45,322 bases of DNA from Candidatus Polarisedimenticolaceae bacterium. GTDB lineage: Bacteria > Pseudomonadota > Gammaproteobacteria > Chromatiales > Chromatiaceae. The DNA lies in NCBI GenBank assembly GCA_021648685.1, contig JAKISI010000025.1, positions 1 to 45,322 of the forward strand, read 5' to 3'. The position numbers were made by a program, and so were the translations under genes. Positions 1 to 45,322 of the stretch are shown piece by piece; the first letter of the stretch is position 1; every line of letters begins with the position of its first letter. Under the pieces are notes generated by a model. That model was not told the origin of the DNA. It ran no database searches and was given only the letters and a program-made list of their open reading frames with translations.

Positions 1-614
1 GAGGTTGCCAGCCAGGTGCCCGGAGTGGCCAAGTCGGTCTATGTGGGCAGAGGCACCAAGGTCAGACAGGGAGAGAGCCTGGTGTTGCTGGAGACCAGTC
101 TGGAAGAGGCCGTTGTAGAGCTGGCCAATGCCAAGGCCAAATTTGCTGCCCGCAAGGTTGAACGAAATAAGCATTTGATCAGCCAGGGGCTGCTATCTGC
201 ACATGAACGGGATGAGCTTGTTACGGAACAGTACCTTGCCGCCCTGGAGGTCAGAGAGGCTGAAGCGCGCCTGAAGCAGCGCACGATTTACAGCCCGATC
301 AATGACGTGGTTGTTGCGCGCAACATCAATGTTGGAGAGCATGTCTCCTCTGAGCCAATACTGAAGCTTGTAAGATTAACCCCCTGTATGCTGAAATTGT
401 CATGCAGGCGGACTATTATGGCTTAATCGAGCAAGGGATGAAGGTGGAGATTAAACTGGGCGTCCCCATGAAAGGGCAATTCACAGGCACGGTGACAGTT
501 GTAGATCAGATGATTGATGCCGCCAGCGCCACCTTTGGGGTTCGTGTGGAGATGCCGAATCCGGGCTTCAAAGTGCTGGCTGGATTAAATTGTGAAGTGC
601 ATTTTGGATTGTAA
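1..614 (+). pseudogene. HlyD/MFP-family efflux adaptor, C-terminal part, frameshifted
   Basis: This is the downstream part of a periplasmic adaptor (membrane fusion protein) of the HlyD/RND type, which links an inner-membrane pump to an outer-membrane channel. The visible part starts inside a lipoyl/barrel-sandwich half (VYVGRGTKVRQGESLV), continues through an alanine- and glutamate-rich coiled-coil hairpin and the returning lipoyl half (YSPINDVVVARNINVGEHV), then a beta-barrel domain ending in GLNCEVHFGL. The reading frame breaks at about 376-381. Frame 1 runs to a stop at 424-426, while the rest of the protein continues in frame 3 (NPLYAEIVMQADYYG onward). One missing A in the TTAAC stretch would restore a continuous protein. 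This is either a real pseudogene or a sequencing error. The N-terminus and any partner pump lie outside the window. Confidence 0.8.
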
Positions 615-680
615 TCAGCTGTCAACAGCATAGAGGCGGCTTGCCCGGCACTTTCTGAATAAAAAAATGGAATCTTACCT

Positions 681-1601
681 GTGAGTTACTTCAATCATAT
701 TCAAGCCTGTAATAATTTTAATCCAGCCGCCTTTTTACCCTTTATTGTTGGTGATGTGGTCGTAGGCCAGGTAAAGCGTGATTTTTCTCAACAACTGTGT
801 GAGTGGCCAGATGTATTCGTGATCTCTGATGATGCAGTTGAATTGGCCGCAAAACTGGATACGTTTGCTATGCGCAGCGAGGCCGTGGCGAGGGTGCTCT
901 CTGTGCTGGTGGAGAGGGGCGTTTTAAGCCACCTGCATGGAGAGCAGTATGTGGTAACCGCCACAACACGGGAGCAGGGATTGTTTTTGATCGACCGGGC
1001 GGCTGCCACCCGCTTTGGTGTGCGTGCCTTTGGGCAACATATCAACGGCTTTGTGCGCAGTGAGCAGGGGATAAAACTGTGGGTGGCCAGGCGCGCCCCA
1101 GACCGGCATCATTTCCCAGGCAAGCTGGATAACCTGGTTGCAGGAGGCTTGCCGTACGGCATCACGCTGCAAGAGAACCTGAAAAAGGAGTGTTGGGAGG
1201 AGGCAGGCATTCCCCCAGAGCTTGCAGTCATTGCCCGGCCGGTAGGATCAGTAACCTACAATGCAGAGACTGCACAGGGTTATAAGCCCGATACGCTCTA
1301 CTGTTATGATCTTGAACTGACAGCAGAATTCCAGCCCCGCTGTACAGATGGCGAGGTTGAATCATTCTTTTTGTGGCCGGTAGAGAAGGTGATGCAACTG
1401 GTGCGTGATACCGATGAATTCAAGCCCAACTGTAATCTGGTGATTATTGATTTTCTGATACGTCATGGCGTGATAGCGCCGGAAGATGAGTGCTCTATCT
1501 CATTGCCGCACGAACTTCGCCCCCCCTTCTCTGTCCGTTATGGCGAAGCGCATGCTAAACTTAACACTATGCAAATTGGTAACCCATTGAAAAACATATA
1601 G
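681..1601 (+). CDS. Nudix hydrolase with N-terminal DUF4743-like domain
   Basis: A 306-residue protein with a roughly 120-residue N-terminal domain and a C-terminal Nudix fold. The Nudix box is visible near residues 160-180: GGLPYG, then KECWEEAGI, matching the RExxEExGx core with K for R. The upstream glutamate of the usual G-x5-E spacing is isoleucine here. This layout matches the DUF4743/Tnr3-like family, in which a Nudix domain follows a small N-terminal domain. Such enzymes hydrolyse nucleoside-diphosphate-linked substrates, and some act on damaged thiamine diphosphate; the substrate here is not known. The start is GTG at 681, because an in-frame stop lies at 660 and no ATG lies between. 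No strong ribosome-binding site is seen. It lies 35 bases before prc on the same strand. Confidence 0.8.
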   Translation: MSYFNHIQACNNFNPAAFLPFIVGDVVVGQVKRDFSQQLCEWPDVFVISDDAVELAAKLDTFAMRSEAVARVLSVLVERGVLSHLHGEQYVVTATTREQGLFLIDRAAATRFGVRAFGQHINGFVRSEQGIKLWVARRAPDRHHFPGKLDNLVAGGLPYGITLQENLKKECWEEAGIPPELAVIARPVGSVTYNAETAQGYKPDTLYCYDLELTAEFQPRCTDGEVESFFLWPVEKVMQLVRDTDEFKPNCNLVIIDFLIRHGVIAPEDECSISLPHELRPPFSVRYGEAHAKLNTMQIGNPLKNI

Positions 1602-1636
1602 GTCAGACCGATACCCAATCCACAAAAAGGTCATTT

Positions 1637-3796
1637 ATGAGGCTGCATAAAAGTTTGTTTCTGTTTCTATTGTCAGTGATCAGCCTGCCGCTGTGGGCGG
1701 TTGTGACAACGGTTCCCATTAGTGAGCTCTACCCGCACCGTTCACACCGGCAATCAGCGGTTGTGATTACAGATGTCATCAGCAAATACCACTATCGGGA
1801 TGTGGCACTGGATGACGCACTCTCGCGCCAGATGCTGGAGCGCTATCTGGATACACTGGATCCTAACCGTAGCTTCTTTGTAGAGGCAGATGTGGCCGCC
1901 TTTTCAAGCTATGAGACAAAGCTGGATGACGCCATAAAGCAGGCGCGGCTCGATCCCGCCTTTGATGTTTTTCGCACCTATCGCACACGGGTTAACCATC
2001 AGATAAAGCATGCGCTCAAACTGTTGGATCAGGAGTTTGATTTTTCCAAGGATGAGGCGTATCGCTTTGACCGGAGCGAAGCGCCATGGGCTGCCAATCA
2101 GAGTGAGTTGGATACGCTTTGGCGCAAGCGAGTAAAGAATGATGTGCTTAGCCTGCGCATGGCAGATAAGGATGATGAAGCGATTCGCAAGACCCTTACA
2201 GAGCGATATTCAGGTATTTTGCGGCGAACCAACCAGCTGAATGCGGATGATGTATTTCAACTCTTTATCAATGCCTATACCTTGAGTATTGAACCGCATA
2301 CTGCCTATATGTCCCCCAGCATCTCTGAGAACTTTGACATCAGCATGCGACTCTCGCTGGAGGGGATCGGTGCAGTTTTGCGGATTAAAAATGAATATAC
2401 CGTCGTGCAGAGCGTTGTCCCCGGTGGGCCGGCGGATCTCAGTGGCCAGATAAAGGCCGGGGATCGGGTATCCGGCGTGGCTCAGGATGATGATGAGATG
2501 GTCGATGTGGTCGGCTGGCGACTGCAGGATGTCGTTGAGCTGATTCGCGGCCCCAAAGGGAGTGTTGTGCGACTACAGATCCTGCCAAAAGATGCCACTA
2601 TAGGTGATCCCTTAAAAACCGTCACCATCGTGCGAAACAAGATCAAGCTGGAAGAGCAGGCAGCAAAAAAGCGCATTATTGAAGGGCTTGATGAGATGGA
2701 GGGGCTGCGTATCGGCGTGATTGATGTCCCCACCTTCTATCGCGATTTTCAGGCCTATGCCAGAGGCGACAAGGATTTTCGCAGCACAACCCGCGATGTG
2801 CGCAAGCTACTGGCTGAGCTGACCCGCGAAGGGGTGGATGGTGTGGTGGTCGATCTTCGCCAGAATGGTGGCGGCTCACTGGCAGAGGCCACAGAGCTGA
2901 CCGGCCTCTTTATCAAATCAGGCCCGGTGGTGCAGGTGAAAAATACCCTGGGGAAGGTCGATATTGAGTCGGATCCAGATCCCAAAGTGGCCTACAGTGG
3001 GCCGCTGGCCGTACTGGTGAACCGTAACAGTGCTTCTGCATCAGAGATTTTTGCCGGTGCCATCCAGGATTATGGGCGGGGGATCATTATCGGCGAGCCG
3101 ACCTTTGGCAAAGGTACGGTGCAGACGCTGGTCGATCTGGATCGCCTGGTGGCCATTGGGACGGCAGAACTGGGAAGACTGCGTCTGACGATGGCTCAGT
3201 TTTTCCGCATCAGTGGCGGCAGTACACAGTTTCGCGGCGTGGTGCCCGATATTATCTTCCCTACCGCACCCAGTGCAGCAGATCATGGCGAACGTTCATT
3301 GGATAATGCACTGCCCTGGGCTCAGATCGAGGCGGCCCAGTTCAATCCGGAAGGTACAACCGATCCAACCTACCTGAGAGAGCGTCATCTCAAACGCATA
3401 GAGTCCGATGCGGGATTTCGCATGCTGGTAGAAGAAGAGGCGTTGATCCAGGCTGTCCGCGAGCAACATACGGTAAGCCTGCTCGAAGCACAACGCAGGA
3501 CAAAATGGAATGAGCGGGATGAGAAGATCCGAGAGAACCGGAACCGCTACCGTGTTGCCATAGGGTTGAAACCACGTGCCAAAATGGACCGCAGTGGTGA
3601 TGACGTGGCGGCGCCTGCCGACCATGGGGATGATGATGAGAAGATCGATCAGATCATGATCAATGAAGCTGCCTATATCCTCTCTGACTTTATCCATTTG
3701 CAACAATCGCCGCATGCCGCTGGATTGCCGCTTGAAGCTGCAGAAAAGATGGCCAACTCTGTGCAGGACTGCCTGTTGAATAGAGCGGGCTGCTGA
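1637..3796 (+). CDS. prc: Tail-specific (C-terminal processing) periplasmic protease Prc
   Basis: A 719-residue S41-family peptidase that degrades or trims periplasmic proteins from their C-termini, including lipoproteins and peptidoglycan hydrolases in related bacteria. It begins with a Sec signal peptide (MRLHKSLFLFLLSVISLPLWA). A PDZ domain lies around residues 240-330 (LEGIGAVLRI, VVPGGPADLSGQIKAGD). The catalytic Ser-Lys dyad is visible: Ser467 in SASASE and Lys492 in FGKGTVQ, with the 25-residue spacing known for Prc (Ser430/Lys455 in E. coli). A charged C-terminal domain follows. The length is close to the E. coli enzyme (682 residues). ATG at 1637 follows an AAAAGG ribosome-binding site. 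Confidence 0.95.
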   Translation: MRLHKSLFLFLLSVISLPLWAVVTTVPISELYPHRSHRQSAVVITDVISKYHYRDVALDDALSRQMLERYLDTLDPNRSFFVEADVAAFSSYETKLDDAIKQARLDPAFDVFRTYRTRVNHQIKHALKLLDQEFDFSKDEAYRFDRSEAPWAANQSELDTLWRKRVKNDVLSLRMADKDDEAIRKTLTERYSGILRRTNQLNADDVFQLFINAYTLSIEPHTAYMSPSISENFDISMRLSLEGIGAVLRIKNEYTVVQSVVPGGPADLSGQIKAGDRVSGVAQDDDEMVDVVGWRLQDVVELIRGPKGSVVRLQILPKDATIGDPLKTVTIVRNKIKLEEQAAKKRIIEGLDEMEGLRIGVIDVPTFYRDFQAYARGDKDFRSTTRDVRKLLAELTREGVDGVVVDLRQNGGGSLAEATELTGLFIKSGPVVQVKNTLGKVDIESDPDPKVAYSGPLAVLVNRNSASASEIFAGAIQDYGRGIIIGEPTFGKGTVQTLVDLDRLVAIGTAELGRLRLTMAQFFRISGGSTQFRGVVPDIIFPTAPSAADHGERSLDNALPWAQIEAAQFNPEGTTDPTYLRERHLKRIESDAGFRMLVEEEALIQAVREQHTVSLLEAQRRTKWNERDEKIRENRNRYRVAIGLKPRAKMDRSGDDVAAPADHGDDDEKIDQIMINEAAYILSDFIHLQQSPHAAGLPLEAAEKMANSVQDCLLNRAGC

Positions 3797-3862
3797 CCTC
3801 GCGGACAGAAAGGCCAAACCACAGCACAAGAAATTGTCAGGGTAGAGATTCAGCCCCTGCGC

Positions 3863-3868
3863 TATAAT
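3863..3868 (+). promoter_or_regulatory. Possible -10 element upstream of gshA
   Basis: A perfect TATAAT lies 63 bases before the proposed gshA start in the gap after prc. The best -35 candidate (TTGTCA at 3834-3839) is 23 bases away, which is too far. Only the -10 is supported. Confidence 0.35.
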
Positions 3869-3930
3869 CCCTCTCCTGTTTGGCGCCCGCGTCAACCTCT
3901 TTATATAAAAAACATACACAGGATCTCTCT

Positions 3931-5511
3931 TTGTCTCAAGCTGTTGAAAAGCGCTTGGCATCTCTCATTAATGCCAGGCAGTCGCACCTGTTGCAACAGG
4001 GACAGATCGGTCTGGAAAAAGAGAGCCTGCGGGTCTCCCCCGATGGGGCGATTGCCAGCACAATGCACCCTGCACCATTAGGTTCTGCACTGACACATCC
4101 CTACATCACTACCGACTATTCAGAGGCGCTAACGGAGTTTATAACGCCACCGCTCAACGACATACCAGAGCTGCTCTCTTTTCTGATCGACACGCAGATC
4201 TTTACCTATCAGCATCTGGGTGATGAGCTTCTGTGGGCGGCCAGTATGCCCTGTGTGCTGACCAGTGGCGAAAACATACCCATTGCAAAATATGGCGCAT
4301 CGAATATTGGCGCGATGAAAACGGTCTACCGCCGGGGGCTTGGCCACCGCTATGGCCGGATGATGCAGGTGATTGCCGGGGTGCACTTCAACTACTCGCT
4401 ACCAGAGCACTTTTGGCCCGTCTACCAGGAGCTGGAACAGGACAGACGCCCTGTCAGAGAGTTTATTGATGATGCCTATTTGGGTCTGGTGCGTAATCTG
4501 CAACGCTTTGGCTGGCTGATCCCCTATCTTTTTGGAGCCTCCCCCGCCATCTGCAAGAGCTTTCTAAACGGTCATTCAACGGATCTGCAGGAGTTTGATG
4601 CTTTTACCTATTTTGAGCCCTACGCAACCTCGTTGCGCATGGGAGATATAGGCTACACCAATAGCAAAGAGGCAGGCGTGGGGATTAAAGCCAACTATGA
4701 CAGCCTGGCAGACTATGTTGCATCGCTCCGGCGTGCCATTAACTCCTCCTCTCCTTTGTGGGAGAAGATTGGCGTAAAGGTGGGTGGACGCTATGAGCAG
4801 CTCAATACCAACATACTGCAGATCGAAAACGAGTACTACAGCACGGTTCGTCCCAAGCAGGTGCCGGGGTTGTATGAGATGCCGACCCAGGCGCTGAGCC
4901 AGCGTGGTGTGCGTTATGTGGAGCTGAGATCAATGGATGTCAATCCATTCGAGCCTGCCGGAGTGAATGAAAAGCAGATCCGTTTCCTGGAGATTTTCAT
5001 GCTCTATTGCCTGTTGCGGGAGAGTCCGCCGATCAACCATTTAGAGCAGCAGGCCATTGATAGCAACTTGCTGAAAACAGCGCATCTGGGGCGAGATCCA
5101 GCGCTTGGGTTGCAGCGAAACGGCCAACAGATAGGGCTTGCAGCATGGGCTCGTGAGCTGTGTGATGGCATGCAGGCGATCAGTGAACAGCTGGATGCCA
5201 ATCAGCCAATGCAGCCTTATCAGCAGGCATTGGCCGCCAGCCAGCAGGCGGTATGTGATCCAGAGTCTACGCTTTCAGCGCGCGTGCTGGCACAGATGCA
5301 ACAACATAATGAAGGATTTTTCAGCTTTGCCAGACGCATGTCGCAGATACATAAAAACCACCTGTGCAGCCTGAGCCTCTCTTTGGAGAGAGAGGCCTTT
5401 TATGTGCAGGAGAGCCGGCTCTCCCAGCAGCGCCAGCGAGAGATTGAAGCCTCCGACAACTGCTCTTTTGATGAGTTTCTGGAGCACTACTTTGCCGGCA
5501 CCCTGGCTTGA
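3931..5511 (+). CDS. gshA: Glutamate-cysteine ligase GshA
   Basis: Catalyses the ATP-dependent joining of glutamate and cysteine, the first step of glutathione synthesis. The protein aligns well with the E. coli-type enzyme: GLEKESLRV near the N-terminus, GSALTHPYITTDYSEAL, the SMPC stretch, YGASNIGAMKTVYRRGL and GVHFNYSLP. These form the ATP-grasp-like core of the GshA type I family. The frame is open from TTG at 3880, but TTG at 3931 is preferred. It follows AGGA by seven bases and gives 526 residues, close to the 518 of E. coli GshA. The gene stands alone; gshB is not in the window. In sulfur oxidisers, glutathione also carries persulfide sulfur, but no link is shown here. Confidence 0.93.
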   Translation: MSQAVEKRLASLINARQSHLLQQGQIGLEKESLRVSPDGAIASTMHPAPLGSALTHPYITTDYSEALTEFITPPLNDIPELLSFLIDTQIFTYQHLGDELLWAASMPCVLTSGENIPIAKYGASNIGAMKTVYRRGLGHRYGRMMQVIAGVHFNYSLPEHFWPVYQELEQDRRPVREFIDDAYLGLVRNLQRFGWLIPYLFGASPAICKSFLNGHSTDLQEFDAFTYFEPYATSLRMGDIGYTNSKEAGVGIKANYDSLADYVASLRRAINSSSPLWEKIGVKVGGRYEQLNTNILQIENEYYSTVRPKQVPGLYEMPTQALSQRGVRYVELRSMDVNPFEPAGVNEKQIRFLEIFMLYCLLRESPPINHLEQQAIDSNLLKTAHLGRDPALGLQRNGQQIGLAAWARELCDGMQAISEQLDANQPMQPYQQALAASQQAVCDPESTLSARVLAQMQQHNEGFFSFARRMSQIHKNHLCSLSLSLEREAFYVQESRLSQQRQREIEASDNCSFDEFLEHYFAGTLA

Positions 5512-5595
5512 TTACCTGCTCTCTTGCAAGCCATCTGTTTTACATATAAGTAAACTACACTCTGCGAAAGGCACTGAAAAATCGTGGTGCCTTCC

Positions 5596-6033
5596 TCAAT
5601 AATAACTCAATAAAGAGTGTCGCCAAGAAACAGATGAGCCCAATACGAAACTGGAAGCAGGCAACGAATCAGTTGATCTCTTCCCGTCATACATGACATC
5701 TTTTCTGGTTTTTGAAAAACTCCCCAGGGCTTTCTTGGCAAACATGGCTATTGATGAGGTGTTGAGCCATTTCCAGAGCAGTAATACAGGCACAGCTTCC
5801 GTAACCTCGATTCCACTCCGCTGGGTGAATTCTGCCTCTATGACCAGAGAATTTAGTTTCAGCTTCTTCCGTGTGCCTGCAAAAAGATTGTCAATGTAGT
5901 GCTTTGAATCAGAGGCTACGATGCTGATTAACGGTGGCAAGCTGCCAGTGTTTGTGCCATTCTTCAATTGGGTCTCCGGGTGGTTTTGTTGTTTGTCTTT
6001 GAGCGCAAATGCTTTACCGTGCGCGGGGATCAC
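5596..6033 (-). pseudogene. Decayed IS4-type transposase N-terminal remnant
   Basis: This 145-codon minus-strand frame resembles the N-terminal part of IS4-type transposases: a region ending in KLKLNSLVIEAEFTQRSGIEV, then LLLWKWLNTSSIAMFAKKALGSF, then TRKDVMYD. In intact members this last motif is followed by a segment of the form (N/K)RExINWR. Here that continuation appears in another frame (REEIN at about 5686-5672) and is followed directly by TGA at 5671-5669 where tryptophan is expected. A frameshift plus a nonsense codon fits decay. No DDE catalytic part follows. Family assignment rests on remembered motif patterns, so confidence is moderate. The rest of the 5512-6136 gap shows no gene. 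Confidence 0.4.
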
Positions 6034-6136
6034 TTTCTTTTGTATTCAGCTACTTATGCGGAATTATTTGCTATATTTAAACTCCAAAACCTGAGTCACA
6101 TAAAACCGAGACATTTTGTCTCCGAGGAAATACGGC

Positions 6137-6766
6137 ATGACAAGCAAACAGGAAGCGGAACAAACCAAAACCGCTACTGAAATTGAACAAGATCAGTCCT
6201 CCCAGGCTGAAACACTCACGCGAGAGAATCTGGAGATAGAGGGTGAGGTGGCAAGTGATACGGCACCCGATAAGAGTGATTTGGCGGCACAGCTGGAAGA
6301 GGCTCGCCGCAAGGCAGATGAAAACTGGGATCTGGCAGTGCGAGCTAAAGCCGAGCTGGAAAACCTGCGCAAACGGCATGATCGGGATCTCTCCAATGCC
6401 CATAAATATGCGCTGGAGCGCTTTGTAAATGAGCTTCTTCCCGTGCGTGACAGCCTGGAGCTGGGGCTAAAGGCCGCACAGGAAGAGAGTGCGGACAGAG
6501 CCAAGCTGTGTGAAGGCACAGAGCTGACGCTAAACCTCTTTAGCTCTGTATTGGAAAAATTCAACGTTGCCGTGATCGACCCTGAAGGAGAGCCCTTCAA
6601 TCCCGAACTGCACCAGGCAATGGCCATGCAGCCGGCCGAAGATGTAGAGCCAAACACCGTCATTACCGTCGTACAGAAAGGCTATAGCCTGAACGGGCGA
6701 TTGGTGCGCCCCGCAATGGTCATTGTCTCCCAGGCTGCAAGCAAAAATATTGATGAGCAGGGTTGA
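6137..6766 (+). CDS. grpE: Nucleotide exchange factor GrpE
   Basis: GrpE releases ADP from DnaK and so resets the chaperone for a new substrate. The 209-residue protein has an acidic, glutamine-rich N-terminus, a long coiled-coil helix (AAQLEEARRKADENWDLAV, then ELENLRKRHDRDL) and the C-terminal beta-wing signature ending LNGRLVRPAMVIVS. The frame is open from TTG at 6116, but ATG at 6137 follows GAGGA by nine bases and is the likely start. It precedes dnaK on the same strand by 87 bases. The dnaK gap has its own heat-shock-type promoter, whose -35 overlaps the grpE stop codon. Confidence 0.95.
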   Translation: MTSKQEAEQTKTATEIEQDQSSQAETLTRENLEIEGEVASDTAPDKSDLAAQLEEARRKADENWDLAVRAKAELENLRKRHDRDLSNAHKYALERFVNELLPVRDSLELGLKAAQEESADRAKLCEGTELTLNLFSSVLEKFNVAVIDPEGEPFNPELHQAMAMQPAEDVEPNTVITVVQKGYSLNGRLVRPAMVIVSQAASKNIDEQG

Positions 6767-6787
6767 AAAGTCGATTAACTACCCCAT
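6763..6787 (+). promoter_or_regulatory. Sigma32-type heat-shock promoter of dnaK
   Basis: TTGAAA at 6763-6768 and CCCCAT at 6782-6787 are separated by 13 bases. Both half-sites match the E. coli sigma32 consensus (CTTGAAA, then CCCCATnT; here CCCCATCT). The -35 overlaps the grpE TGA stop. Transcription would start about 60 bases before the dnaK ATG. The match is seen directly; use by sigma32 is inferred. Confidence 0.75.
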
Positions 6788-6853
6788 CTCTAAAGCCAAG
6801 CAGCATCTGTACAATCTAACTCAAACATAACTTCATACTGGAGGCCGGTAATA

Positions 6854-8803
6854 ATGGGTAAAATCATTGGGATTGACTTGGGCACCACCAACTCCTGCGT
6901 AGCAGTGATGGACGGTGACAGCGCCAGGGTTATAGAGAATAGCGAAGGTGATCGCACAACACCCTCCATTATTGCATACACCAATGATGGCGAGGTGCTT
7001 GTGGGACAGGCGGCAAAGCGGCAGGCGGTTACCAACCCTGAAAACACCCTGTTTGCAATCAAGCGCCTGATTGGGCGCAAATTTGAAGACGATGTTGTTC
7101 AGCGTGATATTAAAATGGTGCCGTACAACATTGTAAAGGCAGATAATGGTGATGCTTGGGTAGAGGCCAATGGCAAGAAAATGGCCGCGCCTGAGATCTC
7201 AGCCAAGATCCTGCAGAAGATGAAAAAGACAGCAGAAGACTACCTGGGTGAGGCGGTCACCGAGGCGGTTGTCACCGTGCCGGCCTACTTTAATGATTCA
7301 CAGCGCCAAGCCACGAAAGATGCAGGTCGCATCGCCGGCCTGGATGTAAAGCGCATCATCAATGAGCCAACCGCAGCCGCACTGGCCTACGGCATGGACA
7401 AGAGACGCGGAGACCAGAAACTGGCCGTTTTTGATCTGGGCGGAGGCACCTTCGATATCTCGATTATCGAGATTGCCGAGATAGATGGTGAGCACCAGTT
7501 TGAAGTGCTCTCCACCAATGGTGACACCTTCCTGGGTGGTGAGGATTTTGACCTGCGCATCATTGAGTACCTGGTCAGCGAATTTAAAAAGGAGCAGGGT
7601 TTTGATCTGCACAATGACCCGCTGGCGCTACAGCGCCTGAAAGAGGGTGCCGAGAAGGCCAAGATTGAACTCTCATCCGGCCAGCAGACCGACATCAACC
7701 TGCCCTATATTACCGCTGATGCATCGGGTCCAAAGCATCTCAATATCAAGCTGACCCGCGCCAAACTGGAATCACTGGTGGATGAGTTGATTGATCGTAC
7801 CATTGAGCCTTGCCGTGTAGCACTGCAGGATGCCGGGGTGGACGCCTCCGAGATTGATGAGGTGATCCTGGTCGGCGGTCAGAGCCGCATGCCCAAGGTA
7901 CAAGAGGTCGTGAAAGGCATTTTTGGCAAAGAGCCACGCAAGGATGTCAACCCTGATGAAGCTGTAGCGATTGGTGCTGCAATCCAGGGTGGCGTGTTGG
8001 GCGGCGATGTTAAAGATGTGCTGCTGCTGGATGTTACACCCCTCTCGCTGGGTATCGAGACCATGGGTGGCGTGATGACCAAGCTCATCGAAAAGAACAC
8101 CACGATCCCAACCAATGCCAGCCAGACCTTCTCAACAGCTGATGACAACCAGACAGCAGTCACCGTGCATGTCTTGCAGGGCGAACGTGAGCAGGCTGCC
8201 GGTAACAAATCTCTGGGCCGATTTGACCTGAGTGATATTCCACCTGCACAGCGTGGTGTTCCTCAGATTGAGGTCTCATTTGATATTGATGCCAATGGTA
8301 TCCTGAATGTCTCTGCAAAAGACAAGGCGACAGGAAAAGAGCAGTCCATCATCATCAAGGCCTCCTCCGGCCTGAGCGATGCAGAAGTGGAACGCATGGT
8401 AAAAGACGCCGAAGCGCATGCTGAGGAAGACAAGGCCTTTCAGGAGCTGGTCACAGTGCGCAACCAGGCTGATGGCATGATCCACGCCACAAAAAAGTCG
8501 ATGGAAGAGCTGGGTGACAAGCTGGAGGCAGAAGAGAAATCCACCATTGAAACGGCCATCTCTGATCTTGAAGAGGCCATAAAGGGCGATGATAAGGAGG
8601 CGATCGAAGCCAAGACCAAGGCGCTGACCGAGGCCTCCGGCAAGATGGCCGAACGGATCTATGCCAAAGAGGGTGCAGAGGGTGGAGCTGCTGCTGATGC
8701 CACCGCCGGGGCTGAAACAGGGGCAGATGCTGGCAAAGCGCCAGACGATGATGTCGTCGATGCCGAGTTTGAAGAGGTTAAAGATGACAAAAAGCAGCAA
8801 TAG
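6854..8803 (+). CDS. dnaK: Hsp70 chaperone DnaK
   Basis: A 649-residue ATP-dependent chaperone that binds exposed hydrophobic segments of client proteins. The N-terminal ATPase begins with [14 protein letters not shown], contains the [11 protein letters not shown] phosphate loop and [11 protein letters not shown]. The linker [15 protein letters not shown] leads into the substrate-binding beta domain, followed by a helical lid. The tail ends with the conserved acidic stretch [10 protein letters not shown]. Length is typical (E. coli 638). GGAGG lies nine bases before the ATG. Expression is probably driven by the sigma32-type promoter just upstream and ended by the hairpin terminator at 8847-8897. 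Confidence 0.98.
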
Positions 8804-8846
8804 GCCAGTGCATGCCTGAATAGCATCAGGTGCAGCAATGTTTATA

Positions 8847-8897
8847 GCCAGGGTTCGGGAAGCCGGTTTTTACCGCCTTCCCGGGCTCTGGCTTTTT
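8847..8897 (+). terminator. Rho-independent terminator after dnaK
   Basis: A long stem pairs 8848-8862 with 8877-8891 (15 pairs, three of them G-T wobbles). An inner CGGT/ACCG stem closes a TTTT loop, and CTTTTT follows. It separates dnaK from dnaJ, so read-through to dnaJ is probably limited or controlled. Confidence 0.75.
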
Positions 8898-8982
8898 GGC
8901 TGTTATCGCTGAGTCATAACAGGAACGGGTGGAGGTGTTAGCTCCATACGCCTTCAAAGATAAACTACAAGAAGTTGAAACG

Positions 8983-10116
8983 ATGTCAAAACGTGATTTT
9001 TATGAAGTCCTGGGCGTCAATAAAAATGCCAGTGAAGCGGAACTGAAAAAGGCCTATCGACGCCTGGCCATGAAGCACCACCCCGACCGCAATTCAGGAG
9101 GAAAAGCGACCGAGGCAGAGGGAAAATTCAAAGAGATCAAAGAGGCCTACGAGGTGCTGTCGGATGCGCAAAAGCGCACAGCCTATGACCAGTTTGGGCA
9201 TGCCGGAGTAGACCCCTCAATGAGCGGGCACGGCGGCCCAGGCAACTTCAGTGATGTGTTTGGTGATGTATTTGGCGACATATTTGGTGGCAGCCGTGGT
9301 GGTGGCCAGCGGGTAAACCGGGGCGCAGACCTGCGCTACAACCTGAACCTCACCTTGGAAAAGGCTGTGGCAGGCACCACCGTCAAGATTCGTATTCCAA
9401 CGCACAAACCCTGTTCGCCCTGCCGGGGAACCGGTGCAAAGAAAGGCAGCAAACCGGAACTCTGCACCACCTGTGGCGGGCATGGGCAGGTGCGCATGCA
9501 GCAGGGTTTCTTCTCTATTCAGCAGACCTGCCCACGCTGTCAGGGCAGTGGCTCTATTATCAAAACCCCCTGTCCCAGCTGTCGCGGAAGTGGTCGAGTA
9601 CAGGAGAGCAAAACCCTCTCTGTAAAGGTGCCGCCCGGTGTCGATACTGGTGATCGTATCCGCTTGGCCAGTGAGGGCGAGGCGGGTGAGCATGGCGGGC
9701 CGCCCGGTGACCTCTATGTCCAGGTGTCGGTCGAGGAGCACAAGATCTTTACCCGTGAGGATAGCCATCTTTTCTGTGAAGTCCCCATCAGCTTTGCCAA
9801 AGCGGCGCTGGGTGGTGAGCTGGAGGTTCCAACCCTGGATGGCAAGGTGATGTTGAAGATCCCGGCTGGGACACAGGCAGGCAAACTCTTCAGAATGCGC
9901 GGCAAAGGGGTAAAGCCGGTGCGAGGCGGTCCAGTGGGTGACCTCATGTGCCGGGTCAAGATCGAGACGCCGGTCAATCTGACAGAACGACAAAAAGAGC
10001 TTCTTGAAGAGCTGGATGAGTCCATGCGGGCGGGCGGATCGACCCACAGCCCTCACTCCAGCAGCTGGATGGATGGTGTAAAACACTTTTTTGAAAGCAT
10101 TGGGCTGGCCAAGTAG
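8983..10116 (+). CDS. dnaJ: Hsp40 co-chaperone DnaJ
   Basis: DnaJ delivers clients to DnaK and stimulates its ATPase. The 377-residue protein has an N-terminal J-domain with the HPD motif (KHHPDRN), a Gly/Phe-rich stretch (residues about 75-115: [13 protein letters not shown]) and four zinc-binding CxxCxGxG repeats ([32 protein letters not shown]). The C-terminal substrate-binding domains follow, so this is a type I DnaJ. A longer frame begins at GTG 8929, but ATG at 8983 gives the canonical [12 protein letters not shown] start. The terminator upstream means dnaJ may use its own promoter in 8898-8982. Confidence 0.97.
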
Positions 10117-10154
10117 CATCGCAGGCTCATCTTTAACCACCGAGACCTGATTGA

Positions 10155-10967
<813 letters not shown>

Positions 10968-11052
10968 GGGGGTGTTAACAATCACCGTTCGTGGCGTGAT
11001 TCTGGCCCTTTTGCCCATATCCACAGGTTTGATTGCTGCCGATTGAACAGCT

Positions 11053-11068
11053 TGGCATATTATCTGCT
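11053..11068 (+). promoter_or_regulatory. Sigma54-type (-24/-12) promoter of fliK-like gene
   Basis: TTGGCATATTATCTGCT (from 11052) contains GG at 11054-11055 and GC at 11066-11067 with the required ten bases between. It keeps TTGGCA and TGC of the consensus. Transcription would start about 11079, some 28 bases before the ATG. Flagellar hook and basal-body genes are sigma54-dependent in many gammaproteobacteria, which agrees with the gene that follows. Confidence 0.65.
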
Positions 11069-11106
11069 AGTTAAGCACCACGGATGGCCGCTTAATTGGT
11101 TTGAAT

Positions 11107-12351
11107 ATGGTAAATCTATTTTCCAGTACCCCCCTTACCCCCCAGACAACAGGTGGAACCACAGCGCCTGGGCTGCCTGCCACTGAAGCGGGTAGCAGCG
11201 AGGCAGAGGTTGCCAGTGGTGATTTTGCCGAGCTGCTGAGCACGGAATCCTCCATGGTTGAGATACTGGAAGAGCTTAAGATGCTGCTCTCTGCAGAAGA
11301 TTTTGCACAGCTGGAAAGCATGCTTGCAGAGGGGCAGATAAATATATCTGCAGAGGGGCAAACATTGCCGGTAGAGGAAATTCTTGCCGCATTACAGCAG
11401 CAGCTCTCTGAAGCAGGTGCAGAGGGGGGCGTTGAAGCGGCAGCTGATATTGTTGCAGAGCAGGCAGAGGCGTTAGCACCCGTGGAACAGGCTGTAGTGC
11501 CAATGATCACAAGCCCAATAGCGACCCATATTATAGCTCCAGTGCCAACAGCAGCCCCAGTCCCAATTCCAGCAAATCAGGTGGTGGCAATGCAACAGGC
11601 TGGAAATAAAAAAGTGGCACCGCCTGTGGCTGCTGGGCAGGCTGTGACCCCCTCTACTATGGATAATGATGCGCTCGGGTTGCCACTTAATCCGAATAAT
11701 ACTTCAGCTGATTCGGATCAGCAGCCACCCACGGGGCAGCATCGCACCAGTGAAGCCCTGCTGGCACAGGCCGCTCAAAAGGCACCCGTCAACAACCTCT
11801 TTCGCACAACAGAGGCTGGATTGACCGCTATAAACAGCGTCCCTGTGGTGCCATCCGGGGTGACTTTGCAGAATACACTTCAGCCTGCCGTGCTGAATCC
11901 ACTGAATGCGGCGCTGCCGATCCATACCCCAATGGGTGAAAGAGGGTGGGATCAGGCCATGGGTGAACGAATCCTCTGGATGGTTGGACGCCAGGTTCAG
12001 AGTGCAGAGGTGCGGATTACGCCGCCCCAGCTTGGGCCTGTCGATATCCGGATATCCATCCGAAATGATCAGGCCAATGTGACATTCACTGCACAGCATG
12101 GTGTGGTCAGGGAGGCGCTGGAGGCCTCGATACCCCGCTTGCGCGACATGTTGAATGAAAACAATCTGCAATTGGCCAACGTGGATGTAAACCAGCGCAA
12201 TGCGGGTGAGGGGCGGTCATCATCCCACTCTTTCAGTCAACCCTCCTTTGGCGAACAAGACGCAGAAGGGTATGAGATTGAGGAGGATGCGCTGGCACTG
12301 CGCAACATGCGCACTATTCAGAGTGATGCTTTAGTAGATGATTTTGCATGA
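11107..12351 (+). CDS. fliK: FliK-like flagellar hook-length control protein
   Basis: FliK is the secreted ruler that measures hook length and switches the flagellar export gate to filament substrates. The 414-residue protein has a low-complexity Ala/Pro/Gln-rich N-terminal two thirds, typical of the ruler region. The conserved C-terminal Flg_hook domain lies at about residues 275-365: MGERILWMVGRQVQSAEVRI, TPPQLGPVDIRISI, then VREALEASIPRLRDML. ATG at 11107 is preferred to TTG at 11101; neither has a clear ribosome-binding site. No other flagellar gene is in the window, so the gene is isolated from its usual cluster. The sigma54-type promoter supports a flagellar role. Confidence 0.8.
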   Translation: MVNLFSSTPLTPQTTGGTTAPGLPATEAGSSEAEVASGDFAELLSTESSMVEILEELKMLLSAEDFAQLESMLAEGQINISAEGQTLPVEEILAALQQQLSEAGAEGGVEAAADIVAEQAEALAPVEQAVVPMITSPIATHIIAPVPTAAPVPIPANQVVAMQQAGNKKVAPPVAAGQAVTPSTMDNDALGLPLNPNNTSADSDQQPPTGQHRTSEALLAQAAQKAPVNNLFRTTEAGLTAINSVPVVPSGVTLQNTLQPAVLNPLNAALPIHTPMGERGWDQAMGERILWMVGRQVQSAEVRITPPQLGPVDIRISIRNDQANVTFTAQHGVVREALEASIPRLRDMLNENNLQLANVDVNQRNAGEGRSSSHSFSQPSFGEQDAEGYEIEEDALALRNMRTIQSDALVDDFA

Positions 12352-12491
12352 TGCTATAGTGCCGCATGTCATCTGAGTGCCCTTCCGGATTTTCTCCCAA
12401 ATGGTTAAATCTGGCAGGCACTTGGTAGCTTCTTTAGGTATACTCCGAGTATCATAGAGTGATCCTGATAAAAATATGGGGGTACCTGGGC

Positions 12492-12779
12492 GTGCGTTTT
12501 ATAAAGTTGATAGTTGTCTTGTTTGTTATGGTGCTGGGTGTTGCCATCGCGGTGACCAACCCAGGAGACGTGGTGCTGAACTATGGCCTTGGCAGTATAG
12601 AGTTGCCATTGTCCCTTGTGCTTGTCGGCGCAATCAGCGCAGGTGCCATCCTTGGCTCCCTGGTGGCCATTGGCATACTGATGCGACTCAAACGCGAAAA
12701 CTCAAAATTGCAGCGCAAGGCGCATTCTGATGCAGTAAGAGTTGGTAACCTTAGTGCGCTCCCACTGAAGGAACAGTAA
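12492..12779 (+). CDS. lapA: LapA-type (DUF1049) inner-membrane protein, LPS synthesis control
   Basis: A small inner-membrane protein that works with LapB to control lipopolysaccharide synthesis in E. coli. It has two transmembrane helices (KLIVVLFVMVLGVAIAVT and LPLSLVLVGAISAGAILG), joined by an NPGDVVLNYGLG segment, and a basic cytoplasmic tail with a short coiled coil. The frame is open from GTG at 12459. GTG at 12492 follows a GGGGGT sequence and gives the usual short N-terminus (95 residues). Five bases separate it from lapB, indicating an operon. This LapA is unrelated to the LapA adhesin of the LapG/LapD system seen later in the window. Confidence 0.85.
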   Translation: MRFIKLIVVLFVMVLGVAIAVTNPGDVVLNYGLGSIELPLSLVLVGAISAGAILGSLVAIGILMRLKRENSKLQRKAHSDAVRVGNLSALPLKEQ

Positions 12780-12784
12780 TCTTT

Positions 12785-13963
12785 ATGGTGGAACTCCTGC
12801 TGTTGCTACTTCCTGTAGCAGCGGCCTCTGGCTGGCTGGCAGCCAAGCGCAGCAATAAGCGACAGGGAGCCGCTGCATTAAAGAGGGAGCAGAACCCAGC
12901 CTATTTCAAAGGATTGAACTATCTATTAAACGAGCAGCCGGACAAGGCCATTGATCTGTTTGTTCAAATGCTCGAAATAGATGCTGAAACAGTAGAAACC
13001 CACCTGGCATTGGGCAATCTTTTTCGTCGTCGTGGCGAGGTTGAGCGCGCAATCCGCATACACCAAAATCTGATTGCCAGACCCACACTGGATCGCGCAC
13101 AACGAGCCCAGGCGCTACTGGAATTGGGGCTGGACTATATGCGTGCCGGCCTGTTTGATCGGGCGGAAAACCTGCTGACCGAGTTGCTTGAAATAAAACA
13201 GCATGAAGTCCCCGCACTGCAAAATCTTCGTATCATCTATCAGCAGGAGAAGGATTGGACAAAATGCCTGGACGTTATCTCCAAGCTGGAGGAGATAACG
13301 GGAGAGGCACTCTCTACAGAGCGAGCACATTATTATTGCGAATTGGCTGTCATAGCGCGTAGGGAACATCACTACCTAGAGGCGGCAGAGCTGCTGAAAA
13401 AAGCCCAGGAGAGTGATGGCTCCTGTGTGCGTGCAGCGTTGGTGCAGGGGAAGCTGGAGATGGCTCAAAAAGAGTATACGGCAGCAATCAACTCATTGAC
13501 CCAGGTTGTAGTGCAAGATCCGGCCTTCATTTCAGAGGTTTTGCCTCTTTTGGTGCAGTGTCACTCTGAGTTGGATCAACGCGATAAGCTGATCGCCTAT
13601 CTGCAACAGCTATACCAACAGCAGAAGCAGGTTTCTGTGATGCTGGCATTGGCCGCACTGATGCAGGAAGATAAAGACGATCAGGCTGCTATAGCGTTTG
13701 TATCTGGCTACCTGTATGAACACTCCAGCCTTGATGGCGTGCAAAAACTTATTGATCTCAGCCGCAAATGCACCGAAGGCTCATTAGCTGTCACCTTTTC
13801 AATTCTATATAAACAGATCAGCATGCTTATTGATAAACGCCCTGGTTATCAATGCAGGCAGTGTGGTCTTGAGGTCAAAACACTGCATTGGCAGTGTCCA
13901 GGCTGCAACTCATGGAACAGCATCAAACCGCTCCTGGGGTTGGGTGATGCAGGCATAAAATGA
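12785..13963 (+). CDS. lapB: LPS assembly regulator LapB (YciM)
   Basis: LapB is a membrane-anchored TPR protein that guides FtsH-dependent turnover of LpxC and so balances LPS and phospholipid synthesis. The 392-residue protein begins with one transmembrane helix (LLLLLPVAAASGWLAA) followed by a basic stop-transfer. A series of TPR repeats runs over residues 35-340 (for example YFKGLNYLLNEQPDKAIDLF). It ends in a rubredoxin-like metal-binding domain, visible as CRQCG and CPGCNSW. Length and layout match E. coli LapB (389 residues). It lies between lapA and pyrF, as in E. coli. Confidence 0.94.
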   Translation: MVELLLLLLPVAAASGWLAAKRSNKRQGAAALKREQNPAYFKGLNYLLNEQPDKAIDLFVQMLEIDAETVETHLALGNLFRRRGEVERAIRIHQNLIARPTLDRAQRAQALLELGLDYMRAGLFDRAENLLTELLEIKQHEVPALQNLRIIYQQEKDWTKCLDVISKLEEITGEALSTERAHYYCELAVIARREHHYLEAAELLKKAQESDGSCVRAALVQGKLEMAQKEYTAAINSLTQVVVQDPAFISEVLPLLVQCHSELDQRDKLIAYLQQLYQQQKQVSVMLALAALMQEDKDDQAAIAFVSGYLYEHSSLDGVQKLIDLSRKCTEGSLAVTFSILYKQISMLIDKRPGYQCRQCGLEVKTLHWQCPGCNSWNSIKPLLGLGDAGIK

Positions 13964-13980
13964 ATAACTGGTTTTGATTT

Positions 13981-14691
13981 ATGATGACAATGGAAAAACC
14001 CCCTCAAATTATTGTGGCACTGGATTTTCCCTCTGCGGAGCCAGCGTTTGAGCTTGTTGCAGCACTTGACCCAACCCTGTGCCGCCTGAAAGTGGGCAAA
14101 GAGATGTTTACCCGTTTTGGCCCCTCTTTTGTAGAGGCTTTGGTACTAAAGGGGTTTGATGTTTTTCTGGATCTGAAATTTCACGACATCCCGAATACGG
14201 TTGCAGCCGCCTGTGCTGCGGCGGCTGATCTTGGGGTCTGGATGATCAATCTGCATGCCTCCGGTGGACGGCGCATGATGGAAGGCGCAAGGGATCGGCT
14301 GGAGAGATTGCCACAGAGGCCGCTGCTGGTCGCAGTAACCATCCTCACCAGTCTTGAACAGGAGGATATTGCGGAGGCAGGCTTTGCCGGAACACCGGCC
14401 GAGAATGTGGTTCGGCTTGCCAGACTGGCAGAGTGCAGCGGAATGGATGGCATTGTCTGCTCGCCACTGGAGGCTGCTGATGTGAGAGCTGCGGTTAGCC
14501 CTGGGTTTCTGCTGGTAACACCGGGAGTGAGGCCGGGTCAGGCGGCATTAAACGATCAACGGCGCATTATGACCCCCTCTGATGCGCTAAACAGTGGTGC
14601 AGACTATCTGGTTATAGGCCGGCCTATCACAGCGGCCCCCGACCCACTACAAAGCCTTCAGGATATTCTTACTGAGATCAGGGCAGATTGA
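13981..14691 (+). CDS. pyrF: Orotidine 5'-phosphate decarboxylase PyrF
   Basis: Converts orotidine monophosphate to UMP, the last step of pyrimidine synthesis. The 236-residue TIM barrel begins IIVALDFPS and has the family signature [13 protein letters not shown] with the catalytic Asp-Lys-Asp network. It ends with VTPGVRP and the phosphate-binding segment DYLVIGRPI. The start is ATG at 13981 or 13990; the second gives MEKPPQII and is equally possible. It follows lapB by 17 bases, as in many gammaproteobacteria. Confidence 0.95.
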
Positions 14692-14761
14692 TGCCATGAA
14701 ACTTAGCATCTGGCCTTATAAGATAGGGGCCGGTCAATACTATCCAAGAGGAGTTAAAGAT

Positions 14762-15037
14762 ATGGCGCGTTCTTTACGAATTTTTATTACGTTACTGTTT
14801 TTGCTATTTTCCAGCGTGGCACTCAGCGATCAGGTCAACATTAACACAGCAGATGCTGAAACCCTGGCGAGCACGCTAAAAGGCGTTGGCCCAGTCAAGG
14901 CTCAGGCGATTGTGGATTATAGAGAGAAGCATGGGTCCTTTATGTCAATCAATGCACTCTACAATGTGAAAGGAGTTGGTGAAATGATTGTTGAAGAGAA
15001 TAAAGAGAACATGACTATAGGCGAAGAGAGCGAGTAG
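14762..15037 (+). CDS. ComEA-like secreted helix-hairpin-helix protein
   Basis: A 91-residue exported protein with a Sec signal peptide (SLRIFITLLFLLFSSVALS) and a helix-hairpin-helix DNA-binding unit: VNINTADAETLASTLKGVGP, then KAQAIVDYREKHG, then ALYNVKGVGE. Proteins of this kind bind incoming double-stranded DNA in the periplasm during transformation. The single-domain gammaproteobacterial form is common, but its role in this organism is not proven. The frame is open from 14696, yet ATG at 14762 follows AGAGGAG and makes a proper signal peptide. A terminator lies right after the stop. Confidence 0.85.
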   Translation: MARSLRIFITLLFLLFSSVALSDQVNINTADAETLASTLKGVGPVKAQAIVDYREKHGSFMSINALYNVKGVGEMIVEENKENMTIGEESE

Positions 15038-15049
15038 TACAGCTTTCTA

Positions 15050-15089
15050 AAAAAACGGATACCGGCCAACGGGTTGGTATCTGTTTTTT
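15050..15089 (+). terminator. Bidirectional hairpin terminator after the comEA-like gene
   Basis: ACGGATACC pairs with GGTATCTGT (one G-T pair), flanked by an A-run on the left and TTTTTT at 15084-15089. It ends the lapA-lapB-pyrF-comEA block and isolates recC. Confidence 0.8.
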
Positions 15090-15225
15090 GCTTAACTGCC
15101 CCCTGCTTTCTCCCCTCCGTGGCCAGCATAAAAAGCGGCTCCAGGCAGGGTTTGTTTCCCACCAGAACCTCCCCAGGTCGAGAGAACTTTCTGTTAGACT
15201 AACCGCCAGAATGGCGGGTGGGTAG

Positions 15226-18200
15226 ATGCTCAAACTGTATCAAAGTAATAGCCTGGAACAACTGGTTGACCTGTTGGCAGCAACCGTTTCCAAGCCCCTG
15301 CAATCAACCTTTGCAGCAGAGACTGTAGTGGTGCAGCATCCAGGTATGGGGCGCTGGCTATCACTGCGATTAGCTGAACGGCTCGGCATCTGTGCCAATA
15401 TGGCCTTTCCGCTGCCTGCGGGATTTCTCTGGGGCATTTTTCGCGCTGTATTGGATGAGGTGCCGGAGCATAATTCATTTGAACCTGCTGTGCTTACCTG
15501 GCGCATTCTGGGTCTGCTGGATGAGGTAAAAGATCAAGCGCTCTTTAAGCCGGTTTCAACCTATCTGGCAGATGACAGTGACTCAAAACGCTATGATCTT
15601 GCCTGCCGGATTGCCGAGACATTTGACCAATATCTACTCTATCGCCCCGACTGGATAAAGCAGTGGGAGGCCGGCCACTCAGCTGTTGCAGGCGACGGCT
15701 GGCAGGCAGAGCTGTGGCGCAGGTTATCCGCACCCAGCAGCGAGGCACACTGGATTCACCTGCAGCAGCAGCTTCACCAAGCACTCTTATCTGATAATGC
15801 GCAGGGCAAACTTCCTGAACGCATATCACTGTTTGGCATCAGCACACTCTCACCCGGCTATCTTGAGACGCTCCGCTGCCTCTCTGAGCGGGTGGATGTC
15901 CAGCTTTTCCTGCTTAATCCCTGTGCCGTACACTGGACCGAGATTGTTGATGAGGGAATGAAAGCCAAGAGAGAGGAGGAGACAGATGGCAGTGAACTTT
16001 ATCTGGAGGTTGGCCACCCGCTGTTGGCCTCATTGGGCCGGCAGGGAAGAGACTTTTTTGCCTCCATCCTTGAGTATGATCCGGGAACAATAGACTGCTT
16101 CAAATCCACTGAAAATAGAGGCTTGCTAGGCCAGCTCCAACAGGATATTTGCGGCCTGCATGACAGAACGGCAGAGCCAAAACAACTCCTGCCGGTTAAT
16201 GATAGATCACTGCAATTTCACAGCTGCCATAGCATTATGCGTGAGGTTGAGGTACTTAAGGATCAGCTGCTGGAGATATTCCAAAAGAACAACCATATTG
16301 AGCCATCGGATGTGCTGGTGATGTCACCTGCTATAGAGCGCTATGCCGCCTATATTGAGGCGGTCTTCTCCTCAACTGATGCAACGGCTATCCCATACCA
16401 GATAACAGATAAAAGCGTGATGCTTGAAAGCCCGATGATAGCCGGTTTTTTTAACCTGCTGCAAATGGATAAAAGCCGATTTGACAGCAACAGCATCATG
16501 GTGCTGTTGGAAATTACAGCCATACAGCGACGTTTTGGTTTAGTGGAAAGTGATCTTGACCTGCTGATTCGCTGGATCAGGGAGAGTGGTATTCGTTGGG
16601 GGCAGAGTGGTGCTGAGAGAGCCCACCTTGGGTTACCAGACACCGATCAAAACAGTTGGCGCGCCGGGTTGGATCGTATGCTTTTGGGGTATGCACTGCC
16701 GGGCAGAGCGGCTCAGCTGTTTCAAGGGATTCTCCCTTATGATGAGATTGAGGGGGCTGATGCAGCACGGCTGGGTGCCCTTAATGCACTTATTGATGCA
16801 CTCTCTGACCTTCGATCCAAACTACAGAGAAAATATACGGTTGATGCATGGGGTCAGCTGTTGCTGGAAATAATGGACGCTTTTTTTGATCCATCAGAGC
16901 AGGAAGAGCCACAGATTCAGTTGCTGCGAAATGGGGTTGAAATCCTCTGTAATCAAAGCCAATGCGCCAAATTCAGAGGAAAAGTATCGCTAGAGCTGAT
17001 CCATAAACACCTTGAAGCCCAGCTGGCAAAAGGGCAGGGAAGCAACAGAGCACTTAGCCGTGGCGTGACCTTTTGCTCACTGACCGCAATGCGCAGCCTG
17101 CCGTATAAGATAATATCCCTGATTGGCATGAATGATGGTGACTTTCCAAAACATCGGCCTACCCCTGGTTTTGACCTTATGGCAAGACGGTTTCGATTGG
17201 GTGATCGCATACGCCGGGCAGATGATCGTTACCTCTTTTTAGAGACGTTACTCTCTGTGCGACATATACTCTATATCAGTTTTATTGGCCAACATATTCG
17301 TGATAACAGCAGGCTTCCCCCCTCAGGATTGATTGATGAACTGTTTGATTATCTGGATCGCTGTTGCTATACAGAGAGTGATGGAGGAGTACGGGATCAC
17401 TGTATTATTCACCATCCACTTCAGCCTTTCAGTAAGCACTATTTTCAACCGGGCAGTGGCCTGTTGAGTTACTCGAAAGAGATGTATCAAGCGCATCAGG
17501 CAAGCCTGGATGCCGCAACATCCAGCGCACCTTTTTTACGGCATAAGCTGTCAGAGGCTGACCCGGCCTGGCGGCAGGTTGAGTTGATGCAGCTTGTCAA
17601 GTTCTTCTCTAATCCTGCCCGGTTTTTTGTTCAACAGCGACTGGGTATCTATTACGAAAGGGAGGAGGAGCCACTGAAAACCATGGAACCCTTTGCCTTG
17701 GACTATTTTGCCCAGTGTGATCTGAGTCAGACGCTGGTCGAGCATGAGATGGCAGGGGAGGGCAAAGATACGCTCTACGCACAGATTCGTGCTAGTGGTG
17801 ACCTGCCACATGGTTGCTTTGGAGATCGTATTTTTGAGCAGCAAAGAGGCATTGCAAAAAAGTTTACAGATCGACTGAGGCCTTATCTTGAAATGACCCA
17901 GGAGAGTACCATTGAGGTTGATCTGTGCCTGAATAGCATGCAGCTTTACGGCAGTTTGCATAACCGTGTAGACAGAGATGGCCCGTTTAGTTACAGCACC
18001 CATACGATTTGGAAAAATCAGCTGCTGGAGCTGTGGATCAAGCATCTTGTGCTGAATGTGATAAAGCCTTCTGATCTAAGACTGACAAGCCGATGGCTGG
18101 ATGATAAAAAACTATATGTTCTTGCCCCCGTAGATCTGCCAGAAAAACACCTTGAAAAATTGCTTGGCCTCTATTGGCAGGGGCTGCACCATCCGCTCCA

Positions 18201-18435
18201 CTTTTTTCCAAAGAGCAGCTGTGAATATATGCAGCAGCGGTTAAAGGATAAGCCCGTTAAAGATTGCCTCGATAAGGCAAAACAGAAATGGGATGGAGAG
18301 TATGGTGGGAACAATGAAGGTAGTAACCCATACTATTGCCTGGCATTCTCAACGGAAGAGGTATTTGATGACAGCTTCATAGCATTGAGTGAGCAGATAT
18401 ACCGGCCATTATTAGAGCATTTACAATCAACATAA
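15226..18435 (+). CDS. recC: Exodeoxyribonuclease V gamma subunit RecC
   Basis: RecC is the subunit of RecBCD that splits the DNA strands and recognises Chi. The 1069-residue protein starts with the family N-terminus LKLYQSNSLEQLVDLLA, then VVQHPGMGRWLSLRLAE and the NMAFPLPAGFLWGIF block. Later it has SLTAMRSLPYKIISLIGMNDGDFP, the inactivated helicase-like part. Length is close to E. coli RecC (1122). It is unusual that recB and recD do not follow: the next gene, 16 bases on, is ppsR. RecB and RecD must be elsewhere or absent. The upstream terminator suggests that recC has its own promoter in 15090-15225. Confidence 0.93.
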   Translation: MLKLYQSNSLEQLVDLLAATVSKPLQSTFAAETVVVQHPGMGRWLSLRLAERLGICANMAFPLPAGFLWGIFRAVLDEVPEHNSFEPAVLTWRILGLLDEVKDQALFKPVSTYLADDSDSKRYDLACRIAETFDQYLLYRPDWIKQWEAGHSAVAGDGWQAELWRRLSAPSSEAHWIHLQQQLHQALLSDNAQGKLPERISLFGISTLSPGYLETLRCLSERVDVQLFLLNPCAVHWTEIVDEGMKAKREEETDGSELYLEVGHPLLASLGRQGRDFFASILEYDPGTIDCFKSTENRGLLGQLQQDICGLHDRTAEPKQLLPVNDRSLQFHSCHSIMREVEVLKDQLLEIFQKNNHIEPSDVLVMSPAIERYAAYIEAVFSSTDATAIPYQITDKSVMLESPMIAGFFNLLQMDKSRFDSNSIMVLLEITAIQRRFGLVESDLDLLIRWIRESGIRWGQSGAERAHLGLPDTDQNSWRAGLDRMLLGYALPGRAAQLFQGILPYDEIEGADAARLGALNALIDALSDLRSKLQRKYTVDAWGQLLLEIMDAFFDPSEQEEPQIQLLRNGVEILCNQSQCAKFRGKVSLELIHKHLEAQLAKGQGSNRALSRGVTFCSLTAMRSLPYKIISLIGMNDGDFPKHRPTPGFDLMARRFRLGDRIRRADDRYLFLETLLSVRHILYISFIGQHIRDNSRLPPSGLIDELFDYLDRCCYTESDGGVRDHCIIHHPLQPFSKHYFQPGSGLLSYSKEMYQAHQASLDAATSSAPFLRHKLSEADPAWRQVELMQLVKFFSNPARFFVQQRLGIYYEREEEPLKTMEPFALDYFAQCDLSQTLVEHEMAGEGKDTLYAQIRASGDLPHGCFGDRIFEQQRGIAKKFTDRLRPYLEMTQESTIEVDLCLNSMQLYGSLHNRVDRDGPFSYSTHTIWKNQLLELWIKHLVLNVIKPSDLRLTSRWLDDKKLYVLAPVDLPEKHLEKLLGLYWQGLHHPLHFFPKSSCEYMQQRLKDKPVKDCLDKAKQKWDGEYGGNNEGSNPYYCLAFSTEEVFDDSFIALSEQIYRPLLEHLQST

Positions 18436-18451
18436 AAGTGAGTGGTAAACA

Positions 18452-19279
18452 ATGAAACGCAAAGTTTTTTATATTTCAGATGGTACAGGCATAACCATTG
18501 AGGCACTGGCCAAGAGCCTGTTAACACAGTTTGACAAAGTCACCTTCGATCGCGAGATCGTCCCTTATGTTGATACGGTTGATAAGGTCAGAAGTGTTGT
18601 TGAGCGTATCAATAAGTCAGCTGATGTTGATGGGCAACCCCCCATCGTCTTTTCATCCATGGTTGATGTGGCGTGCCGAAACATACTAGAGGCCAGTAAA
18701 GGGGTAGTGCTGGACTTTTTTGGCACCTTTATCAGCCCTCTTGAAAAGGTGCTTGGTGTTAAATCATCCTATACGATTGGTGGTGTCCACACGATGGGAA
18801 GCGGTGAAGGGTATGGACGGTGGATTGATGCCGTGAACTTTGCCCTGCAACATGACGATGGTCAGCAGGCACAAAAACTGGACACAGCAGACATTATTTT
18901 AGCCGGTGTATCGCGCTCAGGTAAAACACCGACCTCGCTCTATCTGGCAATGCAGTTTGGGATTCGCGCCGCTAACTATCCGTTGACCGAAGAAGATTTT
19001 AAACATGATGGAATCCCCGAATATCTAAAGCCCTATAAAAAGATACTTTTTGGCTTGACCATATCGCCCCAACGCTTAAGCAGCATTCGCCAGGAGCGTA
19101 AACCAAACAGCCGATATGCCTCCCTTGCTCAATGTCGCTCTGAGATACAGATTGCTGAGCGTATGTTTCAGCGTGAGAAAATCCCCTATCTGAATACAAC
19201 AGCAAAGTCGATAGAGGAGCTTGCATCGGGGATTTTGATTCAAACGGGGCTAAAGCGCCGTGCCGCCGTGGCCAACTAA
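18452..19279 (+). CDS. ppsR: PEP synthetase regulatory protein PpsR (DUF299 kinase/pyrophosphorylase)
   Basis: A bifunctional regulator that inactivates phosphoenolpyruvate synthetase by ADP-dependent phosphorylation and reactivates it by phosphorolysis. The 275-residue protein has FYISDGTGITIEALA at the N-terminus and the P-loop GVSRSGKTPTSLYLA in the middle. TISPQRLSSIRQERKPNSRY follows, all typical of the family. The target ppsA usually lies next to it in gammaproteobacteria but is not seen here. It follows recC by 16 bases and converges with soxZ, 10 bases past its stop. Confidence 0.94.
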   Translation: MKRKVFYISDGTGITIEALAKSLLTQFDKVTFDREIVPYVDTVDKVRSVVERINKSADVDGQPPIVFSSMVDVACRNILEASKGVVLDFFGTFISPLEKVLGVKSSYTIGGVHTMGSGEGYGRWIDAVNFALQHDDGQQAQKLDTADIILAGVSRSGKTPTSLYLAMQFGIRAANYPLTEEDFKHDGIPEYLKPYKKILFGLTISPQRLSSIRQERKPNSRYASLAQCRSEIQIAERMFQREKIPYLNTTAKSIEELASGILIQTGLKRRAAVAN

Positions 19280-19289
19280 TCTCTGCGCC

Positions 19290-19607
19290 TCATTTGATGG
19301 CCGCTTCAGCAATATCACTATTACCCCTGTTATCTGTCCATTTTAAAGTGACATGTTCGCCTTTTTTTCCACCTTCAAAACTAAAGGATAGATAGGGGTT
19401 CATCGGCATACCAGCGCCCCATTGTGCCGTCAATAAAACAGTCTCTTTATATCGGCATGTTACTTTTTGAATAAAGTGAGGTGGTATCGTGTCGCCTGTC
19501 TTGCTATTGACCCGATGGCCTGACTCCATGGGGTGGGTAATAAGCGCATTAACGGTTGTGGTGCCACGGTTATATTTGGCGCGTATCTCTATTGTTTTTG
19601 TTGCCAT
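19290..19607 (-). CDS. soxZ: SoxZ sulfur carrier subunit
   Basis: SoxZ pairs with SoxY to form the periplasmic carrier on which thiosulfate sulfur is processed by the Sox enzymes. The 105-residue protein has no signal peptide, as expected, since it is exported with SoxY. Family motifs are visible: ALITHPMESGHR, IPPHFIQKVTC, WGAGMPMNPYLSFSFEGGKKG and the C-terminal W-x-D (KWTDNRG). The sequence looks intact. It follows soxY by six bases. No soxXA, soxB or soxCD is in the window. Confidence 0.93.
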   Translation of the reverse strand: MATKTIEIRAKYNRGTTTVNALITHPMESGHRVNSKTGDTIPPHFIQKVTCRYKETVLLTAQWGAGMPMNPYLSFSFEGGKKGEHVTLKWTDNRGNSDIAEAAIK

Positions 19608-19613
19608 TAATAT

Positions 19614-20087
19614 CTACTCCTGCCTGGCTACGGTCCGTATTTTTTTACTACTGCTGTAGAGCCTGTTGCTGGCGCTTGCAATGACAACAATCTCACCACT
19701 GTTTTCTATTTTGATGCGTGTAGTAATCATTTTGGCTGTTTTTTGATCGAGCTTGAAGTGGGCAACCAGGGGGGATCGATTATTTGGGATGAATATACTA
19801 ATGGATTCAGTGCCAGGTAACTGGGAGTCGATTGTGATATGAGCGATGCCATTTTCTGCAATGACCGGGGCTGCTATCATTAAATCATCAGAGCCAGAAA
19901 TGACGGTGTTATCCCCCATCAGCTTCAGCAACGCCTCTTCAACCGAACGCGCATTAAAGGCCTCTTTTGGCCAGACCGTATTGCCTGTCGGGTGGGCATA
20001 GGCCAATCCCGCGCCTATGCTGCTTATCGCGCCCACGGCAAGCGCTCCTTTTAGAATAGCTCTGCGGTGCTGGCTGACATTTTTCAT
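19614..20087 (-). CDS. soxY: SoxY-family protein without cysteine or GGCGG arm
   Basis: A 157-residue SoxY homologue. It has a Tat-type signal (HRRAILKG, then a hydrophobic stretch to AYA) and the SoxY core: WPKEAFNARSVEEAL, IAAPVIAENGIAHITI, LPGTESISIFI and TTRIKIENSGEIVVIA. In normal SoxY the chain ends in GGCGG, whose cysteine carries the sulfur substrate. Here it ends NRLYSSSKKIRTVARQE, and the whole protein contains no cysteine. A run of seven A bases lies near the end, but neither other reading frame encodes GGCGG. This protein therefore cannot be a standard sulfur carrier. It lies between a BepA-like protease gene (11 bases upstream) and soxZ. Identity as a SoxY homologue is secure; function is open. 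Confidence 0.88.
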   Translation of the reverse strand: MKNVSQHRRAILKGALAVGAISSIGAGLAYAHPTGNTVWPKEAFNARSVEEALLKLMGDNTVISGSDDLMIAAPVIAENGIAHITIDSQLPGTESISIFIPNNRSPLVAHFKLDQKTAKMITTRIKIENSGEIVVIASASNRLYSSSKKIRTVARQE

Positions 20088-20098
20088 AGTGGCTTGCG

Positions 20099-21568
20099 TT
20101 ATTTTTTATGACGACGTTTAAGTTCGGTCAGCTCGGATTGAATCTGTTTCAATTGAGCAGACATTCGCTCTTCGCGGAACAGGGAGATGCTCTTATCTTG
20201 CAGCGCAATCATAAGTTGCTGTTTTGCCTGCTCAAGTCGACCTGAAATATAGTAGTAGTCTGCCTGGTACTCATGGGCTTGATTGGTGTCCCCCGCTTCT
20301 GCCGTTGCCTGTGCCAGGAGCTTATACAGTGCAGCATCCCGTGGACGATGAGGGGCGGTATGTTCAAGAATCTTACGTGCGGCTACAGGGTTTCCAATTG
20401 CTATCAATGTTTGCGCATAGGCCATCGTAATCGGGTAGTTATCAGGTGCCTCATTTAATGCAGTTTCAAGGGTGAGTGCAGCGATCTCTGGCTCTCCCGA
20501 TTGGGTGTAGAGACGGGCATTTAGCAGTTGGTAGGCAATTTGATTGGGATACGCCTCAAGCAGCTTGTTCAGCTCTTTTCTTGCCAGGCCGAGATCTTTG
20601 GCACGCATCAAGGCCAGCACATAACCATAGCGTTGCGCTGCTTCATTACGGTAGCGCCCATCAGCCAGTGTCTCCCTGAAAAAGCGGATAGCATCTTTTG
20701 CCTTCTCATACTGTTGTTCACGCAGAGTGACCCGCAGCAGATAGTAACGTACATCGGCCGGATACTGCTTGTAGGGGTATGCCTCTGCGCGGCCTCTTGA
20801 GTCTGAGATGCGTGTGGCCGTGACAGGATGGGTGCGTAAAAATTCGGGCAGGGTGCTGCCATAAAAGCGGGTAGCCCGGCCCATGCGCCCAAAAAAAACC
20901 GGCATGGCTCTGGGGTCAAAATTGGCATTGGCCAGGGTGTTTATTCCAATGCGGTCTGCCTCATGCTCATTGGCACGGGTAAAGTTGATCTTGCGCTGAA
21001 GCATGCCGGCCTGCAAGCCCATTGCGGCGGCAGCCCCAAGGTCTGTCCCGCCGCCAACCAGTATCGCAGCCAGTGAAATAGCGGCTATGGGCAGGTTCAT
21101 ACGGCTGGCATCATCAAATGTACGCAACAGATGTTTTTGTGTGACGTGCGCTATCTCGTGGGCGACAACAGAAGCCAGTTCGCTCTCAGTCTCTGTTGTG
21201 AGTACCAGGCCGGAAAATATACCAATATGGCCTGCCGGCCCGGCAAAGGCATTGACTGCTGGGCTATCAATAAGAAAAAAATGGAACTGTTGACCTGCTG
21301 CCTCACTGTTGGATGCCAACCGGTCACCAAGGGACTGGATGTAATCTGCAATCAGGGGGTCAGAGACTACAGGATAGTGGTTGCGCACACTGCGCATAAA
21401 GGCCTGACCCAGTCGCTGTTCCTGAGCCGGTGTCAGTATGCTGCCTGATGAGTCCCCAATCTCTGGCAGATGAAACCCATCACTGGCAGATGCCAGGGGC
21501 AAGAAGGCGCTTAAGAGCAGCAGGTTTAGCCCAAGCAGCCACCGGCCTGCTTTTACGTTTTTCCGCAT
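20099..21568 (-). CDS. BepA-like periplasmic M48 metalloprotease with TPR repeats
   Basis: A 489-residue exported zinc protease of the BepA/YfgC type, which in E. coli helps assemble or removes misassembled outer-membrane proteins such as LptD. It begins with a signal peptide (GRWLLGLNLLLLSAFLPLASA). The zinc site HExxH is VVAHEIAHVTQKH, with the further ligand region NEHEADRIGI. The C-terminal half is a TPR array (YQLLNARLYTQSGEPEIAA, AYAQTLIAIGNPVAA). The frame is open to an ATG at 21595, but ATG at 21568 gives a compact signal peptide; neither has a strong ribosome-binding site. It is the first gene of a likely operon with soxYZ and is divergent from dsrE. Confidence 0.88.
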   Translation of the reverse strand: MRKNVKAGRWLLGLNLLLLSAFLPLASASDGFHLPEIGDSSGSILTPAQEQRLGQAFMRSVRNHYPVVSDPLIADYIQSLGDRLASNSEAAGQQFHFFLIDSPAVNAFAGPAGHIGIFSGLVLTTETESELASVVAHEIAHVTQKHLLRTFDDASRMNLPIAAISLAAILVGGGTDLGAAAAMGLQAGMLQRKINFTRANEHEADRIGINTLANANFDPRAMPVFFGRMGRATRFYGSTLPEFLRTHPVTATRISDSRGRAEAYPYKQYPADVRYYLLRVTLREQQYEKAKDAIRFFRETLADGRYRNEAAQRYGYVLALMRAKDLGLARKELNKLLEAYPNQIAYQLLNARLYTQSGEPEIAALTLETALNEAPDNYPITMAYAQTLIAIGNPVAARKILEHTAPHRPRDAALYKLLAQATAEAGDTNQAHEYQADYYYISGRLEQAKQQLMIALQDKSISLFREERMSAQLKQIQSELTELKRRHKK

Positions 21569-21708
21569 TATGAATGAAGTGATGTGCCTGCACATGGCGA
21601 TGCTGCAATCCTACCTTAAAGTTGTCTGGTCGCGTAATATGAATTTTGGCATGGCTCTCTCTGGATACGAACTGTACTATACAGGGTTAGCAATTTGGAT
21701 CGTATGAA

Positions 21709-22101
21709 ATGAAATTTGTAATACAGGTTAATGAAGGCCCATATCAGCATCAGACAGCAGATTCAGCCTATCAGTTCACCCGCGCGGCACTGGCCAGGGG
21801 GCATGAAGTGCTGCGGGTGTTTTTCTATCATGATGGCGTAAATAATGGCACCCGGCTCACATCCCCCCCTCAGGATGATCGAGATATCGTCGGTCGCTGG
21901 TCTGCCCTGGCGGCGGAGCATGGGCTGGATCTGGTGATCTGCGTTGCTGCGGCCTACCGTCGCGGCATCCTTGATGAGAGTGAAATGAAACGGCTGGGTA
22001 AAGATGCCCATAATCTGGCTCCCGGGTTCAGAATATCCGGCCTGGGACAGTTGATAGAGGGCGTTGTGCTGGCTGACCGCCTGGTGGTCTTTGGAGATTG
22101 A
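21709..22101 (+). CDS. dsrE: Sulfur relay protein DsrE
   Basis: DsrE is the active subunit of the DsrE2F2H2 complex, which passes sulfane sulfur from the rhodanese/TusA side to DsrC in sulfur oxidisers. The 130-residue protein matches the TusD/DsrE family and keeps the active cysteine at position 78 (LDLVICVAAAYRRG), the residue known to be essential in Allochromatium vinosum. It starts a tight cluster: dsrF starts 1 base after the stop. The divergent partner is the BepA-soxYZ transcript, so 21569-21708 holds the regulatory region of both. Confidence 0.94.
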   Translation: MKFVIQVNEGPYQHQTADSAYQFTRAALARGHEVLRVFFYHDGVNNGTRLTSPPQDDRDIVGRWSALAAEHGLDLVICVAAAYRRGILDESEMKRLGKDAHNLAPGFRISGLGQLIEGVVLADRLVVFGD

Positions 22102-22102
22102 T

Positions 22103-22465
22103 GTGAAGATAAAAAAGTGCCTCTATGTCAATCGGCGCGCACCTTATGGCACCAGTTATGCCCTGGAGGCTATTGATATGGTTCTGATCGGCTCCGTCTT
22201 TGATCAGGATATATCACTGCTCTTCATTGATGATGGCCTGTTTCAACTGAAAAAAGGGCAGGATACGGCCGATGTTGAGATAAAAAATCACTCACCCGCC
22301 TATCGCGCCTTTGAGATGTACGATGTGGAAAAAATCTATGTATCGAAGGAGGCCATGGCTGCGCGCGGCCTCAAGAGAGCCGACCTGCTGGTGGATGTTG
22401 AGCAGCTGAGCGACAACAGGATCAAAGAGCTTATGGATGAACACGATGTCATCTTCTCCTTTTAA
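22103..22465 (+). CDS. dsrF: Sulfur relay protein DsrF
   Basis: The TusC-like subunit of the DsrEFH complex, structural rather than catalytic. The 120-residue protein has KKCLYVNRRAPYGTSYALEA at its N-terminus, followed by LLFIDDGLFQLKKGQ. The frame is open from an ATG at 22064 inside dsrE, but GTG at 22103 follows GGAG by six bases and gives the normal length. It is nearly contiguous with dsrE, and dsrH starts nine bases after the stop. Confidence 0.93.
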   Translation: MKIKKCLYVNRRAPYGTSYALEAIDMVLIGSVFDQDISLLFIDDGLFQLKKGQDTADVEIKNHSPAYRAFEMYDVEKIYVSKEAMAARGLKRADLLVDVEQLSDNRIKELMDEHDVIFSF

Positions 22466-22474
22466 GGCTATCCC

Positions 22475-22783
22475 ATGAGTATTCTGCACACGGTCAATAA
22501 ATCACCCTTTGAGAAGAACAGCCTGGAAAGCTGCCTGCGCTATGCAAAAAATGGCAGCGCCGTGCTGTTGATTGAAGATGGCATCTATGCAGCACTGGCC
22601 GGAACCACCTTTGAAAACACGGTGGCAACAGCCATGAGTGAACTGGATTTTTACTGCCTGGCCCCTGATATGAAGGCGCGGGGATTCTCGTCAAGCAGTA
22701 TGATTGATGGCATCAAACTGGTGGATTATGCCGGTTTTGTTGATCTTACAGTCGAATATGAGAAGGTTCAGGCGTGGTTATGA
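22475..22783 (+). CDS. dsrH: Sulfur relay protein DsrH
   Basis: The TusB-like subunit of the DsrEFH complex. The 102-residue protein begins MSILHTVNKSPFEKNSLESC, which places a cysteine at position 20, the conserved DsrH cysteine. VLLIEDGIYAAL follows. Its stop overlaps the dsrC start by four bases (ATGA), so the two genes are translationally coupled. Confidence 0.93.
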   Translation: MSILHTVNKSPFEKNSLESCLRYAKNGSAVLLIEDGIYAALAGTTFENTVATAMSELDFYCLAPDMKARGFSSSSMIDGIKLVDYAGFVDLTVEYEKVQAWL

Positions 22784-23112
22784 GTATTGAGGTGAATGGC
22801 AAGGTACTGGAGACCGACAAAGAGGGTTATCTGCTGGATCTTTCCCAATGGGAGCCAGCAGTGGCAGAGACAATGGCTCTGGCGGATCAGCAGGAGTTGA
22901 CTCCAGAGCATTGGGAGGTGATCCGCTTCCTGCGTGAATTTTATGCTGAATTTGCCATGGCACCAGCGGTGCGCATCCTCACCCGCGCCATTGGAAAAAA
23001 GTTTGGTAAAGAGAAGGGCAATGCCCGTTATCTCTATAACCTCTTCCCCTATGGCCCTGGCAAACAGGCCTGCCGCTATGCCGGGCTGCCCAAGCCATCA
23101 GGCTGCATGTGA
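22780..23112 (+). CDS. dsrC: Sulfur carrier protein DsrC
   Basis: DsrC receives sulfur from DsrEFH, and as a trisulfide it is the substrate or product of dissimilatory sulfite reductase DsrAB; DsrMKJOP recycles it. The 110-residue protein ends FPYGPGKQACRYAG then LPKPSGCM. This gives both tail cysteines, Cys98 and Cys109, separated by ten residues. Two cysteines mark true DsrC, whereas TusE keeps only the last. ATG at 22780 is chosen over GTG at 22774 because it gives the standard N-terminus. dsrAB and dsrMKJOP are not in the window. Confidence 0.95.
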   Translation: MSIEVNGKVLETDKEGYLLDLSQWEPAVAETMALADQQELTPEHWEVIRFLREFYAEFAMAPAVRILTRAIGKKFGKEKGNARYLYNLFPYGPGKQACRYAGLPKPSGCM

Positions 23113-23127
23113 CCTGTATAAAAAACC

Positions 23128-24498
23128 ATGTCTCACCTGCTTATCTCGGCGGCGCATAAATCCTCCGGTAAAACCACGCTGAGCATAGGACTCTGTGCCG
23201 CACTCAAACAACAGGGGCTGACGGTTCAACCCTTTAAGAAAGGGCCGGACTATATCGACCCCATGTGGCTGAGCCGTGCAGCTGGCCGCGCCTGCTATAA
23301 CCTTGATTTTCATATCAGCTCCCGGGCGGCAATAAAAGAGACCTTTGCACAACGCATGCAGGGTGCCGATATTGGCCTCATTGAAGGCAATAAGGGGCTC
23401 TATGATGGGCTGGATCTGAATGGCAGTAATAGCAATGCAGCACTTGCCACGCTGCTCAATGCACCGGTGGTTCTGGTTATTGATGCACGGGGTATGACCC
23501 GTGGCATTGCTCCACTGATCCTTGGCTATCAAGCCTTTGAGCCGGATATTCATATTGCTGCGGTCATCCTCAACCAGGTGGGTGGTTATCGGCATGAGGA
23601 GAAGCTCCGGCGGGTGATTGAACACTACACCGATGTGCCGGTGCTGGGTGCGGTACATCATGCGCCAGAGATAGAGATCATCGAACGCCATCTGGGCCTG
23701 ATGCCAAGCAGTGAAACTGCTGAACGTGATGAGATCATTCAGCGCATTGCCGATGCGGTTGCCGACCAGGTTGATCTGGGGAGAGTGATTGAGCTGGCCG
23801 CTGCGGCTCCCACTATTGTTCCGGTTGCCCCGACTGTGGTAACAGCCTCTTCCGGCAGAACCGTTCGGATCGGCATAGCGCAGGATGCAGCCTTTGGCTT
23901 CTACTATGCCGGTGATCTGGAACGATTTGAACAGGCGGGTGCCGAGCTTGTGCCGTTCAATACACTGACTGATAACAGCCTGCCGGAGATCGATGGGTTA
24001 TTTATTGGCGGTGGCTTTCCAGAGAGGCAGATGGCAGCACTGACAGATAACAAAAGCCTGCGCCAAGCCATCCGTGATTTTATTGAGGCGGGTGGGGTGG
24101 CCTATGTTGAATGTGGTGGCCTGATGTACCTGACGCGCAGTCTGAGCTGGAGAGGAGAAAAGCATGAGATGGTCGGTGCCATACCCGCTGACTGCCTCAT
24201 GTGTGAGCGACCGCAAGGTCGGGGCTATGTGCGCCTGCGCCAGACCGCTGATGCCCTGTGGGATCTGCCGTCAATTGTGCAAAAAGAGATTGCTGCACAT
24301 GAGTTTCACTACTCCAGGCTGGAGAATCTGGGCGAAGAGATCAAGTTTGCCTATGAGATGCTACGAGGCACCGGCATAGATGGTCATCATGATGGTATCA
24401 TCTATAAAAATCTTCTGGCCAGTTACACCCACCTTCAGGATACAGACCGCTACCACTGGGTAGCACATTTTGTTACCTTTATAAGAAGGGCAGGTTGA
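23128..24498 (+). CDS. dsrN: Cobyrinate a,c-diamide synthase family protein, DsrN-like
   Basis: A 456-residue glutamine-dependent amidase of the CobB/CbiA family. In dsr clusters the homologue DsrN is thought to amidate sirohaem to make the sirohaem amide cofactor of DsrAB. The N-terminal ATP-binding domain has HKSSGKTTLSIGLCAAL and KKGPDYIDPMWL. The C-terminal class I glutaminase domain has the nucleophile Cys329 in YVECGGLMYL and the histidine in AHEFHYS. It starts 15 bases after dsrC, in the place where dsrMKLJOP would stand in a full cluster. A cobalamin role is possible, but no cob gene is nearby, so DsrN is favoured. Confidence 0.88.
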   Translation: MSHLLISAAHKSSGKTTLSIGLCAALKQQGLTVQPFKKGPDYIDPMWLSRAAGRACYNLDFHISSRAAIKETFAQRMQGADIGLIEGNKGLYDGLDLNGSNSNAALATLLNAPVVLVIDARGMTRGIAPLILGYQAFEPDIHIAAVILNQVGGYRHEEKLRRVIEHYTDVPVLGAVHHAPEIEIIERHLGLMPSSETAERDEIIQRIADAVADQVDLGRVIELAAAAPTIVPVAPTVVTASSGRTVRIGIAQDAAFGFYYAGDLERFEQAGAELVPFNTLTDNSLPEIDGLFIGGGFPERQMAALTDNKSLRQAIRDFIEAGGVAYVECGGLMYLTRSLSWRGEKHEMVGAIPADCLMCERPQGRGYVRLRQTADALWDLPSIVQKEIAAHEFHYSRLENLGEEIKFAYEMLRGTGIDGHHDGIIYKNLLASYTHLQDTDRYHWVAHFVTFIRRAG

Positions 24499-24565
24499 GT
24501 CACACCAAAGACCTGATTTTGCTCTTTCTCCCATACTTAACTTTTAAATAGAGATAAAAACAGGC

Positions 24566-24997
24566 ATGCCAAAACTTACTGATGCGATGACCAGTGACCA
24601 TAAACGATGTGATGAAATCTTTGTTCAGGCCGAAGAGGCGGTATCAGAGGGAGATTGGGAGAGAGCAGCAGCCCTGTTCAAAGAGTTTGAAGAGGCTATT
24701 GAACAGCATTTTTTAATGGAAGAGACCGTTCTTTTTCCTGCATACAGTGCAAAGACAAATCTGAGCAGCGTGACGGATGCCCTGATGAATGAGCACATGC
24801 AGATGCGCATTATGATTTTTGAAGCCGGGGAGAGCATCAAAACCAAAGATCAGGAGCAGTTTCTGGGGCAGGCTGAGACACTGCTTACCATACTGCAGCA
24901 GCATAATAGAAAAGAGGAGTCCAAGATGTATACCATGGCAGATTCATCACTGCGTGGTGATGTTGATGAACTGCTTAGCAAGATGGGGATGGTTTAG
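24566..24997 (+). CDS. Hemerythrin HHE-domain protein
   Basis: A 143-residue four-helix protein with the diiron ligands of hemerythrin-like domains: His12, His48 with Glu52 or Glu53 (EQHFLMEE), His77 (NEHMQMR) and His113 with Glu117 or Glu118 (QQHNRKEE). Such proteins bind oxygen, nitric oxide or iron, and can act in sensing or storage. It lies 67 bases after dsrN on the same strand and could be co-transcribed. Its stop lies one base from the stop of the convergent YkgJ-type gene. The specific role is unknown. Confidence 0.85.
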   Translation: MPKLTDAMTSDHKRCDEIFVQAEEAVSEGDWERAAALFKEFEEAIEQHFLMEETVLFPAYSAKTNLSSVTDALMNEHMQMRIMIFEAGESIKTKDQEQFLGQAETLLTILQQHNRKEESKMYTMADSSLRGDVDELLSKMGMV

Positions 24998-24998
24998 T

Positions 24999-25367
24999 TT
25001 AGGGTTTCCCCCAGGTCTTGAATCGCTTTTTGCAGTATTTCAGCAGCTGCTCATAATTGCGAAAGTGGAGCATAAAACCCTCCTCAGCCGGGGCATCGTA
25101 TTCACACCAGCTGTTTTCATATTCACGGCAGATAGCGGGGCGCGAGTCGTAGATCCCGCAGCTTCCGTTCTTTTTCAGGTGTGAGCAGCGGGTGTGGATC
25201 AGCAGATACCAGCCATCTGAGTCTTTGTAGGCTTCAACGCCTTCATGCAAGACCTGCCAGAGCAGGTGCTCAAAATCAGCCTTTGAGCGCATGGGGCCAA
25301 GCGCCTCCGTAATGTAGCTGCAGCACTTTGTGCCTGGGCAAAAGCTGCATTTATTCGACGCATTCAT
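24999..25367 (-). CDS. YkgJ-family cysteine-cluster (zinc/iron-chelating) protein
   Basis: A 122-residue protein with the CxxC...CC pattern of the YkgJ/UPF0153 family: NKCSFCPGTKCCSYI, then CSHLKKNGSCGIYDSRPAICREY, then SWCEYDAPAEEG. These cysteines are thought to bind zinc or an iron-sulfur cluster. No biochemical role is established. The frame extends to 25460, but ATG at 25367 follows an AGAGGGG ribosome-binding site and starts just before the first cysteine motif. A terminator at 25395-25417 separates it from rhlB upstream. Confidence 0.8.
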   Translation of the reverse strand: MNASNKCSFCPGTKCCSYITEALGPMRSKADFEHLLWQVLHEGVEAYKDSDGWYLLIHTRCSHLKKNGSCGIYDSRPAICREYENSWCEYDAPAEEGFMLHFRNYEQLLKYCKKRFKTWGKP

Positions 25368-25394
25368 GCGTCTTACCCCTCTGGGGCTGGCATG

Positions 25395-25417
25395 AAAACC
25401 CGTTTCTGACGGGTTTT
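25395..25417 (-). terminator. Hairpin terminator after rhlB
   Basis: AAAACCCGT pairs perfectly with ACGGGTTTT around a TTCTG loop. The stem is A-rich on one side and T-rich on the other, so it can act in both directions. It lies between the rhlB stop and the YkgJ-type gene. Confidence 0.75.
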
Positions 25418-25478
25418 TATTCTCAGTGGTTATTGTTGGTGGTGATCTGTGCCGTGCCAAATGAGCAATCTTCTGCGG

Positions 25479-26768
25479 CTATGAACTTGATGGTCTAGGG
25501 CGGTGTCTTCTGCGGTGGTTTTTCGCCGGTGATGAGCCCTTGCCTGATCGGTGGCTTTTTCTTTCAGGTGACCGCTTTCGACTGCCGGGGTCTACCTCAG
25601 CCAAGAGCGCTGCGGTAATCGGCTCAATCGGCAGTTTGTGACCAATATAACTTTCGATGTCAGGGAGTGAGAATGCGTAATGCTCACAGATAAAGCTGAT
25701 TGCATCACCGCTGGCACCCGCGCGGGCCGTTCGTCCAATACGATGCACATAATCTTCCGCATCTTCCGGTAGATCGTAGTTGAAGATGTGGCTTACATCC
25801 GGGATGTGCAGGCCGCGAGCCGCCACATCGGTCGCCACCATAATGGGTAGATCACCACTTTGAAACTGTTCCAGCAGCCGCATCCGCTGTTTCTGCGGGA
25901 CGTCCCCAGAGAGAATGGCGGCGTGCAGGCCGTTGCCCTCCAAAAAACCCCAGACCCGATCCGCCTCACGCTTGGTGTTAATGAAGATGATGGTGCGCCT
26001 TGGATCCATCTGTCTCAGCAGACCGATAAGCAGAGGGATCTTCTCCTCATTAGCGGTCATATAGCAGGTCTGTTTCACCTTGTCAGCAGTAACCTTGTCG
26101 GTCTCTATTTTTACTGCCTGCGGGTTGTTCATGTGCTCGTAGGCCAGTTCGGTGACCCGGAAGGAGAGGGTGGCAGAGAAGAGCAACCCAAGCCGCTTTT
26201 CAGGCGGCGGCATACGCCTCAATAGAAAGCGGATATCCTTGATAAAGCCCAGATCGAACATGCGGTCAGCTTCATCCAGAACCACAACCTCAATCGCTTT
26301 TAGATTAAATATATGTTGCTTGAAATAATCAATCAGCCTACCTGGGGTACCGATGAGTATATCGACACCCTCTTCCAGCTGTTTGCGCTGCTGATCGTAG
26401 CCGGTCCCGCCAAATACCAGGCCCAACTTTAGATCGGTATGCCGACCAAGCGTCTCAGCATCTTTATGAATCTGGATAGCCAGCTCGCGGGTGGGAGCCA
26501 GCATAATGGCGCGAGGTTGGTTGGCTTTGCGACTGGGGTCAGGTGGTTGTTCAATCAGGCGCTGAAAGGTTGCCAGTAAAAACGCGGCAGTTTTGCCCGT
26601 TCCGGTTTGTGCCTGGCCAGCAATATCCTGCCCTGCCAGAGCCAATGGAATGGCCTTGGCCTGGATGGGGGTGCAGTTGGAGAAGCCGGCATCTTCAATG
26701 CCTTGCATGATGCTTTCAGCAAAATCAAAGCTGCTGAAACAGGTGTCCGTAAGGTGTTTATCTGTCAT
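25479..26768 (-). CDS. rhlB: ATP-dependent RNA helicase RhlB (DEAD box)
   Basis: A 429-residue DEAD-box helicase; in E. coli RhlB unwinds RNA for RNase E in the degradosome. Motifs in order: Q motif ([13 protein letters not shown]), I (AQTGTGKT), Ia (PTRELA), II (VLDEADRM), III (FSATL), V ([12 protein letters not shown]) and VI ([10 protein letters not shown]). The sequence follows E. coli RhlB closely ([24 protein letters not shown]). A basic, Ser- and Arg-rich tail follows, as usual for RNA binding. It is divergent from trxA-rho, the same arrangement as in E. coli, which supports the name. Confidence 0.93.
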
Positions 26769-26985
26769 GGCGAGCTAGGATACAGCAATTTTGTATGCTT
26801 TGGGGTTGAAAACTTTAGTTTATTCAGCTCAAATAGACCCATTATGGTGATAGGTGTAGTGTCGGAGGCGGCAAAAATGTAGCGCAGCCTGTCGATTCTC
26901 TGCTTAACTTCTATCCAAAGAAAATGAACATACAACCCACTATTACCCTAAAAGTAAATTCCGTAACCTGATTTGGAGAGTTTTT

Positions 26986-27312
26986 GTGAGCGAACAGATT
27001 GTCCATGTGACAGACGATACCTTTGAGGCTGAAGTTTTAGAATCTACACTGCCTGTGTTGGTGGATTACTGGGCAGAGTGGTGCGGCCCTTGTAAAATGA
27101 TTGCCCCGGTGCTGGATGATATCGCCAGTGAATATGCAGGGCGCATTAAAATCGCCAAGCTCAATATTGATGAAAACCCGAATACACCACCTAAGTACGG
27201 TATTCGCGGTATCCCAACACTGATGTTATTCAAAGGGAAAGAGGTTGAAGCCACCAAGGTTGGTGCGGTCTCCAAGTCTCAATTGACCGCATTCATTGAT
27301 AGTAACCTCTGA
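26986..27312 (+). CDS. trxA: Thioredoxin TrxA
   Basis: A 108-residue cytoplasmic dithiol reductant that keeps ribonucleotide reductase, PAPS reductase and other enzymes reduced. The active site WCGPCK has Cys33 and Cys36, and the cis-proline loop [12 protein letters not shown] is intact. Start is GTG at 26986, eight bases after GGAGAG. It lies upstream of rho, as in E. coli. Confidence 0.97.
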
Positions 27313-27368
27313 TTTTTAGCGCGTAAGTACTGGACGTATCCCTCCCAGCTGCTAAACTATAAGACGTT

Positions 27369-27386
27369 GGCGCTCAACGAAGCGCC
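27369..27386 (+). other. Small hairpin in the trxA-rho gap (rho leader)
   Basis: GGCGCT and AGCGCC form a six-pair stem with a CAACGA loop. No T-run follows, so it is not a standard terminator. Rho is autoregulated through its leader in E. coli, so this may be part of such a leader. The rest of 27313-27498 shows no gene. Confidence 0.35.
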
Positions 27387-27498
27387 GCGTCCTTCACAAA
27401 TATAACTCCCGAAAACTCCGCACAGCAAGCCCAATCCTGGGTTGCTCTGTTTGCATTATTTCTAATCTTCCAACACCACATCTTTCAAAAGTACACAA

Positions 27499-29417
<1,919 letters not shown>

Positions 29418-29461
29418 GCAAGCGCAAACCCTGGTGCCAGCCAGAACTCCAAGACCCGTGA

Positions 29462-30313
29462 TTAGCAATAGCCTGAAGATGATCTGTCGACTGAGCAGTT
29501 ATAACGGCTAAGGTGGAAGGTGTCTGTGTGAATTGCCCCATCGGGCAGCAGCGTTAAGCGCCTGTAACCTGGGGCTCTGTTATCAATCTTAAAGTCCACG
29601 GATTTTGGGGCAAATTGAAAGCAGGTTGACGGTGCGCCCATTAACAGGACACCGTTGCGTCTCTCTTCAAATGATTGGTGAACATGCCCGCATGTTATCC
29701 CTTTGATTTGCGGATGGCGGTCTGTAATGGCAAAAAAATCATTGGCATTGTTCAGCATTATGCGATCCAGCCACTGACTTTTAATGGCTACTGCATGGTG
29801 GTGCAGGCAGATCAGGGTGTGGTGGTTCGGGTGGCTTGAGAGGGTCTCCTGAAGTTTGGCAAGCTGAATGGCATTAAGCTCGCCTAGTGTGCTGCCTGGG
29901 AGGTTGGAGTCAAGCAGTATGATCGACCAGCCCTTTTTCTGTATGGAAAACGGTGTATCAATGGGATTGCCAGAGATGGTTCTGTTTAATATTTTAGAGT
30001 CATCATGATTGCCGGGCAGGCAGTAGGCGGGGACGCCTAAGTGGGCCAGCTCTTTTTTGAGCAGGGAGTAACCGGCTGGAGAGGCATCGTGCACCAGGTC
30101 GCCGGTAACCAGTGCCAGATCCATCGAAGGCAGGTTTTTGTTAGCATCGGCTATGACATGCTGGAGCGAGAGTAGTGTCTGCATCCCCAGCAGCCGCCCT
30201 TCGGGATCCGCAAACAGGTGAGGGTCAGACAATTGCAGGACTTCCAGTGAATCAGACGGGAGATTCCTGTTGTCCTCGGTCGCATTGTTGGCACTGCCTT
30301 CAGGCATTGTCAT
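29462..30313 (-). CDS. cpdA: 3',5'-cyclic AMP phosphodiesterase CpdA-like metallophosphoesterase
   Basis: A 283-residue calcineurin-like phosphoesterase of the CpdA/Icc type, which hydrolyses cAMP. The dimetal site is complete: QLSDPHLF, VTGDLVHD, LPGNHDD, LHHHAVA and CGHVHQSF. The hydrophilic N-terminal 25 residues shorten the match to E. coli CpdA, so the true start may be internal; no clear ribosome-binding site decides it. It converges with murU, 44 bases away. A cAMP role is inferred from family similarity. Confidence 0.85.
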   Translation of the reverse strand: MTMPEGSANNATEDNRNLPSDSLEVLQLSDPHLFADPEGRLLGMQTLLSLQHVIADANKNLPSMDLALVTGDLVHDASPAGYSLLKKELAHLGVPAYCLPGNHDDSKILNRTISGNPIDTPFSIQKKGWSIILLDSNLPGSTLGELNAIQLAKLQETLSSHPNHHTLICLHHHAVAIKSQWLDRIMLNNANDFFAITDRHPQIKGITCGHVHQSFEERRNGVLLMGAPSTCFQFAPKSVDFKIDNRAPGYRRLTLLPDGAIHTDTFHLSRYNCSVDRSSSGYC

Positions 30314-30450
30314 GAAATAGTGGCGCTGAGTATGGATCAGCCCTGTAGTATTAAAATCCGATTTTTAATTTAGCAGCTGCTCAGCTTCTCCCTGAACCCC
30401 ACCATGCTAATGCTGTTTGTGCTACAGATGTTTCTACTACTCTTTGTGCC

Positions 30451-30966
30451 TTAAAAAGCATCCGTCGATGTAAAGAGACCAACCCGAAGATCCTTTGCAA
30501 CGTAAATCTCCCGTCCATCCACCTCAACCACGCCATCCGCCACGCCGAGCACCAGCTTGCGGCTGATGACCCGTTTCATGTCGAGACGATAGGTCACCTT
30601 CTTTGCTGTGGGCAGCACCTGGCCGGTAAATTTAACCTCACCAACGCCCAGTGCCCGACCGCGACCCGGGTTTCCGACCCAGGCCAGGAAGAAGCCGACG
30701 ATCTGCCACATGGCATCCAGGCCGAGACAACCTGGCATGACGGGGTCGCCTGGGAAGTGGCATTGAAAAAACCACAGGTCAGGGTGGATGTCCAGTTCAG
30801 CGATAATCTCGCCTTTGCCATATTGGCCACCTTCATCTGAGATCTTGATGATCCGATCCATCATCAACATATTGGGTGTGGGTAACTGGGCATTGCCAGG
30901 GCCAAACATATCGCCATAGCCACATTTTAGAAGTTCATCGCGATCAAATGAGGTTGTTTTTGTCAT
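30451..30966 (-). CDS. fabA: 3-hydroxydecanoyl-ACP dehydratase/isomerase FabA
   Basis: Dehydrates and isomerises 10-carbon acyl-ACP, the branch to unsaturated fatty acids. The 171-residue hot-dog-fold protein has the catalytic pair His70 and Asp84 ([21 protein letters not shown]), both at the exact E. coli positions. The frame is open to 31044, but ATG at 30966 follows AAGGCAAT and gives the exact family length. The fabB partner is not nearby. It is downstream of proS on the same strand. Confidence 0.97.
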
Positions 30967-31072
30967 ATTGCCTTGTTGTCTCGTTAGTACTATTGGCGCA
31001 AACGCGCTAGTTTCCGGTTGCTCCCAGCTGCTGTCAACCGGCATTTTGTGATTTGTGGGTTTATTTGCTCTT

Positions 31073-32794
31073 TTATCTCAATTCTTTTGATAATCGTTCC
31101 TTGATAAAGGGAACCAGTTTGTCGATGGGAATCAGTTGAGTCTCTTTGTCCTGGCGTCCACGGTATTCAACCTGCCCATCATCCAGGCCGCGCTCACCCA
31201 GAACAATACGGTGAGGGATGCCTGTGAGTTCCATATCGGCAAACATAAAACCAGCTCTTACATTGCGGTCATCCAACAGCACTTCGATGCCAAGATTCTG
31301 CAGTGCGTTATAGATCTTCTCAATGGCCTCTTGCACCCGGTAGGATTTATTGAGCTTCATCGGCAGTAGCGCAACCTGAAAGGGAGCCAGAGCCGTGGGC
31401 CAGATGATGCCACGTTCATCATGATGCTGTTCAATGGCCGCGGCAACTACGCGGGATACACCGATGCCGTAGCAGCCCATTGTCATAGTGACCGACTGGC
31501 CGTTTTCATTGAGCACGTTGGCCTTCATGGCCTTGCTGTAGCTCTTGCCCAGCTGGAAGATGTGGCCGACCTCAATGCCACGGGCAATTGTGAGTCGGCC
31601 TTGGCCATCCGGGCTTGGGTCGCCCTCCTGCACATTCCTTAGGTCAGCCACAGTGGGTTCTGGCAGATCGCGCCCCCAATTTACCCCCATAAGATGTTGG
31701 CCATCGCGATTGGTACCACAGACAAAATCGGCCGCATGCAGGGCGCTACGATCCGCAATGATCGGGATATTCAGCCCCACCGGGCCAATGGAACCGACGC
31801 CACAGCCGATAGCAGCACGGATGGCCTCATCGCTGGCCAGGGTGAGCGGCGCTGCAACCTGCTCCAGCTTCTCTGCCTTGATCTCGTTCAGCTCATGATC
31901 GCCACGCAGCAGCAGCGCAACCAGGCTGCCATCTTCGGCACCATTGACCACCAGGGTCTTGAGGCAGCATGAGGCGGGCAGGTTCAGGAACTGACTCACC
32001 GCTTCAATGCTGTGCTGGCTTGGTGTCTCTACAGTGGTAAGTTTCTGGCTGGGGGCAGGGCGCTCACCAGTGGGTGCCAGCGCCTCTGCCAGCTCCTGAT
32101 TGGCGGCATAATTGCTTTCTGTCGAGAAGGCGATAGCATCCTCGCCCGAGTCAGCCAGCACATGGAACTCATGGGAGGCCTGGCCGCCAATGCTGCCGGT
32201 GTCAGCCTGTACGGCCCGAAAATCCAACCCGCAACGGCTGAAGATGCGGCTGTAGGCCTGATACATCTTGTCGTAGGTCTCCTGTAGAGAGGCCTGATCC
32301 AGATGAAAGGAGTAGGCATCCTTCATCAGAAACTCCCTGGCGCGCATGATGCCGAATCGTGGGCGGATCTCATCACGGAATTTGCTCTGGATCTGATAAT
32401 AGGTGGTGGGCAGCTGTTTGTAGCTGCGCAGGTCATTGCGTGCCAGGTCGGTGATGATCTCTTCATGAGTAGGGCCGAAGCAGAACTCCCGCTGGTGCCG
32501 ATCAGTGATGCGCAACAGCTCAGGGCCATACTTCTCCCAGCGGCCTGACTCCTGCCACAGTTCAGCAGGCTGTATAGCGGGCATCAGCAGCTCGCGTGCG
32601 CCAACACGATCCATCTCTTCCCGCACGATGGCCTCTACCTTGCGCAGGGTTCGCAGGCCAAGGGGAAGCCAGGTGTAGAGGCCGGATGCCAGTTTACGGA
32701 TCAACCCGGCACGCAGCATCAGCCGATGGCTGGTGATCTCTGCGTCGGCGGGAGTCTCTTTGAGGGTCTGAAGGGGAAACTGGGATGTACGCAT
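31073..32794 (-). CDS. proS: Prolyl-tRNA synthetase ProS
   Basis: Charges tRNA-Pro with proline. The 573-residue protein is the bacterial type with an inserted editing domain between motifs 2 and 3 (about residues 225-405), which removes misactivated alanine. Landmarks include [32 protein letters not shown], the motif 3 region [16 protein letters not shown] and the C-terminal anticodon-binding domain ([20 protein letters not shown]). Length is normal (E. coli 572). Confidence 0.97.
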
Positions 32795-32996
32795 GGTGGA
32801 TCCAGGTGGCCAATAAATAGCGCTCTATTCTAATGCTGAATTTTAAGTTTGTCTCACTCTGGACGAAAAACTCAATAGGGCGCGGGTATACCAAGCAGGT
32901 ATCCGTGTGAATGTTTATTATGCGCAATCGAGGTTGTGAGTGGCGACATTCTCAATACAGGTGGAGGTTTCAGTGGTCTGCGGCTCTGCACGAAAG

Positions 32997-33641
32997 ATGC
33001 AGTTGCTCCCATCGCTACTGCTTCTCGCTCTGTTTTTTTTATCCATGGCCATTGCCGACAGCAGCGGTATCAGCCCAAAGGCCATGGCCTGGGTGGTCGA
33101 TCGGTATGGAGCCTCAGCAAAAAGTCGTATTTTGGAGTGGCAGGATCTCATTGCACGCAATCAAGGCCTGGATGAGCAGAGCCAGCTGGAACTGGTGAAT
33201 GATTTTTTTAATCAGGTACGCTATAGCACAGACGATGAGATTTGGGGTAAAACAGATTATTGGGCGACCCCGGTTGAGATGTTATCCATTAATGCTGCGG
33301 ATTGTGAAGATTACTCCATTGCCAAATATTTTACCCTGCGTGAGATGGGGATGCCGATTGAGAAACTGCGTATAACCTATGTTAAGTCACTGGAACTGAA
33401 TCAGGCACACATGGTGCTTGCCTATTATGAGCGCCCTGATGCGGAGCCGTTGGTACTGGATAATCTTACAGACCGGATTGAAGTGGCTTCGCAGCGCCAG
33501 GACTTGGTGCCGGTTTATAGTTTTAATGGTGATGGCCTCTGGCTTGCCAAGAGCCGGGGCAGGGGAAGACGGGTGGGGAACTCTGGCCGCATTAGCCTGT
33601 GGCAGGATCTGATAGCCAAGATGGCCAGCGAGGTGGAGTAA
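32997..33641 (+). CDS. lapG: LapG-type periplasmic cysteine protease
   Basis: A transglutaminase-like cysteine protease that, in Pseudomonas, cuts the N-terminus of the LapA adhesin to release biofilm cells and is held back by LapD when c-di-GMP is high. From ATG at 32997 the protein has 214 residues with a Sec signal (LPSLLLLALFFLSMAIA). The catalytic triad is Cys103 (NAADCEDYSIAKY), His138 (NQAHMVLAYY) and Asp155 (LVLDNL). A longer GTG start at 32940 would put 19 residues before the signal and is less likely. lapD follows 28 bases later. No retention adhesin or secretion genes are in the window. Confidence 0.9.
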   Translation: MQLLPSLLLLALFFLSMAIADSSGISPKAMAWVVDRYGASAKSRILEWQDLIARNQGLDEQSQLELVNDFFNQVRYSTDDEIWGKTDYWATPVEMLSINAADCEDYSIAKYFTLREMGMPIEKLRITYVKSLELNQAHMVLAYYERPDAEPLVLDNLTDRIEVASQRQDLVPVYSFNGDGLWLAKSRGRGRRVGNSGRISLWQDLIAKMASEVE

Positions 33642-33669
33642 TGCTGCTGCAAATGCACGGGAGAAAATC

Positions 33670-35649
33670 ATGACATTGTCACGACAGCTGGTCATGCTGC
33701 TGACGGCGCTACTGTTGCTGGTATTTGCCGGGACATTTCTTATAACTGTACAAAATGCCAGGACATATCTGGAGCTGCAGCTTGAGTCCCATGCCCAGGA
33801 TACGGCAACCTCACTCGGGCTCTCTGTTTCACGGCATATCGTTGATGATGACCTGGCCATGGCCACCTCTATGGTCGATGCCATTTTTGACCGGGGCTAC
33901 TACCAGATCATCAGGATTGAGGATATTCAAGGTGGCGTACTGATCAATCGCGAGCTGTCGGTTCAGGTAGAGGATGTGCCCACCTGGTTTATTGAACATC
34001 TGCCGCTCAAGGCACCAAAGGGTGAGGCGCTGATCATGGCAGGCTGGCGTCAGGCAGGGCAGGTGCTGGTACAGAGCCACCCCGGTGTTGCCTACCGCCA
34101 GTTGTGGGAAAATGTCACAGAAATCTTCGGCTGGTTTGTTATCAGCGCAGTGGTTGTGATGGGGCTGGGGCTGGGGCTGCTGCGCAGGGTGCTCAGCCCA
34201 TTAAAGGAGGTTGAATGGCAGGCAGATGCCATCTGCAATCGTGAGTTTCCCATCTTGGAAAAACTGCCGCACACCCGTGATCTGCGGCGCATCGTAGAGG
34301 CGATGAACCGCCTCTCAACCAAGCTCAGAATGATGCTGACAGAGCATGAAGATCTGGCTGCCAAACTGCGTGAGCAGGCGCATCAGCATCCCGTATCAGG
34401 GTTGGCAAACAAGCCCTATTTTATGGCGATGCTAAAAAACCGTATGGCCTCGCCAGAGGTCTGTTCACATGCGGTGCTTGCGCTTATTCAGCTGCATGAT
34501 CTGAAGGGATATAATCATAAACATGGCTATGCAGCAGGTGATGAGCTGCTGCGTCAGACCGCCACCCTGTTGCGTGATATTGCAGTGGACATTCCCCGCC
34601 ACACCCTGGGGCATCTTTCAGGTGGTGATTTTGCGCTGCTGGCGGAAGATTACAGCATTGCAGAGGGAGAGGCTTTGGGGCAACGTATAGCTGAAGCATT
34701 GGCCGGTCTGCATGGAGATAAAGCCATGCGGCCATCCGATAACGGGCATGTTGGAATAGTCTATTATGATGGCACTCAGGAAGCCTCCCAACTGCTTACA
34801 AAGGCGGATAAAGCACTGCGCTGTGCACAGACCAGAGGAGCTAATGGCTGGACTCTTTTTGCACCGGAAGATGCCGGAGAAAAGGCCGTGCGTAGTGCAT
34901 CTGAATGGCGATCATTTATACAGCAGGCATTGGCAGACAACCGGGTCACCCTGCATCTGCAGCCGGTCTACAGCTGCCCGGAAAAAGCACTATTCCATTA
35001 TGAGGTATTGGTACGTCTGATAAGCAATGATGATGCAGAGCCACTGCTGGTTGCAGGTGCCTTCATGCCGATGGCAGAGAGTCTTGGGCTGAGTTCAGAG
35101 ATTGACAAAGCAGTTATTGTGCAGGCATTGCAGCTGCTGGAAAAACATACAGGATCAAGTTTTCGACTGGCCATTAATATATCGCCCTCATCACTTCAGT
35201 TCGAAGGTTTTCTGGATTGGCTTGAAGGAGAGTTATGGAGACACCGGAAGGTGGCAAAACAGGTTACCTTTGAGCTGCCGGAATATGGTGCAGTAACCAT
35301 GCTTGAACGGGTGCATGAGCTGATTAAACGTACAGGCTGCTGTGGCAGCCAGGTTGCATTAGACCACTTTGGACGAGGCTTTAGCTCCTTTGCCTACCTG
35401 CACTCACTGAAGATCAGCTACCTGAAAGTGGATGGAGGCTATCTGAGCCAGATTGATAAAAACCCAGACCACCGCTTTTTTATCCAGGCGCTGACGGATA
35501 TAGCGCATGGCCTGGATATAGAGGTGATTGTAGAAGCGGTTGAGTCTGAAACAACTTGGCATTCATTGCAGAGATTGCATGTTGATGGAGCACAAGGGTA
35601 CTACTTAGGACGCCCAGAACCGTATAATAATATAGCTCAGGAAATATAG
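33670..35649 (+). CDS. lapD: LapD-type c-di-GMP receptor with degenerate GGDEF and EAL domains
   Basis: A 659-residue membrane receptor that binds c-di-GMP inside the cell and sequesters LapG outside. Order: transmembrane helix (LVMLLTALLLLVFAGTFLI), periplasmic LapD/MoxY domain to about residue 150, second helix (WFVISAVVVMGLGLGLL), a HAMP-like linker, a GGDEF-type domain and an EAL-type domain. The GGDEF site reads SGGDFAL and the EAL site reads YEVLVRL, so both enzymatic motifs are altered, as in known LapD. The protein is thus a sensor rather than an enzyme. GGGAGAAAATC precedes the ATG. It forms an operon with lapG. Confidence 0.92.
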   Translation: MTLSRQLVMLLTALLLLVFAGTFLITVQNARTYLELQLESHAQDTATSLGLSVSRHIVDDDLAMATSMVDAIFDRGYYQIIRIEDIQGGVLINRELSVQVEDVPTWFIEHLPLKAPKGEALIMAGWRQAGQVLVQSHPGVAYRQLWENVTEIFGWFVISAVVVMGLGLGLLRRVLSPLKEVEWQADAICNREFPILEKLPHTRDLRRIVEAMNRLSTKLRMMLTEHEDLAAKLREQAHQHPVSGLANKPYFMAMLKNRMASPEVCSHAVLALIQLHDLKGYNHKHGYAAGDELLRQTATLLRDIAVDIPRHTLGHLSGGDFALLAEDYSIAEGEALGQRIAEALAGLHGDKAMRPSDNGHVGIVYYDGTQEASQLLTKADKALRCAQTRGANGWTLFAPEDAGEKAVRSASEWRSFIQQALADNRVTLHLQPVYSCPEKALFHYEVLVRLISNDDAEPLLVAGAFMPMAESLGLSSEIDKAVIVQALQLLEKHTGSSFRLAINISPSSLQFEGFLDWLEGELWRHRKVAKQVTFELPEYGAVTMLERVHELIKRTGCCGSQVALDHFGRGFSSFAYLHSLKISYLKVDGGYLSQIDKNPDHRFFIQALTDIAHGLDIEVIVEAVESETTWHSLQRLHVDGAQGYYLGRPEPYNNIAQEI

Positions 35650-35728
35650 CCCAGGAGGCTATCTTGAGAGTAGAGACTGTAGCGAGGGGAATCTGGCCAA
35701 ATCCGGCTTTTTCCACAGCAGGTCTCTA

Positions 35729-35917
35729 TTCCCGGACAGTCTCCAGGTGCTCACTCAGTTCGGCTGCTATAAATTGGGCAAACCACATCAAAAATACCCT
35801 TACCCCATAGCCACTGCGCATCTTGGCCGTCACAAAACTGTGAAACTTCAGATACAAGATAGATCCGTCTAAAATGCCCAACTGGGTGCTGAATGCGCGT
35901 TGAGAAACGGTTTTTGG
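35729..35917 (-). other. Short protein-like open segment, no start codon; possible gene remnant
   Basis: Between lapD and recA the minus strand is open for 63 codons between two stops. The translation looks protein-like (LGILDGSILYLKFHSFV, MRSGYGVRVFLMWFAQFI, AAELSEHLETVRE). No standard start precedes it and I do not recognise the family. It may be a decayed gene. The other parts of 35650-36124 show no gene. Confidence 0.3.
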
Positions 35918-36018
35918 CTAAACCTCTCGGTCATACAGGCCGTGACGGCCAGCAATAAGAGTTAAAAGAGGAATTCTGAAGCCCTTGGAGCGCTGATGAA
36001 ACCCTATCTGGGGATTTG

Positions 36019-36065
36019 GGATTACCACAGGCTCATGACGTGAGCCTGTGGGTATGTGATAATCC
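36019..36065 (+). other. Long inverted repeat upstream of recA
   Basis: CCACAGGCTCA (36025-36035) and TGAGCCTGTGG (36041-36051) are perfectly complementary around a 5-base loop. An outer GGATTA/TAATCC pair extends it with an 8-base bulge. No T-run follows, so it is not an ordinary terminator. It ends 59 bases before recA. No CTGT-N8-ACAG LexA box was found in 35650-36124. A regulatory role is only inferred. Confidence 0.55.
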
Positions 36066-36124
36066 AATCTTCTTAACCGTATTAGGCGAACACGGAAGTT
36101 TGCTGGCAATTTTGAGAGGAACCT

Positions 36125-37150
36125 ATGGACGAAAATCGAAAAAAAGCACTTAGCGCAGCTTTGAGCCAGATTGAAAAGCAATTTGGCAAAGGCTCTGTGA
36201 TGCGCATGGGTGATGCGGGTGCTGTGCGCCAGGTAGAGGTGGTCTCTACAGGTTCCCTGGAGCTGGATATTGCACTGGGTGTGGGCGGCGTCCCGCGTGG
36301 TCGCGTGGTTGAGATCTTCGGCCCGGAATCTTCAGGCAAAACAACCCTGACGCTGCATGTTGTCTCTGAGGTGCAGAAACTGGGCGGCACGGCAGCCTTT
36401 GTCGATGCGGAGCACGCACTTGATCCCGTCTATGCAGGGAAGCTTGGTGTCAACATGGATGAACTGCTGGTCTCCCAGCCGGATACAGGCGAGCAGGCAC
36501 TGGAGATCACCGATATGCTGGTACGCTCCGGCGCGGTGGATGTGGTGGTGATCGATTCCGTTGCTGCTCTGACGCCCAAGGCAGAGATTGAAGGCGACAT
36601 GGGTGACTCCCACATGGGGCTACAGGCCAGACTCATGTCACAGGCACTGCGTAAACTGACCGCCAACATCCAGCGATCCAACTGTATGGTGATCTTCATC
36701 AACCAGATCCGCATGAAGATCGGGGTGATGTTTGGCAACCCGGAGACCACCACCGGCGGAAATGCCCTGAAATTCTACGCCTCTGTCCGCCTGGACATCC
36801 GCCGCACCGGCGCCATCAAACGAGGTGATGAGATCGTGGGTAACGAGACGCGGGTAAAGGTCATCAAAAACAAGGTGGCACCGCCGTTCAAACAGGCCAA
36901 CTTTGAAATCCTCTATGGTGAGGGGATCTCTCACGAGGGTGAGCTCATTGCTCTTGGCGTCAAGCATGAGCTGATCAATAAAGCGGGTGCCTGGTACAGC
37001 TATAATGGTGATCGCATCGGCCAGGGTAAAGAAAATGTGCGCAACTTTTTGAAAGAGAACCCGGAGATTGCAGCAGAGATTGAAGCCAAGATTCGAGCCA
37101 TCGCTTTCCCAGAGGCCAAGGTAGAGAGAGCCGCTACGGAGGAGGTCTGA
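36125..37150 (+). CDS. recA: Recombinase RecA
   Basis: Forms filaments on single-stranded DNA, carries out strand exchange and stimulates LexA self-cleavage. The 341-residue protein has [20 protein letters not shown] at the start, Walker [18 protein letters not shown] (near residues 63-79), [20 protein letters not shown] and the DNA-binding loop region [19 protein letters not shown]. The upstream gap has a long inverted repeat but no recognisable gammaproteobacterial LexA box. recX follows 20 bases after the stop. Confidence 0.98.
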
Positions 37151-37170
37151 CCCAGCCCACAGAACGTGCG

Positions 37171-37599
37171 TTGATTGAGCAGGCCGCAGTACGTCTGCTG
37201 GCGGGTCGCGAACACTCCCGCATGGAGTTGCGACGTAAACTGTCTGCCAGATCCTATGCGGATGAGGTGGTGGATCAGGTGCTGGATGATCTGATACGCC
37301 GGCAGCTGCTGAGCGACGAACGCTTTACTGAGCAATACATTGCCTCGCGTCAACGGCGAGGGTTTGGATGGGTGCGTATCAAGGGCGAGCTGCGTGAACG
37401 CGGCATCAGTGATGAGCTGATCAGCTGCCACTTGAGCCAGCAAGATGCAGAGTGGAGGGAGGCGCTACAGCGAGTCCATGACAAAAAGTTTGGCATCACG
37501 CCACCGGATACGATAAAGGAGAAGGCTCGCCGGGTTAGATTTCTGGAGTACCGTGGATTTACAGGAGAGCAGATAAAATGCTTTTTCCTAAGTATTTAA
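37171..37599 (+). CDS. recX: RecA inhibitor RecX
   Basis: RecX binds RecA filaments and limits their growth. The 142-residue protein has the family N-terminus AAVRLLAGREHSRMELRRKL, three-helix repeats (VVDQVLDDLIRRQLLSDERF) and GFGWVRIKGELRERGISDEL. Start is TTG at 37171; the only alternative is an improbable CTG next to the recA stop. The single GGAGG is too far upstream to support the TTG well, so the start is uncertain. Confidence 0.88.
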   Translation: MIEQAAVRLLAGREHSRMELRRKLSARSYADEVVDQVLDDLIRRQLLSDERFTEQYIASRQRRGFGWVRIKGELRERGISDELISCHLSQQDAEWREALQRVHDKKFGITPPDTIKEKARRVRFLEYRGFTGEQIKCFFLSI

Positions 37600-37623
37600 C
37601 TTGATGAAAAACAACAAACTTCT

Positions 37624-40254
37624 ATGAAAACCAGCGCTGAACTCAGAGAGGCCTTTCTTGATTTCTTCGCCCAGCGAGGGCATGAGATCGTGGCCAGCAG
37701 CCCGTTAGTGCCACACAACGACCCCACCCTGCTCTTTACCAACGCAGGCATGGTTCAGTTCAAGGATGTTTTCCTGGGGCGGGAGAGACGCCCCTACACC
37801 ACCGCAACTAGCTCACAGCGCTGTGTCCGTGCGGGTGGCAAACATAACGACCTGGAGAATGTTGGTTACACTGCGCGCCACCACACCTTCTTCGAGATGC
37901 TGGGAAATTTCAGTTTTGGTGGCTATTTCAAGCGCGAAGCGATCCACTACGCCTGGGAGTTTCTGACCAAAGAGCTGGCGCTGCCTGCGGAGAAGCTCTG
38001 GATCACCGTATATGAAGATGACGATGAAGCTGCAGAGATCTGGCTCAATGAGATCGGCATCGACCCCGGCCGCCTGACCCGCCTCGGTGACAAGCCTGGC
38101 GGCAAGAAATATGAGAGTGACAACTTCTGGGCCATGGGAGATACCGGCCCCTGCGGCCCCTGTTCAGAGATCTTTTACGACCACGGGCCGGAGGTGGCCG
38201 GTGGTCCGCCGGGGACGCCGGAGGAGGATGGGGACCGCTATATCGAGATATGGAACCTCGTCTTCATGCAGTACAACCGCGATGCCGAAGGCATCATGAC
38301 CCCGCTGCCAAAACCCTCGGTGGATACCGGGATGGGGCTGGAGCGCCTGGCCGCAGTATTACAACATGTACACAGCAACTACGAGATCGACCTCTTCCGC
38401 AACCTAGTCTCGGCTGCCACTGAAATTACCGGCTGTGCCAATCAAGATGAGAAATCCCTCTGCGTCATTGCGGATCACATCCGTTCCTGCGCCTTTCTGG
38501 TAGTGGATGGGGTCACCCCAGGCAACGAAGGGCGGGGTTATGTGTTGCGACGCATCATCCGTCGCGCCATCCGTCATGGTTACCGGCTGGGGTGCAACGA
38601 ACCCTTCTTCTTTCGTTTGGTTGCGCCGTTGGCAAAAGAGATGGGGCAGGCCTTCCCTGAGCTGGTCAAAGCGAAAGCGCATGTGGAACAGATCCTCAAA
38701 CTGGAGGAGGAGCGTTTTGCCGAGACGCTGGAGCAGGGCATGAAGATCCTGGAGCAGGATATCTCAACCCTGGATGGAAAAGAGATCCCCGGTGAAACCG
38801 TATTCCGGCTCTATGACACCTACGGCTTCCCCACCGATCTAACGGCCGATATTGCGCGGGAGCGCAACCTCACCCTGGATATGGCGGGTTATGAGCGTGC
38901 AATGGCGGCGCAAAAGCAGCGTGCCAGGGCGGCCAGCCAGTTTGGTGCAGAGCAGACTGCGCGGGTCTCACTAGAGGGCAAAACAGACTTTACCGGCTAT
39001 GATCGCCTGCAAGATGAGGCGACCGTAATTGGTCTCTATCAACAAGGTGAAGCTGTAGATAGCCTGAAAAAGGGTGATGAAGGGATGGTGATTCTGGATC
39101 GCACCCCCTTTTATGCCGAGTCAGGCGGTCAGGCTGGTGATAAAGGCACCATTACCGCAGGCGATTACCAATTCAATGTCACAGATACCCGCAAACAGGG
39201 AGGCGACATCTTCGGTCATATTGGGCGTATGCAAGGGGGCGAGCTACACTTGGGTGATACGGTAACGGCCGAGGTCGATGAGGCGAACCGCCAAGTCACA
39301 ACGGTTCACCACTCGGCCACCCACCTGCTGCACGCCGCGTTGCGCCAGGTTTTGGGTGATCATGTCACGCAGAAGGGCTCGTTGGTGGATGGGGCGCGGC
39401 TGCGTTTTGACTTCTCACATTTTGAGCCGGTAACCCGTGAGCAGCTGCATGCTATTGAAACACTGGTGAATGACCAGATCCGCGAAAATTACATGGTGGA
39501 GACTCGTCTCATGTCGCTGGAGGATGCAAAGAGCTCTGGTGCCATGGCGCTGTTTGGCGAAAAATACAGCGACCAGGTTCGGGTGCTCCGCATGGGCGAT
39601 TTCTCCACAGAGTTGTGCGGCGGAACCCATATTAAAGCGGTGGGCGATATTGGCCTGATAAAGATCACCGCCGAGACCGGCATTGCCTCTGGCGTGCGCC
39701 GTATCGAGGGGGTTGCAGGCAGCCATGCCCTGCAATGGATAGAGCGAGAGGAGGCTCAGCTGCACCGCATTGCCGAGCAGCTCAAGGCGCCCCGGGATGA
39801 TGTGGATGAAAAGGTTGCGCAACTGGTTGAACGAAACCGCGTCCTGGAAAAAGAGCTTGAGCAGCTGAAAGGCAGGCTGGCCAGCGCTGCTGGCAGTGAT
39901 CTGGCTGGCAGTGCGGTAGAGGTTGGCGGGGTAAAGGTGCTGGCTGCAGAGCTGGATGGTGTTGATCCAAAATCGTTGCGTGATACGATGGACCAACTCA
40001 AGAACAAGCTGGGCTCAGCGGTGATTGTGCTGGCGACGGTAAATAACGGGAAGGTGAGCCTGGTTGCCGGTGTGACGGCGGATCAGACGAGCCGCATGAA
40101 AGCCGGTGAGCTGATCCGGGAAGTGGCGGAAAAAGTGGGTGGCAAAGGGGGCGGCCGCCCGGATATGGCACAAGCGGGGGGCAACCGACCCGATGCGTTA
40201 GCCGAAGCCCTGATGCAGGTTAAGGATTGGGTGCAGGAAAAAGTTGCGGGTTAA
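37624..40254 (+). CDS. alaS: Alanyl-tRNA synthetase AlaS
   Basis: Charges tRNA-Ala. The 876-residue protein has the class II core at the N-terminus ([34 protein letters not shown]), a tRNA-recognition domain, an editing domain with the zinc/deacylation site His563-x3-His567 (HSATHLLH) and Cys665-x3-His669 (CGGTH), and a C-Ala domain with the glycine-rich stretch near the end. Length matches E. coli AlaRS (876). It lies 24 bases after recX. Confidence 0.98.
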
Positions 40255-40336
40255 AACATTTCCGTGTCTAATCGGCGGCCGTTGATGAACGCATAAAACA
40301 TCCGTGTAACCTTATAATATATATTGATCAGCAATC

Positions 40337-41566
40337 ATGGCACTCATTGTCAAAAAATTTGGCGGCACCTCTGTTGGAACCATCGACCGCATCCAGGCCG
40401 TAGCCGACAAACTGCAGCAGAGTCGCAAGAATGGTGAAGATATTATTGTCGTTGTCTCTGCGATGTCAGGCGAAACCAATCGACTGGTTGGCCTGGCACA
40501 CGCCATTCAAGAGCAGCCCACGCCACGGGAGCTGGATGTTCTGCTCTCTACCGGCGAGCAGGTCACCATTGCACTCCTGAGCATGGCCCTGGAGAAACGG
40601 GGTTGTCCCGCCCGATCCTATACGGGCGGCCAGGTGCGTATCCTGACGGATAGTGTCCACAACAAAGCCCGCATTCAGGATATTGATGTTGCATCAGTGC
40701 GCGCCGATCTTGATGCAGGTCGCATCGTAGTGATTGCCGGTTTCCAGGGTGTTGATGAACATGGCAATATCACCACGCTGGGTCGGGGTGGGTCAGATAC
40801 CTCCGCGGTGGCGATGGCAGCAGCCTTAAAGGCGGATGAGTGCCAGATATTTACCGATGTAAATGGTGTCTACACCACTGATCCGCGAATAGAGCCCCAT
40901 GCACGCCGGCTGAGCCGTATCACCTTTGAAGAGATGTTGGAGATGGCCAGTCTTGGCTCAAAGGTCTTGCAGATCCGCGCCGTTGAGTTCGCAGGCAAAT
41001 ATAACGTGCCCCTTCGTGTACTCTCCAGCTTTGAAGAGGGCGAAGGCACCCTGATCACCTTTGAGGACGAGGGTATGGAAGAAGCAAAAATATCTGGTAT
41101 TGCATTTAACCGTGATGAGGCAAAACTCACTGTTCTAGGGGTGCCTGATCAGCCCGGTGTGGCACATAAAATCCTTGGCCCTATTGCGGCGGCCAATATC
41201 GAAGTGGATATGATTGTGCAGAATATTGCAGAAGATGCCGCTACGGATTTCACCTTTACCGTGCACCGCAACGACTATAAAAAAGCACTGGGCGTTCTGC
41301 AGACCACAGCGGCTGAACTAAAGGCGCGTGAAGTAACGGGTGATGATACGATCGTCAAGATATCACTGGTCGGTGTCGGCATGCGGTCGCACGCCGGCAT
41401 AGCTAGCACCATGTTTGAAGCACTGGCAAAAGAGGGGATCAATATTCGCATGATCTCGACATCAGAGATCAAGATATCCGTTGTGGTCGATGAAAAATAC
41501 CTTGAGCTGGGTGTGCGCACACTCCACGAGGCGTTTGAACTGGCAGGTGAGTCAAATCGGGGATAA
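40337..41566 (+). CDS. lysC: Aspartokinase LysC
   Basis: Phosphorylates aspartate, the first step to lysine, threonine, methionine and diaminopimelate. The 409-residue enzyme has the KKFGGTSVG catalytic start, GRGGSDTSAVAMAAAL, DVNGVYTTDPRI, and two C-terminal ACT domains for feedback control (LTVLGVPDQPGVAHKILG and KISLVGVGMRSHAGIASTMF). It is the Pseudomonas-like type placed between alaS and csrA. No lysine riboswitch is evident upstream. Confidence 0.96.
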   Translation: MALIVKKFGGTSVGTIDRIQAVADKLQQSRKNGEDIIVVVSAMSGETNRLVGLAHAIQEQPTPRELDVLLSTGEQVTIALLSMALEKRGCPARSYTGGQVRILTDSVHNKARIQDIDVASVRADLDAGRIVVIAGFQGVDEHGNITTLGRGGSDTSAVAMAAALKADECQIFTDVNGVYTTDPRIEPHARRLSRITFEEMLEMASLGSKVLQIRAVEFAGKYNVPLRVLSSFEEGEGTLITFEDEGMEEAKISGIAFNRDEAKLTVLGVPDQPGVAHKILGPIAAANIEVDMIVQNIAEDAATDFTFTVHRNDYKKALGVLQTTAAELKAREVTGDDTIVKISLVGVGMRSHAGIASTMFEALAKEGINIRMISTSEIKISVVVDEKYLELGVRTLHEAFELAGESNRG

Positions 41567-41763
41567 GGTACTTCAATCTCCCCCCTTTAGAAAAGCGCGC
41601 AGTGCTGGTAGAATCAAACCCGCCTGACACTAGGTGATTTAATCATCGTGTGGAAAAGGCTTGGTTGGCAGCGTACTCCCCTATGATGGGCTGATAGGAG
41701 ATCAGGTGCCCATTTGGGACGGGGCGTTGTTTGGATTTAAGGAACAAGGCAGGGAGATTTAAG

Positions 41764-41964
41764 ATGTTGATATTAACTCGCCGTGTTGGCGAAACACTGA
41801 TGATTGGTGATGAAGTAACCGTAACGGTGCTAGGCGTTAAAGGCAACCAGGTGCGTATCGGGATTAATGCTCCTCGAGACGTAACGGTACACCGTGAAGA
41901 GATCTATGAAAGGATCAAACGGGAACAGGCTCAGACAGCGTCTGAGGATAGTGCTGAAGGATAA
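41764..41964 (+). CDS. csrA: Carbon storage regulator CsrA
   Basis: A 66-residue RNA-binding protein that blocks or stabilises mRNAs through GGA sites and controls motility, biofilm and carbon flow. The sequence [40 protein letters not shown] and EEIYERI is the full family core. The frame is open from 41731, but ATG at 41764 follows AGGGAGATTTAAG and gives the normal length. The upstream leader contains GGA motifs, so autoregulation is possible. Confidence 0.97.
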
Positions 41965-41974
41965 AGCACTGATG

Positions 41975-41996
41975 CGGGGTTCTGAAAAGAACCCCG
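41975..41996 (+). terminator. Hairpin terminator after csrA
   Basis: CGGGGTTCT pairs with AGAACCCCG around a GAAA loop. Only a short T-rich stretch (TTATTG) follows, so strength is uncertain. Confidence 0.7.
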
Positions 41997-42044
41997 TTAT
42001 TGCTAAAAGCAGCCAAAAAATGGGTTAGGAGCGCAGAGCTGGTT

Positions 42045-42158
42045 CCGAAGGGGCGAAGGGCAGGAAGCCCGGAGTAACGCGCTCCCCTGCATGGGCCATA
42101 AGCCCATTGAATGGAAGCGCACAAACGTAATTAACTGGAGAGATGGCCGAGTGGCTGA
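42045..42158 (+). repeat. Hairpin-rich 114-bp direct repeat, copy 1
   Basis: Identical at 113 of 114 bases to copy 2 at 42200-42313; the only difference is A42066 versus T42221. The unit holds several small hairpins: GGGC/GCCC, ATGGGC (42091-42096) with GCCCAT, and it closes with GGAGCGC (42028-42034) and GCGCTCC (42079-42085). The last 22 bases are the 5' end of tRNA-Ser. Confidence 0.9.
42137..42158 (+). pseudogene. Truncated tRNA-Ser 5' fragment
   Basis: These 22 bases equal the first 22 bases of the intact tRNA-Ser at 42292. The match stops after the D-arm start (GGCTGA), then unrelated hairpin sequence begins. It has no anticodon and cannot form a tRNA. Confidence 0.85.
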
Positions 42159-42199
42159 CAAAATTGCCAGGAGCAATTTTGATCGGCTGCAAGCCGACC
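42159..42199 (+). repeat. Hairpin block between the two repeat copies
   Basis: Two consecutive perfect hairpins: CAAAATTGC/GCAATTTTG around CAGGA (42159-42181), and TCGGCT/AGCCGA around GCA (42183-42197). A third (CCCC-GAA-GGGG) crosses into copy 2. It sits exactly where the tRNA fragment is cut. Confidence 0.75.
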
Positions 42200-42313
42200 C
42201 CGAAGGGGCGAAGGGCAGGATGCCCGGAGTAACGCGCTCCCCTGCATGGGCCATAAGCCCATTGAATGGAAGCGCACAAACGTAATTAACTGGAGAGATG
42301 GCCGAGTGGCTGA
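42200..42313 (+). repeat. Hairpin-rich 114-bp direct repeat, copy 2
   Basis: Copy 2 of the repeat, offset 155 bases from copy 1. It contains GGGCA/TGCCC (42213-42225) and ATGGGC/GCCCAT (42246-42262). The 3' end runs into the intact tRNA-Ser gene, so the repeat boundary lies inside the tRNA. Confidence 0.9.
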
Positions 42314-42382
42314 AGGCGCTCCCCTGCTAAGGGAGTATGGGTTAAAAGCCCATCGAGGGTTCGAATCCCTCTCTCTCCGCCA
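42292..42382 (+). tRNA. tRNA-Ser (anticodon GCU)
   Basis: A 91-base type II tRNA. The acceptor GGAGAGA pairs with TCTCTCC, followed by discriminator G and encoded CCA. The anticodon stem CTCCC/GGGAG encloses the loop CTGCTAA with anticodon GCT. A long variable arm (TATGGGTTAAAAGCCCAT) and the T-arm GAGGG-TTCGAAT-CCCTC follow. It decodes AGC and AGU. It lies after csrA, as in many gammaproteobacteria, but the usual downstream tRNA-Arg is missing here. Confidence 0.97.
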
Positions 42383-43901
42383 TTTCATACTTACCCCCCT
42401 TAATATCGCTCAAAAGCCTGAAGGGCTGGGCGATTGGGGCGGTTCGAAAACCTTCATTTCGGTAGTATGGCAATTTGCCTGAAAACACCAGTTTCAGTGC
42501 TGTTCTCTTATCTGCTAACCTCTCGGAAGCCCATAGTTTATGCGGGTTTGAGAGGAATTCAAAAGCGGTTCGAAAAGATTTGTCGAAGGCAGGCATTCTT
42601 GCCCCGGATTTAGAGGCTTTTTCACGCAATACAATCTTACGCCCCTCTAAATCCTTAATGCGTTTTTCATAGGCCGAGATCGCGCTCTGATTATCAGCAT
42701 CCACGATCCTATCGAGGAGCTGCTCAACCTGACGCTCAATTTTGCGTAAATCCTTCTCTATCTCAATGTTTTCATGTTTATGCTTTGCAGATTTGCGATC
42801 CCAAAGCTCACGAAATATCTTTTTAGCCATAGCAAAAAGATTTTCAGATGGGCGCAGATTTAGAAGCAGCTTTTCAAACTCCTCTTCAATCTTTTCCCTG
42901 CGGATAGACTTCCTGTATTGCTCACAGCCCTTTTTAAAGCACAAATAATACGGATAGGTGGTATTGCGCCCTTTTGACCAGCAAGCTGTCATAGACTCAT
43001 TGCAACAGCCGCACGTAACAAAGCCACGAAGCGGGAAATCCTCATTAATATCTTTGCGTACAGGCGCTCGCGGCGAGCTATTTAGACGATCTTGAATAGC
43101 CTGATAGGTTTCAAAGCTAATGAGAGCTTCATGTTTGCCGGGAAGCAGGCTTATATCCCAATTTGGTATATCGAGATAGCCTGCATATATAACTTTGTGC
43201 AGCATATTTGTGACACGCTGAAAGCGGATTTCGCCACTGCGGTCTTTTGGATAGGCTGCGCTAGATTCTAAAAAACGCTTTACCTCGCCTTGGGTTTCAA
43301 AACGGCCACTGGCAAAGCCTTCTAACGCTTCTTGAACGATAGAGGCCACAGGCTCATTACGAACCAGAACCTTGCCGCTATGACCGCTCACTTGGGTGAA
43401 GCGGTATCCTACAGGTGGATTGAAGCTCCAATATCCGTTCATTGCTCTGGAAACCATGCGGTGCTTTGTCTGCTCAGCATTTTTCTGGCGTTGGTGCTGG
43501 GAAACGCTGGCAAGCAGGTTTTCAACAAGGACAGAGTCGGAGTCATCTCCAAACTCTATAGAAGGGCTTTCCAGCTTACCTCCAGCAACACTAATAGCTG
43601 TGCGGAGCTGGATATGAGCTTCCAGCCCACGGGCAAGGCGGCTAATATCATCAATAAGGATGATGTATTGCTCATTTTTTTGTTTGCGTAAGAATTTAAG
43701 CATGGCCTGCATGCCGGGGCGATCAACTATACTGCCACTTGCACCTTCATCCTTGAAAACTTCAATAACATCGTAATCCTTGTGACGGGCAAATTCACGG
43801 CATCTTGTCTCTTGAGAGCCAAGACCATCGCCTTTCTGCATCTGTGCGACACTGGAAACCCGGCAATATATGATGGCCTTTTGCTGCTTTACATCTCCCA
43901 T
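42342..43901 (-). CDS. Large serine recombinase (site-specific integrase)
   Basis: A 519-residue recombinase of the resolvase/invertase superfamily. The N-terminal catalytic domain has YCRVSS with Ser16 as the nucleophile, then GLGSQETRCREFA and the LIDDISRLAR stretch. A recombinase domain (GYWSFNPPVGYRF) and a zinc ribbon (TCGCCNESM, CFKKGC) follow, with a long coiled coil near residues 370-430. AAAGGAG seven bases before the ATG supports the start. The last 13 codons are antisense to the tRNA-Ser 3' half (EREGFEPSMGF), so the gene ends within the tRNA. It is the left gene of an accessory island and probably mediates its integration. Confidence 0.92.
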   Translation of the reverse strand: MGDVKQQKAIIYCRVSSVAQMQKGDGLGSQETRCREFARHKDYDVIEVFKDEGASGSIVDRPGMQAMLKFLRKQKNEQYIILIDDISRLARGLEAHIQLRTAISVAGGKLESPSIEFGDDSDSVLVENLLASVSQHQRQKNAEQTKHRMVSRAMNGYWSFNPPVGYRFTQVSGHSGKVLVRNEPVASIVQEALEGFASGRFETQGEVKRFLESSAAYPKDRSGEIRFQRVTNMLHKVIYAGYLDIPNWDISLLPGKHEALISFETYQAIQDRLNSSPRAPVRKDINEDFPLRGFVTCGCCNESMTACWSKGRNTTYPYYLCFKKGCEQYRKSIRREKIEEEFEKLLLNLRPSENLFAMAKKIFRELWDRKSAKHKHENIEIEKDLRKIERQVEQLLDRIVDADNQSAISAYEKRIKDLEGRKIVLREKASKSGARMPAFDKSFRTAFEFLSNPHKLWASERLADKRTALKLVFSGKLPYYRNEGFRTAPIAQPFRLLSDIKGGKYEMAEREGFEPSMGF

Positions 43902-44202
43902 AATTGGCTCCTTTCATATGGTCAAATATTGTTTTTTCTATTGCCTAGTTTTTTATTCTTGCTTGATTACGGCTTTTTGAGTCTAGCTTTCTCTTGTTAT
44001 CTTTGGAAAGAACTTTCTCAAAATAATTTCAGGTGACTGGAAGCAGTTTGAAAGCAAAAAACTATGGCAACTAAAACCATATCATGCTGCGAAGCAGGAA
44101 GGTGGGAAATAGCCTTATATACTACTTCAGGAGAATATTACTAGAATTGAAGATACAGCAACAAAACTGAAGGCAACCAGGCGATTATATCGTTAAGTAG
44201 GG
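43902..44202. other. Non-coding, A+T-rich gap between recombinase and IS256 remnant
   Basis: No convincing gene on either strand. It is richer in A and T than the core region, in line with foreign DNA. The recombinase promoter would lie at its left side. Confidence 0.6.
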
Positions 44203-45079
44203 AGGCTGTCAGATAGATTGTGTAAGTAGCAATTAAAACTTAATTCTATCGTTAAATAGAATCGCGAATTGGTTCAATGCTTGTGGCCAATTCCTGATAG
44301 GCATAGTCCACTTTTTCTTCGCATTTTGCAATGCTAGAAACAAAGATTTTTTTACGGCAGTGTCATTTGGGAAAACTCCTTTGCTTTTGATAATCTTACG
44401 GATTTGGCGGTTTACAGCCTCTATTGCGTTTGTGGTGTAGATAGCTTTTTTGATAAATTCAGGGAAAGCCAGACATGGTGTAATAGCGTTCCAGTTTCGT
44501 TGCCAAATATCTGATATAGTTGGGTATTTGTCATCCCACTTGTCGTGGAAATTTTGAAGCTCCAACTTTGCAGCTTCCTCAGATGAGGCTGAATATATGG
44601 CTTTCAGATCAGCCGCCACCACTTTTTTATCCTTCCACGGCACAAATCGCATAGAATTTCTAACCATATGAACGATGCAGAGCTGGACTATTGTTTGTGG
44701 AAAGACGCTTACGATGGCTTCCTCAAAGCCTTTAAGTCCATCAACGCAGGCAATAAGAATATCCTCAACACCCCGATTTTTAAGCTCTGTAACCACCTGT
44801 AACCAGAACTTTGCGCCCTCATTTTTGCTGATCCAAAGCCCTAAAACCTCCTTTTGCCCCTCCATGTTTACGGCCAGCGCAATATAGACAGCCTTATTGC
44901 AAATCATGTGGTTATCGCGGGTTTTGATGTGGATGCAATCAAGGTAAACAATAGGATATATGCTTTCCAAGGGTCTGTTTTGCCACGCATTTACCTCATC
45001 AATAACCTTATCTGTGACGTTTGAAATAAGCTCATGACTGACCTGCGTGCCATAGATTTCGTAGAGTGACGTGGTCTAA
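44203..45079 (-). mobile_element. IS256-family insertion sequence, truncated at its transposase N-terminal end
   Basis: The element spans a terminal-repeat-like end at about 44203 (AGGCTGTCAGATAGATTG) through the transposase coding part to the junction with the IS3-family element at 45080. The transposase start and the other terminal repeat are missing. Confidence 0.75.
44233..45075 (-). pseudogene. IS256-family (mutator-type) transposase, N-terminus missing
   Basis: The minus-strand frame is open for 281 codons up to a TAG created at the IS3 junction (45076-45078). It holds the catalytic DDE residues: Asp in IVYLDCIHI, Asp in LIACVDGLKGF and Glu in TNAIEAVNRQIRK. The upstream part SLYEIYGTQVSHELISNVTD aligns with the region just before the first Asp in full members of about 400 residues. 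Thus about 120 N-terminal residues are lost. The C-terminus looks complete. A TTG at 44970 is an internal codon, not a real start. Without its start it is probably not expressed. Confidence 0.88.
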
Positions 45080-45322
45080 TGGAATTGTACACCCCAGTTA
45101 AGCATAATTAACGACTTAACTGAGGTAGAAAAAATGACAACGCGAAAGAAATATTCAAAAGAGTTTAAGCTGGATGCCATCAGCCTGGTTACCGGCCAAG
45201 GCTATAGTCGGAAGGAGGCTGCGAGTAGCCTGGATATAAACCCACAAATGCTGGGACGTTGGATCAAGGAATCTCAGGCTAAAGATGGTCATGCTTTTCG
45301 AGGTAATGGCAAGCTGACACCA
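45080..45322 (+). mobile_element. IS3-family insertion sequence, left end (partial at window edge)
   Basis: The element begins with an inverted-repeat-like end TGGAATTGTACACCCC at 45080, right where the IS256 reading frame breaks. The orfA gene starts 54 bases inside. The rest lies beyond the window. Confidence 0.75.
45134..45322 (+). CDS. IS3-family transposase OrfA, N-terminal part
   Basis: Sixty-three codons run to the window edge without a stop. The protein begins MTTRKKYSKEFKLDAISLV and continues with a helix-turn-helix (YSRKEAASSLDINPQMLGRW), typical of IS3-family OrfA, which binds the ends. orfB, made by a -1 frameshift in this family, should follow outside the window. GAGGTAGAAAAA precedes the ATG. 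Confidence 0.9.
   Translation, partial: MTTRKKYSKEFKLDAISLVTGQGYSRKEAASSLDINPQMLGRWIKESQAKDGHAFRGNGKLTP

Follow-up and report, generated by a model that had tools for sequence, protein, structure and literature searches.

The window, the whole stretch of 45,322 nucleotides that was analysed, carries a soxY-soxZ pair with a gene for a BepA-like M48 metalloprotease 11 bases upstream of soxY on the same strand (Table 1). The SoxY reading frame ends in ...LYSSSKKIRTVARQE, and no cysteine occurs anywhere in it. Divergent from this unit are genes for DsrE/F/H-like proteins and for a DsrC-type protein with two cysteines near its C-terminus (KQACRYAGLPKPSGCM), a pattern that we take to mark DsrC rather than TusE. 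The DsrEFH-like, DsrC-type and CobB genes (21709-24498) persist in genomes where no DsrA scores over its cut-off. On the other side, PpsR flanks the bepA-soxYZ unit in the genus wherever the contig extends far enough.

Table 1. Genes and features at the soxYZ locus, in window positions
Feature	Positions	Strand	Remarks
PpsR	18452-19279	+	convergent with soxZ
SoxZ	19290-19607	-	105 aa, one Cys (residue 51), 6 bases after SoxY
Arm-less SoxY	19614-20087	-	157 aa, zero Cys; from profile scores, frame and fold comparison
SoxY C-terminal tail KKIRTVARQE	19617-19646	-	canonical SoxY has ...KKEVKVTIGGCGG there
A7 run	19640-19646		inside the SoxY tail region
BepA-like M48 metalloprotease with TPR repeats	20099-21595	-	HEIAH and EHEAD present
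Divergent TusD/TusC/TusB (DsrE/F/H-like) genes and DsrC-type protein	21709-23112	+	layout conserved
CobB, cobyrinic/sirohydrochlorin a,c-diamide synthase family	23128-24498	+	

A SoxY domain without its carrier arm

An earlier note on this DNA had described a SoxY homologue lacking both cysteine and the GGCGG end, and the profiles bear this out. The protein belongs to the SoxY superfamily by domain and fold, scoring 61.5 bits against PF13501 (cut-off 28.4); the match covers profile positions 3-107 of 112, the last five being absent. SoxY_true_GGCGG (TIGR04488), which calls for a C-terminal GGCGG with a sulfur-binding Cys, gives 88.1 bits, below its cut-off of 125, and the window SoxY has no such end. 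Membership in two further families was rejected, TIGR04487 at 26.6 bits against a cut-off of 172 and with no AACIE arm, and TIGR04557 at 30.3 bits against 140. A model of SoxY, made from 45 aligned SoxYs, has a mean pLDDT of 83.4; values stay high as far as about residue 150 and fall off in the tail and leader. Among solved structures it most resembles Chlorobium SoxY (2nnc) and Paracoccus SoxYZ, and the 15 top-ranking PDB chains give a TM by target of 0.72-0.85. The protein has thus kept the entire domain but not the arm, and it is very probably no covalent sulfur carrier of the known kind.

The SoxZ partner, which the earlier note likewise called intact, scores 108.7 bits against SoxZ_true (TIGR04490, cut-off 76) and adjoins soxY. 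The Tat-type signal ascribed to SoxY stands in part: R8 and R9 are invariant across the 45 aligned SoxYs, but the leader profile PF10518 reaches only 12.7 bits, under its cut-off of 22.7. The M48/TPR protein scores 391 bits against the BepA model NF052400 (cut-off 570), with its M48 and TPR domains and HExxH present.

Two other explanations were rejected. The earlier note had argued that a homopolymer error does not account for the tail, and indeed neither other frame through the A7 run yields GGCGG; in all six frames of the window the only GGCGG is an unrelated one at 36535. Because six other draft genomes share the arm-less end, a frame or sequencing error is excluded for practical purposes. 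A canonical soxY hidden elsewhere was looked for as well, and the window's genome (98.8% complete) gave a single PF13501 match at E up to 0.001, the arm-less one.

The arm-less state is shared across a genus

All six genomes of the genus, and G017 from another genus of the family, have one SoxY each, arm-less and Cys-free, with terminal residues read in the loci that were fetched; across the family, SoxY is present in 190 of 210 genomes. In a tree built without the tail columns, the seven arm-less SoxYs group as a single clade (SH-aLRT 95), and their tails vary in sequence and length. The frames of the soxYZ pair are open in all seven genomes, spanning two genera. bepA, soxY and soxZ lie in a row in each, with 1-12 bases between bepA and soxY, and the full-length bepA-like gene preceding soxYZ is the sole one in its genome (7/7). 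One strong BepA-like match per genome was likewise found in 13 of 13 genomes searched (278-1095 bits, runner-up at most 87 bits), and HExxH is present in the 12 of 12 linked M48 proteins checked. The seven genomes are all drafts (98 to about 240 contigs, completeness 94-100%), six of them probably MAGs; two share the project label Dive96, hence not all are separate studies.

The SoxXA and SoxB expected of a Sox system were not found in the seven genomes. SoxB has no match in them, while 164 of the 210 family genomes, a set that includes these seven, pass the cut-off. The best SoxA score is 20 bits against a cut-off of 110, and the best SoxX score 46.1 bits (in G017) against 61. DsrA reaches 54-57 bits at best against a cut-off of 393, and the 735-844-aa frames giving these matches are taken to be sirohaem nitrite reductases. 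Some Sox systems do without SoxCD, according to the part of PMC9959259 that was available. Loss of SoxB alone does not bring loss of the Cys, because G066 (89% complete) has no SoxB match and keeps two GGCGG ends. The genus-wide state, the sub-threshold SoxA, SoxX, SoxB and DsrA and the bepA-type M48 gene preceding soxYZ are context absent from the earlier note.

Selection on the pair

Within the genus, NG86 yields a dN/dS for SoxY in 13 of 15 pairs, the other two being saturated, and the values span 0.12-0.33. Four close pairs give 0.20 (window and G002, bootstrap 0.11-0.34), 0.33 (window and G004, 0.19-0.56), 0.28 (G002 and G004, 0.17-0.43) and 0.18 (G001 and G003, 0.10-0.28). YN00 values are higher, at 0.18-0.44 where defined. 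SoxZ lies at 0.05-0.18 in 14 of 15 pairs, the closest pair standing at 0.33 with a bootstrap range of 0.12-1.48, and BepA at 0.05-0.12 (14 of 15 pairs defined, one saturated). The pairs share branches and so are not independent. These ratios, all below 1 and with no scattered stops in the relatives, indicate that the pair is under purifying selection within the genus. Open frames together with such SoxY ratios therefore point to neither error nor plain decay, and the decaying copy that had been put forward earlier is disfavoured.

SoxY has nonetheless become freer to change. Among pairs with BepA dN under 0.35, SoxY dN divided by BepA dN comes to 1.58-2.86 for 20 of the 21 pairs within the clade and 0.88 for the remaining one. 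By comparison, four canonical pairs give 0.36-0.81, although a single genus supplies three of them. Because SoxY outpaces BepA in this way, unlike in the canonical pairs, constraint on SoxY is clearly relaxed.

Probable origin of the locus

The order bepA-soxX-soxY-soxZ-soxA is found in many Gammaproteobacteria (L058-L060, L063, L066-L070, L072-L074, L078, L081, L083, L089, L108 and L164). The soxX and soxA labels rest on similarity to genes of L058 and L059 recognised by eye, and they agree with curated models where both are seen (L154 and L156, corresponding to hits in G030 and G021). One locus, L108, has this order and also shares the window's divergent DsrEFH-DsrC genes. By gene order, then, the window unit is a bepA-soxX-soxY-soxZ-soxA locus minus soxX and soxA.

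Orphan-looking soxYZ genes are found elsewhere too. We chose 22 genomes by hand for such genes, their completeness unstated, and SoxB was found in three. Seventeen have bepA-soxYZ with no soxX labelled between (SoxB in two, no match in 15), three have soxYZ but nothing next to it labelled as bepA-like (SoxB in none), and L108 and L058, with soxX, have SoxB in one of the two. SoxYs ending in NGCG occur in bepA-soxYZ loci of genomes with no SoxB match (L077, L095, L106, L110, L111, L114, L117, L122, L123, L127 and L128). These are labelled Methylophilaceae, Methylopumilus or Methylotenera, except L128 (Sulfuritalea), and represent an orphan SoxYZ that keeps its Cys.

Cysteine loss in other lineages

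Counted across homologues, absence of the terminal Cys is the state of the whole genus and G017, and it recurs in 7 of 50 loci of another family, f3. This family includes Methylophaga, the SoxY of L113 being identical to that of L209 over the columns used. A bepA-linked SoxY query matches 53 of 57 f3 genomes, one only through a distant copy; the 50 read leave out G257, G267 and G294 (distant copy only, split, or at a contig edge). Each of the 50 loci has an M48 bepA-like gene next to soxY, and SoxZ is seen in 49, the contig ending in the other. Asp, Asn, Ala or Val replaces the terminal Cys in L200, L221, L226, L227, L229, L242 and L249, with ends GGDA, GGNA, GGAV, GGDI (twice), GGNP and GGVE. 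These copies keep the GG, which the window SoxY does not. They fall together on the tree and need one change of state; the unrooted tree gives no direction, and from the presence of Cys in other families the change would be a loss. A second SoxY is present in five of the seven Cys-less f3 genomes against 2 of the other 43 (Fisher p 0.0002, kinship not corrected for, and 20-bit second matches in G287, G288 and G306 left out). Cys loss in f3 thus tends to accompany a second SoxY, whereas the window's genus has none.

A further survey retained 80 of 150 relatives; its pattern came from the Cys-less set, so it is no census. The SoxY frame was read in 79 of its 80 loci (not L112), and the seven without a terminal Cys are L052-L057, taken as repeats of six of the seven clade loci, and L097.

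Other Cys-less SoxYs were seen in passing. One at L038:1189-1683 ends in KISVENNR, as does that of L097. Its neighbour, a protein of 635 aa, matches an STM4015 family below threshold. The 3.8-kb contig shows no SoxZ, and further SoxYs in this genome carry GGCGG. Two loci from genomes of different families (L041:570-3239 and L040:8741-11387) each pair SoxZ with a SoxY that lacks the terminal Cys, ending GGYGMHFE in the first and SGFGS in the second. Both pairs are divergent from CadC-like proteins with a winged helix, one strong hydrophobic stretch near residue 160-190 and TPRs, and these units are possibly SoxYZ-based sensors.

A single origin of all Cys-less SoxYs was rejected, since parsimony calls for at least four changes and starred branches force two, a count made unsure by 61 of 134 inner branches left open and by long branches. 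The tree holds 137 rows, 11 of them without the Cys, after removal of duplicate copies and of one row containing X; tail columns were deliberately omitted. The arm-less clade is placed beside L099, L109 and L130, weakly (85, no star), and this placement may be long-branch attraction.

Discussion

We tentatively favor a reading in which SoxYZ may have ceased to carry sulfur and been retained in the periplasm as a partner that binds a BepA-type protease non-covalently. The pair would descend from a working bepA-soxX-soxY-soxZ-soxA locus in a lineage that lost SoxX, SoxA and SoxB and whose SoxY lost its carrier arm, the order of these losses being our reconstruction. Arm-less SoxY would then no longer hold sulfur covalently in the known way. 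The pair would have been kept, probably exported as a folded heterodimer through the Tat leader of SoxY, as we presume known SoxYZ to be, and would be made from one transcript with the protease. Its job would most likely be that of a protein-binding accessory (adaptor, brake or stabiliser) of a periplasmic M48/TPR protease in outer-membrane quality control, and SoxYZ may contact BepA directly. We lean this way because a carrier without its carrying residue, in genomes where no loading or unloading enzymes were found, is nevertheless selected and tied to a protease gene. The f3 parallel, the missing SoxB match in 15 of the 17 bepA-soxYZ genomes chosen for lacking an adjacent soxX, and the listing of an M48 gene and SoxZ together among genes up-regulated on pyrite in Allochromatium vinosum speak for it as well. 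The structural, sensory or regulatory partner role suggested by the earlier note is possible.

The relaxed constraint on SoxY, its higher YN00 ratios and a bootstrap range reaching above 1 for the closest SoxZ pair count against a protease partner. In addition, the adjacency of bepA and soxYZ is older than the Cys loss, and soxYZ could therefore persist by linkage. Moreover, 43 of the 50 f3 loci retain the Cys, as do the bepA-soxYZ loci read elsewhere, so the ancestral job of the unit probably used it. The main rival builds on such linkage and is a serious if lesser prospect: with the Sox pathway lost, soxYZ would be inessential and eroding slowly while it survives inside the bepA transcript, the arm being lost first. 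The shortfall of SoxA, SoxX, SoxB and DsrA would be expected of such erosion, as would the variable SoxY tail and a SoxY dN relative to BepA several-fold above that of the four canonical pairs. Frames that stay open in all seven genomes across two genera speak against it, as do the low dN/dS of both SoxY and SoxZ and the f3 family, where the Cys was also lost without loss of the unit.

It is less probable, indeed unlikely, that arm-less SoxYZ acts as a sensor or regulator, binding a sulfur anion or a partner protein non-covalently and signaling. The CadC-linked SoxYZ pairs of L041 and L040 lend this some appeal, but both of their SoxYs are long branches that do not group with the window SoxY, and no transcription regulator adjoins the window's pair. 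We consider it very doubtful that the pair is still a carrier by way of another thiol such as SoxZ Cys51. That residue is kept in all seven arm-less pairs of the clade, yet two of the three canonical SoxZs aligned with them have it too, on which ground it was rejected as a new carrier; it is no evident replacement, and there is no SoxA, SoxX or SoxB over cut-off to load or unload it. That the pair is an ordinary carrier whose true soxY or Sox enzymes went unassembled is conceivable for drafts of so many contigs but scarcely credible at their completeness, with the same absence in seven drafts (two under the Dive96 label).

Beyond the protease-partner reading, one may speculate, at rather long odds, that SoxYZ is at root a periplasmic docker on TPR proteins, whether BepA-type proteases or CadC-type regulators, and that the Cys arm is one of the uses to which it has been put. 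In lineages without the Sox enzymes, selection would act on docking alone, leaving arm-less or Cys-less SoxYZ beside a protease in at least two lineages and beside a CadC-like regulator in others.

A single Cys defines SoxYZ in its known role as a carrier. A Cys-less SoxYZ that is under selection, with no SoxA, SoxX or SoxB found, would demonstrate a further function, which gene order links to outer-membrane quality control. In a broader context, detecting soxYZ in a metagenome should not be equated with thiosulfate oxidation, as soxYZ without soxB was found here and in 19 of the 22 hand-chosen genomes.

Comparison with known SoxY systems

In the literature searched, which covered few subscription papers and some sources in part, we found neither an arm-less SoxYZ nor a connection between BepA and SoxYZ described. 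Divergent arms have precedent in symbionts, where the available part of PMC11237559 describes signatures 1b-4, even for a genome's only soxY; that part describes no loss of the whole arm and no bepA link, and one signature may lack the Cys.

In Allochromatium vinosum, Alvin_2110-2112 are probably of the same bepA-linked type as the window, and from their locus numbers we infer that the M48 gene Alvin_2110 and the SoxZ gene Alvin_2112 are neighbours. Both are in the up-regulated list for growth on pyrite (2.50 and 2.40), while other sox genes seemed unaffected, in the portion of PMC11267869 that was available.

The same gene order and strand are seen in bepA-linked soxYZ loci of other Gammaproteobacteria (such as L058 and L108). 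Unlike the window, these loci retain GGCGG, and their operons include soxX and soxA. The methylotroph loci (Methylophilaceae, and family f3 with Methylophaga) have bepA-soxY-soxZ in a row as the window does, often with no SoxB match in the genome, but their SoxYs mostly end in GGCG, GGCA, GGCS or NGCG. TIGR04487, with its AACIE arm, and TIGR04557, the SoxYZ-like carrier of quinoprotein dehydrogenases, have SoxY homology in common with the window, whose SoxY is far below both cut-offs and is not fused to SoxZ. With the SoxYZ of the thiosulfate-oxidising Sox system (Paracoccus pantotrophus 2ox5, 2oxg and 2oxh; Chlorobium limicola SoxY 2nnc), the window pair shares the SoxY fold, the SoxZ partner and a Tat-like leader; it differs in having neither the GGCGG arm nor any Cys in SoxY, in a genome with no SoxA, SoxX or SoxB over cut-off.
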